Assembly: GCF_023952475.1 (NCBI RefSeq)
Contig: NZ_JALHRX010000001.1
Location: forward strand, 186,001-250,000
Length of the DNA stretch: 64,000 bases
Origin: Cupriavidus sp. WGlv3
GTDB lineage: Bacteria > Pseudomonadota > Gammaproteobacteria > Burkholderiales > Burkholderiaceae
Reading direction: 5' to 3'
The first letter of the stretch is position 1; every line of letters begins with the position of its first letter. A model generated the notes under the pieces. The model did no database searches, was not told the origin of the DNA, and saw nothing but the letters and a program-made list of their open reading frames with translations. The position numbers and the translations under genes are program-made. This document shows, piece after piece, positions 1-64,000 of this stretch.

Positions 1-1855
1 TACGTGCCACCACGTCGACCGTTCCCACAATGTCCGCCACGCCGCCGGCATGATCGATGTCTTCATGGCTGACCATCAGGTGGTCGAGCCGCGCCACCCC
101 CTCGGCGCGCAATAGCGGCACCACTACCTGCGCGCCCGCGCTGGAACCGCTGGCATAGCCTGGCCCCGCGTCGTACAGCAGTGCGTGCGTGCGCGTGCGC
201 ACCAGCACCGCCGTGCCCTGCCCGACGTCGAACATCACCGCGCGGAACTGGCCGTCGGCCACCGGCGGGCCGCGCGCCACCAGCATCGGCAGCATCAGCA
301 GTCCGCCATGCCGGCGCAGGCGCGCCGAAGCCACGGGCGCCACCAGCAGCGCCACGCCGAGCGCGGCCAGCAGCAGCGCCACCGGCCCCGCGCTGGCGGC
401 CTCCCACATCGCCCCGGGCAGCATGGCAAACCATTGCAGCACGGCAGCCAGTCCCTGCATGGCAAAGTGGGCGAGCGCCATGACCGGCACGGCCAGCCAC
501 AGCGGCAGCGCGGCGCCCAGCAGCGCCAGCGGCGTCACCAGCAGGCTGACCACGGGAATCGCCAGCGCATTGGCGAACGGCGACACCACCGAGACCTGGC
601 CGAACAGCAGCAGCGTCAGCGGCACCAGCCCGATGGTCACGGCCCACTGGGTGCGCGCTGCCGCGGCAAGCGCGGCCCGCAGCCGTTGCCAGCGCCCTGC
701 GATCGCAGCGTCGCGTCCCGGCCGGGCAGCGAAGAAGATCACCGCGACGGCACCGAAGGACAGCCAGAAGCCGGGCAGCATCACCGCCCACGGATCCAGC
801 AGCAGCGCCACCAGCGCCGCCCACGCCAGCACCACCGACGCCGGCGGCGCGCGTGCTCCCCACACCGCAACCGCCGCGACGCAGAGCATGGCGACGGTGC
901 GCAGCGCCGGGATCTGCATGCCGGCCAGCATGCCGTAGCCCAGCGCGGTGGCCACTGCCATCACCAGCGCGGCTTGCCGCGCCGGCAGCCACAAGGGCAG
1001 CGGCCGGCGCAGGCAGCGGCCGCAGCCGAACGAGTGGCGCCACAACAGTCCGGCAAGCGACGCAGCCATGCCGGCCACCATGGTGATATGCAGCCCCGAA
1101 ATGGCCACCAGGTGGCTCACCCCGGTGCGCCGGAACAACTGCCAGTCTTCCGCCTCGATGCCGCGCTGGTCGCCGATCACCAGCGCGACCAGCACCGCGC
1201 CATAGCGCGCTCCGGCCGGCAGCGCGGCGCGCAAGTGGTCGCGCACGGCGGCGCGCCAGGCTTCGATGCGCCAGGCCAGCCGCTCGCCGGCAGCCTCCTG
1301 CGGCGGACCCTGGGCGCGGCGCACGTAGCCGGTCGCGCCATAGCCTTGCGCCAGCAGCCAGTAGGCGTAATCGAAGCCGGACGGATTGGCGAGCCCGCGC
1401 GGGCGCCGCAGGCGCAGCGTCAGCGTGAAGCGTTGCCCTGGGCTCAACGCTGGCGGCGCGTCGCGCCAGCTGAGGATGACCCGGCCCGGCAGCGGCGGGG
1501 CCGAACCGGCTGACTGCTCGACAGTGAACGCGAAGCGTGTGCCGGTGGCGGTTTGGGTGGGCAGGCCCGAGACCACCCCGCGCACGTCGAGGTCGCGCGC
1601 TTCCAGCGCCATGGGCAGCCATTCGCGCAGGCGCAGTTCGGCGCGCCAGGCGGCCCAGCAGTACGCCATGGCAAAGGCCAGCGCCACCAGTACCAGGCCT
1701 TGCAGCATGGCAGGCAGGCGCCTGCCCCACAGGGCCACGATGGCGCACAAGGCCAGCAGCGCGGCGCCCAGGCGCAGTCCGTGCGCCTGCGGCAGCGTCG
1801 ACTGCTGCTGCAGGGTCCAGGATCCGGCTACGAATGCCACCACGAAGCGACGCAC
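1..1855 (-). CDS. comEC: ComEC/Rec2 DNA-uptake channel, partial (3' end off the window)
   Basis: Inner-membrane channel thought to carry single-stranded DNA into the cytoplasm during natural transformation. The frame is open from a GTG at 1853-1855 (start VRRFVVAFVAG) to the window edge, 618 codons. A GGAGGAGG Shine-Dalgarno lies a few bases upstream of that GTG and decides the start. The N-terminus is a run of hydrophobic helices (for example residues 24-60), as expected for the DUF4131/Competence membrane domains. At residues 596-602 the sequence SHEDIDH, followed by AGG, is the metal-binding motif of the C-terminal metallo-beta-lactamase domain, so only the end of that domain is missing. 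It is the last gene of the lolC-lolD-tatD-comEC run and shares its direction. A longer-looking open frame in the same place (63-1880) is a shadow. Confidence 0.93.
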   Translation of the reverse strand, partial: MRRFVVAFVAGSWTLQQQSTLPQAHGLRLGAALLALCAIVALWGRRLPAMLQGLVLVALAFAMAYCWAAWRAELRLREWLPMALEARDLDVRGVVSGLPTQTATGTRFAFTVEQSAGSAPPLPGRVILSWRDAPPALSPGQRFTLTLRLRRPRGLANPSGFDYAYWLLAQGYGATGYVRRAQGPPQEAAGERLAWRIEAWRAAVRDHLRAALPAGARYGAVLVALVIGDQRGIEAEDWQLFRRTGVSHLVAISGLHITMVAGMAASLAGLLWRHSFGCGRCLRRPLPLWLPARQAALVMAVATALGYGMLAGMQIPALRTVAMLCVAAVAVWGARAPPASVVLAWAALVALLLDPWAVMLPGFWLSFGAVAVIFFAARPGRDAAIAGRWQRLRAALAAAARTQWAVTIGLVPLTLLLFGQVSVVSPFANALAIPVVSLLVTPLALLGAALPLWLAVPVMALAHFAMQGLAAVLQWFAMLPGAMWEAASAGPVALLLAALGVALLVAPVASARLRRHGGLLMLPMLVARGPPVADGQFRAVMFDVGQGTAVLVRTRTHALLYDAGPGYASGSSAGAQVVVPLLRAEGVARLDHLMVSHEDIDHAGGVADIVGTVDVVAR

Positions 1856-1927
1856 GGCACCTCCTCCGATGATCTTGCATGACCTGGAGTTGTACCCGCG
1901 CGCAGGCGCGGCAAGCTTGTCAGCCTG

Positions 1928-2788
1928 TCAAGAAGGCGTGGAAGTTGTGTGACCGCCAGCGAGCGGAGGCGCCATGGTGTCGGCGAACGCCGCCAGCCGC
2001 GGCAGCGCCGCCACGGCATTGCGCCAGGTCGCCTGCGCCAGCGTCAGGGCATCGATGCCACGCAGTTCCGCCATCACGCGCGCCACGCCCGCCACCTCGG
2101 CCGGCGTATTGCGCGCCTTGTGCTGTTCGCCGAACTGGTCATCCGACAGCCAGGCCGGCGCGATGTCCGGCGCATCGGTTTCCAGCACCAGCGCCTCCAG
2201 CGGCAGCTCCGTCGCCAGCCGGCGGATCTGGCGCGCGCGGCTGAAGGTGACATTGCCGCCGAAGCCCAGCTTCAGGCCCTGCTCGACGAAGCGCCGCGCC
2301 TGTTCGTGGCTGCCGTTGAAGGCATGGGCGATGCCGCGTTTGACGCCGAGCTTGCGCAGCTGCGCGCCGACCTGGTCCTGCGACTTGCGCACGTGCAGCA
2401 GCACCGGCAGGTCGAACTCGCGCGCGATCTTCAGTTGTTCGACGTAAAGCCAGGTCTGGTGGTCCGCATCCAGCCCCGCGACGAAGAAGTCGAGCCCGAT
2501 CTCGCCGATGCCGACGAAGCGCGGGTCGCCCATGCTGGCGGCGACCTGGCGCCGCAGCGTGTCGAGCTCGGGCTGGCCCGCGCCAGGCGAGCACAGCGGA
2601 TGGATGCCCAGCGCATAGACGCAGCGCGCGTCGCGCTGCGCCAGCGCGCGCACGGTGTCGAAGTTCCACGCCGCCACCGCCGGCACCACGATGCCGCGCA
2701 CGCCGGCGGCCTCGGCCGCGTCGGTGACCTGCTCGCGGTCCGCGTCGAACTCGCCGGCGTCGAGGTGGCAATGGGTGTCGATCCACAT
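1928..2788 (-). CDS. tatD: TatD-family metal-dependent hydrolase
   Basis: 286 residues, the normal length for TatD-type deoxyribonucleases of the amidohydrolase superfamily. The metal ligands are visible in order: D-T-H-C-H at the N-terminus (His6, His8), the Glu of GEIGLDFF, the His of LLHVRKS, the His of IAHAFNGS and the Asp of LETDAPD. Family members are Mg2+-dependent 3'-5' DNases or D-aminoacyl-tRNA deacylase-like enzymes; which substrate this paralogue uses cannot be read from the sequence. The gene starts 13 bases after the lolD stop and precedes comEC, so it is probably co-transcribed with them. Confidence 0.92.
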   Translation of the reverse strand: MWIDTHCHLDAGEFDADREQVTDAAEAAGVRGIVVPAVAAWNFDTVRALAQRDARCVYALGIHPLCSPGAGQPELDTLRRQVAASMGDPRFVGIGEIGLDFFVAGLDADHQTWLYVEQLKIAREFDLPVLLHVRKSQDQVGAQLRKLGVKRGIAHAFNGSHEQARRFVEQGLKLGFGGNVTFSRARQIRRLATELPLEALVLETDAPDIAPAWLSDDQFGEQHKARNTPAEVAGVARVMAELRGIDALTLAQATWRNAVAALPRLAAFADTMAPPLAGGHTTSTPS

Positions 2789-2801
2789 GGCCGCGGGCGC
2801 T

Positions 2802-4785
<1,984 letters not shown>

Positions 4786-4893
4786 GAGGATTCCTGTTGT
4801 TTCGGAAAAGCGCCAGTGCCCGTCGGGGCGCCGCCGGCGGCACGCAGGCGAGCCGTGGCGGGCGGCGCCGCGCTCACGTTGCGGTCCAGTTCG

Positions 4894-4924
4894 GGCTGGC
4901 GCGAGCCAGCCGGGAGTTTACAAT
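4894..4924 (+). promoter_or_regulatory. Inverted repeat with adjacent -10-like box upstream of the RpfE-type gene
   Basis: GGCTGGC at 4894-4900 and GCCAGCC at 4905-4911 form a perfect 7-base palindrome around GCGA. TACAAT at 4919-4924 is a plausible -10 box 10 bases before the ATG at 4934. No good -35 is seen at the right distance, so this is a weak promoter call; the palindrome would sit in the spacer and could be an operator. Confidence 0.3.
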
Positions 4925-4933
4925 CTCGCCACC

Positions 4934-6061
4934 ATGATGACGCACCTGACCCTGATTGTGCCCTTTTCCGTCCCGCCCGGCGCCGGCGACGACGGCCGCG
5001 ACGACGTCGTGCCCGGCGCGCTGCTGCGGCAATTGGAGCTGCCAGCGCTCGGAAAGTTGCTGACCCGGGCCGCGCCCGGTCCGCGCGAGCGGCACGATGA
5101 CCCGTTCCTGCGCAGCCTGCCGCAGGAACGCTGGCTGGCCGGCAAGGCCGGGCTGGACACGGTGCGGGTGCCGCTGGCGCCCTATATGCGGCTGGCCGAC
5201 AGCGCCGGCGCGGCCACGGCCACCCCGGCGGGCACCCCGGCCGCCGACGGCCAGTCCTGGGCGTGCCTGCAGCCGGTGCACATCCATGCCGCGCGCGACC
5301 ACCTGGTGCTGATGCCGCCGGGCCAGCTCGGCCTGCGGCCGCAGGAAGCCACCGCGCTGCGCGAGGCCATCGACGCGCTGCTGCAGGAATCCGGCATCGC
5401 GCTGGAAACGCCCTGCCCGCAGCGCTGGTACCTGCCCGAGGCCGTGTTCGGCCCGCTCGAGGCGACCACGCCGCTGCGCGCGGCGGGCCGCAATATCGAC
5501 ATCTGGATGCAGGCCGGCGAACGCGCGCGCGACTGGCGCCGGCTGCAGAACGAAATCCAGATGACGTGGTTCGACCACCGCGTCAACCAGGCCCGCGAGG
5601 CCGCCGGCGAGGTCCCGGTCAATTCGGTCTGGCTGTACGGCGGCGGCGCGCTGCAACCGGTGCCGCGGCTGGCCGACACGGTGCTGAGCAACGACCCGTT
5701 CCTGAGCGGCCTGGCGCTGGCCGCCGGCAGCCGCGTGCTGCCGGTGCCGGCGGGCCTGGCCGGCGCGGCCGCGCTCGAGGGCCCGGTGCTGGCCTTGCTC
5801 GACAGCGCCACCGAGGCGCATATCGCCGAGGACTGGGGGCTGTGGCTGGACCGCATGCACGCGCTCGATGCGGACTGGTTCGGTCCGGCGCTGGAAGCGC
5901 TGGCGGCCGGCCGGATCGGCGCCATCACGCTGGTGCTGGGGGGCGAGAACCACTTTGCCGAGTTCACCGTGCGGCGCGCCGACCTGCGCAAGTTCTGGCG
6001 CGGCATGGGCCAGCGCGGCGACTGGCGCGCGCTGCTGTCCGACCTCGCCCTCGCCGCCTGA
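4934..6061 (+). CDS. RpfE-type / phosphoglycerate-mutase-like conserved protein
   Basis: 375 residues, no signal peptide or membrane segment. It resembles the proteins annotated in betaproteobacteria as 'regulatory protein, RpfE type' or as cofactor-independent phosphoglycerate mutase-like, after the gene next to recJ in the Xanthomonas rpf cluster. Recognisable stretches are the N-terminal LTLIVPFSVP, the NSVWLYGGGAL segment near residue 230, and the C-terminal VLGGENHFAEF. No biochemical role is established and I see no clear catalytic motif. It stands 43 bases before recJ and is probably co-transcribed. Two ATGs (4934, 4937) are adjacent; either may be used. Confidence is high that it is a gene and moderate on the family. 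Confidence 0.75.
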   Translation: MMTHLTLIVPFSVPPGAGDDGRDDVVPGALLRQLELPALGKLLTRAAPGPRERHDDPFLRSLPQERWLAGKAGLDTVRVPLAPYMRLADSAGAATATPAGTPAADGQSWACLQPVHIHAARDHLVLMPPGQLGLRPQEATALREAIDALLQESGIALETPCPQRWYLPEAVFGPLEATTPLRAAGRNIDIWMQAGERARDWRRLQNEIQMTWFDHRVNQAREAAGEVPVNSVWLYGGGALQPVPRLADTVLSNDPFLSGLALAAGSRVLPVPAGLAGAAALEGPVLALLDSATEAHIAEDWGLWLDRMHALDADWFGPALEALAAGRIGAITLVLGGENHFAEFTVRRADLRKFWRGMGQRGDWRALLSDLALAA

Positions 6062-6104
6062 AGCCTGAAGCCATCGCTCCCTACACCCCACTGCCGCCCC
6101 GCCC

Positions 6105-7811
6105 ATGACCCGGATCGCCATCCGCCAATATTCTCCCGAACACGCCAGCGCGCTGGCCGCCGCCGGCCTGCACCCGACCCTGGCGCGCATCCTGGCCGCG
6201 CGCGGCGTGGCCCGCGCCGCCGAGCTCGCCACCGATTTGCCCGAACTGGTGCCGCCCGCGGCCATGAAGGGCATCGACCACGCCGCGGCCTACCTGGCCG
6301 ACGCCATCGCTGCCGGCAAGCGCCTGCTGATCGTTGCCGACTATGACTGCGACGGCGCCACCGCGTGCGCGGTGGGCGTGCGCGGGCTGCGCATGCTGGG
6401 CGCGCGGGTCGAGTACATCGTGCCCAATCGCTTCGAGTACGGCTATGGCCTGACGCCGGAGATCGTCGCGCTGGCGGCGAAGCAGAATCCGGACGTGATC
6501 GTCACGGTCGACAACGGCATTGCCAGCGTCGATGGCGTCGCCGCGGCCAATGCGCTGGGCATCGACGTGGTGGTGACGGACCACCACCTGCCCGGTTCGG
6601 AACTGCCGCAGGCCGCGGTGATCGTCAACCCGAACCAGCCGGGCTGCGCATTCCCCAGCAAGAACCTGGCGGGGGTGGGCGTGATGTTCTACGTGCTGCT
6701 GGCGCTGCGCGCCGAGCTGCGCCGCCGCGGCGTGTACACCCCGCAGAGCCAGCCGCCGCTGCAGACACTGCTGGACCTGGTGGCGCTGGGCACCGTGGCC
6801 GACGTGGTCAAGCTGGACACCAACAACCGCATCCTGGTCGCGCAGGGCCTGCGCCGCATGCGCGCCGGCCGGATGCAGCCCGGCGTGGCCGCGCTGTTCC
6901 GTGCCGCCGGCCGCGAGGCCGCGCGCGCCAATACTTTCGACCTTGGCTTCGGCCTGGGCCCGCGCCTGAATGCGGCCGGCCGGCTGGCCGACATGTCGCT
7001 GGGCATCGAGTGCCTGCTGACCGACGATGCCAACCGCGCCTGGGAAATCGCCCAGGAGCTGGACAGCATGAACCGCGAGCGCCGCGACATCGAGGCCGGC
7101 ATGCAGCAGGAGGCGCTGCAGATCCTGGAGCAGCCCATGGCCGGACTGGCGGGGCCGGACGCGTCGGGGCGTTTTACCGTCAGCGTGTTCAACGATACCT
7201 GGCACCAGGGCGTGATCGGCATCGTGGCGTCGCGGCTGAAGGACAAGTTCCACCGCCCCACCATCACCTTCGCGCCAGGCGACGACACCACCGTCAAGGG
7301 CTCGGGCCGCTCGATCCCGGGCTTCCACCTGCGCGATGCGCTCGACCTGGTGTCCAAGCGCCACCCCGGCATGCTGCTCAAGTTCGGCGGCCACGCCATG
7401 GCGGCGGGGCTGACCGTGCGCGCCGAGCGCTTTGCCGAATTCCAGGAAGCCTTCGAGGCGGTCGGGCGCGAATGGCTGACCGACGACCAGCTGGCGCGCG
7501 TGATCGAGACCGACGGCGATATCGAAGAGCAGTGCTTCAGCCCGGAGTTCGTCACCCTGCTCGAGCAGCAGGTGTGGGGCCAGGGCTTCCCGGCACCGAC
7601 CTTCTGCGGCGAGTTCGATGTGCTGCGCCAGAGCGTGCTCAAGGGCAAGCACCTGAAGCTGCAGCTCGGGCGCGGCAGCCAGCGCTTCGACGCGATCTGG
7701 TTCAACCATGCCGACTCGCTCGGCGCCAGCGCGCAGGTGGCGTACCGGCTCGACAACAACACCTTCAACGGCGTCACCCGCGTGCAGCTGGTGATCGAGC
7801 ACGCGCAGTAG
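6105..7811 (+). CDS. recJ: Single-stranded-DNA-specific 5'-3' exonuclease RecJ
   Basis: RecJ degrades single-stranded DNA 5' to 3' in recombination, mismatch repair and processing of stalled forks. 568 residues, the usual length. The DHH phosphoesterase motifs are all present: D79-Y-D-C-D83 (motif I), D136-N in VTVDNGIAS (motif II), D159-H-H161 in VVTDHHLPG (motif III), then a DHHA1 domain with FGGHAMAAGLTV (substrate-binding GGHxxAAG) and a C-terminal OB fold. It lies downstream of the RpfE-type gene on the same strand and is opposed by the LysM gene at its 3' end. Confidence 0.97.
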   Translation: MTRIAIRQYSPEHASALAAAGLHPTLARILAARGVARAAELATDLPELVPPAAMKGIDHAAAYLADAIAAGKRLLIVADYDCDGATACAVGVRGLRMLGARVEYIVPNRFEYGYGLTPEIVALAAKQNPDVIVTVDNGIASVDGVAAANALGIDVVVTDHHLPGSELPQAAVIVNPNQPGCAFPSKNLAGVGVMFYVLLALRAELRRRGVYTPQSQPPLQTLLDLVALGTVADVVKLDTNNRILVAQGLRRMRAGRMQPGVAALFRAAGREAARANTFDLGFGLGPRLNAAGRLADMSLGIECLLTDDANRAWEIAQELDSMNRERRDIEAGMQQEALQILEQPMAGLAGPDASGRFTVSVFNDTWHQGVIGIVASRLKDKFHRPTITFAPGDDTTVKGSGRSIPGFHLRDALDLVSKRHPGMLLKFGGHAMAAGLTVRAERFAEFQEAFEAVGREWLTDDQLARVIETDGDIEEQCFSPEFVTLLEQQVWGQGFPAPTFCGEFDVLRQSVLKGKHLKLQLGRGSQRFDAIWFNHADSLGASAQVAYRLDNNTFNGVTRVQLVIEHAQ

Positions 7812-7838
7812 CGTGCCCGGGGGCGCAGTGCGCCCCGC

Positions 7839-8564
7839 TCAGCCGCGCGACGGCAGGTAGCTGGCCGGGTTCACCGGCTTGCCGTTGCCGCGCACTTCGA
7901 AGTGCAGCTCGCTCGGGCTCGCGCCCATGCGGCCCACGTCCTGCCCCGCCGACACCTGCGTGCCCTCGCTGACCAGCGGCTGGTCCAGGTTGCCGTACAC
8001 CGTGAGCCAGTCGTCGTTGTGCTTGACGATCACCAGCATGCCGTAGCCGCGCAGGTTGCCGACGTGGATGGCGCGGCCGGCGGCAGCGGCGCGCACCGTG
8101 CCGTTGGCCGGCACGGCGATGCTCAGGCCCTTGCTGGCGGGCGGGGAGAAGCCGGCCGTGACGCGGCCGTCGGCCGGCCACTGCAGGCGGATGCTGCTGG
8201 CCGGCGGCCGGGATGCCGCGGCGCTGTCGACACGCGGCGTATCGGTCACGGCCTGGCCGGTGCCGGTCGACGCGGTCGCGCTGCCGGCCGCGGCGCCGGG
8301 CGGCCGCACCCGGATCAGCTGCCCCACCTCGATCTGGCTCGGGCTGGTGATGTCGCTGTTCCAGCGGGTCAGATCGCGCACGCTGCGGCGGTGCTTGCGG
8401 GCGATCGAATACAACGTGTCGCCCCGCTCGACGCGGTAGAAGCCGTCCGGCGCGGGGCCGGTGTCCATGGTGCCGCAGCCCGCGGCGACCATAGCCGTGG
8501 CCGCCAGCAGCAGGCCCAGCGCGCGGCGCCGGCCTGGCTCGATGTCATGTCTGGTTTGCGTCAT
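7839..8564 (-). CDS. LysM/M23-like lipoprotein, probably catalytically inactive (NlpD/EnvC type)
   Basis: Predicted cell-envelope lipoprotein, 241 residues: lipobox ending VAAGC with Cys30, a LysM peptidoglycan-binding domain at about 43-87 (YRVERGDTLYSIARKH to VGQLIRVRP), a Ser/Ala/Pro-rich linker, and a C-terminal M23-like (LytM) domain from about 125. The LytM core is degenerate: where active enzymes have a HxxxD metal site and a Tyr-x-His, this protein reads KHNDDWLTVYGNLD, and of the final HxH only LHFEVR remains. By analogy with NlpD and EnvC it would activate a periplasmic amidase at the division site instead of cutting peptidoglycan itself. It is transcribed away from prfB. Confidence 0.88.
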   Translation of the reverse strand: MTQTRHDIEPGRRRALGLLLAATAMVAAGCGTMDTGPAPDGFYRVERGDTLYSIARKHRRSVRDLTRWNSDITSPSQIEVGQLIRVRPPGAAAGSATASTGTGQAVTDTPRVDSAAASRPPASSIRLQWPADGRVTAGFSPPASKGLSIAVPANGTVRAAAAGRAIHVGNLRGYGMLVIVKHNDDWLTVYGNLDQPLVSEGTQVSAGQDVGRMGASPSELHFEVRGNGKPVNPASYLPSRG

Positions 8565-8734
8565 TCGTCCCTGTTCGTTGTCTTGCCGGGGGCGGCTTGC
8601 AAACGCGTATTATCGCCGCGTGCGCTGCCCGACACCGCCGGATAGACCGTTGCGGGCGTATTCCGTTCGCCGTGCGCGGCCCGCGAACCGGCCCGCATCG
8701 CCGAATCCGCGCCCGGATCACGGCCCCGATCCGC

Positions 8735-8740
8735 TATAAT
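8735..8740 (+). promoter_or_regulatory. Consensus -10 box upstream of prfB
   Basis: A perfect TATAAT at 8735-8740 sits 27 bases before the prfB ATG. No convincing -35 is visible 16-18 bases upstream, so recognition may depend on other elements. A start near 8747 would give a leader of about 20 bases. Confidence 0.5.
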
Positions 8741-8767
8741 TCGAGGTTTTCGAAGCGCAGGAACATC

Positions 8768-9872
8768 ATGGAAGCAGAACGCCTCAACGCCATCTCCGGT
8801 GCCATCTCCGATCTCCGTTCCCGGACGGAAGATCTACGGGGGTATCTTTGACTACGATGTCAAAGTAGGAAGGCTGGACGAAGTCAACGGCCTGCTGGAA
8901 GACCCCGACGTCTGGAACAACCCCAAGCGGGCCCAGGACCTCGGCAAGGAAAAGAAGATGCTCGAGGGCGTGGTCGGCGTCCTGGGCAAGCTCACCGATG
9001 ACCTCGTCGGTGCGGAAGAGCTGTTCGAGCTCGCCAGGGAAGAAGGCGATGACGACACGCTCGAGTCGATCGAGGCCGACGTCAAGGGCTTCGAGGCGGT
9101 GGTGGCGGACATGGAATTCCGCCGCATGTTCGCCGGCGAGATGGACCAGGCCAACGCCTTTATCGACATCCAGGCCGGCGCCGGCGGCACCGAAGCGTGC
9201 GACTGGGCCTCGATGCTGCTGCGCCAGTACCTGAAGTACTGCGAGCGCAAGGGCTTCAAGGCCGAGGTGCTGGAAGAGTCCGAGGGCGACGTGGCCGGCA
9301 TCAAGAGCGCGACCATCAAGATCGAGGGCGAATACGCCTTCGGCTACCTGCGCACCGAAACCGGCGTGCACCGCCTGGTGCGCAAGTCGCCGTTCGATTC
9401 GTCGGGCGGGCGCCATACCTCGTTCTCGTCGGTGTTCGTCTACCCCGAGGTGGACGACTCGTTCGAAGTGGAAGTCAACCCGGCGGACCTGCGCGTGGAT
9501 ACCTACCGCGCCTCGGGCGCCGGCGGCCAGCACATCAACAAGACCGATTCGGCCGTGCGTATCACGCACATCCCGACCGGCATTGTGGTGCAGTGCCAGA
9601 ACGACCGCTCGCAGCACCGCAACCGCGCCGAAGCCATGTCGATGCTGAAGTCGCGCCTGTACGAGCACGAGATGCGCAAGCGCCAGGCCGAGGCCGACAA
9701 GCTCGAGGCCGGCAAGACCGACGTGGGCTGGGGCCACCAGATCCGCTCCTACGTGCTGGACCAGAGCCGCATCAAGGACCTGCGCACCAACGTGGAAATG
9801 TCCAACACCCAGAAGGTGCTGGACGGCGACCTGGACCCGTTCATCGAGGCCAGCCTCAAGCAGGGACTTTAA
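8768..9872 (+). CDS. prfB: Peptide chain release factor 2, expressed by programmed +1 frameshift
   Basis: RF2 recognises UGA and UAA and triggers peptide release. The gene is split: codons 1-27 (ATG at 8768 to CTT at 8846-8848) end at an in-frame TGA (8849-8851); a +1 shift continues in the frame that starts GAC at 8850 and runs to 9872, giving 367 residues against 365 in E. coli. The SPF tripeptide that reads the stop codon is at residues 207-209 and the catalytic GGQ at 252-254. The gene is part of the run recJ-prfB-SDR-lysS. The autoregulatory shift means that low RF2 raises its own synthesis. Confidence 0.97.
8837..8852 (+). promoter_or_regulatory. RF2 +1 programmed frameshift signal
   Basis: The codons read CGG GGG TAT CTT TGA followed by C. 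The Shine-Dalgarno-like GGGGG at 8838-8842, three bases before the slippery CTT (8846-8848), the stop TGA (8849-8851) and the following C (8852) reproduce the classical bacterial RF2 shift site, with C instead of A as the first base of the internal Shine-Dalgarno. Both flanking frames encode conserved RF2 sequence, so this is not a sequencing error. Confidence 0.96.
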
Positions 9873-9972
9873 GACCGTACCCGCCGCCGGCCGGCGGCGG
9901 CACAGCAACCCATCCATCGCTGTACCGCCGCCCGCGCCATGCCGGCACGACGGCCTTTCCGACCGGGGCACC

Positions 9973-10731
9973 ATGAGCGAAGCCAATCACCTGTACATCA
10001 TCACCGGCGCCTCGCGCGGGCTGGGCGCGGCACTGACCAACGCCCTGCTGGTGCCGGGCAACCGCCTGATCTGCGTCGCGCGCAGCCGCAACACCGAGCT
10101 CGAACGCATCGCCACGCTCAGCGGCGTGCCGGTGGCCTGGCACCTGCAGGACCTGGCGCAGGCCGGCCCTGCGGCGACCTGGCTGGCCAGCGTGCTCGAC
10201 ACGCTCGACCTGCCGCCGACCAGCGCCACGCTGATCCTGAACGCCGGCGTGGTCGAGCCGATCGGGCCGATCGCGGCGCTGCAGGAAAAATCGCTGGTGC
10301 CGCACCTGCTGACCAACCTGGCGGCGCCGATGACCATGACCGCGGCGTTCCTGGAGCGCACCGAGAAATTCGGCTGCCCGCGCAAGGTGCTGGCGATCTC
10401 CTCCGGCGCGGCACGGCGCCCGATCGAAGGCTGGAGCGCCTACTGCGCCGGCAAGGCCGGGCTCGACATGTTCATGCGCTCGGTCAACGCCGAATACGCC
10501 CAGGCCGAGGCGCCGCGCACCGTGCGCGCGGTGGCGCTGGCGCCGGGCGTGATCGATACCGGCATGCAGGCCACCATCCGCAATGCCGATTTTGCCCAGG
10601 TGCAGCGCTTCCGCGAACTCAAGGCCACCCGGCAGCTCGCCTCGGCCGAGGAAACCGCCGGCCGCATCGTCGCCTACCTGCACCGCCCGGATTTCGGCAG
10701 CACCGAGCTGGACGATCTCCGCAACTACTGA
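9973..10731 (+). CDS. Short-chain dehydrogenase/reductase (sepiapterin/benzil reductase-like)
   Basis: 252 residues, one Rossmann domain. The cofactor motif TGASRGLG is at residues 11-18, a catalytic Ser in AISSGAARR and the YxxxK motif as YCAGK at about 157-161. The N-terminal TGASRGLG and the Arg in CVARSRN suggest NADP(H). Relatives are called SDR oxidoreductase, sepiapterin reductase-like or benzil reductase; the substrate is unknown. It sits between prfB and lysS, same strand, 49 bases before lysS, an arrangement that says little about its role. Confidence 0.85.
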   Translation: MSEANHLYIITGASRGLGAALTNALLVPGNRLICVARSRNTELERIATLSGVPVAWHLQDLAQAGPAATWLASVLDTLDLPPTSATLILNAGVVEPIGPIAALQEKSLVPHLLTNLAAPMTMTAAFLERTEKFGCPRKVLAISSGAARRPIEGWSAYCAGKAGLDMFMRSVNAEYAQAEAPRTVRAVALAPGVIDTGMQATIRNADFAQVQRFRELKATRQLASAEETAGRIVAYLHRPDFGSTELDDLRNY

Positions 10732-10779
10732 AGCCATACTGAACCCGCGCGCTGCCCGGCGCGCGACCGACACGACATC

Positions 10780-12333
10780 ATGACCGAACCGAACCGCGCC
10801 CAGGCCCCGGCGCAGAACAAGGCCGCCGCCGACACGCCCGCCGTCGACGAAAACAAGATCATCGCGGAGCGGCGCGAGAAACTGGCCGCGCTGCGCCAGC
10901 AAGGCGTGGCCTTCCCCAACGATTTCCGCCCGACCCACCAGGCCGCCGCGCTGCAGGCGCAGTACACCGACACCGAGCAGGCCACGCTCGAGGCCGCGCC
11001 GGTCGAGGTCGCCATCGCCGGGCGCATGATGCTCAAGCGCGTGATGGGCAAGGCCAGCTTCGCCACGGTGCAGGACGGCAGCGGCCAGATCCAGTTCTAC
11101 ATCACCCGCGACAAGGTCGGCGAAGAGGTCTACGCGGCCTTCAAGCACTGGGACCTGGGCGACATCATCAGCGCCCGCGGCGAGCTGTTCCGCACCAACA
11201 AGGGCGAACTGTCGGTGCAGGTGCGCGAGCTGCGCCTGCTGTCCAAGTCGCTGCGCCCGCTGCCGGACAAGTTCCACGGCCTGGCCGACCAGGAAATGAA
11301 GTACCGCCAGCGCTATGTCGACCTGATCGTGTCGCCGGAAACGCGCAACACCTTCCGCGCGCGCACCGACGCGATCTCGTCGCTGCGCCGCCATATGGCC
11401 GACGCCGGCTTCATGGAAGTGGAAACGCCGATGCTGCACCCGATCCCGGGCGGCGCCGCGGCCAAGCCCTTCATCACGCACCACAATGCGCTGGACATGC
11501 AGATGTTCCTGCGCATCGCGCCCGAGCTGTACCTGAAGCGCCTGATCGTGGGCGGCTTCGAGCGCGTGTTCGAGATCAACCGCAACTTCCGCAACGAGGG
11601 GGTGAGCCCGCGCCACAACCCCGAGTTCACCATGATGGAGTTCTACGCGGCCTACACGGACTACCGCTGGCTGATGGACTTCACCGAGGACCTGATCCGC
11701 AAGGCCGCGATCGACGCCCGCGGCAGCGCCGTGCTGACCTACCAGGAGCGCGAGCTGGACCTGTCCAGGCCGTTCCACCGCCTGACCATCTGCCAGGCGA
11801 TCCAGAAGTTCGCGCCGCAGTACACCGACGCGCAGCTGGCCGATGCCGAATTCCTGCGCACCGAGCTGAAGAAGTTCGGCGTCAACACCAACGCGCCGCA
11901 GTTCCTCAATGCCGGGCTGGGCACGCTGCAGCTGGTGCTGTTCGAGGAAACCGCCGAGAGCCAGCTGTGGGAGCCGACCTTTATCGTCGACTACCCGGTC
12001 GAGGTCTCGCCGCTGGCACGCGCGTCGGACACGGTGCCGGGCATCACCGAGCGCTTCGAGCTGTTCATCACTGGCCGCGAGATCGCCAACGGCTTCTCCG
12101 AGCTGAACGACGCCGAGGACCAGGCCGACCGCTTCCGCAAGCAGGTCGAGCAGAAGGACGCCGGCGACGAGGAAGCGATGTACTTCGACGCCGACTACAT
12201 CCGCGCGCTGGAATACGGCATGCCGCCGACGGGCGGCTGCGGCATCGGCATCGACCGGCTGGTGATGCTGCTGACTGACAGCCCGAATATCCGTGACGTG
12301 ATTCTGTTCCCGCATCTGCGCCGGGAAGACTGA
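10780..12333 (+). CDS. lysS: Lysyl-tRNA synthetase, class II
   Basis: Charges tRNA-Lys with lysine. 517 residues: an N-terminal OB-fold anticodon-binding domain (about 70-190, with [23 protein letters not shown]) and a class II catalytic domain. Motif 2 is visible in [10 protein letters not shown] followed by [11 protein letters not shown], and motif 3 in [15 protein letters not shown] close to the C-terminus. An Ala/Gln-rich extension of about 30 residues precedes the conserved part. A strong terminator follows 31 bases after the stop. It is the last gene of the recJ-prfB-SDR-lysS group. Confidence 0.97.
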
Positions 12334-12364
12334 TGGCGATCAGGGCTGTGTAGCAGCTCCAAAG

Positions 12365-12394
12365 AAAAAGGCCGGCATTCAAGCCGGCCTTTTT
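12365..12394. terminator. Bidirectional intrinsic terminator between lysS and iscX
   Basis: AAAAAGGCCGGC (12365-12376) and GCCGGCCTTTTT (12383-12394) pair perfectly over 12 bases around a six-base loop. The A-tract and T-tract make it work on both strands: it ends lysS on the plus strand and the isc operon (after iscX, stop at 12416) on the minus strand. Confidence 0.93.
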
Positions 12395-12415
12395 ATCATT
12401 CCTGACATCAGGAAT

Positions 12416-12610
12416 TCATTCCGCTTCCTCGATCCACGCCTGCTGGATCGCCTCCAGGATCTTCTCGCCCGAACGCGCCGGATCGTCGGCAAAGCCGTCG
12501 AGTTCCAGCACCCAGCGGCGCAGGTCGGTAAAGCGCACGCCGGACGGATCGACATCCGGGAACTTGTCGTACAGGGCTTCGGCGATGGCGTAGGTATCGG
12601 TCCACTTCAT
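12416..12610 (-). CDS. iscX: Fe-S assembly protein IscX
   Basis: 64 residues of the IscX/YfhJ family (MKWTDTYAIAEALYDKFPDVDP, with the acidic helix residues that bind iron and IscS). It is proposed to act as an iron-dependent regulator of IscS or an iron donor. It is the last gene of the isc operon, 34 bases after fdx, and precedes the bidirectional terminator. A frame-shifted reading of the same bases (12408-12605) is a shadow. Confidence 0.94.
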   Translation of the reverse strand: MKWTDTYAIAEALYDKFPDVDPSGVRFTDLRRWVLELDGFADDPARSGEKILEAIQQAWIEEAE

Positions 12611-12644
12611 GGGCTTGTTCTCCGCAGGGATCGGTGCCGTCGGC

Positions 12645-12983
12645 TCAGTGGCCTTCCTTGGCGTGGTTGATGGTGTACTTGGGAATCTCGACGGTCAGGT
12701 CGTCCTCGTCGACGATGGCCTGGCACGACAGGCGCGAGTTGGGCTCCAGGCCCCAGGCCTTGTCGAGCAAATCCTCTTCCTTCTCCTCGGCCTCGTTGAG
12801 CGAGTCGAAGCCCTCGCGCACGATCACATGGCACGTGGTGCAGGCACAGGACTTTTCGCACGCGTGCTCGAGATCGATACCGTGGGAGAGCAGCGAGTCG
12901 AGTACGCTGACGCCCTTCTCGGCCTCGATCACCTTCCCTTCCGGGCAGTATTCGACGTGGGGCAAAACAATGATCTGTGGCAT
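12645..12983 (-). CDS. fdx: [2Fe-2S] ferredoxin of the ISC system
   Basis: 112 residues, vertebrate-type (adrenodoxin-like) ferredoxin that supplies electrons for cluster assembly on IscU. The ligands are Cys42, Cys48, Cys51 (spacing C-x5-C-x2-C) and Cys87. The start MPQIIVLPHVEYCPEG at 12983 is the family N-terminus; an upstream in-frame extension into hscA territory is not needed. It lies 40 bases after hscA and 34 before iscX. Confidence 0.95.
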   Translation of the reverse strand: MPQIIVLPHVEYCPEGKVIEAEKGVSVLDSLLSHGIDLEHACEKSCACTTCHVIVREGFDSLNEAEEKEEDLLDKAWGLEPNSRLSCQAIVDEDDLTVEIPKYTINHAKEGH

Positions 12984-13023
12984 GTCGTTTCCTGGGTTCT
13001 GTAGTGCGGTGCAGAGGTGGTGA

Positions 13024-14889
13024 TCAGCCCAGCTCCTGCACCTTGCGCCCCGCCAGTGCGCTTTTGATCGAGCGGTCCATGCGGCGCGCCGCAAATTCGT
13101 CGGTACCGTGCGAGAGCTGCTCCACCGCGGCGCGGATGGCGAGATGGTCATCGCCGGTGGCAATCTCGCGCACCGTCGCCATCAGCGCTTCCACCGCGGC
13201 GCGCTCGTCGGCGGACAGCAGGTCGCCATCGGTTTCCAGCGCGCGCTGGGTGGCCTCGACCAGGCGGTCCGCTTCCACGCGCTCTTCAGCCAGCGCGCGG
13301 CTCTTCATGTCGTGCTCGGCCTCGCGGAAGCTGTCCTGCAGCATGCGCGCGATATCGTCGTCGGCCAGCCCATACGACGGCTTGACCGTGACCGAGGCTT
13401 CCACGCCCGAGTGCGTCTCGCGCGCGGTCACCGACAGCAGACCGTCGGCGTCCACCTGGTAGGTCACGCGGATGCGCGCCGCGCCCGCCACCATCGGCGG
13501 GATGCCGCGCAACTCGAAGCGCGCCAGCGAACGGCAGTCGCTGGCCAGCTCGCGCTCGCCCTGCAGCACATGGATCGCCATCGCGGTCTGGCCATCCTTG
13601 AAGGTGGTGAATTCCTGCGCGCGCGCCACCGGGATGGTGCTGTTGCGCGGGATGATCTTCTCGACCAGGCCGCCCATGGTCTCCACGCCCAGCGACAGCG
13701 GGATCACGTCGAGCAGCAGCCAGTCTTCGCCCGGGGCATGGTTGCCGGCCAGCAGGTTGGCCTGCATCGCGGCGCCCAGCGCCACCACGCGGTCCGGATC
13801 GAGGTTAGTGAGCGGAGTCTGGCCGAAGAAATCGCCCACCGCCTTGCGGATCGACGGCATGCGCGTGGCGCCGCCGACCAGCACCACGCCCTTGACGTCT
13901 TCGGGCGTCACGCCGGCGTCGCGCAGCGCCTTGCGCACCGGCGCCAGGGTCTTCTGCACCAGATGCGCGGTGATCTGCTCGAAGGTCTCGTCGGTCAGCG
14001 TCAGGTGCACGATCTCGCCGGAGTCGAGCACGGCATCGATCACGGTGCTGTCCGCTTCCGACAATGCCTCCTTGGCGGCGCGCGCACGCACCATCAGCAG
14101 GCGCATGTCCTGTGCCGACAGCGGCTGCAGGCCGGCCTGCTCGACGATCCAGCACAGCAGGCGCTGGTCGAAGTCATCGCCGCCCAGCGCCGAATCGCCG
14201 CCGGTGGCCAGCACCTCGAACACACCCTGGGTCAGCTTGAGCACCGAGATGTCGAAGGTGCCGCCACCGAGGTCATAGACGGCATAGATGCCTTCGGCGG
14301 CGTTGTCGAGGCCGTAGGCAATGGCCGCGGCGGTGGGCTCGTTGAGCAGGCGCAGCACTTCCAGCCCGGCCAGGCGTGCGGCGTCCTTGGTCGCCTGGCG
14401 CTGGGCCTCGTCGAAATACGCCGGCACCGTGATGACGGCGCCGACCAGGTCGTCGCCGAGGCTGTCTTCCGCGCGCTGGCGCAGCGTGGCCAGGATCTCG
14501 GCCGAGATCTCGACCGGGCTCTTCACGCCGGCCGCGGTCTTGATCTGCACCATGCCGGGCGCATCGACGAAGTCGTACGGGCTGTGCTCGATATTGGCGA
14601 CGTCGCGCAGGCCGCGGCCCATGAAGCGCTTGACCGAGACGATGGTGTTCTTGGGGTCGCGCACCGCTTCGTCCTGGGCCCGGTAGCCGATATGCGCGGT
14701 ACGGTCCGGCAGGTAGCGCACCACCGACGGCAGCAGCGCGCGGCCGCGCTCGTCGGCCAGCACTTCGGGAATGCTGCTGCGCACCGCGGCCACCAGCGAG
14801 TTGGTGGTGCCGAGGTCGATGCCGACGGCAAGGCGGCGTTGGTGGGGCGCCGGCGACATGCCGGGTTCGGAAATCTGGAGCAGTGCCAT
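13024..14889 (-). CDS. hscA: Fe-S protein assembly chaperone HscA
   Basis: Specialised Hsp70 that, with HscB, helps transfer the cluster from IscU to targets. 621 residues, typical of HscA. The ATPase domain starts with [14 protein letters not shown], has the phosphate loops [13 protein letters not shown] and [15 protein letters not shown], and the substrate domain follows from about residue 390 ([17 protein letters not shown]). IscU of this operon carries the LPPVK peptide that HscA binds. It is downstream of hscB, with 108 bases between them. Confidence 0.96.
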
Positions 14890-14997
14890 GGTAATTCTTC
14901 GCTGTCTTGTACGGCAGGGGAAACCGCCATGCGGGGCGGCATGCGTGCGGTTTTCAGGCCGGGCGCCATTGTGTCATGGCCCCGGCGATCTTGCCGG

Positions 14998-15528
14998 TCA
15001 GTCTTCCAGCCGGTCGATGGCCTCGCTGGTATCGTGCTCGATCTTCTCGATAAACATCAGTTGCCGCACCGCGCCGCCGGCCGCGTCGTTGTCGCCGGCA
15101 TCGAGCAGCGCGCCCAATGCCGCGTGGCGCTCGCGCTTTTCCAGGCGCAGTTCACGCAGCAGCGCATCGAGGCGGTCCACGTCGCGCGCTTCCACCGCGT
15201 CCTGCAGCGCCTCGCGCCATTCCATCTGCTGCATCAGGAAAGCCGGCGACATGGCGGTGTTGTTCTCCGCCTGCACGTCGACGCCGCGCAGCTTGAGCAG
15301 GTAGGTCGCGCGCCGCAGCGGCTGGCGCAGCGTGCGGTAGGCTTCGTTGGCATGCGCGGCCCACTGCATCGCCACGCGCCGCTCGGCATCGCCGGCCTTG
15401 GCGAAGCGGTCCGGATGCGCCTGCGACTGTACGGTGCGGTACGCCGCGTCCAGCGCGGCCTCGTCGACGCCGTACTGCACCGGCAGGCCGAACAGCGCAA
15501 AAAAATCGTCTTTCAACTGCTTCCCCAA
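14998..15528 (-). CDS. hscB: J-domain co-chaperone HscB
   Basis: Delivers IscU to HscA and stimulates its ATPase. 176 residues: N-terminal J domain with the HPD motif at residues 38-40 (AHPDRF) and a C-terminal three-helix IscU-binding domain containing [29 protein letters not shown] in part. Length and order are those of the family. It follows the DUF3565 gene by 43 bases and precedes hscA. Confidence 0.95.
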
Positions 15529-15571
15529 GAAAAAAGAGCGGCCGCGCCGCCCTTCGTCCGTGCTGCCCCCG

Positions 15572-15796
15572 CTACCGCGCGGGCTGGCTGGCCCACTCGG
15601 CCGGCGGCTCGTTGCGGTAGCACTTCAGGCAATTCACCCGCGTGCCGATCATGGCGGCGCGTCCGGCCTCGCTCTGCGTCCACGGCCGCGACTGCCACGG
15701 CGGGTCATGCCGCACGTGCTGGCCATGGCCGCAGTCGAGTTCAGCCACCCAGTGGCCTTCCTCGTCCCGGCGGAAGCCGACGATGCTGCGCTCCAC
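15572..15796 (-). CDS. DUF3565 small Cys-containing protein inside the isc operon
   Basis: 74 residues from a GTG start: [20 protein letters not shown] then [14 protein letters not shown], and near the C-terminus [15 protein letters not shown]. The conserved His/Cys cluster (CGHGQHVRH and CxxC) looks like a small metal-binding fold of the DUF3565 family; function unknown. It is inserted between iscA (24 bases away) and hscB (43 bases), on the same strand, so it must be co-transcribed with Fe-S assembly genes. No Shine-Dalgarno is evident before the GTG. It could bind iron, zinc or a cluster; that is inference. Confidence 0.82.
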
Positions 15797-15820
15797 CGGC
15801 CCGGCCCGCGTCAGCGCGCG

Positions 15821-16141
15821 TCAGACCGTGAACGACTCGCCGCAGCCGCACTCGTCCTTGACGTTGGGATTGTTGAAGCGGAAGCCTTCATTCAACCCTT
15901 CGCGCGCGTAGTCGAGTTCGGTGCCGTCGATATACGGCAGGCTCTTGGCGTCGACGATGACCTTGATGCCGTGCGATTCGAACACCTGGTCTTCCGGCAG
16001 CAGGTCGTCGACGTATTCCAGCTTGTAGGCCAGGCCCGAGCAGCCGGTGGTCTTCACGCCCAGGCGCAGGCCCACGCCCTTGCCGCGACGTTCCAGGTAG
16101 CGCGCCACATGCTTGGCGGCCTTCTCGGTCATGGTGATCAT
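15821..16141 (-). CDS. iscA: A-type Fe-S carrier IscA
   Basis: 106 residues. The three ligand cysteines are Cys34 (TTGCSG) and Cys98/Cys100 (DECGCGESF). It accepts clusters from IscU and passes them to apo-proteins, chiefly [4Fe-4S] targets. It lies 41 bases downstream of iscU. The start [12 protein letters not shown] is preferred; a second Met at residue 4 is the alternative. Confidence 0.96.
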
Positions 16142-16182
16142 CGTTGCGTTCCTTCGTCGATGCCGTGGTCAGTGCGACAGGA

Positions 16183-16581
16183 TCAGGCGGCGGCCTGCTC
16201 GGCGCCGTGCTTCTTCTTGTAGTCTTCGACGGCGGCCTTGATCGCGTCTTCGGCCAGGATCGAGCAGTGGATCTTCACCGGCGGCAGCGCCAGTTCCTCG
16301 GCGATCTGGGTGTTCTTGATCTCCAGCGCCTGGTCCACGGTCTTGCCCTTGACCCATTCGGTCACCAGCGACGACGATGCGATGGCCGAGCCGCAGCCGT
16401 AGGTCTTGAACTTGGCGTCTTCGATCACGCCAGCCTCGTTGACCTTGATCTGCAGCTTCATCACGTCGCCGCAAGCCGGGGCACCGACCATGCCGGTGCC
16501 GACCGCATCGTCGTTCTTGTCGAACGAGCCGACGTTGCGGGGGTTTTCATAGTGGTCGAGAACCTTCGTGCTGTATGACAT
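16183..16581 (-). CDS. iscU: Fe-S cluster scaffold IscU
   Basis: 132 residues. Cluster ligands Cys37, Cys63 and Cys106, with the labilising Asp39 and His105, are all in place, and the HscA recognition peptide LPPVK is at 99-103. It builds [2Fe-2S] clusters with sulfur from IscS. A 74-base gap separates it from iscS. The C-terminus KKKHGAEQAAA is a normal species-specific tail. Confidence 0.97.
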   Translation of the reverse strand: MSYSTKVLDHYENPRNVGSFDKNDDAVGTGMVGAPACGDVMKLQIKVNEAGVIEDAKFKTYGCGSAIASSSLVTEWVKGKTVDQALEIKNTQIAEELALPPVKIHCSILAEDAIKAAVEDYKKKHGAEQAAA

Positions 16582-16655
16582 TTGGCTTACCTCTTGCGTA
16601 TCTTTTACGGGGGTCTTGCTGTTATTTTGGCGGGATCCGGCGGGTACTCATGCGC

Positions 16656-17873
16656 TCAGTGCGCGGCCCACTGGATCGAATTCAGGTCGACGCCGTCCTT
16701 GAACATTTCCCACAGCGGCGACAGGTCGCGCAGCTTGCCGATCTTGCTCTTGAGCAGCTCGACGGTGTAGTCGATTTCCTGCTCGGTGGTGAAGCGGCCG
16801 ACCGTGAAGCGGATCGAGCTGTGCGCCAGCTCGTCGTTGCGGCCCAGCGCGCGCAGCACATACGACGGCTCCAGCGAGGCCGAGGTGCAGGCCGAGCCCG
16901 ACGACACCGCCACGTCCTTGATCGCCATGATCAGCGACTCGCCTTCGACGAAGTTGAAGCTGACGTTCAGGTTGTGCGGCACGCGGTGTTCCAGGTCACC
17001 GTTCAGGTAGACCTCTTCCATGTCCGACAGCCCGTTCCACAGGCGGTCGCGCAGCATGCGGATGCGTTCGTTTTCCGTCGCCATCTCTTCGCGGGCGATG
17101 CGGAAGGCTTCGCCCATGCCGACGATCTGGTGCGTGGCCAGCGTGCCCGAGCGCATGCCGCGCTCATGGCCGCCGCCGTGCATCTGCGCCTCGATGCGCA
17201 CACGCGGCTTGCGGCGCACGTACAGCGCGCCGACGCCCTTGGGGCCGTAGGTCTTGTGGGCCGAGAACGACATCAGGTCGCACTTCAGCTTGTTCAGGTC
17301 GATCGCCACCTTGCCGGTCGCCTGCGCGGCGTCGCAATGGAAAATGATGCCCTTCTCGCGGCAGATCGCGCCGATCTGCTCGACGTCCTGGATCACGCCG
17401 ATCTCGTTGTTGACCAGCATCACCGACACCAGGATGGTGTCCGGGCGCAGCGCCCGCCTGAACACTTCCATGTCGAGCAGGCCGTTGTCCTTCACGTCCA
17501 GGTAGGTCACTTCAAAGCCCTGGCGCTCCAGCTCGCGCGTGGTGTCGAGCACGGCCTTGTGCTCGGTCTTCACGGTGATGATGTGCTTGCCCTTGCCCGA
17601 ATAGAAATTCGCGGCGCCCTTGATCGCCAGGTTGTTCGATTCGGTCGCCCCCGAGGTCCACACGATTTCGCGCGGGTCCGCGCCGACCAGAGCGGCCACC
17701 TGCTCGCGTGCTTCTTCCACCGCGCGCTCCGCTTCCCAGCCGTACGCATGGCTGCGCGAGGCGGGATTGCCGAACTGCTCGCGCAGGTACGGAATCATCT
17801 TGTCCGCCACGCGCGGGTCCACCGGCGTGGTGGCCGAGTAATCCATGTAGATGGGGAAATGTGGGGTGCTCAT
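16656..17873 (-). CDS. iscS: Cysteine desulfurase IscS
   Basis: PLP enzyme that takes sulfur from cysteine for Fe-S clusters, tRNA thiolation and other pathways. 405 residues: PLP-binding Lys207 in [13 protein letters not shown] and the persulfide-forming Cys329 in [14 protein letters not shown] on the mobile loop, as in group I desulfurases. The N-terminus [15 protein letters not shown] is canonical. It is the second gene of the operon, 58 bases after iscR. Confidence 0.97.
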
Positions 17874-17931
17874 CGTTATGACTGCCTTGTAAGGGACCGC
17901 TGATCGCTGTGTTGCTGTCTTGCCGGCGCGC

Positions 17932-18486
17932 TCAGGACTGCGCCAGGCTGAAAACTGAATTCACCATTCTGGCCCGGACCGGTTTTTCCTGCTTGTCGGC
18001 CTTGCCGCGCGCGGCGGCGGCGACCGGCTGCGCGGCGTCTTCGCGCATGTCGTGCAGCACGGCGGGCTGGCGCTCGCGCTGCTGGTCCACCAGGTTCTTG
18101 AGGGAAACCGAGTCGAGGTACTCGACCATCTTCTGGTTCAGCGTGGCCCACAGTTCGTGGGTCATGCAACGCCCCGAGCCGTCATCTCCGTTACAATTGC
18201 CCTTGCCGCCGCACTGGGTGGCATCCAGGGGCTCGTCCACGGCGATGATGATGTCGGCCACGGTGACGTCCTCGGCCTTGCGCGCCAGGCTGTAGCCGCC
18301 GCCCGGGCCGCGCACGCTTTCGACGATCTCGTGCCGGCGCAGCTTGCCGAACAGTTGCTCCAGATACGACAGCGAGATTTTCTGCCGCTGGCTGATGCCG
18401 GCGAGCGTGACCGGTCCCTGGTCCTGGCGCATGGCCAGGTCGATCATCGCAGTGACCGCGAAGCGGCCTTTGGTGGTCAGTCTCAT
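17932..18486 (-). CDS. iscR: Fe-S cluster regulator IscR
   Basis: Rrf2-family repressor that senses Fe-S status through its own [2Fe-2S] cluster. 184 residues: winged helix 1-60 ([29 protein letters not shown]) and ligands Cys92, Cys98, Cys107 and His110; the spacing between the second and third Cys is three residues longer than in E. coli. The C-terminal 40 residues are a low-complexity extension. It heads the isc operon, whose promoter carries two IscR type 1 sites, so autorepression is expected. Confidence 0.96.
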
Positions 18487-18524
18487 GGTGCAGGGCTCTG
18501 GGGTGAAGCGTGGGGGTGAAGCTA

Positions 18525-18549
18525 ATACTTGATCGTTTCCGTCAAGTAT
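18525..18549. promoter_or_regulatory. IscR type 1 binding site, proximal
   Basis: A 25-base palindrome: ATACTTGA (18525-18532) and TCAAGTAT (18542-18549) are exact inverted copies with a nine-base centre. Spacing and arms fit the E. coli type 1 consensus ATA-SYY-GAC... It covers the -10 box of the isc promoter. Confidence 0.8.
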
Positions 18550-18574
18550 AAAGGTACCCGACTAATTCAGTCAA
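18545..18574 (-). promoter_or_regulatory. isc operon sigma70 promoter
   Basis: On the minus strand -35 TTGACT (18569-18574) and -10 TATACT (18545-18550) are separated by 18 bases. Transcription would start near 18538, giving a leader of about 50 bases before the iscR ATG at 18486. Both hexamers lie inside the two IscR sites. Confidence 0.78.
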
Positions 18575-18578
18575 CTAC
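18554..18578. promoter_or_regulatory. IscR type 1 binding site, distal
   Basis: The minus-strand sequence begins GTAGTTGACTG and ends AGTCGGGTAC; I count 23 of 25 positions matching the E. coli type 1 consensus. It is four bases from the proximal site and overlaps the -35 box, so the two sites are in tandem as in the E. coli isc promoter. Confidence 0.8.
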
Positions 18579-18618
18579 CCCTGCCGCACCGCACCACCTG
18601 CACCGCACCACCCCGCCC

Positions 18619-20715
18619 TCAGGCCTGGCGCCCCCCTGCAGCCGCCGGCGCAGGTGCCACGCGCGGCGGCACCAGCAGCGACAGCGGCTGTTTCAGGATG
18701 CGCCGCCGCACGGCCGCGCTCAGCTCGGCGCGATCGATGCGCCGCAAGTTGCGTGACCGCAGCGCCATATTGAATGCCAGCGCAAAGCTGACCGCGACGT
18801 TCAGCATGCCCATCAGCGCAATGCCCGCCACTGCCAGCCACAACGCCGGCATGCGCAGTGCGTCCCAGCCCAGCACGCCAATCGCCGCACCCACCGACCC
18901 GGTCGACAGCGTCACATGCCGCACTTCCATATGCGGGCCGAAAAAGCTCAGGATCTCCGGCCCCAGCCCCAGCAGCAGTCCCAGCGACACGTTGGCGACG
19001 ATGCCCGACAGGTTGCGTTTCCAGAAGTCCGCCACCCGGGTGGCGCCGTGCGGGCCCAGCACGTACTGCAGGCGCCGGTGGTAGGCCATCACGTCGTGCA
19101 CGCGGTGCAGCGCGAACCAGTTGTCGGCCCAGCCCGCGAACAGGCTCGACAGCCACAGCAGCACGCCGGTGAAGGCGGCGTACAGCGGCGTCGGTCCCAG
19201 GATCGAGAAGGACTCGATGGTGGCGATCGCCTTGGCCGGCGTGATCAGGTTGGTGCCCAGCAGCCGGTGCGCCAGCCACTGCACGCCCAGCGCCACCGGG
19301 AACACCACCGCCAGGTTGCCGGCAATGGCCGCCGCGTTGGATCGGATCATGGCGACGGTGTCGTCGACAAAGATCTCGCGCCCCTCCGGCCGCCCCGCGT
19401 TATCGAGCCGGTGCGCCAGCGCCGGCCCGGTCATGGCCGGCTGCTTGGTCGCCAGCGTGAAGTGCGCGAAATGGATGGCGAGGAAGCTGCCGGCATAGTT
19501 GAGCGAGGCCAGCACGCCCTCGCTGAACTTGTCCAGGTGCAGCCCGTAGATCAGGAACTTCAGGTACACCGTGGCCACCGAGACCAGGCCGCCGCCCGCC
19601 GCGGCGCGCACCAGCTCGGCATATTCGCGGCGGTCGCGGGTGATGTAGTGCTCGCCGGTCTCGGCCGAGCGCTCCACCACCTTGCGCGCCAGCTGTGCGA
19701 ACGAGGTGCCGGCCAGATGCGCAATGCTGCGCCGCGCCTGGGTCGAGCGGATCAGCTCGGCCACCAGGTGCGCCGGCATGCCGGGACGGCCCGGCTCGAC
19801 CCACGCCGCAAGCAGCAGCTCGATGCGGCTGAGCTGCACCTTCATGCGCTCGATCTGGAACACCACCTCGACCGACACGCCGTTTTCCTCCAGATCTTCG
19901 TACACCTGGCGGGCGGCGGCGTGGCAGCCGTCGAGCAGCGCGCGGAAGTAGTTCAGGCGATGGCCGAAGCTGTTGTCGTCACGGCGCAGGCCGTCCTCGC
20001 GCAAGGCCTGGATGGCCTCGTCCAGGCGAAAGAACGGGGTCTCCTCGACACGCCCCGCCAGCCGCGAGCGGATCGCCTGGCTCAGCCCGGTGGCGCGCAC
20101 CTGGCTGACCAGCACCGCGATGCTGGTGGCCAGGGTCTGGCCGAGCGCCTCGCGATAGCGCGCCAGCCCAGCCGCCTCCCCCTCGGCGTGGCCGGTTTCC
20201 AGCACGCGGGCCACCCTCGCCATCAGCGCAGCGTCGATGGCATCGACCCACTCGGCATCGTCGTCGCCGACGAACACCAGCGCAAACAGCGCGGCCATGT
20301 CGCTGCGGTTCGGCGGCGGCGGCAAAAAACGGCTCTGCAGCCGGCTCACCATCTCGCTGAAGAAGCCGGGATGCTGGGCCACGCCGGTATCGCAGAACAG
20401 GCCGGTGGGGTCGTTCTCGCGCAGCAGGCTGCGCACCGTCTGCGCAAAGCGCGCGGCCCAGTCCGGATGCCGCTCCAGCACCTGCAGCAGGTAGCGCAGG
20501 CGCACGTGCTCCGGATGGCGACGCGGCGCGCCGTCTTCCTGGCTGTCGGCATCGGCACCGAGGCCGCCGTCGCGGCGGATCCAGAAGGCCAGTTCGATCA
20601 GCCAGCCGTTGCGCTCGGCCAGCGGCGCCTCCGGATCGGCCGCACTCAGGATGGCGTCGAGCTGCAGGCTGGCATTGCGCGACTCGCGCCATTTGCGAAA
20701 CAGTTTGCGAAGCAT
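18619..20715 (-). CDS. Membrane protein of the 'SpecificRecomb' (PF10136) family
   Basis: 698 residues from MLRKLFRKWRES at 20715. The family is annotated as site-specific recombinase, but the sequence does not look like one: no Tyr- or Ser-recombinase motif is seen, and the C-terminal half holds about six hydrophobic segments (for example LASLNYAGSFLAIHF, NLAVVFPVALGVQWL, LYAAFTGVLLWLSSLF, VSLGLLLGLGPEIL and LWLAVAGIALMGML). The N-terminal 350 residues are soluble and helical. An upstream in-frame extension to 20895 runs into the neighbouring phosphatase gene and is rejected. The likely role is unknown; the membrane topology is what can be supported. Confidence 0.8.
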   Translation of the reverse strand: MLRKLFRKWRESRNASLQLDAILSAADPEAPLAERNGWLIELAFWIRRDGGLGADADSQEDGAPRRHPEHVRLRYLLQVLERHPDWAARFAQTVRSLLRENDPTGLFCDTGVAQHPGFFSEMVSRLQSRFLPPPPNRSDMAALFALVFVGDDDAEWVDAIDAALMARVARVLETGHAEGEAAGLARYREALGQTLATSIAVLVSQVRATGLSQAIRSRLAGRVEETPFFRLDEAIQALREDGLRRDDNSFGHRLNYFRALLDGCHAAARQVYEDLEENGVSVEVVFQIERMKVQLSRIELLLAAWVEPGRPGMPAHLVAELIRSTQARRSIAHLAGTSFAQLARKVVERSAETGEHYITRDRREYAELVRAAAGGGLVSVATVYLKFLIYGLHLDKFSEGVLASLNYAGSFLAIHFAHFTLATKQPAMTGPALAHRLDNAGRPEGREIFVDDTVAMIRSNAAAIAGNLAVVFPVALGVQWLAHRLLGTNLITPAKAIATIESFSILGPTPLYAAFTGVLLWLSSLFAGWADNWFALHRVHDVMAYHRRLQYVLGPHGATRVADFWKRNLSGIVANVSLGLLLGLGPEILSFFGPHMEVRHVTLSTGSVGAAIGVLGWDALRMPALWLAVAGIALMGMLNVAVSFALAFNMALRSRNLRRIDRAELSAAVRRRILKQPLSLLVPPRVAPAPAAAGGRQA

Positions 20716-20803
20716 GGATTCTCGTCGGGATCGGGCCGCCGGCCGCGGGCGCAGGACGCCGCGCGGTGGGGGGAGGCCGGGAAAGACCGGGCAGCGGACC
20801 GGC

Positions 20804-21292
20804 TCAGCCGGCCGGATGCTGCAGGCGCTGGCGCAGTTCGGCCACCAGGCCGTCGCAGGCATCCTCGATGTAGTCGAGCACGCGCTCGAAGCCATCGCCT
20901 TCGCCGTAATACGGGTCCGGCACTTCGTCGGCGTGGTGGCGGGTGGCGAAGCTCATCAACAGCCGCACCTTGTCGCCGGCATCCGGGCGCAGCCGCAGCA
21001 GGCCGGCCAGGTTCTCGCGGTCCATCGCCAGGATCAGGTCGAAGCGGTCGAAGTCGGGCACGCCGACCTTGCGCGCGCGCAGCGCCGACAGGTCGTAGCC
21101 GCGCTGCAGCGCATGGCGCTGGGTGCGCGGATCGGGGGCGCGGCCGAGGTGGTATTCATGGGTGCCGGCCGAATCCAGCTCCACCAGCGCCGCCAGTCCG
21201 GCGGCATCGAGCTTGGCGCGCAGCACGCCCTCCGCCGTCGGGGAACGGCAGATATTCCCCATGCAACACATCAGGATGGCGTATGGCTTCAT
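20804..21292 (-). CDS. Low-molecular-weight protein-tyrosine phosphatase
   Basis: 162 residues. The P-loop CMGNICRSPTAEG has nucleophile Cys10 and Arg16 (C-x5-R-S), and the general acid is Asp126 in VPDPYYGEG, as in the LMW-PTP family. Substrates in bacteria include tyrosine kinases of exopolysaccharide export and stress proteins; no capsule genes are nearby, so a housekeeping role is likelier. The start MKPYAILMCC at 21292 is preferred to an upstream in-frame Met. It lies 88 bases upstream of the membrane protein gene on the same strand. Confidence 0.93.
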   Translation of the reverse strand: MKPYAILMCCMGNICRSPTAEGVLRAKLDAAGLAALVELDSAGTHEYHLGRAPDPRTQRHALQRGYDLSALRARKVGVPDFDRFDLILAMDRENLAGLLRLRPDAGDKVRLLMSFATRHHADEVPDPYYGEGDGFERVLDYIEDACDGLVAELRQRLQHPAG

Positions 21293-21386
21293 CGGATCAA
21301 GGCTTGGCTGGGTGGCATGGAGGCGCGATTCTACCTGCCGCCCTTTCCGCCGGCCCCGCGTGTCGCAGCGCTGGGCGGTGGCGGCG

Positions 21387-21629
21387 CTAGGCGAGCTGCC
21401 TGGCCAGCCGCTCGCCGTGCGCAAACCCCGCCACCTGCGCGGCCTCGGCCGACTTGTAGTGATCGGTGATGCGCGAGCTGTCGGTCAGCGTGCCGGCGGC
21501 CCGGATGTTGGTGCCGGGGCGGCACACGCGCACGGTGTACGACCATTCGCTTTGTGAGCGCTGCCTGACCTGCACTTGCACTTCGTGGGTTTCATAGACC
21601 TTCTTTTTCCATTCGCCGATGTCGGTCAT
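21387..21629 (-). CDS. Small conserved hypothetical protein (80 aa)
   Basis: MTDIGEWKKKVYETHEVQV at the start and HYKSAEAAQVAGFAHGERL near the end. GGAGAAACCACA precedes the ATG, a good Shine-Dalgarno. No signal peptide, membrane segment or known motif; the composition is soluble and mixed-charge. The central part alternates hydrophobic and polar residues (EVQVQVRQRSQSEWSYTVRV), consistent with a beta hairpin. It follows another small gene by 40 bases, and the two may form a unit upstream of the phosphatase. Function not recognised. Confidence 0.7.
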   Translation of the reverse strand: MTDIGEWKKKVYETHEVQVQVRQRSQSEWSYTVRVCRPGTNIRAAGTLTDSSRITDHYKSAEAAQVAGFAHGERLARQLA

Positions 21630-21669
21630 TGTGGTTTCTCCACGGGAAATGGGGGTACCCGCCGGCGCG

Positions 21670-21891
21670 CTAGCTGACCTCGCCCGCGTCGATCGCGCGC
21701 ATCGCGCCGGCCTCCGCCAGCGCGATCGCGGCCTCAGGCGTGGGCGCGTCGCCGGCAATTGCCTCGAAGCTCGGGCCGGTCGGTTCGCCGAACGCGTCGG
21801 CGATGCGCATCTGTGCAGCAAAGCCGCCGGCGGCATTCGGGACCGCGGTGACGACCACCGCGTAGCCGCCGTATTCAAACTGGCGTTCCAT
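21670..21891 (-). CDS. Small conserved hypothetical protein (73 aa)
   Basis: MERQFEYGGYAVVVTAVPNA then GFAAQMRIADAFGEPTGPSF and an Ala/Glu-rich end that looks helical (APTPEAAIALAEAGAMRAID). An AAGGAGG Shine-Dalgarno lies five bases before the ATG, strong support for translation. The beta-strand start and helical end suggest a small alpha/beta fold. No membrane segment. It sits 90 bases after the uvrB stop, on the same strand. Function not recognised. Confidence 0.72.
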   Translation of the reverse strand: MERQFEYGGYAVVVTAVPNAAGGFAAQMRIADAFGEPTGPSFEAIAGDAPTPEAAIALAEAGAMRAIDAGEVS

Positions 21892-21981
21892 CGTGCCTCC
21901 TTCGCCGCGGTCCGTTGCCCGGCTCCGCTGGCGCTGCCGAGGATTTCACTATAGGCGAAGCGCGCCCGGCGTTGCGGCGTA

Positions 21982-24066
21982 TCAGGCAGGCGGCAGCGCG
22001 CTCTCGCCGCTGGCGCCGAACACCTGCGCCTTGAGCTTGGCCAGCTGGTCGCGCACCTGCGCGGCCTGTTCGAACTCCAGGTTGCGCGCATGGTCGAGCA
22101 TGAGCTTCTCCAGCCGCTTGATCTCCTTCGAGACCTGCTTTTCGCTCATCTCCTCGTAGCGGGCTTGCTCCTGCGCCGCCTGCAACTCGGCCCGGGCGTC
22201 GCTGACGTTGTAGACGCCGTCGATAATGTCCTTGATGCGCTTGACCACGCCGCGCGGCGTGATGCCGTTGGCTTCGTTGAAGGCGATCTGCTTGGCGCGG
22301 CGGCGCTCGGTCTCGTCGATGGCCTTTTTCATCGAGTCGGTCATGCGGTCCGCGTACAGGATGGCGGTGCCGTTGACGTTGCGGGCGGCGCGGCCGATGG
22401 TCTGGATCAGCGAGCGCTCGGCACGCAGGAAGCCTTCCTTGTCCGCGTCGAGGATCGCCACCAGCGATACCTCGGGGATGTCCAGCCCCTCGCGCAGCAG
22501 GTTGATCCCCACCAGCACGTCGAAGGTGCCCAGGCGCAGGTCGCGGATGATCTCGACGCGCTCGACGGTATCGATATCCGAGTGCAGGTAGCGCACCTTG
22601 ACGCCGTTCTCGGTCAGGAACTCGGTCAGCTGCTCGGCCATGCGCTTGGTCAGCGTGGTCACCAGCACGCGCTCGCCGGCGCCGACGCGGGCGTGGATCT
22701 CGGACAACAGGTCATCCACCTGCGTGGTCGCCGGACGCACCATGATGATCGGGTCGACCAGGCCGGTCGGCCGCACCACCTGCTCCACCACCTGGCCGGC
22801 GTGCTCCTGTTCGAACTGCGCCGGCGTCGCGGAGACGAACATCACCTGGCGCATCTTGCGCTCGAACTCGTCGAACTTGAGCGGCCGGTTGTCCAGCGCC
22901 GACGGCAGCCGGAAGCCATACTCCACCAGCGTGGTCTTGCGCGCGCGATCGCCGTTGTACATGCCGTTGAGCTGGCCGATCAGCACGTGCGACTCGTCCA
23001 GGAACATCAGCGCGTCGGGCGGCAGGTAGTCGACCAGCGTCGGCGGCGGGTCGCCGGGGCGTGCGCCGGACAGGTGCCGCGAATAGTTCTCGATGCCCTT
23101 GCAGAAGCCCAGCTCGGACAGCATCTCGAGGTCGAAGCGGGTGCGCTGCTCGAGCCGCTGCGCCTCCACCAGCCGGTTTTCCTTGTGGAAGAACTCAAGC
23201 CGCTCGCGCAGCTCGGCCTTGATCGCCTCGATCGCGCGCAGCACGGTCTCGCGCGGGGTCACGTAGTGGCTCGACGGGTAGACCGTGAAGCGCGGGATCT
23301 TCTGCCGCACCCGCCCTGTCAGCGGATCGAAGAAATGCAGCGACTCGACTTCATCGTCGAACATCTCCAGCCGCACCGCCATCTCGGCGTGCTCGGCCGG
23401 GAAGATGTCGATGGTGTCGCCGCGCACGCGGAAGGTGCCGCGCTGGAAGTCGGTCTCGTTGCGGGTGTACTGCATTGCGATCAGGCGCGCGATCACGTCG
23501 CGCTGGCTGATCTTGTCGCCGGCCCGCAGCGTCAGGATCATCTGGTGGTATTCGGTCGGGTTGCCGATACCGTAGATTGCCGACACGGTCGCGACGATGA
23601 CGGTGTCGCGGCGCTCCAGCAGGCTCTTGGTCGCCGACAGCCGCATCTGCTCGATATGCTCGTTGATCGACGAGTCCTTCTCGATAAACAGGTCGCGCTG
23701 CGGGACGTAGGCCTCGGGCTGGTAGTAGTCGTAGTAGCTGACGAAGTACTCGACGGCATTGCGCGGGAAGAACTCGCGGAATTCCGCGTAGAGCTGCGCC
23801 GCCAGCGTCTTGTTGGGCGCGAACACGATGGCCGGCCGCCCCATGCGGGCGATCACGTTGGCCATGGTGAAGGTCTTGCCCGAACCGGTGACGCCCAGCA
23901 GGGTCTGGAACGACAGGCCGTCTTCCACCCCCTCCACCAGCTGCCGGATTGCCTCGGGCTGGTCGCCGGCGGGCGGGAACGGCTGGTACAACTGGAACGG
24001 GGAGCCGGGAAATGTGACGAATTTGTCTTCGTCCAGGGCCGGCGCGGCTTCGGCAAGGTTCGTCAT
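21982..24066 (-). CDS. uvrB: Excinuclease ABC subunit B
   Basis: Damage-verification helicase of nucleotide excision repair. 694 residues: Walker [14 protein letters not shown] near residue 60, the damage-probing beta hairpin with [20 protein letters not shown], helicase motifs [15 protein letters not shown] and QTIGRAARN, and the C-terminal UVR motif ([20 protein letters not shown]) that binds UvrA/UvrC. An N-terminal extension of about 20 residues precedes the conserved [17 protein letters not shown]. It is transcribed divergently from the aminotransferase gene. Confidence 0.98.
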
Positions 24067-24238
24067 AGGGGCGTGACTAGGGAAATACCTGAGGAAAACG
24101 GGCGGATTACGCTAGAATCTTGGGGTTGTCAGCCCCCGCTTCAAGCCAAGAAGAGCGCGGCCGGGCCTGCCAGCCTCCAGCGCAGTACGGAGCATTCTAC
24201 GCCTTCCGTTTTTCACATAGCCGACCACGAGATTCCAA

Positions 24239-25435
24239 ATGAGTTTGTTTTCTGCCGTCGAGATGGCCCCGCGCGACCCGATCCTGGGCCTCAACGAAGC
24301 CTTCAATGCCGACACCCGCGCGACCAAGGTCAACCTGGGCGTTGGCGTGTACTTCACCGACGAAGGGAAAATCCCGCTGCTGCGTGCCGTCCAGGAGGCA
24401 GAAAAAGCCCGTCTGACCACCGCCACCCCGCGCGGCTACCTGCCCATCGAAGGCATCGCGGCCTATGACCAGGCGGTGCAGACGCTGCTGTTCGGCAAGG
24501 AATCGCCGCTGATCACGGAAGGCCGCGTGGTGACGGCCCAGGCACTCGGCGGCACCGGCGCGCTGAAGATCGGCGCCGACTTCCTGAAGCGCCTGTACCC
24601 GGACGCCAAGGTCGCCATCAGCGACCCGAGCTGGGAAAACCACCGCGCGCTGTTCGAATCCGCCGGCTTCCCGGTGGTCAACTACGCCTACTACGACGCC
24701 CCCAGCCACGGCCTGAACTTCGCCGGCATGGTGGAATCGCTGAAGTCGTTCCCGGCCAACACCATCGTCGTGCTGCACGCGTGCTGCCACAACCCGACCG
24801 GCGTCGACCTGTCGCCCGAGCAGTGGCAGCAGGTGGTGGAACTGGTCAAGGAACGCAACCTGATCCCGTTCCTGGACATGGCCTACCAGGGCTTTGCCGA
24901 CGGCATCGACGCCGATGGCGCCGCGGTGCGCCTGTTCGCTGACTCGGGCCTGCCGTTCTTCGTGTCGAGCTCGTTCTCGAAGAGCTTCTCGCTGTACGGA
25001 GAGCGCGTCGGCGCGCTGTCGATCGTCACCACCAGCAAGGAAGAGGCGCAGCGCGTGATGTCGCAGGTCAAGCGCGTGATCCGCACCAACTACTCCAACC
25101 CGCCGACCCACGGCGGCACCGTGGTCGCGACCGTGCTGAACAGCCCGGAACTGCGCGCCATGTGGGAAGAAGAACTGGCCGAAATGCGTGACCGCATCAA
25201 GCTGATGCGCCACGCGCTGGTCGACAAGCTGGCTGCCAAGGGCGTGCCGGGCGACTTCTCCTTCGTCAAGGCCCAGCGCGGCATGTTCTCGTACTCGGGC
25301 CTGACTTCGGCCCAGGTCGACCGCCTGCGCAACGAGCACGGCATCTACGCCGTCGGCACCGGCCGCATCTGCGTGGCGGCGCTGAACAGCCGCAACATCG
25401 ATGCGGTGGTCGACGCAATCGCGGCGGTGATGTAA
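24239..25435 (+). CDS. tyrB: Class I aminotransferase, aspartate/aromatic amino acid type
   Basis: 398 residues of fold-type I PLP enzymes. The lysine that binds PLP is in SSSFSKSFSLYGERVGAL, the cofactor-binding Asn/Asp in HNPTGVDLS and FLDMAYQGF, and the substrate Arg near the C-terminus in GRICVAALN. The N-terminus SLFSAVEMAPRDPILGLNEAF is that of the AspC/TyrB group; the sequence alone does not settle whether aspartate or aromatic substrates dominate. It stands alone between the divergent uvrB and a terminator. Confidence 0.93.
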   Translation: MSLFSAVEMAPRDPILGLNEAFNADTRATKVNLGVGVYFTDEGKIPLLRAVQEAEKARLTTATPRGYLPIEGIAAYDQAVQTLLFGKESPLITEGRVVTAQALGGTGALKIGADFLKRLYPDAKVAISDPSWENHRALFESAGFPVVNYAYYDAPSHGLNFAGMVESLKSFPANTIVVLHACCHNPTGVDLSPEQWQQVVELVKERNLIPFLDMAYQGFADGIDADGAAVRLFADSGLPFFVSSSFSKSFSLYGERVGALSIVTTSKEEAQRVMSQVKRVIRTNYSNPPTHGGTVVATVLNSPELRAMWEEELAEMRDRIKLMRHALVDKLAAKGVPGDFSFVKAQRGMFSYSGLTSAQVDRLRNEHGIYAVGTGRICVAALNSRNIDAVVDAIAAVM

Positions 25436-25496
25436 CACCGGCATCAGTTGCCGCGCCGCAACGGCCGGTAACTGGCGTGCGCATCACAATGCAATA

Positions 25497-25525
25497 GCAA
25501 AAAAGCGGCTTCGGCCGCTTTTTGC
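25497..25525 (+). terminator. Intrinsic terminator after the aminotransferase gene
   Basis: AAGCGGC and GCCGCTT pair around the stable TTCG loop, extended by an A-tract before and a T-tract after, 62 bases beyond the stop. Together with the promoter at 25634 it accounts for the otherwise empty 309-base gap 25436-25744. Confidence 0.9.
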
Positions 25526-25633
25526 ATTTGTTTGCGATGTTTGTAGGACGTTGTCACGGAAAAATCAGGCCTATGCCTATTGTGTTCCGCGCATGGGGAA
25601 GTACTTTAAGGTATATGCTGCAAAGCAAGATCG

Positions 25634-25662
25634 TTAGCACGGTCGTTCGGTTCAGGCATAAT
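25634..25662 (+). promoter_or_regulatory. Candidate sigma70 promoter of phaZ
   Basis: TTAGCA (25634-25639) and CATAAT (25657-25662) with a 17-base spacer. The transcript would start near 25669, leaving a leader of about 75 bases before the phaZ ATG. Nothing else coding is seen in the gap 25526-25744. Confidence 0.5.
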
Positions 25663-25744
25663 CGGCGCCACACGATCCAAGGTGTATTGTCAGTACATTG
25701 TTACTTGGTGGTACGCATTCTCAGTAAGACCAGGCAGAAACGGC

Positions 25745-27013
25745 ATGCTCTATCAATTGCATGAGTTCCAGCGCTCGATCCTGCACCCGCTGACCGCGTG
25801 GGCCCAGGCGACCGCCAAGACCTTCACCAACCCCCTCAGCCCGATGTCGCTGGTACCTGGCGCGCCCCGCCTGGCCGCCGGCTACGAACTGCTGTACCGG
25901 CTCGGCAAGGAATACGAAAAACCGGCGTTCGATATCAAGTCGGTGCGCTCCAACGGACGCGACATCCCTATCGTCGAGCAGACCGTGCTGGAGAAGCCTT
26001 TCTGCAAGCTGCTGCGCTTCAAGCGCTATGCCGACGACCCCGAGACCATCAAGCTGCTCAAGGACGAGCCGGTGGTGCTGGTGGCCGCGCCGCTGTCGGG
26101 CCACCATGCCACGCTGCTGCGCGACACCGTGCGCACGCTGCTGCAGGACCACAAGGTCTACGTGACCGACTGGATCGACGCGCGCATGGTGCCGGTCGAG
26201 GATGGTGCCTTCCACCTGTCGGACTACATCTATTACATCCAGGAATTCATCCGCCATATCGGCGCCGAGAACCTGCACGTGATCTCGGTATGCCAGCCCA
26301 CGGTACCGGTGCTGGCGGCCATTTCGCTGATGGCGTCGGCCGGCGAGAAGACGCCGCGCACCATGACCATGATGGGCGGCCCGATCGACGCGCGCAAAAG
26401 CCCGACCGCGGTCAACTCGCTGGCGACCAACAAGTCCTACGAGTGGTTCGAGAACAACGTCATCTACACCGTGCCGGCCAACTACGCGGGCCACGGCCGC
26501 CGTGTCTACCCGGGCTTCCTGCAGCATGCCGGCTTCGTCGCGATGAACCCGGACCGGCACCTGTCGTCGCACTATGACTACTACCTGAGCCTGGTCGAGG
26601 GCGATGCCGACGACGCCGAGGCGCACGTGCGCTTCTACGACGAATACAACGCGGTGCTCGACATGGCCGCCGAGTACTACCTCGACACCATTCGCGAGGT
26701 GTTCCAGGAATTCCGCCTGGCCAACGGCACCTGGGCCATCGACGGCAAGCCGGTGCGCCCGCAGGACATCAAGAGCACGGCGCTGATGACCGTCGAGGGC
26801 GAGCTCGACGATATCTCCGGCGCAGGCCAGACCGCCGCCGCGCACGACCTGTGCGCCGGCATCCCGAAAAACCGCAAGCAGCATTTGAACGCGGAGCGTT
26901 GCGGCCACTACGGGATCTTTTCGGGCCGGCGCTGGCGCGAGGACATCTACCCGCAGCTGCGCGACTTTATCCGCAAATACCACCAGGCCCCGGTGACCGT
27001 GGCCAGCAAGTAA
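25745..27013 (+). CDS. phaZ1: Intracellular poly(3-hydroxybutyrate) depolymerase PhaZ1
   Basis: Mobilises PHB granules inside the cell. 422 residues from MLYQLHEFQRSILHPLTAWA. The catalytic triad of this family is visible: Cys183 in the elbow ISVCQPTVP, Asp355 in EGELDDISG and His388 in CGHYGIFSG. These are the residue numbers I recall for Cupriavidus necator PhaZ1, and the whole protein reads as a near orthologue. An upstream in-frame extension to 25682 has no ribosome site and is rejected. The gene is monocistronic, bracketed by a promoter and a terminator; no other pha gene is adjacent. A TetR gene is convergent downstream, so it is not an obvious regulator of phaZ. Confidence 0.96.
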   Translation: MLYQLHEFQRSILHPLTAWAQATAKTFTNPLSPMSLVPGAPRLAAGYELLYRLGKEYEKPAFDIKSVRSNGRDIPIVEQTVLEKPFCKLLRFKRYADDPETIKLLKDEPVVLVAAPLSGHHATLLRDTVRTLLQDHKVYVTDWIDARMVPVEDGAFHLSDYIYYIQEFIRHIGAENLHVISVCQPTVPVLAAISLMASAGEKTPRTMTMMGGPIDARKSPTAVNSLATNKSYEWFENNVIYTVPANYAGHGRRVYPGFLQHAGFVAMNPDRHLSSHYDYYLSLVEGDADDAEAHVRFYDEYNAVLDMAAEYYLDTIREVFQEFRLANGTWAIDGKPVRPQDIKSTALMTVEGELDDISGAGQTAAAHDLCAGIPKNRKQHLNAERCGHYGIFSGRRWREDIYPQLRDFIRKYHQAPVTVASK

Positions 27014-27015
27014 AA

Positions 27016-27039
27016 AAACGCCCGCGCAAGCGGGCGTTT
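27016..27039. terminator. Bidirectional terminator between phaZ and a TetR gene
   Basis: AAACGCCCGC (27016-27025) and GCGGGCGTTT (27030-27039) pair perfectly around GCAA. The hairpin starts immediately after the phaZ stop and lies 25 bases past the stop of the opposed TetR gene. Confidence 0.88.
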
Positions 27040-27063
27040 GTGTATGGCAGCGCCGCCGGCGGC

Positions 27064-27699
27064 TCAGGGCTTCTTCAGGTAGCTCAGCAGCATGTCGGTG
27101 TGCAGCTCGGCAAAGCGCTCGTGCTCCTGCTGCGACGCCACGTCGCGGCCGATCACGGCGCTGATGGTGTAGCGGTTCGACAGCACGTAGTAGCCCAGCG
27201 CGGAAATCGTCAGGTAGAACTGCGGCACGTCGATCTGGTCGCGGAACAGTCCCTGCTGCTGGCCGCGCCGGATCACGTCGGCGAGCACGTCGACGACCGG
27301 GTTGATCAGCTGCTGCAGTTGCGACGATTTCTTCAGGTGCCGCGCCTCGTGCAGGTTCTCGCTGTTGACCAGGCGGATGAACTCGGGGTGCTCGTAGTAC
27401 CAGTCCCAGACGAAGCGGGCCAGCGTGCGCACGCCCTCGACCGGGTCTTCGTCGACCAGGTGCAGTTGCTCTTCGGCGGCGCGGAAGTTGGCGTATTGCT
27501 TCTCCAGCACCGCCAGGAACAGGCCCTCCTTGCTGCCGTAGTAGTAATACAGCATGCGCTCGTTGGTTTCCGCGCGCCGGGCAATCTGGTCGACGCGGGC
27601 GCCGGCCAGACCACCCTTGGCGAATTCCTCGGTGGCCGCAGCGAGGATGCGTCGGCGCGTCCCTTCCGGGTCGCGTTTTGTCTTGGGCTCTGTTGACAT
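27064..27699 (-). CDS. TetR-family transcriptional regulator
   Basis: 211 residues. The helix-turn-helix is at about 17-60 (RRRILAAATEEFAKGGLAGARVDQIA then NERMLYYYYGSKEGLF). The ligand domain is of the TetR_C_33-like type (QLINPVVDVLADVIRRGQQQGLFRD), often seen in regulators next to fatty-acid or aromatic pathways. The start MSTEPKTKRDPEG at 27699 is chosen because upstream in-frame sequence is non-conserved. A 23-base inverted repeat 36 bases upstream of the ATG may be its operator. It is divergent from rnfB; the target is unknown. Confidence 0.9.
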   Translation of the reverse strand: MSTEPKTKRDPEGTRRRILAAATEEFAKGGLAGARVDQIARRAETNERMLYYYYGSKEGLFLAVLEKQYANFRAAEEQLHLVDEDPVEGVRTLARFVWDWYYEHPEFIRLVNSENLHEARHLKKSSQLQQLINPVVDVLADVIRRGQQQGLFRDQIDVPQFYLTISALGYYVLSNRYTISAVIGRDVASQQEHERFAELHTDMLLSYLKKP

Positions 27700-27734
27700 G
27701 AGGTGTGGTCGATCGTTGCGCGGATTATGGCACA

Positions 27735-27757
27735 GGCCGGAATGCGGCAATCCGGCC
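27735..27757. repeat. Inverted repeat upstream of the TetR gene (possible operator)
   Basis: GGCCGGA (27735-27741) and TCCGGCC (27751-27757) are exact inverted copies with a nine-base spacer. On the minus strand a CATAAT -10-like box (27725-27730) follows at once, so a bound repressor would block the TetR promoter. The rest of the 333-base gap 27700-28032 holds no recognisable gene; GGGATAATCC near 27801-27810 is a second -10-like sequence on the plus strand. Confidence 0.45.
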
Positions 27758-28032
27758 GCGCGACGCGCATCATCGCCGTTTCTGTCCGCCGGCGAAATCG
27801 GGGATAATCCTTGCGGCGCGAAAAACCGCAGGGTCCGCAGAGACCCCGGTGCCGCAGGGGCCGCCAGCACATTGTCCGCCCCGGAAGGGCCGCCGTTATG
27901 TCGCCAACCGCTCACAGCATCGCGCAAATATCGTGCTTTGCCCGTGGCCGCGCCGCGCTGGTGCGGCTGCCGGTGCGGCTGCTGGCGCGCTATTTTGACC
28001 CCGCTCTTGTCCCCTAATTGCTGTCCGTTGTC

Positions 28033-28854
28033 GTGAATCCCGCCGTCAAGTCCCTCGCCGACCGTCTCGAGGCGCTGCTGCCGCAGACCCAGTGCACCAA
28101 GTGCGGCTTCAGCGGCTGCCGCCCTTATGCCGAGGCCATGGCCAGCGGCGCAGCCGCCTGCAACCGCTGCCCGCCCGGCGGCGCGCAGGGCATCGCGCGC
28201 CTGGCCGCGCTGCTCGGCACCGAACCGCTGCCGCTCGATCCGGAGCGCGGCAGCGAGCAGCCGCGCGCGGTCGCCCGCATCGACGAGAGCCTGTGCATCG
28301 GCTGCACGCTCTGCATCCAGGCCTGCCCGGTCGACGCCATCGCCGGCGCCGCCAAGCAGATGCATACCGTGGTCCCCGAGTTGTGCACCGGTTGCGACCT
28401 GTGCGTGCCGCCCTGTCCGGTCGACTGCATCGACATGGTCCCCGTCACCGGCACGCGCACCGGCTGGGACGCGTGGTCGCAGGCGCAGGCCGATGCCGCG
28501 CAGGCGCGCTACCTGGCGCGCAACGCGCGGCTGGTGCGCGAGCGCGAGGAAAACGATGCGCGCCTGGCCGCCAAGGCCGCCGCCAAGCTCGCCGCGGTGC
28601 AGGCCGAAGCGCCCGAGAACGACGCCGAGCGCGCCGCGCAGGAACGCAAGCGCGCCATCATCCAGGCCGCGATCGAACGCGCGCGGCAGAAGCAGCAGGC
28701 TGCGCGGCCGCGCAATACCGACAACGTGTCGGCCGCGGTGCAGGCGCAGATCGATGCCGCCGAAGCGCGGCGCGCGCGCGCCGGGCTGGCGCCGCGGCAG
28801 GACGATCCCCATCCCGCGCAGGACCCGGACAACGACCCGAAAAAAGCATCATGA
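28033..28854 (+). CDS. rnfB: Orphan RnfB-type iron-sulfur protein
   Basis: About 273 residues. An N-terminal Fe4S domain binds one cluster through CTKCGFSGC and a later Cys, then two ferredoxin-type [4Fe-4S] motifs, [14 protein letters not shown] and [14 protein letters not shown], and a long Lys/Ala/Glu-rich helical tail (about residues 155-270). The usual N-terminal membrane anchor of RnfB is absent. No other rnf gene is nearby, so it cannot be read as part of a full Rnf complex here. GTG at 28033 is preferred; a TTG at 28018 would add five residues, and neither has a clear ribosome site. Its TGA overlaps the nth ATG. Confidence 0.85.
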
Positions 28855-29495
28855 ACGCTGCCAAGTGCCGTGCCATCTTCGAGACGCTGCGCGAAGTCAA
28901 TCCGGCCCCGGCCACGGAACTCGAGTACAGCTCGCCGTTCGAGCTGCTGATCGCCGTGCTGCTGTCGGCGCAGGCCACCGACGTGGGCGTGAACAAGGCC
29001 ACGCGTCGGCTGTTCCCGGTCGCGCATACCCCGCGGCAGATGCTGGAGCTTGGCGAAGCCGGCCTGAGCGAGTACATCAAGACCATCGGCCTCTACAAGA
29101 CCAAGGCCAGGCATGTGATCGAGACCTGCCGCATCCTGGTCGAGCGCCATGGCGGCAAGGTGCCGGCGCAGCGTGAAGCGCTGGAAGCGCTGCCCGGCGT
29201 GGGGCGCAAGACCGCCAACGTGGTGCTCAACACCGCGTTCGGCCAACCGACCATCGCAGTCGACACGCATATCTTCCGGGTCTCCAACCGTACCGGCCTG
29301 GCGCCGGGCAAGAACGTCGACATCGTCGAGCAGAAGCTGCTCAAGTGCGTGCCGCATGAATTCCTGCACGACGCCCATCACTGGCTGATCCTGCACGGCC
29401 GCTACGTGTGCAAGGCGCGCAAGCCGGAATGCTGGCACTGCGCGATCGAAACGCTGTGCGAGTTCAGGGAGAAAACCCCGGCGCCACAGCTGTAG
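28851..29495 (+). CDS. nth: Endonuclease III (DNA glycosylase/AP lyase)
   Basis: Removes oxidised pyrimidines and cleaves AP sites. 214 residues: helix-hairpin-helix [13 protein letters not shown] (114-126) with catalytic Lys120, Asp138 in VDTHIFRV, and the [4Fe-4S] ligands Cys187, Cys194, Cys197 and Cys203 (C-x6-C-x2-C-x5-C). The start ATG overlaps the rnfB stop (ATGA), so the two are translationally coupled, as with rsx/rnf and nth in enterobacteria. Its last 32 bases overlap the end of the convergent TetR gene. Confidence 0.97.
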
Positions 29496-30141
29496 CCGCG
29501 GCCGGCTCGGGCGCCGGGTCGGGCAAATGCGCCAGCACCAGCGCCAGCTGCAGCGCGGTGCGCGCGACCACGTCGACATCGGGACTGTAGCCGTGGCGGA
29601 TCCAGCGCACGGCAAGGTGGACCACGCCGCCCGCCACGCCCGCCGTCAGCAGCGGGTCACGCTCGCGCCCCGGCGGCAGCAGCGCCTGCGCCAGCAGCCC
29701 GCCAAATTCATCCAGCGAATCGGCCAGCGCGCCGTCAACCAGCTTGCTGACGCCGCGGATTTCCACCAGGAACACCCGCGCCGAGCGCGGTTCCCGCTGC
29801 AGCGCGCCGAAATAGGCGCGCAACATCGCCAGCGCCCGTTGCGCGCCGTCGTGGCCGGCGGCCTCGCCCGCCTGCACCAGGGTGTGCAGCAGGCGGTGCG
29901 TCACCGTTTGAAACGATGCCAGCAGCAAGGCCTCGCTGTTGGCGAAGGACTCGTAGAAATAGCGTTCGGTCAGGCCTGCGGCCTCGCACACGGCCTTGAC
30001 GGTGGCGTTCTGGTAACCGCGCTCGCCGTAGACCTGCACGGCCGCGGCAATCAGTTGCGCGCGACGCTGGGCACGGCGCTCTTCGGCTTCGGCGCCGCGA
30101 TAGCGGCGCGCGGGAGTCAGCTCGGGGGTCATGCGCGCCAT
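29464..30141 (-). CDS. TetR-family repressor of the monooxygenase operon
   Basis: 225 residues. HTH at about 24-70: RRAQLIAAAVQVYGERGYQN, then VKAVCEAAGLTERYFYESF. The C-terminal domain is all-helical and unassigned. The gene is divergent from the FMO-hydrolase-Coq4 operon, with two identical-type palindromes in the gap, so it most likely represses both directions and responds to a substrate of the operon. Start 30141 (MARMTPEL) or the Met at 30132 are both possible; CATAAT directly before the first ATG would make a leaderless start at 30132 plausible. Its 3' end overlaps nth by 32 bases. Confidence 0.88.
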   Translation of the reverse strand: MARMTPELTPARRYRGAEAEERRAQRRAQLIAAAVQVYGERGYQNATVKAVCEAAGLTERYFYESFANSEALLLASFQTVTHRLLHTLVQAGEAAGHDGAQRALAMLRAYFGALQREPRSARVFLVEIRGVSKLVDGALADSLDEFGGLLAQALLPPGRERDPLLTAGVAGGVVHLAVRWIRHGYSPDVDVVARTALQLALVLAHLPDPAPEPAAATAVAPGFSP

Positions 30142-30143
30142 TA

Positions 30144-30161
30144 TGACATTCCCTATTGTCA
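30144..30161. promoter_or_regulatory. Operator O1 for the divergent TetR repressor
   Basis: TGACA (30144-30148) and TGTCA (30157-30161) are inverted with an eight-base spacer, the same arms and spacing as the second site. It touches the TetR start codon, so it is suited to autorepression. Confidence 0.6.
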
Positions 30162-30167
30162 GAAAAC

Positions 30168-30196
30168 TTGCCGGATCCCTTCTGACAATCTATGTT
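30168..30196 (+). promoter_or_regulatory. Candidate sigma70 promoter of the monooxygenase operon
   Basis: TTGCCG (30168-30173) and TATGTT (30191-30196) with a 17-base spacer. The -10 lies inside operator O2. A start near 30203 leaves a leader of about 15-24 bases. Confidence 0.5.
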
Positions 30197-30203
30197 GTCA
30201 GAA
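30180..30203. promoter_or_regulatory. Operator O2 for the divergent TetR repressor
   Basis: TTCTGACAA (30180-30188) and TTGTCAGAA (30195-30203) are exact nine-base inverted copies around six bases. Its core TGACA-N8-TGTCA equals that of O1, and the centres are 39 bases apart. Size and symmetry are typical of TetR operators. Confidence 0.72.
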
Positions 30204-30217
30204 GTGTCACTGACCGG

Positions 30218-31780
30218 ATGCCTCCCATGCGCGATGCCAGTTCCGATGACGCAGTTCTCGATGTGCTGATCGTGGGCGCCGGCCTGTCCGGCATCGGTGC
30301 GGCGCGCCAGTTGCAACGGCGCTGCCCCGGCAAGCGCTACGCCATCCTCGAGGCGCGCGACGCCATCGGCGGCACCTGGGACCTGTTCCGCTACCCCGGC
30401 ATCCGCTCCGACTCGGACATGTACACGCTGGGCTATCGCTTCAAGCCCTGGCGCGGCGCCAAGGCCATCGCCGACGGCCCGTCGATCCGCGCCTATATCG
30501 GCGAGACCGCCGCGGAAGCCGGCATCACGCGCCAGATCCGCTTCGGCCACCGCGTGGTCAGCGCGGCATGGCACAGCGCCGACGCGTGCTGGACCGTCGA
30601 AGCCGAACGCGGCACCGACGGCAGCCAGGTGCGGCTGCGCGCGCGCCTGCTCTATGTCTGCGCCGGCTATTACAGCTATGCCGAGGCGCATCGTCCCGCG
30701 TTCGACGGCGAGGACCGTTTTCGCGGCCGCATCGTGCATCCGCAGTTCTGGGACGAGTCGCTGGACTACGCCGGCAAGCGCGTGGTGGTGATCGGCAGCG
30801 GTGCCACCGCGGTCACGCTGGTGCCGGCGATGGCCGGCCGCGCGGCGCACGTGACCATGCTGCAGCGCTCGCCCAGCTATATCGTGTCGCGCCCCGGCGA
30901 GGACGCCATCGCGCGCACCCTGCGGCGCGTGCTGCCGGAGCGGCTGGCCTACAGCGCCACACGCTGGAAGAACGTGCTGCTCGGCATGACCTTCTTCCAG
31001 CTGGCACGGCGCCGGCCGGAACGCGTCAAGGCGCGCCTGGTCGGCATGGCGGCGGCGCAGCTGCCGGCGGGCTTCAACGTGGCGACGCATTTCACGCCAC
31101 GCTACAAGCCCTGGGACCAGCGCCTGTGCCTGGTGCCCGACGGCGACCTGTTCCGCGCGCTGCGCGAGGGCCGCGCCTCGGTGGTCACCGACACCATCCA
31201 GCGCTTCACCGAAAACGGCATCGAGCTGGCCAGCGGCAAGTCGCTCGACGCGGATATTGTGGTCACGGCCACCGGGCTCAAGCTGAACATGCTGGGCGAC
31301 ATTGCGCTCACGGTCGACGGCCAGCCGCGCCGCCCCGCCGACTGCCTGGCCTACAAGGGCATGATGCTCAGCGACGTGCCCAACCTGGTGCTGGCGTTCG
31401 GCTACACCAACGCTTCGTGGACCCTCAAGGCCGACCTGACCGCCGAGTACGTCTGCCGCCTGCTGCGCCACATGGACCGCCATGGCCACCGCATCGCGGT
31501 GCCGCGCGCGCCCGCCGCGGTGCAGCCGACGCCGTTCCTGGATTTCACCTCGGGCTATGTGCAGCGCGCCGCCGGCGTGCTGCCGCGCCAGGGCGACCGC
31601 AAGCCGTGGCGCGTGCACCAGAACTACCTGAAAGACCTGCTGACGATACGGCACGGCCGCATCGCCGATGGCGTGCTGCAGTTCGGCGCGCCACCGGCGC
31701 TGCGTGAGCCGCGCAACGCGCAGGAGGCAACCGGCGCCAGCACCGTCGCGGCCGTCGCCGCCAGCGAGGTACAGCCATGA
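30218..31780 (+). CDS. Flavin monooxygenase, FMO / Baeyer-Villiger type
   Basis: 520 residues, class B flavoprotein monooxygenase using FAD and NADPH. The FAD motif GAGLSG is at 20-25, the family signature FxGxxxHxxxW is exact at 168-178 (FRGRIVHPQFW), and the NADPH Rossmann motif VVVIGSGATAVT follows. The stretch DLFRYPGIRSDSDMYTLGY is typical of the group that includes EthA-like Baeyer-Villiger enzymes. It would insert oxygen into a ketone or oxidise a heteroatom; the substrate is unknown. ATG 30218 is chosen over 30131, which would lie upstream of the promoter and inside the TetR gene; ATG 30227 is also possible. Overlaps the next gene by 4 bases. Confidence 0.92.
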   Translation: MPPMRDASSDDAVLDVLIVGAGLSGIGAARQLQRRCPGKRYAILEARDAIGGTWDLFRYPGIRSDSDMYTLGYRFKPWRGAKAIADGPSIRAYIGETAAEAGITRQIRFGHRVVSAAWHSADACWTVEAERGTDGSQVRLRARLLYVCAGYYSYAEAHRPAFDGEDRFRGRIVHPQFWDESLDYAGKRVVVIGSGATAVTLVPAMAGRAAHVTMLQRSPSYIVSRPGEDAIARTLRRVLPERLAYSATRWKNVLLGMTFFQLARRRPERVKARLVGMAAAQLPAGFNVATHFTPRYKPWDQRLCLVPDGDLFRALREGRASVVTDTIQRFTENGIELASGKSLDADIVVTATGLKLNMLGDIALTVDGQPRRPADCLAYKGMMLSDVPNLVLAFGYTNASWTLKADLTAEYVCRLLRHMDRHGHRIAVPRAPAAVQPTPFLDFTSGYVQRAAGVLPRQGDRKPWRVHQNYLKDLLTIRHGRIADGVLQFGAPPALREPRNAQEATGASTVAAVAASEVQP

Positions 31781-32760
31781 CCGTCGCGCTCATTGCGCTG
31801 GCCGTGCTGCTGGTCCTGCTACTGCTGTCAGGCGCCGCGCTATGGCTGTACACGTGGCGCACCGCCCGGCGCATCGAAGCCGCGATGCCGCCGCCCGGCC
31901 GCTTTGTCGACGTGCCCGGCGCGCGGCTGCATGTGGTGGAGCGCGGGCAAGGCCCGGCGCTGCTGCTGGTGCACGGCCTGGCGGGCCAGCTCGAGAACTT
32001 CGGCTACGGCATGATCGCGCCGCTGGCGGAGAGCTTCCGCGTCATCGCCGTCGACCGCCCCGGCGCCGGCCATTCCACGCGCACGCCCGGCAGCGCCGCC
32101 GACCTGCCCGCGCAGGCCGACGCGCTCGCCGCGCTGTGCGACCGGCTGGGCCTGGACCAGCCGTTGGTGGTGGGCCATTCGCTGGGCGGCGCGATTGCGC
32201 TGGCGCTGGCGATCCGGCATCCGGAACGTGTCGGCGGCCTGGCGCTGATCGCGCCGCTGACGCATCCGCCCAGGGAGATCTCGCCGGTGTTCCGGGCCAT
32301 GACCGTGCCGCGCGCATGGCAACGCCGGCTGCTGGCCTGGATCCTGGTGGTGCCGATGTCGATCCGCCATCGCGCCGAGGTCATGGACATCGTGTTCGGC
32401 CCCGACCCGGTGCCGGACGACTTCCCGACCCGCGGCGGCGGCCTGCTGGCCCTGCGCCCGCGCCACTTCCTGGCGGCGTCCGAGGACCTGATCGGCGCCG
32501 CGCACAGCCTGCCGGCGCTGCTGCGCGACTACGGCACGCTGCGCGTGCCGGTCAGCGTGCTGTACGGCCGCGACGACCGCATCCTCGACTTCGCCGAGCA
32601 TGGCGAAGCGCTGGTGGCCAGGGTGCCGGGCGCCACGCTGACCCTGGTCAGCGGCGGGCATATGCTGCCGGTGACCGCCATCGCCACCAGCGTCGACTTC
32701 GTGCGCGCCGCCGCCGCGCGCATGCAGGTATCCGCGCCGCGGCCGCCTCAATTCGCTTGA
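31777..32760 (+). CDS. Membrane-anchored alpha/beta hydrolase
   Basis: 327 residues. One N-terminal membrane segment (LIALAVLLVLLLLSGAALWLY) followed by an alpha/beta-hydrolase fold: oxyanion loop LLVHGLAGQ, nucleophile elbow GHSLGG, acid in LYGRDDRI and the His in VSGGHMLPV. It overlaps the monooxygenase stop (ATGA). In Baeyer-Villiger pathways the ester or lactone made by the monooxygenase is cleaved by such a hydrolase, which fits this pairing; that is inference from context. Confidence 0.9.
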   Translation: MTVALIALAVLLVLLLLSGAALWLYTWRTARRIEAAMPPPGRFVDVPGARLHVVERGQGPALLLVHGLAGQLENFGYGMIAPLAESFRVIAVDRPGAGHSTRTPGSAADLPAQADALAALCDRLGLDQPLVVGHSLGGAIALALAIRHPERVGGLALIAPLTHPPREISPVFRAMTVPRAWQRRLLAWILVVPMSIRHRAEVMDIVFGPDPVPDDFPTRGGGLLALRPRHFLAASEDLIGAAHSLPALLRDYGTLRVPVSVLYGRDDRILDFAEHGEALVARVPGATLTLVSGGHMLPVTAIATSVDFVRAAAARMQVSAPRPPQFA

Positions 32761-32776
32761 TCCTGAGAGACCGCCC

Positions 32777-33502
32777 ATGGCCACCACGACAGGTTCCAAC
32801 CCCTACAAGCAGGATCTCTTCGCCGCGTTGCGCGCCGTGCGCAAGCTGATGGCGAACGGCAACGACACCGAGCAGGTATTCCGCATCATGCGCGCGCTCA
32901 ACGGCCCGTCGATGCCGCGCAACTTCAGCCGCCTGCTGGCTACGCACGACGGGCGCCGCATGGTCTACCAGCGCATCGAACTGGCCGAGCGCCTGTCCGA
33001 TCCCGCTTATGTGGCCGGCTTCGCGCCGGGCACGGTCGGCGCCGCCTATCGCGCCTTCCTCGAACGGACCGGATACAGCGCGGACGGGCTGGCCAGGGTG
33101 TCGAACCTCGACCAGGAGCCGGTGCTCGAGGACGCCTACCTGTGGTTCGGCCGGCGCACGCGCGACATCCACGACATCTGGCACGTGCTGACCGGCTACC
33201 GCGCCGACGAAAGCCTGGGCGAAGCCGCGCTGGTGGCGTTCAGCTATGCGCAGACCGGCGGCAGGGGCTGGGCCATCATCGCCATCGCGGCGTCGCTGAA
33301 GAGCCTGCGCGTGACCGGCAGCCTGGCCTTTGCGCGCGCCGTGCTGGAGGGCTACCGGCTGGGCCGTCGCGCCGGCTGGCTGCTGGGCGAGGATTACGAG
33401 CAGCTGCTGGACGAACCGATCGACGCGGCGCGCGCACGGCTCGGCATCGGCGCGCCGCGGCGCTACCTGGCCTGCAATCCCATGCAGGAATGGACCGCCT
33501 GA
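32777..33502 (+). CDS. Coq4-family protein
   Basis: 241 residues of the COQ4 family (ubiquinone biosynthesis protein in eukaryotes, now linked to head-group decarboxylation/hydroxylation). The metal-binding motif HDxxH is at 132-136 (IHDIWHVLTGY) with Glu149 in SLGEAAL, one residue further than the spacing I recall. It is the third gene of the TetR-controlled operon, 16 bases after the hydrolase, and a strong terminator follows. In this setting it may act on a quinone- or ring-containing intermediate rather than on ubiquinone; inference only. Confidence 0.88.
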   Translation: MATTTGSNPYKQDLFAALRAVRKLMANGNDTEQVFRIMRALNGPSMPRNFSRLLATHDGRRMVYQRIELAERLSDPAYVAGFAPGTVGAAYRAFLERTGYSADGLARVSNLDQEPVLEDAYLWFGRRTRDIHDIWHVLTGYRADESLGEAALVAFSYAQTGGRGWAIIAIAASLKSLRVTGSLAFARAVLEGYRLGRRAGWLLGEDYEQLLDEPIDAARARLGIGAPRRYLACNPMQEWTA

Positions 33503-33526
33503 TCGCTGCGCCAGGCAAGGCCTAAG

Positions 33527-33558
33527 AAAAAAAGCGACCACCACGGGTCGCTTTTTTT
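33527..33558. terminator. Bidirectional terminator after the Coq4 gene
   Basis: Seven A plus GCGACC (33527-33539) pair with GGTCGC plus seven T (33546-33558). It serves the monooxygenase operon and, on the minus strand, the nitroreductase gene that ends at 33580. Confidence 0.9.
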
Positions 33559-33579
33559 GTTCGCGGGTAAGCCGCGCGC

Positions 33580-34167
33580 TCAGACGATGCGGCAGGCTTC
33601 GTCGAACGACAGGCGCGGGCCGCGCGGATACAGCTTGTCGGCGACGCCATAGCCCAGGTTGCACAGGAAGTTGACCTGCCACTTGCCGTCCGGGAAGAAT
33701 GCCGCGTTGACCTTGTCGGCGTCGAAGCCGCCCATCGGGCCGCAGTCCAGGCCCAGCGCGCGCGCCGCGAGGATAAAGTAGCCGCCCTGCAGCGAGCTGT
33801 TCATCAGCGCGTCGCGGGCGATCTTGGCGTCGTTGCCGGCGTACCAGGAGCGGGCGTCGGCGTGCGGGAACAGCTTGGGCAGCTGGTCGTGGAAGGCGGT
33901 GTCGAAGGCGATGATCGCGGTCACCGGCGCCGAGCGGGTCTTGTCGACGTTGCCGGCCGAGACGCAGTCCACCAGGCGCGCCTTCTCGGCGGCGCTCTTG
34001 ACGAACACGATGCGCGCGGGGCTGCTGTTGGCAGCGGTCGGGCCGAACTTCATCGCTTCATAGATCTGGTGCAGCACGGCGTCGTCCACATGGCGGTCCT
34101 GCCACACGTTGTGCGTGCGGGCTTCGGTGAACAGTTGCGCCAGCGCGGCGTGGTCGATCTGGGACAT
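33580..34167 (-). CDS. Nitroreductase family protein, RutE/HadB-like (putative malonic semialdehyde reductase)
   Basis: 195 residues, FMN-binding nitroreductase fold. [18 protein letters not shown] carries the FMN-phosphate residues, and [18 protein letters not shown] is the second conserved block. This subgroup is annotated as RutE, which reduces malonic semialdehyde in pyrimidine breakdown; no other rut gene is nearby, so the activity is uncertain. Start 34167 is chosen for the AAAGGA ribosome site 7-8 bases upstream; the in-frame Met at 34215 lacks one. It is the only gene between the Coq4 operon terminator and the EamA gene. Confidence 0.87.
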
Positions 34168-34255
34168 GCGCGTCCTTTCTGTACGGGAGGTGAAAGAAGG
34201 CGCGATTGTACCCAAGCGCCGGCGCGCCCCACGACAGCGCCTTTGAGCAACCCGT

Positions 34256-35194
34256 TCAATTCCCTTGCATGTCGGCCCGCGCCGGCGCCGGCGCGCTGCC
34301 GCGGCGGGTCAGCCACAGCACTCCCGCCAGGATCAGGCCGCCGCCCAGCGCCTGCGCCGCGCCGATCTGCTCGCCCAGCAGCAGGGCCGCCAGCACCACG
34401 GTGACCACCGGCTCCAGCGTCGACAGCATCGACGCCTGCGCCGCGCCCAGCCGCTGCAGCCCGGCAAAGAAGGTCAGGATCGCCAGCACGGTCGACAGCA
34501 GCGCGATCCCCGCCAGCGCCAGCCAGCCGCCGGCATCGGCCGGGAACTGCGGCGGCGTGCCCGCGCCCGCGCGCAGCACGCAGACAGCGCCGTAGACCAG
34601 TGCCGCCGCGGTGCAGATCACGGTGGTGGTGGCGATCGGATTGACGCCGGCGGTCAGGCGCGCGCCGACGATGATGTAGACGGAATAGATCACCGCCGCC
34701 GCCAGCCCCAGCGCGATTCCCAGCGGCGAGCCCGCGCCGCCGCCGACGGTCAGCCCGGCACCCACCGAGCACAGCACCAGCGCCACCACCGCGGCGGTGG
34801 TCAGCCGCTCTTTCAGGAAGATGGCGGCGAGGATGGTCACGAACAGCGGGTACAGGTACAGCAGCAGCGCCACCAGGCTGGCCTGCGCATGGTTGAGCGC
34901 GCTGAAGAAGCAGAACGACTGGCCGACATAGCCGATGCCCCCCATCGCCGCCAGCGCCAGCACGCGCCGCCATGGCGGCAGCGCGATGCCGCGCGTGCGC
35001 ATCACCCACGCCAGCGCCGCCGCGGCCAGCATGAAGCGCACCAGCAGCAGCCCGTACACGTCCGCGCCGGCGGCGTAGGCAAAGCGCGCGAAGATGGCCA
35101 TGGCGCCGAAGGCGCTGGCCGAGACCGCGATCAGCAGCACGCCGGCCAGCTTGTCGCGGGCAGCGGTCGGGGCGGTGGGGGCGGAAGCGCTCAT
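34256..35194 (-). CDS. EamA/DMT-superfamily transporter
   Basis: 312 residues with about ten hydrophobic helices in two EamA repeats (about 15-145 and 160-300). The second repeat has the usual [19 protein letters not shown]. Members export amino acids, metabolites or drugs; the substrate cannot be inferred. Start 35194 (MSASAPTAP) is preferred because upstream residues are not hydrophobic or conserved. It is divergent from the DUF1841 gene. Confidence 0.9.
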
Positions 35195-35294
35195 CGGGCA
35201 GGCAGGGAGTCGGCGATCCCGCATTCTACTTGGCGCCATCGCCACGGTCGGGCCGCCGGCAAGGGTTGCCCCCGTCGTCTACAATGGCGCCACC

Positions 35295-35726
35295 ATGTTC
35301 AATCCCTCACGAGAAGAAGTCCGCCGGTTCTTCTGCGATGCCTGGCAGAAGCAGATCGCAGGCGGCGTGCTGACCCCGCTGGAAGCCATTGCCGTCGACT
35401 GGATCGGCGAGCACCCCGAGTACCACGAGTTGCTGCGCGACACCGAAGGCGCGCTGGCGCAGGACTACACCCCCGAGCAAGGACAGACCAATCCCTTCCT
35501 GCACCTGGCGATGCACCTGTCGATTTCGGAGCAGGTCTCGGTCGACCAGCCGCGCGGCATCCGCCAGGCTTACGAGGCGCTGGCGCGCCGGCTCGATTCC
35601 CCGCACGAAGCCCAGCACCAGGTGATGGAATGCCTGGGCGAGATGCTGTGGCAGGCCCAGCGCAGCGGCCAGCCGCCCGACGGCGACCACTACGTCGACT
35701 GCGTCAAGCGCCGCGCCAACCGCTGA
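35295..35726 (+). CDS. DUF1841 family protein
   Basis: 143 residues starting MFNPSREEVRRFFCDAWQK, the conserved beginning of DUF1841. Other conserved parts are NPFLHLAMHLSISEQ and the C-terminal GDHYVDCVKRR. Soluble, helical, found in beta- and gammaproteobacteria as a single copy; function unknown. It lies between the divergent EamA gene and pldA. The His/Glu-rich LHLAMHLSISEQ helix may bind metal, but that is only suggested by composition. Confidence 0.88.
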   Translation: MFNPSREEVRRFFCDAWQKQIAGGVLTPLEAIAVDWIGEHPEYHELLRDTEGALAQDYTPEQGQTNPFLHLAMHLSISEQVSVDQPRGIRQAYEALARRLDSPHEAQHQVMECLGEMLWQAQRSGQPPDGDHYVDCVKRRANR

Positions 35727-35826
35727 CGTGGCCCCTCCGGTGCGCGCCAAAAGTGCAGCGTACAATTCCTCACAAGCCGTTGCGGGCATGCGTGATAGGC
35801 TTTGGGCTCCGAGTTTTCCCCTAGTT

Positions 35827-35849
35827 ACGTTGCCATCACCCGGCAACGT
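35827..35849 (+). repeat. Stem-loop directly upstream of pldA
   Basis: ACGTTGCC (35827-35834) and GGCAACGT (35842-35849) pair perfectly around a seven-base loop, ending 11 bases before the pldA ATG. No T-tract follows. It could control translation or be an operator. Confidence 0.55.
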
Positions 35850-35860
35850 CGCGCATCTTC

Positions 35861-37156
35861 ATGCCCCCTACTGCTTTTTTCTCGCGGCAGCGCCTGGCGC
35901 CAGCCAGCCGTGCCGTCGCCCCGCTCTGCCTGTCGCTGATGCTGGCCTGGCCGCTGGCCGGCCATGCCGGCGTGGCGCTGCTGCAGCCGCCACGCGTGAT
36001 CGACGGCAACCAGCCGCTGACGCTGACCCTGGTGGTGTCGGCCGACACTGCCACGCGCCGCTACCGTATTCCCGACACGCTCGAAGTGACCGCCTCCGGC
36101 GAGATGCAGGCGCCGGTGCGGCTGGTGCTGTGGCGCGAAGTCTCAGGCCCCGCCGTGGTCAACCTGCGCCGCGGCGAGCATCGCGCCATCCGCTACACGG
36201 TGACGCTGCCGCCGGTGCTGCGCGGCCTGGTGCGGCTGGATGCCACCGGCATCGACGCCGCGCCGGTGCTGGTCACGCTGAACCGGCTGCCGCAGCCGGG
36301 CGAGGTGGCCATGTCGACGCCGCCGGTGGCCAGCCAGGCTCCGGCCACGGTGGACAGCCCTGAATCCGCCGACAGCGCGCCCGTCCCGGTGACGGGGATC
36401 ACCACGGCCGCGGCCACGGCCCCCGCCCCGGCCGACCTGCGCGACAGCGCCCGTCTGTCGTTCCACGACCCGATGTACTTCATGGTCGGCGCGCACGGCG
36501 GCGCCAACGCCAAGTTCCAGTTCAGCTTCAAGTACCGCATTTTCGAGGGCGAGGATCCTGCCTCGAAGCGCCTGTTCGACAACCTCTACTTCAGCTACAC
36601 CCAGTTCTCGCTGTGGGACCTGAACGAAGATTCGGCGCCGTTCCGCGACACCAACTACCGGCCCAGCCTGTTCTACTACCTGTCGGATACCGGCGTGCGC
36701 AACAGCGTGATCAGCCGGATGTCGCTGGCCACCGGCCTGGAGCATGAATCCAACGGCCGCAACGGCGTGGAGTCGCGCAGCATCAACACGGTGTTCGTCA
36801 AGCCGACCTTCTATTTCGGCGACCAGAACGACTGGCACTGGCGCGTCGCGCCCAAGCTCTACGCCTATGTGGAAAAGGCCGACAACCCGGACATCGCCCA
36901 CTACCGCGGCTTCATGGACCTGGGTATCGCCTATGGGCGGCCGGACTCATGGGAATTCTCGGCGACGCTGCGCAAGGGCACGCGCAAGTGGTATGGCAGC
37001 GTCGACGCGCAGCTGACCTACCCGATGGCGCGGCTGATCCCCGGCACCGCGGGGTACCTGATGGCGGGATATTTCGTCGGCTATGGCGAGAGCCTGCTCG
37101 ACTACAACCACAAGCTGCCGTGGCAGTTCCGCATCGGCTACGCGCTGACGCGCTGA
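35861..37156 (+). CDS. pldA: Outer membrane phospholipase A
   Basis: 431 residues. Signal sequence at 1-36 (LCLSLMLAWPLAGHAG), an extra beta-rich domain at about 37-145, a Pro/Ala/Thr linker (about 146-192) and an OMPLA barrel from 198. The catalytic residues match E. coli OMPLA in spacing: His295 and Ser297 in GLEHESNG, Asn309 in SINTVF. It hydrolyses phospholipids that reach the outer leaflet and needs dimerisation and Ca2+. The final residues RIGYALTR end on an aromatic/hydrophobic pattern of a last barrel strand. The N-terminal extra domain is longer than in the enterobacterial protein. Confidence 0.93.
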   Translation: MPPTAFFSRQRLAPASRAVAPLCLSLMLAWPLAGHAGVALLQPPRVIDGNQPLTLTLVVSADTATRRYRIPDTLEVTASGEMQAPVRLVLWREVSGPAVVNLRRGEHRAIRYTVTLPPVLRGLVRLDATGIDAAPVLVTLNRLPQPGEVAMSTPPVASQAPATVDSPESADSAPVPVTGITTAAATAPAPADLRDSARLSFHDPMYFMVGAHGGANAKFQFSFKYRIFEGEDPASKRLFDNLYFSYTQFSLWDLNEDSAPFRDTNYRPSLFYYLSDTGVRNSVISRMSLATGLEHESNGRNGVESRSINTVFVKPTFYFGDQNDWHWRVAPKLYAYVEKADNPDIAHYRGFMDLGIAYGRPDSWEFSATLRKGTRKWYGSVDAQLTYPMARLIPGTAGYLMAGYFVGYGESLLDYNHKLPWQFRIGYALTR

Positions 37157-37176
37157 TGCGCTGATGCCGGGCGGCG

Positions 37177-37608
37177 CTAGCCCACCAGCGGCTTGCCGCT
37201 GGCCTTCAGGCGCGCATTGGCCACGGCCGCGGCAAACTGCCCGTGGCCATGCCAGCCGGTGGCCCGGCCCAGCTTCTTGCCGTTCTGGAAGAACATGAAC
37301 ACCGGGATGCCATGCAGGCCGAAGCGCCGCCCCAGCGTCGGGTGCGCATAGACGTTGGCATGCAGCCAGTGCAGTTCCAGCGCGCGCACCGGCCCGGGAT
37401 TGGCCAGCATCGCCTTCTTGGCCATTTCGCAGTTGAAGCAGTCCACGCCCCAGAAGAACACGCACACCAGCGCGTCGCCGGCCGCGGCGATGGCGCCGTC
37501 GATGGTGGCGTCGTCGACCTCGCGCATGGCAAAGGCATCAAAGGCGCGGTGGTCGAGATGCGGGGCCGCGGACGGGTCCGGCGCGCCGGCTTGCGGTTCG
37601 GTGCTCAT
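37177..37608 (-). CDS. Thioredoxin-like protein with a C-F-N-C motif
   Basis: 143 residues, cytoplasmic (no signal). The redox motif is Cys57-Phe-Asn-Cys60 in FFWGVDCFNCEMAKK, and the cis-Pro is in LHGIPVFMFFQNGKKLGRA. The motif differs from the standard CGPC, so its redox potential and partners will differ. The last part, HGHGQFAAAVANARL, is a normal thioredoxin end. It lies downstream of grpE on the same strand, 108 bases away, a pairing seen in related genomes where dnaK follows; here pldA follows instead. Confidence 0.87.
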   Translation of the reverse strand: MSTEPQAGAPDPSAAPHLDHRAFDAFAMREVDDATIDGAIAAAGDALVCVFFWGVDCFNCEMAKKAMLANPGPVRALELHWLHANVYAHPTLGRRFGLHGIPVFMFFQNGKKLGRATGWHGHGQFAAAVANARLKASGKPLVG

Positions 37609-37658
37609 GGTTCGCTCCTGATGCGGTGCGCCCCGGATGAGCGCGCTGCCAATGACGA

Positions 37659-37685
37659 ACGCCCGGGCCGGCAGGCACCGGGCGT
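37659..37685. repeat. GC-rich inverted repeat between grpE and the thioredoxin-like gene
   Basis: ACGCCCGG (37659-37666) and CCGGGCGT (37678-37685) pair exactly around an 11-base loop. No T-tract, so termination would be partial at best. Confidence 0.4.
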
Positions 37686-37716
37686 CGGGCCGTGACGGGA
37701 CGGCAGGGGCGGCGGC

Positions 37717-38292
37717 TTACTTCGGCGCCGCCACCGTGACCAGGGCCGGGCGCAGCACGCGGTCGGCAATGGTGTAGCCGCGCTGGAGCACGGTGACCAC
37801 GGTATTGGGCTCCTGCTCCGCCGGCACCATCGAGATGGCCTGGTGGCGGTGCGGGTCGAACTTCTCGCCTACCGGGTTGAGTTCGACGATCTTGCCGCGC
37901 TCGAAGGCGGCGGCCAGCTGGCGCGCGGTCAGTTCCACGCCTTCGCGCAGCTTGGCGATATCGCCGGAGCCATCGGCCAGCGCGGCCTGCAGGCTGTCCA
38001 TGACCGGCAGCAGGTTGTCGGCAAAGTTCTCGATGGCGAACTTGTGCGCCTTGGCGACATCCTCCTGCGCCCGGCGGCGGATGTTCTCGCTTTCGGCCAC
38101 GGCGCGCATGTACAGGTCGTAATGCTCGCTGGCCTTGGCTTCCAGGGCGGCCAGCTGGGCCGCCACGTCGTCCACGGCGGTAGCCGCGGTTTCGGGCGCG
38201 CCGGTTTCCGGGCTGGCGGTGGCGGTGCTGGCCGCCTCATCGCCCGCAGGCGTCGCAGTCTGGTTGGATGGCGTCTGCTTCTGGTCTTCCAT
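37717..38292 (-). CDS. grpE: Nucleotide exchange factor GrpE
   Basis: Exchanges ADP on DnaK during heat-shock refolding. 191 residues from [20 protein letters not shown]: an acidic unstructured N-terminus, a long coiled coil (about 50-110, with [20 protein letters not shown]) and the beta-domain end ([20 protein letters not shown]). The start is set at 38292; an upstream Met at 38307 has no better ribosome site. dnaK and dnaJ are not next to it in this window. Confidence 0.96.
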
Positions 38293-38369
38293 GTCGATCC
38301 GTATCAATGCAGTATCGCGGCCCGCCGTGGGGCTGGCCGCGGGTGGTAAATCGGCGTGTGTCCGATGCA

Positions 38370-38396
38370 GGTGGTGGCAGCTCGCCGCATTTCAAG
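38370..38396 (-). promoter_or_regulatory. Possible sigma32-type promoter of grpE
   Basis: On the minus strand CTTGAAA (38390-38396) is a perfect sigma32 -35 core. A C-rich -10 candidate CACCACCT follows after 12 bases, close to but not matching CCCCAT-T. The element lies about 80-100 bases upstream of the grpE ATG. Confidence 0.35.
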
Positions 38397-38462
38397 AGTG
38401 GCGCCGGCGCGACGCCGAAACACACGGTTACAAAGCCTCGCCCGTTGCAATCGACGCCTTAT

Positions 38463-38497
38463 TGCTTTGCGCCAATGCCCTCACTAAGATTCTTAGT
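38463..38497 (+). promoter_or_regulatory. Candidate promoter with a 15-base palindrome
   Basis: TTGCTT (38463-38468) and TAAGAT (38485-38490) with a 17-base spacer. ACTAAGA and TCTTAGT (38483-38489, 38491-38497) form a perfect palindrome over the -10 box, as for a repressor site. It would drive the small membrane protein gene at 38568. Confidence 0.45.
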
Positions 38498-38567
38498 AAG
38501 AAAAATGACAAAAATGGCGAGGGCCCAGGAGATGGTTCATTTTTGTGCCGCTTCCGAAAGGTTGGCC

Positions 38568-38741
38568 ATGCATAAGCTCCCAGTCGTGACGCTGTGCCTC
38601 GTGGCCGCACTGGCGGTCATGACCGCCTTTATCTGCCTGTCCGGCGCATTTACCCCGCGCGAGACGGAGTATGGCAGCGGCAAGGCGGTGTTCAAGCACT
38701 ACATCGTTCCCTTCGTCAGCCAGGACGTCGCGCAGGAATAA
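38568..38741 (+). CDS. Small single-span membrane protein (57 aa)
   Basis: MHKLPVVTLCLVAALAVMTAFICLSG forms one membrane segment (about residues 5-26), followed by a short hydrophilic tail (FTPRETEYGSGKAVFKHYIV). AAAGG lies about 6 bases before the ATG. The tail is mixed-charge with two Tyr. An in-frame ATG at 38532 would add 12 residues. No family recognised. It is isolated between divergent grpE and convergent hslR. The palindrome over its promoter suggests it is regulated. Confidence 0.6.
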   Translation: MHKLPVVTLCLVAALAVMTAFICLSGAFTPRETEYGSGKAVFKHYIVPFVSQDVAQE

Positions 38742-38803
38742 GCTGCCCGACCTGGCGATCCATCGCGCGGCGGCACCGGCAACGGTGCCGCCGCGCTGCC
38801 ATC

Positions 38804-39199
38804 TCAGCCATTGAAGTCGTCGATGCGGCGGCGGTCGCGCTTGGTCGGGCGCCCCTGGAGCTGGGCCGATGGCTCGGGCTGCAGGCGCCGGCGCTCGGCG
38901 TCGGCGGCCCGGCGCGACTGGCTCTCGGCACTTTCCTGGTACAGCGTCTGCGCCACCGGCGCCGGCCCGCGCGCAGCGGCGATGCCCTTCACTTCGAGTT
39001 CCCAGCGCTGCTGGTGTGCCTCCAGCGCAACCTTGTCGCCGGGCTTGACCTCGCGCGAGTTCTTGCACAGCTGGCCGTTGACCGTCACCTTGCCGCGCTC
39101 TACGGCTTCGGCCGCGAGCGAGCGCGTCTTGAAGAAGCGCGCGCACCACAGCCATTTGTCGATGCGCTGGCGCGCATCCGCCTCGAAATCCACGTTCAT
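38804..39199 (-). CDS. hslR: S4-domain RNA-binding heat-shock protein Hsp15
   Basis: 131 residues. The S4 domain is at 10-60 ([19 protein letters not shown], then [16 protein letters not shown]), followed by a basic Arg-rich tail ([20 protein letters not shown]). Hsp15 binds free 50S subunits carrying a nascent chain and frees stalled ribosomes. Its start overlaps the hemH stop by four bases, and hrcA is upstream, so heat-shock control is plausible. Confidence 0.93.
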
Positions 39200-40311
39200 G
39201 CCGCCGCTCCCCGCGCCTGCGCACGCGTGCGCCGCGCCTCCAGTTCATGCGCATGCGGCATGGCGAGCGGCCAGCCCTGCAGGTGCTGCAGCGCGATCTC
39301 CGCCATCGCCGCGACCCACGGCGCGGCATCGTTCATGCACGGAATGAAGTGGAAGTCCTTGCCGCCCGCGACCTTGAACTCAGTCTGGCCTTCCATGGCG
39401 ATTTCTTCCAGCGTTTCGATGCAGTCCGCCGGAAAGCCCGGGCAGAACACGTCCACGCGCCCGGCGCCGACCTTGCCCAGCTCCGCCAGCGTCGGCGCCG
39501 TATAGGGCTGCAGCCACTCGGCCTTGCCGAAGCGCGACTGGAACGTCACCTGGTACTGGCCCGGCTGCAGGCCCAGCGCCTCGCCCAGCAGGCGGCCGGT
39601 CTTCAGGCACTCGCAGTGGTAGGGATCGCCCAGTTCCAGCGTGCGCCGCGGCACGCCGTGGAACGACAGGATCAGCTTGTCGCCCTGGGCGAAATCCGGC
39701 ATGCCATGCCGGCTCCAGTAGGCGGCGACCTGCTGCTGCAGCGCCGAGATGTACGCGGGATGGTCATGGAAATGCTTGACCAGCCGCAGCTCCGGCTGGT
39801 CGCGCCACTGGCCCAGCACCCGGAACACCTCGTCGAAGGCGGTGGCGGTTGTAGTGCCCGAGTATTGCGGATACATCGGCAGCACCAGCACCTGCTCGCA
39901 GCCCTGGCGGCGCAGCGCTTCCATCACCGAAGCGATCGACGGGTTGCCGTAGCGCATCGCGCACGCCACCGTCACGTCGTGGCCGTTCTGGTGCAGCAGC
40001 CGCTGCAGCGCATGCGCCTGGCGCTCGCTGTAGACCAGCAGGGGCGAGCCCGTCATATGGGCCTCGCGCAGCCAGATCGATTCGTACTTGAGCGCCGACG
40101 CGCGCGAGCGCAGCGGCAGGATCACGCCGTACAGCAGCGGCAGCCACGCCGCGCGCGGGATCTCGACCACGCGCGGGTCGGACAGGAATTGCTTCAGGTA
40201 GCGCCCCACCGCCTTGGGCGTGGGGGCATCGGGTGTGCCCAGGTTGACCAGCAGGATCGCCGTGCGCGGCGCCTGGCCGTGCTGGTAGGCCGGTTCGGGA
40301 GAAAACGTCAT
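39196..40311 (-). CDS. hemH: Ferrochelatase
   Basis: Inserts Fe2+ into protoporphyrin IX, the last step of haem synthesis. 371 residues: [18 protein letters not shown] near the N-terminus, the metal-binding His in [19 protein letters not shown] and the Glu in [33 protein letters not shown] is another family block. It is followed directly by hslR (4-base overlap) and preceded by hrcA with a 118-base gap. Confidence 0.97.
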
Positions 40312-40429
40312 GTCGCTTCCGGGTTGGCGCGATGCCGGGATGGGACGGGCGCGGTGACGGGCGCGGCGCAGCGGCGCCGGGCTCGCGCGGTGGGAATGGA
40401 GCCGCCGGTCAGACCGGAACGCCGGACCA

Positions 40430-41464
40430 CTAGTTCTGGCTCAGCGCGCTCGACAGCAACCGCGCGGTAATGTCGACGATCGGGATCACGCGCTCGTAGG
40501 CCATGCGCGTGGGGCCGATCACCCCCAGCGTGCCGACGATCTGCCCGTCGACCTCGTACGGCGCGGTGATGACCGCCATGTCTTCGATCGGCACCAGCCG
40601 GCTTTCGCCGCCGATAAAGATCTGCACGCCCTGCGCATGGCTGGACACGTCCAGCAGCTGCAGCAGGCTGGTCTTGTGCTCGAACACGTCGAACAGGCGC
40701 CGCAGCTTGTCCATGCTCGAGGCGAGGTCGTCGACTTCGAGCAGCTTGCGCTCGCCGCTGATATAGACGTGGTCGTCGTCCTCGTCCTCGGCGGCGCTGC
40801 CGGCCTCGACCGCGGCCTGCATCAGCTGCGACATGTCGCGGCGCAGGTCCTGCAACTCCAGCCGCAGGTGGCTGCGCACGGTGTCGAAGCTCATGCCGGC
40901 ATAGTGCGAGTTGAAGAAATTGGCGGCCTCGATCAGCTGCGCCGGCGTGTAGGGAAGTTCGGTCTGGATGATGCGGTTCTGCACGTCGCCCTCGGGGCTG
41001 ACGATGATCAGCAGGATGCGCTTGTCCGACAGCCGCATGAACTCGATCTGGCGGAACGCCTGCGCGCGGCGCGGCGTCATCACCACGCCGGCAAAGTGCG
41101 ACAGGTTCGACAGCGTGCGCGCCGCCGCGGTAATCATGCGCTGCGGCCCCAGCTGCTGGCCGCCGAGCTGGTCCTGGATCTGTCCGGTCAGCTCGGCCAG
41201 GTCGGCGTTGCGCTCGAGCGGCTTGGCGGTCAGCATCGAATCGACGAACAGCCGGTAGCCGCGCGGCGTCGGGATGCGGCCGGCCGAGGTGTGCGGGCTG
41301 GCGATAAAACCCATTTCCTCGAGATCGGACATCACATTGCGTATCGTCGCCGGCGACAGGTCCAGCCCCGAGTACTTGGACAGGGTGCGGGAACCGACCG
41401 GCTGGCCTTCGGCAATGTAGCGCTCGATCAGGGTCTTGAGCAGCGTTTTGGAACGTTCATCCAT
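40430..41464 (-). CDS. hrcA: Heat-inducible repressor HrcA
   Basis: Represses groESL-type operons by binding CIRCE elements. 344 residues: winged helix at 1-75 ([38 protein letters not shown]), a GAF-like domain, and the conserved C-terminal [21 protein letters not shown] saw no CIRCE palindrome at its own promoter or at grpE, so its targets are probably elsewhere. It is divergent from nadK. Confidence 0.95.
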
Positions 41465-41542
41465 GATGCCCCGATTTTACGCAAGTTTTGGACCTTCTGG
41501 CGGACCGGCCCGATGTGCCGCCGGATGGGCCGCCGGCGCCTG

Positions 41543-41572
41543 CTGACAACCGTCACGGCGGTATGGTCTAAT
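41543..41572 (+). promoter_or_regulatory. Candidate nadK promoter implying a leaderless transcript
   Basis: CTGACA (41543-41548) and TCTAAT (41567-41572) with an 18-base spacer. A start seven bases after the -10 falls on the A of the nadK ATG (41579). No Shine-Dalgarno is seen before the ATG. Confidence 0.45.
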
Positions 41573-41578
41573 CCCGGC

Positions 41579-42496
41579 ATGTCCGCCCCAGCCAAAGCCA
41601 GCGCCGTGCGCACTCCATTCAAGACCGTCGCCCTGGTGGGCAGGTACTCCACCGCCGGCATCGAAGGGCCGCTGGAAGAGATCGCCTCCTATATCCTGCG
41701 CAACGGCCAGGATGTGGTGTTCGAGCGCGAGACCGCGCTGGCCACCGGGCTGACCGCCTACCCCGCCCTGTCCGCCGAGGAGATCGGCACGCAGGCCGAC
41801 GTGGCGGTGGTGCTGGGCGGCGACGGCACGCTGCTGGGCATTGCGCGCCAGCTCGCCGGCTATGACGTGCCCCTGATCGGCGTGAACCACGGGCGGCTCG
41901 GCTTCATGACCGATATTGCGCTGGAAGACGCGCACACCGTGCTGCCCGACATGCTCGACGGCCGCTACGAGTCCGAGACCCGGCTGCTGCTGGCCTCGCG
42001 CGTGGTGCGCGACGACATGGACATCTTCTCGGCGCTGGCGCTGAACGATGTGGTGGTGAACCGCTCCGGCATCTCCGGCATGGTCGAGCTGGCCGTTTCG
42101 GTCGACGGCCACTTCATGTACAACCAGCGTTCCGACGGCCTGATCGTGTCGACCGCCACTGGCTCCACCGCCTACGCGCTGTCGGCCGGCGGCCCGATCC
42201 TGCATCCCACGCTGTCGGGCGTGGTGCTGGTGCCGATCGCACCGCACGCGCTGTCGAACCGGCCGATCGTGCTGCCGCACGACGCCGAGGTCACGATCGA
42301 GGTGGCGAGCGCACGCGACGCCAGCGTCAACTTCGACATGCAGTCGCTGACCTCGCTGCTGCCGGGCGACCGCATCGTGGTGCGGCGCTCGCAGAAGACC
42401 ATCAACCTGCTGCACCCGGTGGGCTACAACTACTACGCCACGCTGCGCAAGAAGCTGCACTGGCACGAATACCCGTCCGAAGACAACCGCCTCTGA
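41579..42496 (+). CDS. nadK: NAD kinase
   Basis: Phosphorylates NAD to NADP. 305 residues: the ATP-binding GGDGT is in [14 protein letters not shown], followed by [13 protein letters not shown], the NE/D motif as ALNDVVVNR and the conserved [22 protein letters not shown]. The C-terminal [18 protein letters not shown] is typical of the proteobacterial enzyme. Upstream in-frame sequence belongs to the antisense of hrcA and is not part of the gene. Next gene: recN, 67 bases downstream. Confidence 0.97.
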
Positions 42497-42563
42497 GCGC
42501 CATCCAGCCGCCCCTCAGCCCGAGCCCGACCCTTCATCGGACCGACCACCCTTCCCCGCCACG

Positions 42564-44315
42564 ATGCTGCGCAGCCTGTCCATCCGTGATTTCGTCATCG
42601 TCGACACCCTCGACCTGGACTTCGCCTCCGGTTTTACCGTCTTCACCGGCGAGACCGGCGCCGGCAAGTCGATCCTGATCGATGCCCTGGCGCTGGTGCT
42701 GGGCGAGCGCGCCGATGCCGGCGTGGTGCGCGAAGGCGCGCCGCGCGCCAGCGTCAGCGCCACCTTCTCGACCCATGCCGCGCTCGATGCGTGGCTGGCC
42801 GAGCGCGAGCTCAACAGCGAAGAAGACGGCGGCGTGCCGACCGTGCTGCTGCGTCGTACGGTCGATGCCGGCGGCCGCAGCAAGGCCTTTATCAACGGCG
42901 CCGCCGCCACCCTGGCGCAGCTGCGCGAAGTCGGTGACCAGCTGGTCGACATCCATGGCCAGCATGCGCACCAGCAACTGCTGCGCCCGGATGCGCAGCG
43001 GCTGCTGTTCGACGCCCACGCCGGCCTGACGCAGCAGGCCGTCGCGGTCGCCGAGGCCTGGCGTGCCTGGCGTGCCTGCGTGCGCCAGCGCGAAGCGGTC
43101 GAGCACCAGTCGCGCGAGATGCAGCTCGAGCGCGAGCGGCTCGAATGGCAGGTCGGCGAGCTCGACAAGCTCAACCCGCAGCCGGGCGAATGGGACGAGA
43201 TCCAGTCGGAGTACAACCGGCTCTCGCACGCCGCCGGCCTGATCGACGGCAGCCGCGCCGCCCTCGACGCGCTGTCCGAGGCCGACGGCTCGGTGCTGTC
43301 GGCGCTCAACGGCATCGTGCACCGGCTGCAGCAGCTGGCCGATGTCGACCCCGCGCTGCGCGACGTGCTGGCCGCGCTCGAGCCGGCGCAGGTGCAGGCC
43401 GAGGAAGCCGCGCATTCGCTGACGCGCTATGTCGACCGGCTCGAGCTCGACCCCGAGCGGCTGCAGGCGGTCGAGGAGCGCATGCAGGCGCTGCACGCCA
43501 CCGCGCGCAAGTACCGCCTGCCGCCCGAGCAGCTCGCCGATGAGCTGGTCGCGCGCCGCCAGCAGCTCGACGACCTGCAGGCCGCGCAGGACCTGAACAA
43601 GGTGATGGCGCGCGAGGCCGCGGCCAAGGCCGCCTACCTGACGCTGGCGCAGCACCTCAGCCATGCCCGCCAGCAAGCCGCGCAGGCGCTGTCCGGCGCG
43701 GTCACCGACGCCATGCAGGGCCTGTCGATGGCCGGCGGCAGCTTTGTCGCGGCGCTCAATGCGCTCGACGAAGGCCAGAGCTACGGCCTCGAGCAGGTCG
43801 AGTTCCTGGTGGCGGGCCACGCCGGCGTCAGCGCGCGCCCGCTGGCCCGGGTGGCCTCCGGCGGCGAACTGGCGCGCATCAGCCTGGCGATCTCGGTGAT
43901 CACCAGCGAAGCCTCGCCCACGCCCACGCTGATCTTCGACGAAGTCGACACCGGCATCGGCGGCGCGGTCGCCGAGGTGGTCGGCCGGCGCCTGCAGGAA
44001 CTCGGCCGCGCGCGCCAGGTGCTGTGCGTGACCCACCTGCCGCAAGTGGCGGCGCAGGCCGGCACGCATCTGCTGGTCAGCAAGGAAACCATGGCCGAGG
44101 CCGACGCCTCGGTGACGCGTTCGCGCATCCGCGTGCTCGACCCGGCCGGCCGCGTGGTCGAGACCGCGCGCATGCTGGGCGGCGCCACCGTCACCGCCAC
44201 GACGCTGCAACATGCCGAGGAGATGCTGGCGCAGGGCATGGCCGACAGCGGCGCCGGCCAGCCCGCGCGCGCGGGCAAGGACGGCAAGCGCGGCCGCCGC
44301 GCCGCCGCGGGCTGA
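42564..44315 (+). CDS. recN: DNA repair protein RecN
   Basis: SMC-like ATPase for double-strand-break repair. 583 residues: Walker A FTGETGAGKSILIDAL near residue 30, a central coiled coil (about 150-370), signature RVASGGELARISLAI and Walker B LIFDEVDTGIGGAVAEVVG near 450. A Lys/Arg-rich C-terminal tail (ARAGKDGKRGRRAAAG) follows the conserved domain. A short tandem repeat at about 43061-43080 encodes two AWRA copies. nadK-recN is a common pair in betaproteobacteria. Confidence 0.97.
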   Translation: MLRSLSIRDFVIVDTLDLDFASGFTVFTGETGAGKSILIDALALVLGERADAGVVREGAPRASVSATFSTHAALDAWLAERELNSEEDGGVPTVLLRRTVDAGGRSKAFINGAAATLAQLREVGDQLVDIHGQHAHQQLLRPDAQRLLFDAHAGLTQQAVAVAEAWRAWRACVRQREAVEHQSREMQLERERLEWQVGELDKLNPQPGEWDEIQSEYNRLSHAAGLIDGSRAALDALSEADGSVLSALNGIVHRLQQLADVDPALRDVLAALEPAQVQAEEAAHSLTRYVDRLELDPERLQAVEERMQALHATARKYRLPPEQLADELVARRQQLDDLQAAQDLNKVMAREAAAKAAYLTLAQHLSHARQQAAQALSGAVTDAMQGLSMAGGSFVAALNALDEGQSYGLEQVEFLVAGHAGVSARPLARVASGGELARISLAISVITSEASPTPTLIFDEVDTGIGGAVAEVVGRRLQELGRARQVLCVTHLPQVAAQAGTHLLVSKETMAEADASVTRSRIRVLDPAGRVVETARMLGGATVTATTLQHAEEMLAQGMADSGAGQPARAGKDGKRGRRAAAG

Positions 44316-44380
44316 ACGCCGCCCCCGATTGCGCGGCCTTGCGTGGCATCGTCCATTTATTCATTGAAAGGAGCTTCCCC

Positions 44381-44827
44381 ATGACCCGCCCAGCGCCGCC
44401 CACCGGCCACCGCCCGCGCGCCTCGCTGCGCGCGGTGCTCGCCATTGTCACCGCCGCCTCGGCCGCACTGCTGGCACTGTCCGCCTGCCAGGCCCAGCCC
44501 AAGGCCTCGGCGCCGCCGCCGGGCAGCATCAGCGATGACCGTGCGCTTGGCGACATCATGGTCCGCTTCAAGCCGCCCGCGGTGGACCTGTCCGAAGACG
44601 CCGGCAAGCTGCTGGCCGAGATCAAGGGCCCGATCCGCTACGTGGTCAAGCGGCCGATGTCGGGCGGGGTCTGGCTGGTCACGGCGATCTCGCCGTCGGC
44701 CGACGCCACCCTCGACCAGGCCGTCGACACGCTGCGCGCCACGCCGCGCATCGAGACCGCCGAACCCGACCGGCTGCTCAAGCCCAGCCGCAATATTCCC
44801 ACCAGCCGCGACATGCCGGCGCGCTAG
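44381..44827 (+). CDS. Lipoprotein resembling a free-standing subtilase propeptide
   Basis: 148 residues. A signal peptide ends in the lipobox LSAC (Cys36). The mature part contains IMVRFKPPAVDL, RPMSGGVWLVTAI (91-103) and LRATPRIETAEPDRLLKP (118-135). These line up block by block with the N-terminal pro-region of the S8 protease encoded 151 bases downstream (IIVRWRDG; RRAMGGNLQLLQV at 92-104; LRQDPRVADAVPDRWLRL at 119-136). The simplest reading is a membrane-tethered I9-like chaperone or inhibitor for that protease; this is inference from my own side-by-side reading. GAAAGGAG stands before the ATG, a good ribosome site. Confidence 0.8.
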   Translation: MTRPAPPTGHRPRASLRAVLAIVTAASAALLALSACQAQPKASAPPPGSISDDRALGDIMVRFKPPAVDLSEDAGKLLAEIKGPIRYVVKRPMSGGVWLVTAISPSADATLDQAVDTLRATPRIETAEPDRLLKPSRNIPTSRDMPAR

Positions 44828-44978
44828 CACGGGGCGGAATCTGTACGGAACGCCGCATTAACGAACGCGAACGATTCCAAAGCCGGCCTTGCACAACCCG
44901 GCGGGATCGTATTCGCTACATAGCATGCCCACGCGCCGGCCCGGCCCGAGCGCGCTACGCCCCAGGGAGGAGAAATCC

Positions 44979-46610
44979 ATGCCGCAATCCGCGCTGTCCG
45001 TATTCCGCCGCAGCCTCGCGGCCCGCCGCTGGCGGGCCATCGCCCTGGCCGCCGCCGCTGCATGCGGCGCGGTCCCGACCGGCACGGCACTCGCAGCCGG
45101 CGCGCAGTCCGCACCGGCCTATACCGGCCACATCATCGTGCGCTGGCGCGACGGCACCACCGCGGTCGACGGCAATGGCGCCGGCAAGTCGCCGGCTGCC
45201 GCCGAAGCCCTCAAGCAGCTGAGCGAACGCACCGGCATCGCCGTCACGGCGCGCCGCGCGATGGGCGGCAACCTGCAGCTGCTGCAGGTGCCCGACGCCT
45301 TTGCCGCCGACCCCGAGGCCGCGGCGGCACGGCTGCGCCAGGATCCGCGCGTGGCCGACGCCGTGCCCGACCGCTGGCTGCGGCTGCACGACACACTACC
45401 CGACGATCCCGAGTTCCAGGTCAACCAGCCGTACCTGAAGGGCACCGGCACCGCCGTCGGCGGCGTCAACCTGCCGCGCGCATGGGACCGCACCGGCGGC
45501 AGCAGCGGCATGGTGGTCGCGGTGGTGGACACCGGCATCCTGCCCCATCCCGATCTGCAGGGACGGCTGCTGTCCGGCTTCGACTTCATCAGCACCACCA
45601 CGGTCTCCAATGACGGCGACGGCCGCGACGGCGATCCGACCGATGCCGGCGACGGCCTGCCGGCCGGCTTCACCTGTCCGGGCAGCAGCACGCCTACGCC
45701 GGAGCCGACCAACAACAGCTGGCATGGCACGCGCGTGGCCGGCGTGCTGGGTGCGCTGACCAACAACGCGCGCGATATCGCGGGGGTCGACTGGAATGCG
45801 CGCATCCTGCCGGTGCGGGTCTCGGGACGCTGCGGCGCGCTGCTGTCCGACACCGTCGACGGCATGCGCTGGGCCGGCGGCCTGCCGGTGCCGAACGTGC
45901 CGGCCAACCCGACCCCGGCGCGCGTGGTCAATATCAGCCTGGGCGGCGGCACCTGCAGCGGCATCGAGCAGCAAGCCGTCAACGACCTGAATGCGCGCGG
46001 CGTGGTGGTGGTGGCCGCGGCCGGCAACAACCGCGGCGCGGTCGAGGCGCCGGCCGACTGCAGCGGCGTGATCGCGGTCACCGCGCACGCCAACGGCGGC
46101 GAGAACGCCAGCTATGCCAACGTCGGCCCGCAGGTGGCGATCAGCGCGCCGGGCGGCGGCTGCGGCAACTCGCAGGTGGTCGACGGCCGCTGCACGGTCA
46201 CGCCTTCGGTGATCCGCACGCTCAGCAACGACGGCAAGACGGCGCTGGGCAACTACGTGGTGGCGTCGGCGGCGGGCACCAGTTTCGCCGCGCCGATGGT
46301 CTCTGGCGTGGTGTCGATGATGTTCACGCTCAACGGCTCGCTGACGCCGGCGCAGGTCACCGCGGCGCTGAAGAGCTCGGCGCGCCCGCATCCCTCCGGC
46401 ACCTTCTGCACCACTAATCAGGGCGTATGCGGCGCGGGGCTGCTCGATGCCGACGGCGCCCTGCTGGCGGCGCTGGGCATGCCACCGCCACCGGCCGCGC
46501 CGGCACCGGCCGCGGATGGCGGCGGCGGCGGTGGCGCGGTGCCGCTGTGGAGCGCGCTGCTGCTCGCCGTGGCGGGACTGTTCAGCTTCGCGCTGCGCCG
46601 CCGCGGCTAG
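44979..46610 (+). CDS. Secreted S8 (subtilisin-like) protease with a GlyGly-CTERM-type tail
   Basis: 543 residues. Signal peptide about 1-40, pro-region about 48-140, catalytic domain about 165-500 with Asp184 (VVDTGILPH), His249 (NSWHGTRVAG), oxyanion Asn350 (AAAGNN) and Ser435 (GTSFAAPMVSG). The C-terminus has a Pro/Ala linker, a Gly6 run (514-519), one hydrophobic segment (522-538) and Arg540-542: the layout of GlyGly-CTERM sorting tails. GGGAGGAG lies 7-9 bases before the ATG; a TTG at 44889 in the same frame is rejected. The convergent rhombosortase-like gene ends 40 bases away, supporting processing of the tail. Several Cys pairs suggest disulfides. Confidence 0.92.
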   Translation: MPQSALSVFRRSLAARRWRAIALAAAAACGAVPTGTALAAGAQSAPAYTGHIIVRWRDGTTAVDGNGAGKSPAAAEALKQLSERTGIAVTARRAMGGNLQLLQVPDAFAADPEAAAARLRQDPRVADAVPDRWLRLHDTLPDDPEFQVNQPYLKGTGTAVGGVNLPRAWDRTGGSSGMVVAVVDTGILPHPDLQGRLLSGFDFISTTTVSNDGDGRDGDPTDAGDGLPAGFTCPGSSTPTPEPTNNSWHGTRVAGVLGALTNNARDIAGVDWNARILPVRVSGRCGALLSDTVDGMRWAGGLPVPNVPANPTPARVVNISLGGGTCSGIEQQAVNDLNARGVVVVAAAGNNRGAVEAPADCSGVIAVTAHANGGENASYANVGPQVAISAPGGGCGNSQVVDGRCTVTPSVIRTLSNDGKTALGNYVVASAAGTSFAAPMVSGVVSMMFTLNGSLTPAQVTAALKSSARPHPSGTFCTTNQGVCGAGLLDADGALLAALGMPPPPAAPAPAADGGGGGGAVPLWSALLLAVAGLFSFALRRRG

Positions 46611-46649
46611 CGGCAGCGGTGGCACTCAGGCGGCGGCGCCGCGGCGCCG

Positions 46650-47291
46650 CTATCGCCCGCCGCTATCGCGCGCCGGCCGCCGCGCCAGCCACCATTCCTG
46701 CAGAACCCAGCACAGCAGGCCGGCCACGGCGCCGGCCGCATGCGCCACGCGCACCACGCCGAAGCCCCACGCCGGATCGAACACCACCGGCGCCAGCCAC
46801 GACTGTTCCACCCAGACCTTGGCCAGCACGCCCAGGCACAGCAGCACGCCGGTGATGCGCGCCAGTCCCGGCGCGCGCAGCAGCCCCAGCGCGCCCCACA
46901 GCGCCAGCCCGTGCAGCGCGCCCGAGAGCCCGCCGTACCAGGCAATGGCCGGCACGCGCAGCAGCACCAGCTGCACCGCGATGCCGCACGCCACCAGCAC
47001 CAGCAACAGGCTGCGCGCCCGCGCCACGCGCGCGCAGATCGCCAGCACGCCGGTGGCGGCGAGCATGTCAGCCAGCCAGTGATGGCCGTCCAGGTGTACC
47101 CACATCGCCGTGGCCAGGCGCCACCACTGGCCGTCCACCCGCACGGCATCGCGCAGGTACAGGCCATGCGCGTGCCACCACGGCAGGAAGGTGAACGCCG
47201 CCGACAGCGCCCATACCAGCGCCACCGCCGCCAACAGCCCCGGCCAAGATGCGCCGGCGGGTGCCGGCGGCCCCGCGGCGTCAGTCCTCAC
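46650..47291 (-). CDS. rrtA: Rhombosortase-like rhomboid intramembrane protease
   Basis: 213 residues from a GTG that overlaps the glnE stop. About six hydrophobic segments. The catalytic Ser123 is in YGGLSGALHG and the His184 in RVAHAAGAVAGLL; the N-terminal HLDGHHWLADMLA matches the conserved H-x-x-x-H region of the family. Rhombosortases cleave and anchor or release proteins bearing GlyGly-CTERM tails, and exactly such a protein is encoded next door in convergent orientation. The start is uncertain: an in-frame ATG at 47447 would place 52 unlikely residues inside glnE. Confidence 0.85.
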   Translation of the reverse strand: MRTDAAGPPAPAGASWPGLLAAVALVWALSAAFTFLPWWHAHGLYLRDAVRVDGQWWRLATAMWVHLDGHHWLADMLAATGVLAICARVARARSLLLVLVACGIAVQLVLLRVPAIAWYGGLSGALHGLALWGALGLLRAPGLARITGVLLCLGVLAKVWVEQSWLAPVVFDPAWGFGVVRVAHAAGAVAGLLCWVLQEWWLARRPARDSGGR

Positions 47292-50283
47292 CGAACACGG
47301 CCCGCCACAGCGTGCCCACCGCGGCGGTCTGCGCGGCCATCGATGCCGGCGCCACGCGCGCATGGACCTGGCCGTCGAGGCGCAGCTGGTGCTGGCGCGC
47401 GCGGAACAGCCGGTAGGCATCGCCCACCGCCAGCGCCAGCGTGGCATCGATCAGGCCCAGCTCGCCGGCTTCGCGCAGCAGCGCGATATTGCCGGCATTG
47501 CGCGTCAGCTGCGGATGGGCGCGGCTATGCAGCAGCACCAGGTACTGCACCGTGAATTCGATATCGACCATGCCGCCGCGATCGTGCTTCAGATCGAACA
47601 GGTCGGTGGGGTTGGGATGGCCTTCGGCAACCTTGCGGCGCATCTGCGCGATCTCGTCGCGCAGCGCCGCGGCGTCGCGCTCCTGGCACAGCACCTCGCC
47701 GCGCAGCGCCTCGAAGCGCGCGCCGATGGCGGCGTCGCCGGCGCAGAAGCGCGCGCGCGTCAGCGCCTGGTGCTCCCAGACCCACGCGGTGTTGTCGCCC
47801 TCGCGCAGCTGGTAGCGGCGGAACGCGTCGAAGCTGGTCACCAGCAGGCCGGCCGCACCATTGGGGCGCAGCCGCGTGTCGACGTCGAACAGCGCGCCGG
47901 CCGCGGTATGGCTGGTGAGCCAGGTGATCAGGCGGCGCGCATAGGCGGCATAGACCTCGGGCGCGCGCTCGTGCTCGTCGTCGTACAGGAAGATGATGTC
48001 CAGGTCCGAGGCATAGCCCAGTTCCTTGCCGCCCAGCCGGCCATAGGCGATCACGGCGAAGCGCGGCACCTCGCGGTGGCGCGTGGCGAGCTGGCGCCAC
48101 ACCGTCTCCAGGGTCGCGTCGAGCATGGCATCGGCCAGGTCCGAAAGGCGGTCGGCCACCTGCTCCACCGTCAGCATGCCCTGCAGGTCCTGCAGCAGCA
48201 CGCGGAAGGTCTCGGCATGGTGCTCGCGGCGCAGGATGTCCATCTGCTGCTCGACCTGCCCCTCCGCGGCCAGCAGCCGTTCATGCAGGCGCTTGCGGAA
48301 CGCGGTCCAGTCGGGCGCGCCGGCCAGCGCGTCGCTGTCGAGCAGCTCGTCGAGCAGTTGCGGATGGCGCGTCAGGTAGGCTGCGGCCCAGCGCGAGGCA
48401 TGCAGCGTCTGCGCGACGCGGTCCATCGCCTGCGGGTATTCGGAAAGCAGCGACAGGTAGGAGGCGCGCCGGCTGATCGCCTCGAGGAAGTCGATAAAGC
48501 GTCCGATGGTGCTGTCGGGATCGTCCTGGCGCGCGGCCAGGTCGAGCGCGCGGTTGACCAGCTGGTCGAAGCGCGCGCGGCTGGCTTCGGACAGCGCGCG
48601 GTAGCGCAGCGACGCGGCGATCGCGCGCAGCCGGTCCAGCAGCGCATTGCAGTCGGTAAAGCCGGCGGCCTGCAGCCGCTGGCACGGCACCGCGCTGTCT
48701 TCCACACTGTCGGCCGCGCCCTGCGACGGGTCCTGGCGCGGGTTGTCCTGCGCGCGCGCGGCGCTGTCTTCCATGACGATGTCCGGCCACAGCGCCTCGC
48801 ACGGGCCGGCGTCGGGGTCGGAGAAGGTGGCTTCGAATTGCTGCGCCACCGGTTCCTGCAGCTCGGCAAGCCGCGCCAGCAAGGCCGGCCAGTCGGCGCA
48901 GCCCATCATCTGCGCCACCGCGTGCTGCTCGTCCGGTGAGGTCGGCAGATGGTGGGTCTGCGCGTCGTCGCGGTATTGCAGCCGGTGTTCGAGCTGGCGC
49001 AGGAAGCGGTAGGCGTCGCCCAGCTGCCCGGCCTGCGCGGCGGGCAGCAGGCCGCGCTCGACCGCCACCGCCAGCACCTCCAGCGTCGGCCGGATGCGCA
49101 GCGCGGGATCCTGGCCGCCGCGGATCAGCTGGAACACCTGCGCCATGAATTCGATCTCGCGGATGCCGCCACGGCCCAGCTTGATATTGAACGAGCGCTG
49201 GTTGACACCGTGCCCGGGCAGGCCGCCGCTGCGCTTGGCGGCCTCGCTGCGGATCTGCGCATGCAGCGAGCGGATCGCCGCGATCACGCCGTAGTCCAGG
49301 TAGCGCCGGAATACGAACGGCGAGGTCAGCCGCGCCAGCAGACCGGCGGTCCGCTGCGCATGGGGCGAGTCCAGCGCCGACACCACGCGGCCCTTGATCC
49401 AGGCGTAGCGCTCCCACTCGCGGCCCTGCACCACCAGGTATTCCTCCAGCATGCCCAGGCTGCAGGCCAGCGGCCCGGCATCGCCGTTGGGACGCAGCCG
49501 CATGTCGACACGGAACACATAGCCGTCGGCGGTCACGTCGGCGAGCAGGTTGATCAGGCGGCGGCCCAGGCGGATGAAGTACTCGTGGTTGGACAGTGTG
49601 CGCGGGCCGCCCTGGGTGTCGCCGTCCTCGTCGTAGAGGAAGATCAGGTCGATATCGGACGAGACATTGAGCTCGCGCCCGCCCAGCTTGCCCATGCCCA
49701 CCACCACCAGCTCCTGTACCTCGCCACTGTGGGCGCCGACCGGGCGGCCGAAGGTGGCGGCAAGATCGTCGCCCAGCACCGCCAGGCCGTGCTGGATCGC
49801 CAGTTCGGCCAGGTCGGTCATGGCGCCGGTAACCTCGCCCAGCGTGGCCAGGCCGCGCAGGTCGCGCTCGATCACCGCGCACATGACCTCGGCGCGCAGC
49901 CGACGCAGCGCACGCTTGGCGGCATCTTCGGCGTCGGCCGAGGGCGCATGCAGCGCCTGCAGCCGTGCCGCCATCCAGGCGCGCGTAAGCGGCTGCGCCA
50001 CCGCGGCGGCGAGGACTTCCGGAAGGTCCGGGCGGGCCTGCAGCACGCGCCGCGCGTAGTGCGAGTACGAGGCCGAGTACAATACGTCGCCGCCTGCCCG
50101 GGCGCCTTCGCCATCCGGCTGCAGCGCCTGCGCCGCGGTGACGGCAAAGGCGCCGGCGGACATGGTGCCGGGGCCCTGCCCCGGCGCGACGGACGCCGCA
50201 TGGGCGGGTTCCGGTGTGGCGCGCGCGCCATGTTGGTCAGCAGCGTCGCCAGTGGCGGAACTCGTCGGATCAGAGGCAGTCAT
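47281..50283 (-). CDS. glnE: Bifunctional glutamine synthetase adenylyltransferase/deadenylase
   Basis: Switches glutamine synthetase off and on by adding or removing AMP under control of PII. About 1000 residues from MTASDPTSSATGDAAD. Two nucleotidyltransferase domains are visible: GMGKLGGRELNVSSDIDLIFLY (N-terminal, deadenylase) and AYGRLGGKELGYASDLDIIFLYDD (C-terminal, adenylylase), each followed by a regulatory helical domain. The first 80 residues are low-complexity and not conserved. It is divergent from yhdP. Confidence 0.96.
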   Translation of the reverse strand: MTASDPTSSATGDAADQHGARATPEPAHAASVAPGQGPGTMSAGAFAVTAAQALQPDGEGARAGGDVLYSASYSHYARRVLQARPDLPEVLAAAVAQPLTRAWMAARLQALHAPSADAEDAAKRALRRLRAEVMCAVIERDLRGLATLGEVTGAMTDLAELAIQHGLAVLGDDLAATFGRPVGAHSGEVQELVVVGMGKLGGRELNVSSDIDLIFLYDEDGDTQGGPRTLSNHEYFIRLGRRLINLLADVTADGYVFRVDMRLRPNGDAGPLACSLGMLEEYLVVQGREWERYAWIKGRVVSALDSPHAQRTAGLLARLTSPFVFRRYLDYGVIAAIRSLHAQIRSEAAKRSGGLPGHGVNQRSFNIKLGRGGIREIEFMAQVFQLIRGGQDPALRIRPTLEVLAVAVERGLLPAAQAGQLGDAYRFLRQLEHRLQYRDDAQTHHLPTSPDEQHAVAQMMGCADWPALLARLAELQEPVAQQFEATFSDPDAGPCEALWPDIVMEDSAARAQDNPRQDPSQGAADSVEDSAVPCQRLQAAGFTDCNALLDRLRAIAASLRYRALSEASRARFDQLVNRALDLAARQDDPDSTIGRFIDFLEAISRRASYLSLLSEYPQAMDRVAQTLHASRWAAAYLTRHPQLLDELLDSDALAGAPDWTAFRKRLHERLLAAEGQVEQQMDILRREHHAETFRVLLQDLQGMLTVEQVADRLSDLADAMLDATLETVWRQLATRHREVPRFAVIAYGRLGGKELGYASDLDIIFLYDDEHERAPEVYAAYARRLITWLTSHTAAGALFDVDTRLRPNGAAGLLVTSFDAFRRYQLREGDNTAWVWEHQALTRARFCAGDAAIGARFEALRGEVLCQERDAAALRDEIAQMRRKVAEGHPNPTDLFDLKHDRGGMVDIEFTVQYLVLLHSRAHPQLTRNAGNIALLREAGELGLIDATLALAVGDAYRLFRARQHQLRLDGQVHARVAPASMAAQTAAVGTLWRAVFGED

Positions 50284-50389
50284 TCCAGTATTTGAAATGC
50301 GAGCAAAGGTGCGAAAGGTGCGGCCAGGGGTACCCCGCCGCGGTGCGCGCAGCTTGCGCATTTCTTGTTTTAGCCGGCCGGGCACCAGA

Positions 50390-50418
50390 TTGGAGAGCGG
50401 CTAGTATTGTCGGATAAT
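50390..50418 (+). promoter_or_regulatory. Candidate yhdP promoter implying a leaderless transcript
   Basis: TTGGAG (50390-50395) and GATAAT (50413-50418) with a 17-base spacer. The predicted start falls on the ATG at 50425, and no ribosome site precedes it. If right, the TTG at 50407 cannot be the start codon. Confidence 0.45.
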
Positions 50419-50424
50419 CTGCGC

Positions 50425-53400
50425 ATGTCCAGCCGCGCCCCACAACCCGCTGACGGTTCTCCCCCCAATGGCGGCGCGGGCGGGCACGAGGCCGCCACCA
50501 CGCTGCCCGCTACGCCCACCGGTTCCCTTGGTATTGACACTCCTGACGCCCCCCGACGGAGTTCTACGTGGGCGCGCGCCGGCGCGCTGGGTCGCGCCAG
50601 TGCGCGCGCGGCCGCGGCGGCCTTGCACCATCCGTTCTGGCGCGGCCTGGGGCGCGCGCTGGTGCGCCTGGCGCTGGTGCTGGCCGTGCTGGCGCTGGCG
50701 GCGGGCCTGCTGATCCGCTTCGTGCTGTGGCCGCAGGCCTCGGCCGCGCGCGAGTGGCTGGAACAGCGCGGCTCGCAGGCGCTGTCGGCGCAGGTCGGGA
50801 TCGGCTCGCTCGAAACCTATTGGGACGGCTGGCACCCGGCCTTCCGCGCGCGTGGGCTTAGCGCGGTGGACGGCCAGCAGCGCGCGCTGCTGTCGGCCGC
50901 CACGCTCGACGGCAAGCTGGCGTGGCGTTCGCTGGTCAGCATGAACCTGCAGTTCGTCAGCCTGAGCGCGAGCGGCACCGACATCCTGGTGCGCCGCACC
51001 CCGGAGGGCAGGCTGCTGGTCGCCGGCATGGTGGTCGATGCCACCGGCGGCCAGCAGGACGACGACCGCTTCCTGGGCTGGCTGATGTCGCAGGGCCGCG
51101 TGGCGCTGTCCGACGGCAAGCTGCGCTGGCTCGACGAAAAAGCACGCCTGCCCCGACTCGACATCGGCGAGATCCGCCTCGAAACCCGCCGCGACGGCGC
51201 GCGCCACACCTTCCACCTGGAAGCGCGCTCGCCGGCACTGGGCCCGCGCCCGCTCGAGGTGCGCTCGACCTTCCGCGACGACTACCTGCACAGCGCCGGC
51301 AACTGGCGCCACTGGGCCGGCCAGGCCACCTGGGACCTCGGCCAGCTGCAGTTGCCGGTGCTGCAGCGCTACCTGGCGATGTTCGAGCGCGTCGCCAGCG
51401 GCACCTTCAGCACCGACGGCAGCATCGAATTCCGCCAGGGGCGCATCGTGCGCAGCCAGACCCGGCTGCGCGCCAGCGGCGTCGACCTGCAGCTGGCCGG
51501 CGCCGCCGCGCCGCTGCGGCTGGCCAACGCGCAGGCCCTGCTGCTACACCGGACCGAGCGCGACGGCAGCAACCTGCTGACCGTCGACACGCTGCTATGG
51601 CAGCCCCTGCAGCCGCAGCAGGCCCAGCAGCCGGTAGTGTCCGACGCCAGCAACGCGCCCGCGGTGGCCGACGGCAGCTGGCGCGAAGGCATGCGCAAGG
51701 TCGCCATCGGCTGGGCCCGGGCCAAGGACGGGACCCTGAACAAGTTCTCGCTGAAGGCGCCCTCGCTGGACCTGAACACGGTGCGCGCGCTGGCCACCTC
51801 GATGCCGATCGATACCGCGGTGCTGCGCCAGCTGCGCGCGCTGCAGCCTGCGGGGCACATCGACAACCTCAACGTCAGCTGGACCCGCGCGCGCACCGGC
51901 ATGCTCGAGCGCGGCGGCGGCAAGCCCCACTACAGCATCCAGGGCACGCTGCGCGAGGTCTCGATCAACGGGCAGCCCGCGGTGCCGGCGCTCGACGCCG
52001 CCGGGCATCCGCGCCTGGGCACGCCGGGCTTCTCGCGCCTGTCCGGCACCTTCGCCCTCGACGACCAGCAGGGCACGGCGCGCTTCGAGGGCAATGACGC
52101 GGCGCTGGTGCTGCCGGGGCTGTTCGAAGACCCGCGCCTGGGGTTCGACCAGATCGGCGGCGACGTGCGCTGGCAGCGCCGCGACGGCAAGCTCGCGGTG
52201 ACGCTGGAGAGCGTGCGCTTTGCCAATGCCGACGCCGCCGGCTCGGTGCGCGGCACCTGGCGCGAAGGCGGCGATGGCGTCTCGGGCATCGCCGACCTGG
52301 CCGGCGAGATGACCCGCGCAAGCGTCGCGCGCGTGCCGCGCTACCTGCCGCTGAGCATCCCCGCCGCGACCCGCCACTACCTGTCCGGCGCGCTCACCGG
52401 TGGCGAGGCTGCCGGGGTCAGCTTCGTGCTGCGCGGCGACCTCGCGCACTTCCCGTTCCAGGCACCGCACGAGAAGGCCGGCGAGTTCCGCGTCGAGGTC
52501 CCGATCGAACACGTCAGCTACCAGATCGCGCCGCATGACGCGAGCCACGAGCCGGCCCATGGCACCCCCGGCGCATCGTCGTGGCCGGTGTTCACCGACA
52601 TCGCCGGGCGCGTGGTATTCGACCGCGGCGGCATGACTTTCCTGGCGCGCCGCGCCACGGTGCAGGACATTGCCGGCGTCACGCTGCACGATGTCAGCGG
52701 CCGCATCGACGACCTGAGCCCGCGCGGCAAGCTCGCCATCGAGGGCAGCGCCACCGGGCCGGTGCAAGGCTTCGTACGCTACATCAACGCCTCGCCGGTG
52801 CGCGAGTGGACCGGACACGTGGCCGATGCGGCCCGGGCCGGCGGCAACGGCGAGCTGAAGCTCAAGCTCGAGATGCCGCTGGAGCACGCCGACGCGGCCA
52901 AGGTCGATGGCCGCTTCCGCTTTCCCGGCAACGATGTCGTGCTCAGCCCGCAACTGCCGCTGCTGGGCAATGCCAGCGGCGTCATTACCTTTAACGAGCA
53001 TGGCTTCGGGCTGGAGAACATTCGCGCGCGCTTTCTTGGCGGCGAGCTGCGCCTTGCCGGCGGCACGCAGCCGGACGGCGCCACGCGCGTGAACGCCAGC
53101 GGCCAGGCTTCGGCCGCCGGGCTGCGCGAGGCTGCCGCGGGCACGGCGCTGGCGCCGCTGGCGGCGCGGCTGGAAGGCGCCACCGGCTACAGCGCGGTGA
53201 TCGGCGTGCGCGAACGGCAGCTGCAGGTCCAGCTGAACTCCGAGCTCAACGGCATGGCGCTGCAGCTGCCGGCGCCCCTTGCCAAGGCCGCCGCGCCCGC
53301 ATTGCCGCTGCGCGTCGAACTACGCCCGGCCGCGCCTGCGGCCAATGCCGCGCGCGGCGGCACCGACGAACTGGCGCTGCAGCTGGGCAATGTGCTCAAC

Positions 53401-54768
53401 GCCCGCTACCTGCTGCGCCGCGACGGCGGTGGTAGCGGCACCAGCGGCTTCGAAGTGCTGGCGGGCGGCATCGGCGTGCAGCAGGCGGCGCCGTTGCCGT
53501 CCGCGGGCGTCAGCGCCGGGGCCACCTTCGACCAGCTCGATATCGATGCCTGGCGCGCGGCCTTCGCCGGTGGTGCTGACGGCGCGGGTGCCAACGAGCC
53601 GCCCTCGCCGTTCCTGCCCAGCCGCATCGCGCTGCGCGCGCGCACGCTGCACGGCATGGGCCGCACGCTGGACGAGGTCGCGCTCGACGCCAGCCGCGAG
53701 GCCGACGGCTGGAACGCCAGGGTCGACTCGCGCCAGGTTGCCGGTGCGGTGCAATGGCGCCCGGGCGCGACGGCTGCCGCCGCTTCGCTGCGCTTGCGCC
53801 TGGCGCGCCTGAACGTGCCCGATGCCAACGACGAGCACAACGTGGTCGATGCGCTGGCGAGCAGCATCGACACCTTGCCCGCGATCGACCTGGTCGCCGA
53901 CCAGTTCATGCTGCGCGGCCACGACTTCGGCAAGCTCGAGGTCAAGGCGCATACCGAGACAGGCGCCGGCGGCACCGATCCGGTCTGGACCCTGGACAAG
54001 CTGCAGATCGAACAGCCCGGCGCCACCCTGACCGGCAACGGCAGCTGGCGCGTGCCGCGCCGCCTGCGCGCCGACGCCAGCGCCGAGCGCCGCACGCTGC
54101 TGTCGTTCGCCATCGACGTGCGCGATGCCGGCGCGACGCTGGACCGGCTGGGGCTGCCGCATACCCTCAGCGACGGCAAGGGCAAGCTCGAGGGGCGCGT
54201 GGCGTGGCGCGGCTCGCCGCTGTCGATCGACTACCCGACGCTGACCGGCAAGCTGTCGCTGGACCTGGAGAACGGCCAGATCCTCAGCGTCGAGCCGGGC
54301 GCGGCGCGCCTGCTGGGCGTGCTCAGCCTGCAGGGCCTGCTGCGCTTTGCCACGCTGGACTTCCGTACGCTCTCGGGGCGCGGGCTGCTGTTCGACCGCA
54401 TCACCGGCAGCGGCACCATCGAGAACGGCGTCGGCACGATCGAGGATTTCAAGCTGCGCAGCCCGCAGATCATCGCCAGCATGAGCGGCACCGCCAACCT
54501 GCTGCGCGAGACCCAGGACCTGCGGGTCGAGGTGGTGCCGCGCATCAACGCCACCACCACGTCGATCGCCGCGGCCTTTATCAACCCGGCGCTGGGCATC
54601 GGCACGCTCGCCGCGCAGCTGCTGTTCGCCGACGAGTTCTCCAAGATGTTCACCCGGCACTACCGCATCTCGGGCAGCTGGGCCAACCCGCAGGTCGGCA
54701 AAGTGGAGGACAATGAGGCGCAAGGCCCGACCTTCGACAACCGCGCGGATCCGGCCTTCCCGCGCTAG
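50425..54768 (+). CDS. yhdP: YhdP-family AsmA-like phospholipid-transport protein
   Basis: 1447 residues. One N-terminal membrane segment (LVRLALVLAVLALAAGLLIRF) and a very long periplasmic part rich in short beta strands, ending in an AsmA-like C-terminal region (FDRITGSGTIENGVGTIEDF, INPALGIGTLAAQLLFADEF). YhdP, TamB and YdbH are thought to bridge the periplasm and carry phospholipids to the outer membrane. Gene order yhdP-amidase-tldD agrees with many proteobacteria. The ATG at 50425 is preferred to a TTG at 50407. The variable first 50 residues are cytoplasmic. Confidence 0.93.
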   Translation: MSSRAPQPADGSPPNGGAGGHEAATTLPATPTGSLGIDTPDAPRRSSTWARAGALGRASARAAAAALHHPFWRGLGRALVRLALVLAVLALAAGLLIRFVLWPQASAAREWLEQRGSQALSAQVGIGSLETYWDGWHPAFRARGLSAVDGQQRALLSAATLDGKLAWRSLVSMNLQFVSLSASGTDILVRRTPEGRLLVAGMVVDATGGQQDDDRFLGWLMSQGRVALSDGKLRWLDEKARLPRLDIGEIRLETRRDGARHTFHLEARSPALGPRPLEVRSTFRDDYLHSAGNWRHWAGQATWDLGQLQLPVLQRYLAMFERVASGTFSTDGSIEFRQGRIVRSQTRLRASGVDLQLAGAAAPLRLANAQALLLHRTERDGSNLLTVDTLLWQPLQPQQAQQPVVSDASNAPAVADGSWREGMRKVAIGWARAKDGTLNKFSLKAPSLDLNTVRALATSMPIDTAVLRQLRALQPAGHIDNLNVSWTRARTGMLERGGGKPHYSIQGTLREVSINGQPAVPALDAAGHPRLGTPGFSRLSGTFALDDQQGTARFEGNDAALVLPGLFEDPRLGFDQIGGDVRWQRRDGKLAVTLESVRFANADAAGSVRGTWREGGDGVSGIADLAGEMTRASVARVPRYLPLSIPAATRHYLSGALTGGEAAGVSFVLRGDLAHFPFQAPHEKAGEFRVEVPIEHVSYQIAPHDASHEPAHGTPGASSWPVFTDIAGRVVFDRGGMTFLARRATVQDIAGVTLHDVSGRIDDLSPRGKLAIEGSATGPVQGFVRYINASPVREWTGHVADAARAGGNGELKLKLEMPLEHADAAKVDGRFRFPGNDVVLSPQLPLLGNASGVITFNEHGFGLENIRARFLGGELRLAGGTQPDGATRVNASGQASAAGLREAAAGTALAPLAARLEGATGYSAVIGVRERQLQVQLNSELNGMALQLPAPLAKAAAPALPLRVELRPAAPAANAARGGTDELALQLGNVLNARYLLRRDGGGSGTSGFEVLAGGIGVQQAAPLPSAGVSAGATFDQLDIDAWRAAFAGGADGAGANEPPSPFLPSRIALRARTLHGMGRTLDEVALDASREADGWNARVDSRQVAGAVQWRPGATAAAASLRLRLARLNVPDANDEHNVVDALASSIDTLPAIDLVADQFMLRGHDFGKLEVKAHTETGAGGTDPVWTLDKLQIEQPGATLTGNGSWRVPRRLRADASAERRTLLSFAIDVRDAGATLDRLGLPHTLSDGKGKLEGRVAWRGSPLSIDYPTLTGKLSLDLENGQILSVEPGAARLLGVLSLQGLLRFATLDFRTLSGRGLLFDRITGSGTIENGVGTIEDFKLRSPQIIASMSGTANLLRETQDLRVEVVPRINATTTSIAAAFINPALGIGTLAAQLLFADEFSKMFTRHYRISGSWANPQVGKVEDNEAQGPTFDNRADPAFPR

Positions 54769-54787
54769 AAGAAGATGCCGCCCCCCC

Positions 54788-55624
54788 ATGAGCCCAGCCA
54801 ATCCAGCCAGCCCTGCCCCGTTCCGCGTTGCCGCCGTCCAGACCGTGACCGGCACCTCGCTTGACGCCAACCTGGCGCGCGCCGAGGCGCGCATCGCCGA
54901 GGCCGCCGCCGGCGGCGCCGAACTGGTGCTGCTGCCCGAGTACTTCTGCATCATGGGCCGCGCCGAATCCGACAAGGTGGCCGTGCGCGAGCACGACGGC
55001 GACGGCCCGGTGCAGCAGTTCCTGGCCGACGCGGCGCGCCGCCATGGCATCTGGCTGGTCGGCGGCACGCTGCCGATGTGGTGCGACGACCCGCAGCGCG
55101 TGTACAACACCTCGCTCGCCTTCAACCCGCGCGGCGAGCGCATCGCGCGCTACGACAAGATCCACCTGTTCGGCTTCACCCGCGGCACCGAAAGCTATGA
55201 CGAGTCGCGCACCATCCTGGCCGGGCGCACGCCGGTCAGCTTCGATGCGCCCTGCGGCCGGGTGGCGATGTCGGTGTGCTACGACCTGCGCTTTCCGGAG
55301 CTGTACCGCGGCCTGGCCGCCGACGGCGGCACCAGCCTGATCCTGATGCCGGCCGCCTTCACCTACACCACCGGGCAGGCCCACTGGGAAATCCTGCTGC
55401 GCGCCCGCGCCATCGAGAACCAGTGCTATGTGCTGGCGGCGGCGCAGGGCGGCAAGCACGAGAACGGCCGGCGCACCTGGGGCCATTCGATGCTGGTCGA
55501 CCCGTGGGGCGAAGTGCTGGCGATGCTGCCCGAAGGCGAAGGCGTGGTCGGCGGCGTGATCGACCCGGCGCGGCTGGAGGAAGTCCGGCAGAACCTGCCG
55601 GCATTGCGGCACCGGGTGCTGTAG
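54788..55624 (+). CDS. Carbon-nitrogen hydrolase (Nit1/omega-amidase-like)
   Basis: 278 residues. Catalytic triad Glu51 (LLPEYF), Lys124 (RYDKIHLFGF) and Cys164 (SVCYDLRFPELYR). The CYDLRFPELYR form is that of Nit1-type deaminated glutathione amidases; omega-amidase is the alternative. Start 54788 is chosen because upstream in-frame residues overlap the yhdP end. The family acts in metabolite repair in the cytoplasm. It lies 19 bases after yhdP and 96 before tldD. Confidence 0.9.
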   Translation: MSPANPASPAPFRVAAVQTVTGTSLDANLARAEARIAEAAAGGAELVLLPEYFCIMGRAESDKVAVREHDGDGPVQQFLADAARRHGIWLVGGTLPMWCDDPQRVYNTSLAFNPRGERIARYDKIHLFGFTRGTESYDESRTILAGRTPVSFDAPCGRVAMSVCYDLRFPELYRGLAADGGTSLILMPAAFTYTTGQAHWEILLRARAIENQCYVLAAAQGGKHENGRRTWGHSMLVDPWGEVLAMLPEGEGVVGGVIDPARLEEVRQNLPALRHRVL

Positions 55625-55720
55625 CATGTACGCAAGCGCGGGGGCCGATGGCGCCCTCGCCCACAGGATTGTTTGCCGCGCCGGCCAGCCCGCGCGGCCC
55701 AAGGAAAAAAAGGACCTCTC

Positions 55721-57181
55721 ATGAACGCCGGCGATCTCGGAATCCGCAACCTGGCCACCGCGCAGCAACTGCTGCTGGCGCCGTACGGCCTGGACGAAGC
55801 CAGGCTCCAGCGCGTGCTGGCCGATATCTTCACGCACAAGGTCGACTACGCCGACCTGTACTTCCAGTACACCCGCAACGAGGCCTGGAGCCTTGAGGAA
55901 GGCATCGTCAAGTCGGGCAGCTTCAGCATCGACCAGGGCGTGGGCGTGCGCGCCGTCTCGGGCGACCGCACTGCCTTTGCCTATTCGGACGACATCAGCC
56001 TGGCGGCGCTGTCGCAGGCGGCAGCCGCCACGCGCACCATCGGCAAGGCCGGCAGCGGCCGCGTCAAGGTCGCCGGCGAGCTGGCCACGCATGCGGGGCG
56101 CAACCTGTACACGCCCAACGACCCGCTCGATTCGATGAGCGCGGCGGAAAAGGTGGCGCTGCTGGAGCGCATCGAACGCATGGCGCGCGCCAAGGATCCG
56201 CGCGTGGTGCAGGTGATGGCAGGCCTGGCTGGCGAATACGACGTGGTACTGGTAGCGCGCAGCGACGGCGTGATCGCCGCCGACGTGCGCCCGCTGGTGC
56301 GGGTCTCGGTCACGGTGATCGCCGAACAGGGCGGGCGCCGCGAGATCGGCTCGTCGGGCGGCGGCGGCCGCTATGCCTACGGCTATTTCACCGACGACCT
56401 GCTGCAGCAGTACGTGGACGAGGCGGTGTCGTCGGCGCTGGTCAACCTGGATGCGCGCCCGGCCCCGGCCGGCGCCATGACCGTGGTGCTGGGCCCGGGC
56501 TGGCCCGGCGTGCTGCTGCACGAGGCGGTCGGCCACGGCCTTGAAGGCGACTTCAACCGCAAGGGCTCGTCGGCGTTCGCCGGCCGCATGGGCGAACGCG
56601 TCGCGGCCAGGGGCGTGACCGTGGTCGACGACGGCACGCTGGCCAACCGCCGCGGCTCGCTCAACCTCGACGATGAAGGCAACCCGACCCAGTGCACCAC
56701 GCTGATCGAGGACGGCATCCTGCGCGGCTATATCCAGGACACGCTCAACGCGCGCCTGATGAAGATGCCGGTCACCGGCAACGCGCGCCGCGAAAGCTAT
56801 GCCGCGCTGCCGATGCCGCGCATGACCAACACCTACATGCTCAATGGCGACAAGGACCCGCAGGAAATCATCGCCAGCGTCAAGAAGGGCCTGTATGCGG
56901 TCAATTTCGGCGGCGGCCAGGTCGACATCACCAACGGCAAGTTCGTGTTCTCGGCCAGCGAAGCCTACATGATCGAGGACGGCAAGATCACGTACCCGGT
57001 CAAGGGCGCGACCCTGGTCGGCAACGGCCCGGAATCGCTCAAGGACGTGACCATGATCGGCAACGACATGCGCCTCGACTCCGGCGTAGGCGTGTGCGGC
57101 AAGGAAGGCCAGAGCGTCCCGGTGGGCGTGGGCCAGCCGACGCTGCGCATCGAGAATATGACGGTCGGCGGGACGGCCTGA
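55721..57181 (+). CDS. tldD: Metalloprotease TldD
   Basis: 486 residues. The zinc motif HExxxH is at 267-272 ([13 protein letters not shown]), followed by [17 protein letters not shown]. TldD pairs with TldE (PmbA) in a heterodimer that degrades unfolded or modified peptides, such as microcin precursors. tldE is not in this window. AAGGAAAAAAAGG lies upstream of the ATG; an in-frame Met at 55673 is less likely. The last residues carry the conserved NMTVGGTA end. Confidence 0.96.
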
Positions 57182-57194
57182 GGCCGCTGGTTTG

Positions 57195-57224
57195 CTCCCC
57201 TCTCCTTGCAAGGGGGAGAGGGAG
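57195..57224. repeat. Imperfect CT/GA-rich palindrome after tldD
   Basis: CTCCCCTCTCC and GGGGGAGAGGGAG pair with one bulged base around TTGCAA. It follows the tldD stop by 13 bases and has no T-tract. Such CCCTCTCC-type palindromes recur between genes in many high-GC proteobacteria. Confidence 0.5.
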
Positions 57225-57254
57225 TACCCAATCAGCAAGCAAGACGGCCGCCCT

Positions 57255-58310
57255 TCACGGCCGCACTTCATACACCAGATTGAACGGCGTCTGCGCCGCC
57301 CGCCGGAAGCCGCGGAAGCCCGCCTGCTCCGCCACCGCGCGCATGCGCGCCTCGCCCGCCTGTGCGCCCAGGCACAGGCCGACTTCCTGCGAGCGCGATG
57401 CCGGCGTGCAGATGAAGGTCGACGCGGAATAGAACACCCGGCCCACCGGGTTCAGGTTCTGCTCCAGCGCATCGTTGGCAAAGGGCTCGACGATCATCCA
57501 GGCGCCGTCGGCGCGCAGGCTCTCGCGCACGTGGCGCGCCGCTCCGACGGGGTCGCCCATGTCGTGCAGGCAGTCGAACACCGCCACCAGGTCATAGTCG
57601 TTGCCGCCATAGCCCTTGGCACTGGCCACCTCGAAGCGCACGCGCTCGGCCACGCCGGCGCGGCGCGCGGCCTCGGCCGCATGGCGCACCGAGGGCTCGT
57701 GGTAGTCGAAGCCGACGAAGCGCGAGGCCGGAAACGCCTGCGCCATGATGATGGTCGACGCGCCATGGCCGCAGCCCACGTCCGCCACCAGGGCCCCGGC
57801 CTTGAGCCGCGCCGCGATGCCGTCGAGCGCCGGGATCCATTCCGACACCAGGTGCGCCGCATATCCGGGCCGGAAGAAGCGTTCGGTGCCGTGGAACAGC
57901 GCGGGGTCGTGCTCGTGCCAGCCCAGCCCGCGGCCATTGCGGAAGATGTCGATCATCTTCGGAATCGCGCGGAACTGCGCCACGGCAATCTGGAACGCGC
58001 CCGGGATAAAGGCCGGGCTGCCTTCCTGCGCCAGCGCATAAGCCTGTTCCTCGTTCAGGCTGAACTGCCCCGAGCCCGCGTCATAGTCGACATAGCCGCT
58101 GGCCGCCTGCGCCGACAGCCATTCGCGCAGGTAGCGCTCGTCGGTATGGGTCTTGGCCGCCAGCATGGTGACGCTCATCGGCTTTTCCGCCAGCGCCTTG
58201 TACAGCCCGAGTTCATCGCCGACGACCACGGTCGCGGCATGCATCACCGCGCCGATATCGCCGACGAATTTTTCCATGAAGGCATTCAGCCTCGCTTCAT
58301 CGACGCTCAT
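57255..58310 (-). CDS. Class I SAM-dependent methyltransferase with an N-terminal winged helix
   Basis: 351 residues. N-terminal dimerisation/winged-helix part (about 1-100, DERYLREWLSAQAASGYVDY), then a Rossmann domain with the SAM motif VADVGCGHGASTIIMAQAF, VGFDYHEPSVRHA and LVAVFDCLHDMGDP. The layout is that of O-methyltransferase-like proteins; the substrate is unknown. GGGGAGGTG precedes the ATG at 58310. An ATAGCC/GGCTAT repeat at 58349-58363 overlaps a TATATT box upstream on the minus strand and may control it. Convergent with tldD. Confidence 0.85.
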   Translation of the reverse strand: MSVDEARLNAFMEKFVGDIGAVMHAATVVVGDELGLYKALAEKPMSVTMLAAKTHTDERYLREWLSAQAASGYVDYDAGSGQFSLNEEQAYALAQEGSPAFIPGAFQIAVAQFRAIPKMIDIFRNGRGLGWHEHDPALFHGTERFFRPGYAAHLVSEWIPALDGIAARLKAGALVADVGCGHGASTIIMAQAFPASRFVGFDYHEPSVRHAAEAARRAGVAERVRFEVASAKGYGGNDYDLVAVFDCLHDMGDPVGAARHVRESLRADGAWMIVEPFANDALEQNLNPVGRVFYSASTFICTPASRSQEVGLCLGAQAGEARMRAVAEQAGFRGFRRAAQTPFNLVYEVRP

Positions 58311-58465
58311 GATGCACCTCCCCGTGCCCACTGCTCCCCGCTTCCAATATAGCCATCGGCTATGCCCGGAAAAGCCGAAAAGCGACGGCGACAGCAACTT
58401 CGCAAGGCATCGCGGGAATGCAAGGCGGGTTGGTGCGCCAGCGCACGGCATGGCTGCGGCGACAC

Positions 58466-58494
58466 TTGCCAACCCCGGCAAAAGGCGCTATAAA
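58466..58494 (+). promoter_or_regulatory. Strong sigma70-type promoter in the gap before aroG
   Basis: TTGCCA (58466-58471) and TATAAA (58489-58494) with an optimal 17-base spacer. Transcription would begin near 58501, 320 bases before the aroG ATG. It is the best promoter in the 512-base gap 58311-58822. Confidence 0.65.
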
Positions 58495-58651
58495 GATGCT
58501 TCGTCGCGCGGCCAGCAGCCGATGCGCAACGAAAATTACCGAAGCGGCGCGCAATTTCCTGCCTTTCTGCCACGCAGTGCAGCATAAATCCGGCGCCCGC
58601 GAAGCAAATCGTTTCAAGCTGACCCAAGCCAACGCCTTTTCCCGCCATGTC

Positions 58652-58680
58652 CGCTAAGTTTTACTTTTACTTTTTTAGCG
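58652..58680 (+). repeat. Pyrimidine-rich stem-loop with TTTTAC repeats
   Basis: CGCTAA and TTAGCG (outer six bases) enclose a 17-base loop made of two TTTTAC units and a T-run. It lies inside the candidate RNA and contrasts sharply with the GC-rich surroundings. Confidence 0.5.
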
Positions 58681-58741
58681 ATCTCACACCGCTGGCGGAT
58701 AGGGAGGGATGGCTGTAAGCAGCGCCCCGAATACAAAAAAG

Positions 58742-58768
58742 ACCGCCAGCGACCCTGGCGGTTTTTTT
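58742..58768 (+). terminator. Orphan intrinsic terminator 55 bases before aroG
   Basis: ACCGCCAG (58742-58749) and CTGGCGGT (58755-58762) pair perfectly, preceded by an A-run and followed by a T-run to 58768. No plus-strand gene lies between it and the divergent methyltransferase start at 58310. Confidence 0.85.
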
Positions 58769-58822
58769 ATACCCCTTTGTTTTCCCACACCCTCACGACC
58801 TCACAAGAATCCTGGAGCCATC

Positions 58823-59902
58823 ATGCTGAAGAACACCGACGACCTGCGCATCCGCGAACTCAAGGAGCTGCTGCCGCCCGCGCACCTGATCCGCGAGTTC
58901 GGCTGCTCCGAACAGGCTTCGGACGTGATCTACGGCGCGCGCCAGGCCATGCACCGCATCCTGCACGGCATGGATGACCGCCTGATCGTCATCATCGGCC
59001 CGTGCTCGATCCACGATACCCGCGCCGCGCTCGAATACGCCAAGCTGCTCAAGGTGCAGCGCGAGCGCTTCGCCGGCGAGCTGGAGGTGGTGATGCGGGT
59101 GTATTTCGAAAAGCCGCGCACCACGGTGGGCTGGAAAGGTCTGATCAACGACCCGCACATGGACGGCAGCTTCAAGATCAACGACGGCCTGCGCACCGCG
59201 CGCGAGCTGCTGCTGACCATCAGCGAAATGGGCGTGCCCACCGGCACCGAGTACCTCGACATGATCAGCCCGCAGTACCTGGCCGACCTGGTCAGCTGGG
59301 GCGCGATCGGCGCGCGCACCACCGAGTCGCAGGTGCATCGCGAGCTGGCCTCGGGACTGTCGTGCCCGGTCGGCTTCAAGAACGGCACCGACGGCAACGT
59401 CAAGATCGCGGTCGACGCGATCAAGGCCGCGTCGCAACCGCACCATTTCCTGTCGGTGACCAAGGGCGGGCATTCGGCGATCGTGTCGACCTCGGGCAAC
59501 GAGGACTGCCATGTGATCCTGCGCGGCGGCAAGGCGCCCAACTACGACGCCGCCAGCGTGCAGGAAGCTTGCGACGCCATCGCCAAGGCCGGCCTGGCCT
59601 CACGCCTGATGATCGACGCCTCGCACGCCAACAGCAGCAAGAAGCACGAGAACCAGATCCCGGTGTGCGCAGACATCGGCCGCCAGATTGCCGGCGGCGA
59701 CCAGCGCATCATCGGCGTGATGGTCGAATCGCACCTGGTCGCCGGGCGCCAGGACCACGTGCAGGGCCAGCCGGTCGACGAACTGACCTATGGCCAGTCG
59801 GTGACCGATGCCTGCATCGGCTGGGACGACTCGGTCAAGGTGCTCGAGGGCCTGGCCGAGTCGGTGCGCCAGCGCCGGCTGGTGTCGGGCAGCGGCAACT
59901 GA
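58823..59902 (+). CDS. aroG: 3-deoxy-7-phosphoheptulonate (DAHP) synthase, class I
   Basis: First step of the shikimate pathway: condenses phosphoenolpyruvate and erythrose 4-phosphate. 359 residues, AroG/AroF/AroH type, with LIVIIGPCSIHD, the KPRTTVGWKGLINDPHMDGSF block, GARTTESQVHRELASG and MIDASHANSSKKHENQ. The N-terminal 30 residues belong to the feedback site for an aromatic amino acid; which one cannot be told. The GGAG ribosome site decides ATG 58823; an in-frame ATG at 58709 would put a terminator hairpin inside the gene. Confidence 0.96.
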   Translation: MLKNTDDLRIRELKELLPPAHLIREFGCSEQASDVIYGARQAMHRILHGMDDRLIVIIGPCSIHDTRAALEYAKLLKVQRERFAGELEVVMRVYFEKPRTTVGWKGLINDPHMDGSFKINDGLRTARELLLTISEMGVPTGTEYLDMISPQYLADLVSWGAIGARTTESQVHRELASGLSCPVGFKNGTDGNVKIAVDAIKAASQPHHFLSVTKGGHSAIVSTSGNEDCHVILRGGKAPNYDAASVQEACDAIAKAGLASRLMIDASHANSSKKHENQIPVCADIGRQIAGGDQRIIGVMVESHLVAGRQDHVQGQPVDELTYGQSVTDACIGWDDSVKVLEGLAESVRQRRLVSGSGN

Positions 59903-59932
59903 AGCGCAGACGGAAGCAACGACCGAAGCAAC

Positions 59933-59957
59933 CACGGCGGGCACTCAGCCCGCCGTG
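59933..59957. terminator. Hairpin between aroG and nosL
   Basis: CACGGCGGGC (59933-59942) and GCCCGCCGTG (59948-59957) pair perfectly over ten bases around ACTCA. It touches the nosL stop and lies 31 bases after aroG. There is no T-tract, so it may stabilise 3' ends more than terminate. Confidence 0.55.
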
Positions 59958-60503
59958 CTACATCCGGCTGTCGTGCATGGCGCCGCCGCTGAGGTCGGCC
60001 AGTTCCGGCGTCACCTCGGCGTAGCGCAGCGGTTTCCCGCCATGGCGGGCGGCAAAGGCCGTGGCGTCGCTCTCCGTACTGAAGCTGGCCAGCGTCGGCC
60101 CCATCGATCCGTGGCGCCGGCTGCCGGCCACGTAGATGCCGGTGGTGGCGTCGAACCAGTGGCCGCGTGGCCGCTCCCAGTCGGCGCGCGCCATGTCCTG
60201 CACGAAGGCCGCGCGCACCGGCCGCACCTGCTCCGGCTGCAGCAGCGCCTGGAACATCTCCACCGTATCGCAGAACCAGTGCGGGCTCGCCTCGCCCGCA
60301 TAGAACACCTGTGCCTTGGGCCCGCCGTAATCGGCCAGCAGCATGCCGTCCAGCGCGCACGCGGTGGCGGCGTCGAACTCTTGCGGCTGTGCCGCGGTTT
60401 GCGGCTTGCGGCCACAGCCGGCGAGCAGGACGGCGCTGCCGGCAAGGGTCAGCAACAGGTGGCGGCGAGGCCATGAGAACGGGGTACACAGCGGGGTACA
60501 CAT
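59958..60503 (-). CDS. nosL: Nitrous oxide reductase accessory lipoprotein NosL
   Basis: 181 residues. Signal with lipobox LLAGC, then the NosL fold: DGMLLADYGGPKAQVFY, FQALLQPEQVRPVRAAFVQD, GPTLASFSTESDATAFAARHGG. NosL binds Cu(I) and hands it to NosZ for the CuZ site, with NosDFY. The Met of DGML and the terminal DLSGGAMHDSRM are likely copper ligands. The ATG shares one base with the nosY stop (TGATG). It is the last gene of the cluster. Confidence 0.92.
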   Translation of the reverse strand: MCTPLCTPFSWPRRHLLLTLAGSAVLLAGCGRKPQTAAQPQEFDAATACALDGMLLADYGGPKAQVFYAGEASPHWFCDTVEMFQALLQPEQVRPVRAAFVQDMARADWERPRGHWFDATTGIYVAGSRRHGSMGPTLASFSTESDATAFAARHGGKPLRYAEVTPELADLSGGAMHDSRM

Positions 60504-61345
60504 CAGCGGAAACTCCTGGCGGCAAGGCCCAGCGGCACGGCGATCCACGCCAGCAGCGCCGCGCCGGTCGGCCACGGACTGGCCAGCGCGGGCGGCACGA
60601 TGCTGGCAACGCCCCCGGCGCTGCGCAGCTGGTCCAATGAAAAGGCATTGACGATGCGAAACAGGTCGGCGGGGTTCAGCAACAGCAGCCACGCGATCCA
60701 GTCGGTGGCGGCATGCTGCGCATCCGCTCCGCTGCCGGCGACCAGCATGCCGAGCAGCAGCAGGTCAAACACCAGCACGAAGAAGAACCACAGCCCGATC
60801 GCCAGTCCCGACGCCTGCGCGCGGTCGCGGCTCAGCACCGACAACCACAGCGCCAGGCTCAGGAACGCCAGCCCGAGCAGCACCGCGCTGGCGACGAAGC
60901 CTAGGGTGTGATACAGCCCGGCCCAGCCGAACTGGCGCGCCAGCAGCAGCGCCATCAGCGCAAAGCCGCCGGCCGTGGCCAGCACCAGGGCGGCGGCCAG
61001 GCCGAGGTACTTGCCCAGCAGCAGCTCGCCGCGCGTCAGCGGCAGCGACAGCAGCAGGTCCAGCGAGCCGCGCTCGCGCTCGCCCACCACGGCGTCGAAG
61101 CCCAGCAGCAGGGCGATCATCGGCACCAGGTAGATCACCAGGCTGGCCAGGCTGGTGATGACGAACTCGAGCGAGCGCGGGCCCAGCACGCCCTGCTCGG
61201 CGCCGCCGAAGTAGCCGATCGCCAGCGACAGCGCCGTGAACACCGCGGCCACCGCCAGCACCCAGCGGTTGCGCATGCGGTCGCGGAATTCCCTGCCGGC
61301 CAGCGCGGCCACCTGCCGCGCGTCGAACCAGTCGCCCATGCTCAT
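60503..61345 (-). CDS. nosY: ABC permease NosY
   Basis: 280 residues with about six membrane helices (for example FVITSLASLVIYLVPMIALL, LGFVASAVLLGLAFLSLALW, LWFFFVLVFDLLLLGMLV). The cytoplasmic GERERGSLDLLLSLPLTRGELLLGKYLGL is the coupling region contacted by NosF. With NosF and NosD it forms the NosDFY complex needed to mature the copper centres of nitrous oxide reductase. It follows nosF by four bases and overlaps nosL by one. Confidence 0.94.
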   Translation of the reverse strand: MSMGDWFDARQVAALAGREFRDRMRNRWVLAVAAVFTALSLAIGYFGGAEQGVLGPRSLEFVITSLASLVIYLVPMIALLLGFDAVVGERERGSLDLLLSLPLTRGELLLGKYLGLAAALVLATAGGFALMALLLARQFGWAGLYHTLGFVASAVLLGLAFLSLALWLSVLSRDRAQASGLAIGLWFFFVLVFDLLLLGMLVAGSGADAQHAATDWIAWLLLLNPADLFRIVNAFSLDQLRSAGGVASIVPPALASPWPTGAALLAWIAVPLGLAARSFR

Positions 61346-61349
61346 GCCC

Positions 61350-62291
61350 TCATCCCCTCATGCCGAGAAACAGGTCCTCGAGCGACGGCTCGTGGATCTG
61401 CAGGTCCAGCAGCCGGCCGGCGAGCGGCTGCAGCGCGGCCAGCACCGTCATCTTGGCGGCGGGCGCACAACGCACCGTCAGCACGCCGGGCGGCGCACTG
61501 TCGATCTGCAGCGCGGGCAGCGCGCGCAGCCGGCGCAGCGCCTCGTCGCGCGCGCCCGCCTCGACCCGCAGCACCAGCGTCAGCGGCAGGCCGGCCCGGG
61601 CGCGCAGCGCCTCGAGGCTGCCGGCGGCCTGCAGCCGGCCCGCGGACAGGATGGCAAAGCGGTCGATGCGCTGCTGCAGCTCGGCCAGGATGTGCGAGGT
61701 GATGACGATGGTCACCCCGCTCGCGCGCAGCGCGTTCAGCATGGCGTAGCAGTCGCGGATCGCGGCGGGATCCAGGCCGTTGGTCGGTTCGTCGAGGAAC
61801 AGCACGCGCGGCGCGCCCAGCAGCGCCTGCGCAAAACCCAGCCGCTGCCGCATACCCTTCGAATACTCGCGCACCGGACGCGCGGCGGCAGCGGACAGGC
61901 CGACCTGGTCGAGCATCGGCGCGCAGGCGTCCGCCTGCACGCCCTTCAGCCGCGCAAAGAAACGCAGCGTCTCCAGGCCGCTCAGGTTGTCATGCAGCAC
62001 CAGATGTTCGGGCAGGTAGCCGATGCCGCGGCGTGCCGCCCGAAATGCGCGGCCGCCCACGTTGGCACCGGCCACGCGCAAGGTGCCGTGCGTCGGCGGC
62101 AACAGACCCAGCATCATCCGGAACAGCGTGCTCTTGCCAGCGCCGTTATGGCCGATCAGCCCGAGCAGCTCGCCCTGCCCCACGCTCAGGCTGACATCGT
62201 CGACGGCGCGCAGCGCGCCGAAGTGCTTGCTGACGTTGGACAGCACGATGGCATCCATGGCCGGTTCAGCGGCTGGCGTCGGCCGGCTCAT
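61350..62291 (-). CDS. nosF: ABC ATPase NosF
   Basis: 313 residues: Walker A GLIGHNGAGKSTLFR, signature REYSKGMRQRLGFAQAL, Walker B VLFLDEPTNGLDP and the switch His in ITSHILAELQ, then a C-terminal DUF4162-like part. Energises NosDFY. GGAGG seven bases before the ATG at 62291 decides the start, so its first 26 bases overlap the nosD end; an ATG at 62258 would avoid the overlap but lacks such a site. Confidence 0.93.
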   Translation of the reverse strand: MSRPTPAAEPAMDAIVLSNVSKHFGALRAVDDVSLSVGQGELLGLIGHNGAGKSTLFRMMLGLLPPTHGTLRVAGANVGGRAFRAARRGIGYLPEHLVLHDNLSGLETLRFFARLKGVQADACAPMLDQVGLSAAAARPVREYSKGMRQRLGFAQALLGAPRVLFLDEPTNGLDPAAIRDCYAMLNALRASGVTIVITSHILAELQQRIDRFAILSAGRLQAAGSLEALRARAGLPLTLVLRVEAGARDEALRRLRALPALQIDSAPPGVLTVRCAPAAKMTVLAALQPLAGRLLDLQIHEPSLEDLFLGMRG

Positions 62292-63552
62292 GCCATTGCC
62301 TCCAGTTGGCGCGGGCCGGGCGCATGCGCGGATATTCGTCGACCACTCCCGGCGCACGGATCACCGGAAACTGGCGCCCGGCCAGCCGCAGCGCCTGCAG
62401 CGCGGGGCTGCCCAGCAGCAGCGCCACGCCCGGATAGCGCCAGCTGAGCCGGTCGACCACGTCATTGGCCCGGTACGGGATATCGCCCACACCATCGGCA
62501 TCACGGTCCCAGCCCAGGTAGTTGCTCCAGTAGTTGCCTTGCGCGCGCTCGGACGGGTTGCGTCCGCCCCAGGCCTCGTCGCGCGCGCCCACATAGCGCA
62601 CCGGCTCGCGGTTGCCGATAAAGTCATTGCCCTGCACCACGTTGCGCGTCGATCCTGCCGACAGGTGCACGCCGATGGCGTTGCCGAGCACCAGGTTGCC
62701 GCGCAGCTGCGCATACTCGACGTCGTAGATGAAAAAGCCGCGCTGGTTGTGCGCGACCACGTTGCCCTCGATCACCGAGTCCTGCAGCGTGCGCAGCATG
62801 ATGCCGTGGTCGGCATTGGCCCAGGTGCGGTTGTTGCGGACCACCTGGTCGCGCACTTCCATCAGCGCCAGTCCGCCGCGGTTGCGGTAGCTGTCGTTGT
62901 CTTCCCACAGGTTGTGGTACGAGTTCATGTAATGAGTGCCATAGCGGCTATGGTGCAGCCGGTTGCCGCGAAACACGGCATGGTGCGAGACGTCGACGTA
63001 GAGCGCGTCGCGCACGAAGCTGATGTGGTTGTCGAGGATGCGCGCGCCGCGCGTGTTGTAGAGCTGCACGCCGTTGCCGCGCTGCGCCGAGTTGTAGTCG
63101 CGCTTGCCGGTGATGGTGTTGGCCTCGACGCGGACCTCGTCGGCCTTTTCGATCCACAGTCCGAACAGGTTGTAGGTCAGCTCGCAGTGCCGCACTACCG
63201 CGCGGTGCGCGCCGGGCTGGATGTAGATGCCGGCGTTCTGGTCCTTCAGGCTGTCGCCGGAGTCGCGCACGATCAGCCCCTCGACCGTCACGTCGGGCGC
63301 GGCGATGCGCAGCGTATCGCCGCGCAGAGCGCCGCTGAGCGTGGGCCGCGCGATGCCGCGCAGCACCAGCGGCCTGGAGACGGTAAAGTTGCCGATGTAG
63401 TGGCCGCGCGCGATCTCGATGGTGTCGCCGGCAGCCGCGGCATCGATCGCCGCCTGCAGCGACTGGCCGGGCTGCACGCGCCAGGTCGCTGCTTGCACGC
63501 AGCCTGGCTCGCACGCAAGGCATAGGAAGGCGATACCGAACAGCAGCTTCAT
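62266..63552 (-). CDS. nosD: Periplasmic copper-maturation protein NosD
   Basis: 428 residues. Signal peptide MKLLFGIAFLCLACEPGCVQA, then a right-handed beta helix of CASH repeats with the recurring N-x-I/V pattern (NAGIYIQPGAHRAVVRHCEL, HGIMLRTLQDSVIEGNVVAH) and the conserved GNYWSNYLGWDRDADGVGD. NosD binds copper and works with NosFY and NosL on NosZ. Its ATG overlaps the stop of the preceding membrane-protein gene (ATGA). Confidence 0.95.
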   Translation of the reverse strand: MKLLFGIAFLCLACEPGCVQAATWRVQPGQSLQAAIDAAAAGDTIEIARGHYIGNFTVSRPLVLRGIARPTLSGALRGDTLRIAAPDVTVEGLIVRDSGDSLKDQNAGIYIQPGAHRAVVRHCELTYNLFGLWIEKADEVRVEANTITGKRDYNSAQRGNGVQLYNTRGARILDNHISFVRDALYVDVSHHAVFRGNRLHHSRYGTHYMNSYHNLWEDNDSYRNRGGLALMEVRDQVVRNNRTWANADHGIMLRTLQDSVIEGNVVAHNQRGFFIYDVEYAQLRGNLVLGNAIGVHLSAGSTRNVVQGNDFIGNREPVRYVGARDEAWGGRNPSERAQGNYWSNYLGWDRDADGVGDIPYRANDVVDRLSWRYPGVALLLGSPALQALRLAGRQFPVIRAPGVVDEYPRMRPARANWRQWHEPADASR

Positions 63553-63959
63553 GCGGCCAGCATCCCCATCGCCTTCAGCGCCAGGAACAGCGCGGCACCG
63601 ATCAGCAGGTTCTTGAAGCCGACATAGCTGAGCATGTCCATCACGGTGGCGCGGCGATGGTGGCCGCGCCACCACGGGCCGTCCTTGACATAGCGCTTTG
63701 CCGACAGGCGGATCAGCACCTCGTAGAGGCTCCAGCCCAGCCACCAGCCGATCACCGCGCCGGCGCGCAATTGCCCGCTGGCCGCCAGCGCCCACGCCAC
63801 GGTTGCCGCCAGCGCGACGGCCACACCTGCCAGCTGCAACGCCGCGGCGGAGCGCCAGCCCTGCCCGCTCCAGGGCCACAGGTGGTCCCATAGCTCGGCG
63901 AAGCAGCGCGCGGCGCCGATCGTGGCGGCGTAGGGCGGCGTCACGGGCTCGGTCGGCAT
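63549..63959 (-). CDS. Small membrane protein at the head of nosDFYL (possibly 5'-truncated by the window)
   Basis: 136 residues from MPTEPVTPPYAATIGAARCF, but the frame is open to the right edge, so the true start may be beyond 64000; no ribosome site precedes 63959. Three hydrophobic segments: LAGVAVALAATVAWALAA, VIGWWLGWSLYEVLIRL and FKNLLIGAALFLALKAMG. Between the last two lies a basic, Trp-containing loop (KRYVKDGPWWRGHHRRA). No family recognised. The four-base overlap with nosD ties it to nitrous oxide reductase maturation or electron supply. Confidence 0.7.
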   Translation of the reverse strand: MPTEPVTPPYAATIGAARCFAELWDHLWPWSGQGWRSAAALQLAGVAVALAATVAWALAASGQLRAGAVIGWWLGWSLYEVLIRLSAKRYVKDGPWWRGHHRRATVMDMLSYVGFKNLLIGAALFLALKAMGMLAA

Positions 63960-64000
63960 GCGCGGATCGGGGCCCGACGGCTGTGCCGCGGCGGCCGTCA

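Follow-up and report, generated by a model that had tools for sequence, protein, structure and literature searches.

In Tannerella, the genes for the potempin inhibitors (8ehe) lie beside genes for secreted proteases. The Bfi inhibitors of Bacteroides fragilis are likewise encoded beside secreted protease genes, and two of them (Bfi1B and Bfi4) are predicted outer-membrane lipoproteins, although as staphostatin-like proteins they have no significant identity to propeptides (PMC2873492). Spi, a small propeptide-analogue inhibitor with a suggested role in protection of the producer, is encoded beside the protease SpeB in Streptococcus pyogenes, but SpeB is a C10 cysteine protease rather than an S8 subtilase (PMC2873492). 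Stand-alone proteins resembling S8 propeptides are also on record: SUB1-ProM of Plasmodium, the gene of which is syntenic with subtilase genes, TgMIC5, POIA1, the yeast peptidase B inhibitor and AtSPI1; however, SUB1-ProM, TgMIC5 and the I9 inhibitors are eukaryotic, and the sections of the paper cited here mention neither a lipid anchor nor a sorting-enzyme partner (PMC6993865). Finally, the propeptide-less subtilase ASP of Aeromonas sobria is encoded beside ORF2, a separate small protein that binds its active site, with orf2 lying downstream (PMC5638518). Stand-alone propeptide mimics encoded next to proteases (Spi, SUB1-ProM) are already known, as are inhibitors of other proteases that are neighbours of their targets and predicted to be lipoproteins (Bfi, PMC2873492).

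The second group of relevant systems are the GlyGly-CTERM/rhombosortase pairs. VesB, a trypsin-like protease, is reported to be processed by rhombosortase and to reach the cell surface by type II secretion (PMC6219818), and pairs from Cupriavidus taiwanensis and R. eutropha H16 are given in Table 3 of the 2011 paper (PMC3237569). Neither ‘lipoprotein’ nor ‘propeptide’ appears in the main text of the latter, and no partner like the lipoprotein described below is mentioned in the cited sections of either paper.

Here we describe a lipoprotein (LP) encoded beside an S8 subtilase in a 64,000-nucleotide stretch of the Cupriavidus sp. WGlv3 genome (hereafter the window). The subtilase and a neighbouring rhombosortase look like a dedicated pair of the above kind; LP differs from Spi in being lipid-anchored and tied to CTERM sorting, and from ORF2 in that its gene usually lies upstream of the protease gene and its partner has a pro-region of its own. 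Among the literature matches listed for CTERM sorting, for stand-alone propeptides, inhibitors and chaperones, and for Bacteroides-type lipoprotein inhibitors (mostly outside subscription journals), none was seen to describe a bacterial S8 protease with a lipid-anchored partner that resembles a propeptide.

The lipoprotein and its subtilase

The gene order is nadK, recN, LP, S8 subtilase and then, on the opposite strand, rhombosortase and glnE (nadK, recN and glnE were named by eye). An ORF check placed the LP and subtilase genes exactly where the first-pass annotation had drawn them (Table 1); each is preceded by a Shine-Dalgarno-like sequence, and no promoter or terminator consensus was found within 44200-45100.

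Table 1. Features of the LP-subtilase locus, in window positions
Feature	Position	Strand	Basis
Shine-Dalgarno-like AAAGGAG, 5' of the LP gene	44367..44373	+	sequence
LP gene, propeptide-like lipoprotein, 148 aa	44381..44827	+	ORF; family survey; dN/dS
LP signal peptide and lipobox LSA-C36 (residues 1-36), Gln at +2	44381..44488	+	sequence pattern
LP propeptide-like domain (residues 51-131)	44531..44773	+	AlphaFold2; hhalign to S8 pro-regions
LP E-x-D motif (residues 128-130)	44762..44770	+	alignment
LP C-terminal tail (residues 131-148), 18 residues past Asp	44771..44824	+	motif and tail comparison across lineages
S8 subtilase gene, 543 aa: leader, pro-region, catalytic domain, GlyGly-CTERM	44979..46610	+	profile searches
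S8 pro-region; mature start inferred near T139	45120..45392	+	alignment with solved relatives
S8 catalytic domain (PF00082, residues 176-469)	45504..46385	+	Pfam match
GlyGly-CTERM sorting tail (S8 residues 516-542)	46524..46604	+	TIGR03867, 35.5 bits (cut-off 19.7)
Rhombosortase gene, start putative	46650..47447	-	TIGR03902, 131.5 bits (cut-off 84)

The subtilase carries a Peptidase_S8 domain (E 1.8e-43), the triad of which (D184, H249 and S435) is invariant in 42 of 42 aligned sequences. Judged by its TIGR03867 tail, the TIGR03902 enzyme nearby and a type II secretin encoded elsewhere in the genome (627.7 bits, cut-off 351.35), it forms a GlyGly-CTERM/rhombosortase pair with its neighbour, and the same three features predict a rhombosortase-processed, type II secreted surface protease. 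The first-pass annotation had missed both the sorting tail and the rhombosortase gene, and the two shape the likely mechanism.

The first-pass annotation had regarded LP as a free-standing relative of the S8 pro-region on the basis of three blocks shared at almost identical residue numbers. One of the three, LR-x-x-PR-x-x-x-A-x-PDR, is exact and begins at residue 118 in LP and 119 in the subtilase (an offset of 1). The description of the other two needs correcting: R-x-M-x-GG is exact only in LP and thus looser than stated (RPMSGG from residue 91, as compared to RAMGGN from 93 in the subtilase), and the I-x-V-R block is found at residue 59 in LP and 52 in the subtilase, that is, 7 residues apart. 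The full-length proteins are matched by BLASTP with an E of 0.002 (30% identity over 111 aa), and the LP core scores 24.6 bits against the subtilase. One shuffled LP core out of 500 also reached this value, which makes the single LP-S8 pair only moderately strong when taken on its own.

Profile-profile comparison, which had been proposed as one way to check the idea, revealed homology. Using hhalign, the LP core (17 rows) aligned to the S8 pro-region (19 rows) with a probability of 97.7 and E=2.1e-12, the score being 69 against a maximum of 21.6 among 200 column-shuffled controls, and a profile of 14 LP sequences aligned to S8 pro-regions with a probability of 99.3 and E=2.7e-20. When LP was searched against all six frames of the genome it comes from, a single match besides itself passed E<=0.01, namely the pro-region of the S8 next door (E=8.4e-4; 26 of the 39 first-look candidates were scored). 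By sequence homology, LP belongs with the S8-propeptide-like (I9-type) proteins. The Pfam cut-offs were not reached: Inhibitor_I9 (PF05922) leaves the window LP unmatched and finds one of the 14 LP sequences at E 0.092, and Fervidolysin_NPro-like (PF22148), which matches 7 of the 14 at E<=1 (best 1.2e-4), gives the window LP 14.3 bits against a cut-off of 21. Sequence searches of the PDB with the LP profile and with the S8 pro-region profile returned no clear relative; the 14-LP profile produced weak but apt matches to the proteinase K zymogen (E 0.023) and to BPN' prosegments (0.33 and 0.38), with ribosomal protein L37a (E 0.013) ranking above all of these. As for the subtilase’s own pro-region (window 45120-45428), no propeptide Pfam model matched it and only RHH_3 appeared, below its cut-off; among 19 relatives, five gave weak matches to Inhibitor_I9 (lowest E 0.075). 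LP and the S8 pro-region would probably both escape automated annotation.

Lack of a propeptide-like fold had been named as grounds for abandoning the idea; the predicted fold of LP is propeptide-like. In the AlphaFold2 model the 10-residue blocks spanning residues 51-130 have mean pLDDT values of 89-97, and the predicted secondary structure runs from a strand (54-63) through a helix (71-79), two strands (86-92 and 97-104) and a second helix (111-120) to a final strand (124-129). Foldseek searches with this model gave no match at E<=0.001 and no prosegment among the best 50 rows; a propeptide match came only on a second look.

Known subtilisin propeptides pack against the protease: two of its helices are capped, in BPN' by Glu69 and Asp71, and the active-site groove takes up the C-terminal tail of the propeptide (PMC6993865). 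The E-x-D motif of LP aligns with this helix-capping pair. Its Asp, D130, is invariant in 28 of 28 rows of the family alignment; E128 is variable, being Thr or Asp in relatives, Thr or Ser in some Cupriavidus LPs (ATPD in named loci) and Val at the equivalent position of the window’s own S8 pro-region. Across 14 lineages, each represented by one sequence, the LPs of 13 have an acidic-x-Asp motif and G727 has lost it. Solved mature relatives of the window’s subtilase begin at the residue aligned with T139 (in 4 of the 5 alignments shown), which would place the cis cut about 7 residues after the Asp. In 8 of the 14 lineages LP ends 5-7 residues past the conserved Asp, roughly where a cleaved propeptide would stop, which fits a product-like inhibitor. 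Tails of 12-19 residues are found in 5 of the 14, the window’s LP among them, and the LPs of family f229, which fall outside the 14-lineage count, also have long tails; with 18 residues past the Asp, the tail of the window’s LP would not be product-like unless trimmed.

The lipobox pattern is present in the LPs of 14 of 14 lineages (with the atypical TCAC in G727) and, as scored by a script’s pattern, at 40 of 45 named loci, the other 5 being without it. Asp at +2 occurs in 0 of the 14 lineages and at 0 of the 40 named loci with a scored lipobox. By its lipobox Cys, LP is classed as a bacterial lipoprotein, and by its non-Asp +2 residue it is predicted to be sorted to the outer membrane, the +2 rule being one that comes from E. 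coli and is uninformative on surface flipping.

Pairing, exceptions and origin

The arrangement had been called uncommon in the first-pass annotation; we found LP-S8 pairs in all 14 sampled genomes of the window’s genus and in ten other families. A search of 150 family genomes matched 33, of which 28 have a free-standing LP: 14 from the window’s genus, 13 from genus g24 (Ralstonia) and G004. The five other matches, those of G025, G059 and G088 among them, all belong to genus g25; the two inspected individually (L032 and L033) are the S8’s own pro-region. A rhombosortase above the cut-off is found in 28 of the 150 genomes, and these are the very 28 with a free-standing LP (Fisher p 5e-31, a value that overstates independence, since the co-occurrence spans three genera only). 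Wider neighbourhoods from 20 of the 28 genomes have LP adjoining an S8 gene in every case, with rhombosortase seen in 18 and the remaining two ending at contig edges. LP is also directly upstream of S8 at 45 of 45 named Cupriavidus, Ralstonia and Burkholderiaceae loci, which share species with the 20 neighbourhoods (rhombosortase was counted in the 20 only); the identity of the window’s LP core to those from named Cupriavidus species reaches 99%. The Ralstonia loci combine one LP with one to three tandem S8 genes.

Some further observations concern these genomes. At L035, L053 and other Ralstonia loci, a single LP stands beside up to three tandem GlyGly-CTERM-like subtilases, and a second over-cut-off rhombosortase is encoded elsewhere in 5 of the 13 g24 genomes. 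At L044, L101 and L102 the neighbouring LP ORF is intact and S8 is split into two ORFs, by sequencing error or decay.

Outside the family, an S8 gene lies directly beside a free-standing LP in 12 of 14 genomes, representing 10 further families; all survey counts are lower bounds, with first looks scoring 12 to 26 candidates per genome. The order survey matched 9 of 399 genomes. In G165 (L139:3763-11874, - strand), the genes for LP, an S8 with a JDVT-CTERM-like tail (24.1 bits, cut-off 27) and MrtJ (112.2 bits, cut-off 75) are flanked by gspF and gspG within a type II secretion cluster, in which gspD, gspE, gspF and gspG all score above cut-off. In G206, LP overlaps an S8 gene with a GlyGly-like tail (by eye), and rhombosortase scores 104.8 bits; in G175, LP is just 5' of a JDVT-CTERM S8 (30.0 bits), with MrtJ on a different contig. 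In G300, inspection by eye picked up a divergent lipoprotein that the profiles had missed; it overlaps an S8 whose JDVT-like tail is weak (17.2 bits), and the MrtJ-like gene there stays slightly below the cut-off (74.2-74.5 bits).

The class survey matched 21 of 323 genomes; leaving aside the window’s own, 7 of 20 have a free-standing LP, each beside an S8. G691 has a JDVT-CTERM S8 (35.2) and MrtJ (124.8), G562 has MrtJ (110.6) and an S8 tail that is JDVT-like by eye only, and rhombosortase is present in G723 (135.1), G612 (128.1) and G569 (159.3); no sorter was seen within the stretch inspected in G805 or G727. GlyGly tails in this survey were called by eye, with the exception of weak GlyGly-family matches in G569. 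In 12 of the other 13 genomes the match is an S8 pro-region, in one case that of a broken S8; the thirteenth genome is G810. There (L208:7913-9865, - strand), a propeptide-like domain ending in EPDRTLRGG forms the C-terminus of another protein, one that by eye resembles DUF3047; no S8 was found within 15 kb. The phylum survey matched 21 of 368 genomes; beyond the genomes of f1, three f229 genomes were inspected, and the remaining matches are in ORFs of >=469 aa. In G970 (f229), LP is followed by an S8 that is truncated at the contig end.

The co-occurrence survey that had been suggested found the pairing to be conserved, with exceptions in both directions. G876 (L250:7375-7827, + strand) and G870 (L252:7327-7845, + strand) both of f229, have an orphan LP: no S8 turned up in the surrounding 16 kb or in a genome-wide PF00082 search, which is weak for fragments, as it missed even the truncated S8 of G970. 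Their rhombosortase-like genes score 81-82 bits, slightly below the cut-off of 84. These were the only two genomes with LP and no detected S8, so the concern that LP might often occur without its protease was not borne out. Conversely, we rejected the notion that every CTERM subtilase is accompanied by LP: at seven loci an S8 gene lies near a rhombosortase and no LP was detected by profile or by eye among small lipobox ORFs, namely L148, L150, L151, L155 and L156 (85-101 bits), L158 (81.5, below 84) and L141 (G525; 121.3). The pair is, therefore, dispensable. L210 (G665), with a JDVT-like S8 (22.5 bits vs 27), has no LP by profile, and the window’s genome has three S8 genes, of which C78 and C87 are without a convincing LP-like ORF in the stretches inspected. 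Among 16 order loci around rhombosortase there are six S8 genes, the other ten loci having none, and the 14 MrtJ order loci include one S8 only.

LP is under purifying selection: against eight named Cupriavidus loci its dN/dS is 0.14-0.25, as compared to 0.04-0.56 for the S8 pro-region, 0.09-0.26 for the catalytic domain and 0.04-0.10 for RecN. Taken together with the profile-profile comparison, the predicted fold, the lipobox and the conserved pairing, this supports the view that LP is a free-standing, lipid-anchored protein related to the pro-region of the subtilase encoded next to it. The suggestion that LP arose by duplication of that pro-region fares less evenly. In a pro-domain tree (40 rows, 82 columns, long branches; L174_LP and the L148 and L156 pro-regions left out), the family’s LPs and S8 pro-regions fall together on the same side of an unstarred branch (93/97), which favours an origin from this S8, but 82 columns amount to no proof. 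The LP labels require 4 changes on the tree, of which starred branches force only one, and a single clade of all LPs has an AU p of 0.049. The tree leans towards local duplication in the window’s family, perhaps repeated in other families, and a single origin of all LPs is neither shown nor firmly rejected. That LP is merely a decaying, functionless remnant of such a duplication, as the grouping in the tree might suggest, is highly improbable given the purifying selection and the retention of LP beside S8 at all 45 named loci.

Possible roles of the lipoprotein

We propose, with moderate confidence, that LP is an outer-membrane-tethered periplasmic inhibitor, a safety catch, of the neighbouring subtilase in transit. 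LP would be a stand-alone copy of a subtilase pro-region, anchored by its N-terminal lipid on the periplasmic face of the outer membrane. The subtilase would be exported by Sec, fold with the aid of its own cis pro-region, be cut by rhombosortase at the GlyGly-CTERM tail and be handed over to the type II secretion system. Should it mature prematurely, LP would cap it, the LP sheet packing on two helices of the catalytic domain via E-x-D and the C-terminal tail lying in the active-site groove as a product would; once exported to the surface, the subtilase would be parted from LP and its activity freed. The homology, the lipobox, the pairing, the purifying selection, the sorting tail, the sorter genes, the secretin and the partner’s cis pro-region are read in the sequences; the outer-membrane location, the binding, the inhibition and the compartment switch are inferred. 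A compartment-bound catch is suggested by LP’s lipid anchor and by its frequent association with surface sorting. Counting against this reading are the orphan LPs of G870 and G876, the seven sorted S8 loci that lack LP and the long tail of the window’s LP, and also the variable Glu of E-x-D, the lost motif and atypical lipobox of G727, the limits of the +2 rule, the Pfam scores of the window’s LP and the restriction of the family co-occurrence to three genera.

The main rival, in our judgement rather unlikely, is that LP acts in trans as a steric chaperone, a foldase or export escort, with transient inhibition as a by-product. Propeptides are foldases, LP adjoins S8 at all 20 and 45 family loci inspected, and ORF2, whose gene neighbours that of ASP, serves as its chaperone and is presumed to occlude the active site of ASP temporarily (PMC5638518). 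However, ASP has no propeptide (PMC5638518, its reference 17), whereas every LP partner examined retains its cis pro-region, so LP, unlike ORF2, does not replace a lost foldase; on this count LP falls outside the ASP/ORF2 type of external chaperone. Furthermore, related rhombosortase-adjacent S8s exist without LP. The seven loci that lack LP also weigh against LP being a sorting adaptor or decoy that holds the zymogen at the membrane near rhombosortase, MrtJ or the type II system without controlling its activity, as sorting presumably works without LP, and a tether needs no propeptide fold; while the repeated association of CTERM-tailed S8s with two unrelated sorting proteases and the pair within a type II gene cluster speak for such a role, we consider it very doubtful. 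Improbable, too, is a place for LP on the outer surface, where it would inhibit, or protect against, own or foreign proteases independently of its neighbour. G870 and G876 have LP and no detected S8, and surface lipoproteins of Acinetobacter are reported to be type II secreted (PMC12802150), but S8 adjoins LP in 12 of 14 non-family genomes and at all 20 and 45 family loci inspected.

Returning to the tethered periplasmic inhibitor, we suggest, more tentatively, that LP, subtilase and sorting protease may make up a general three-part module of Gram-negative bacteria, found with two unrelated sorting systems and in eleven families, in which a lipid-tethered propeptide mimic would confine the activity of a surface subtilase to the cell exterior, control being exerted via compartment and not via degradation. 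The tethered mimic shares a gene block with the protease and often with the sorter, and LP may be a missing member of the rhombosortase and MrtJ systems. LP-S8 loci would also provide ready-made natural material for work on the inhibition or folding of subtilases by propeptides in trans. If true, the proposal would directly answer how Gram-negative cells handle a potent periplasmic subtilase while it awaits sorting and type II secretion.
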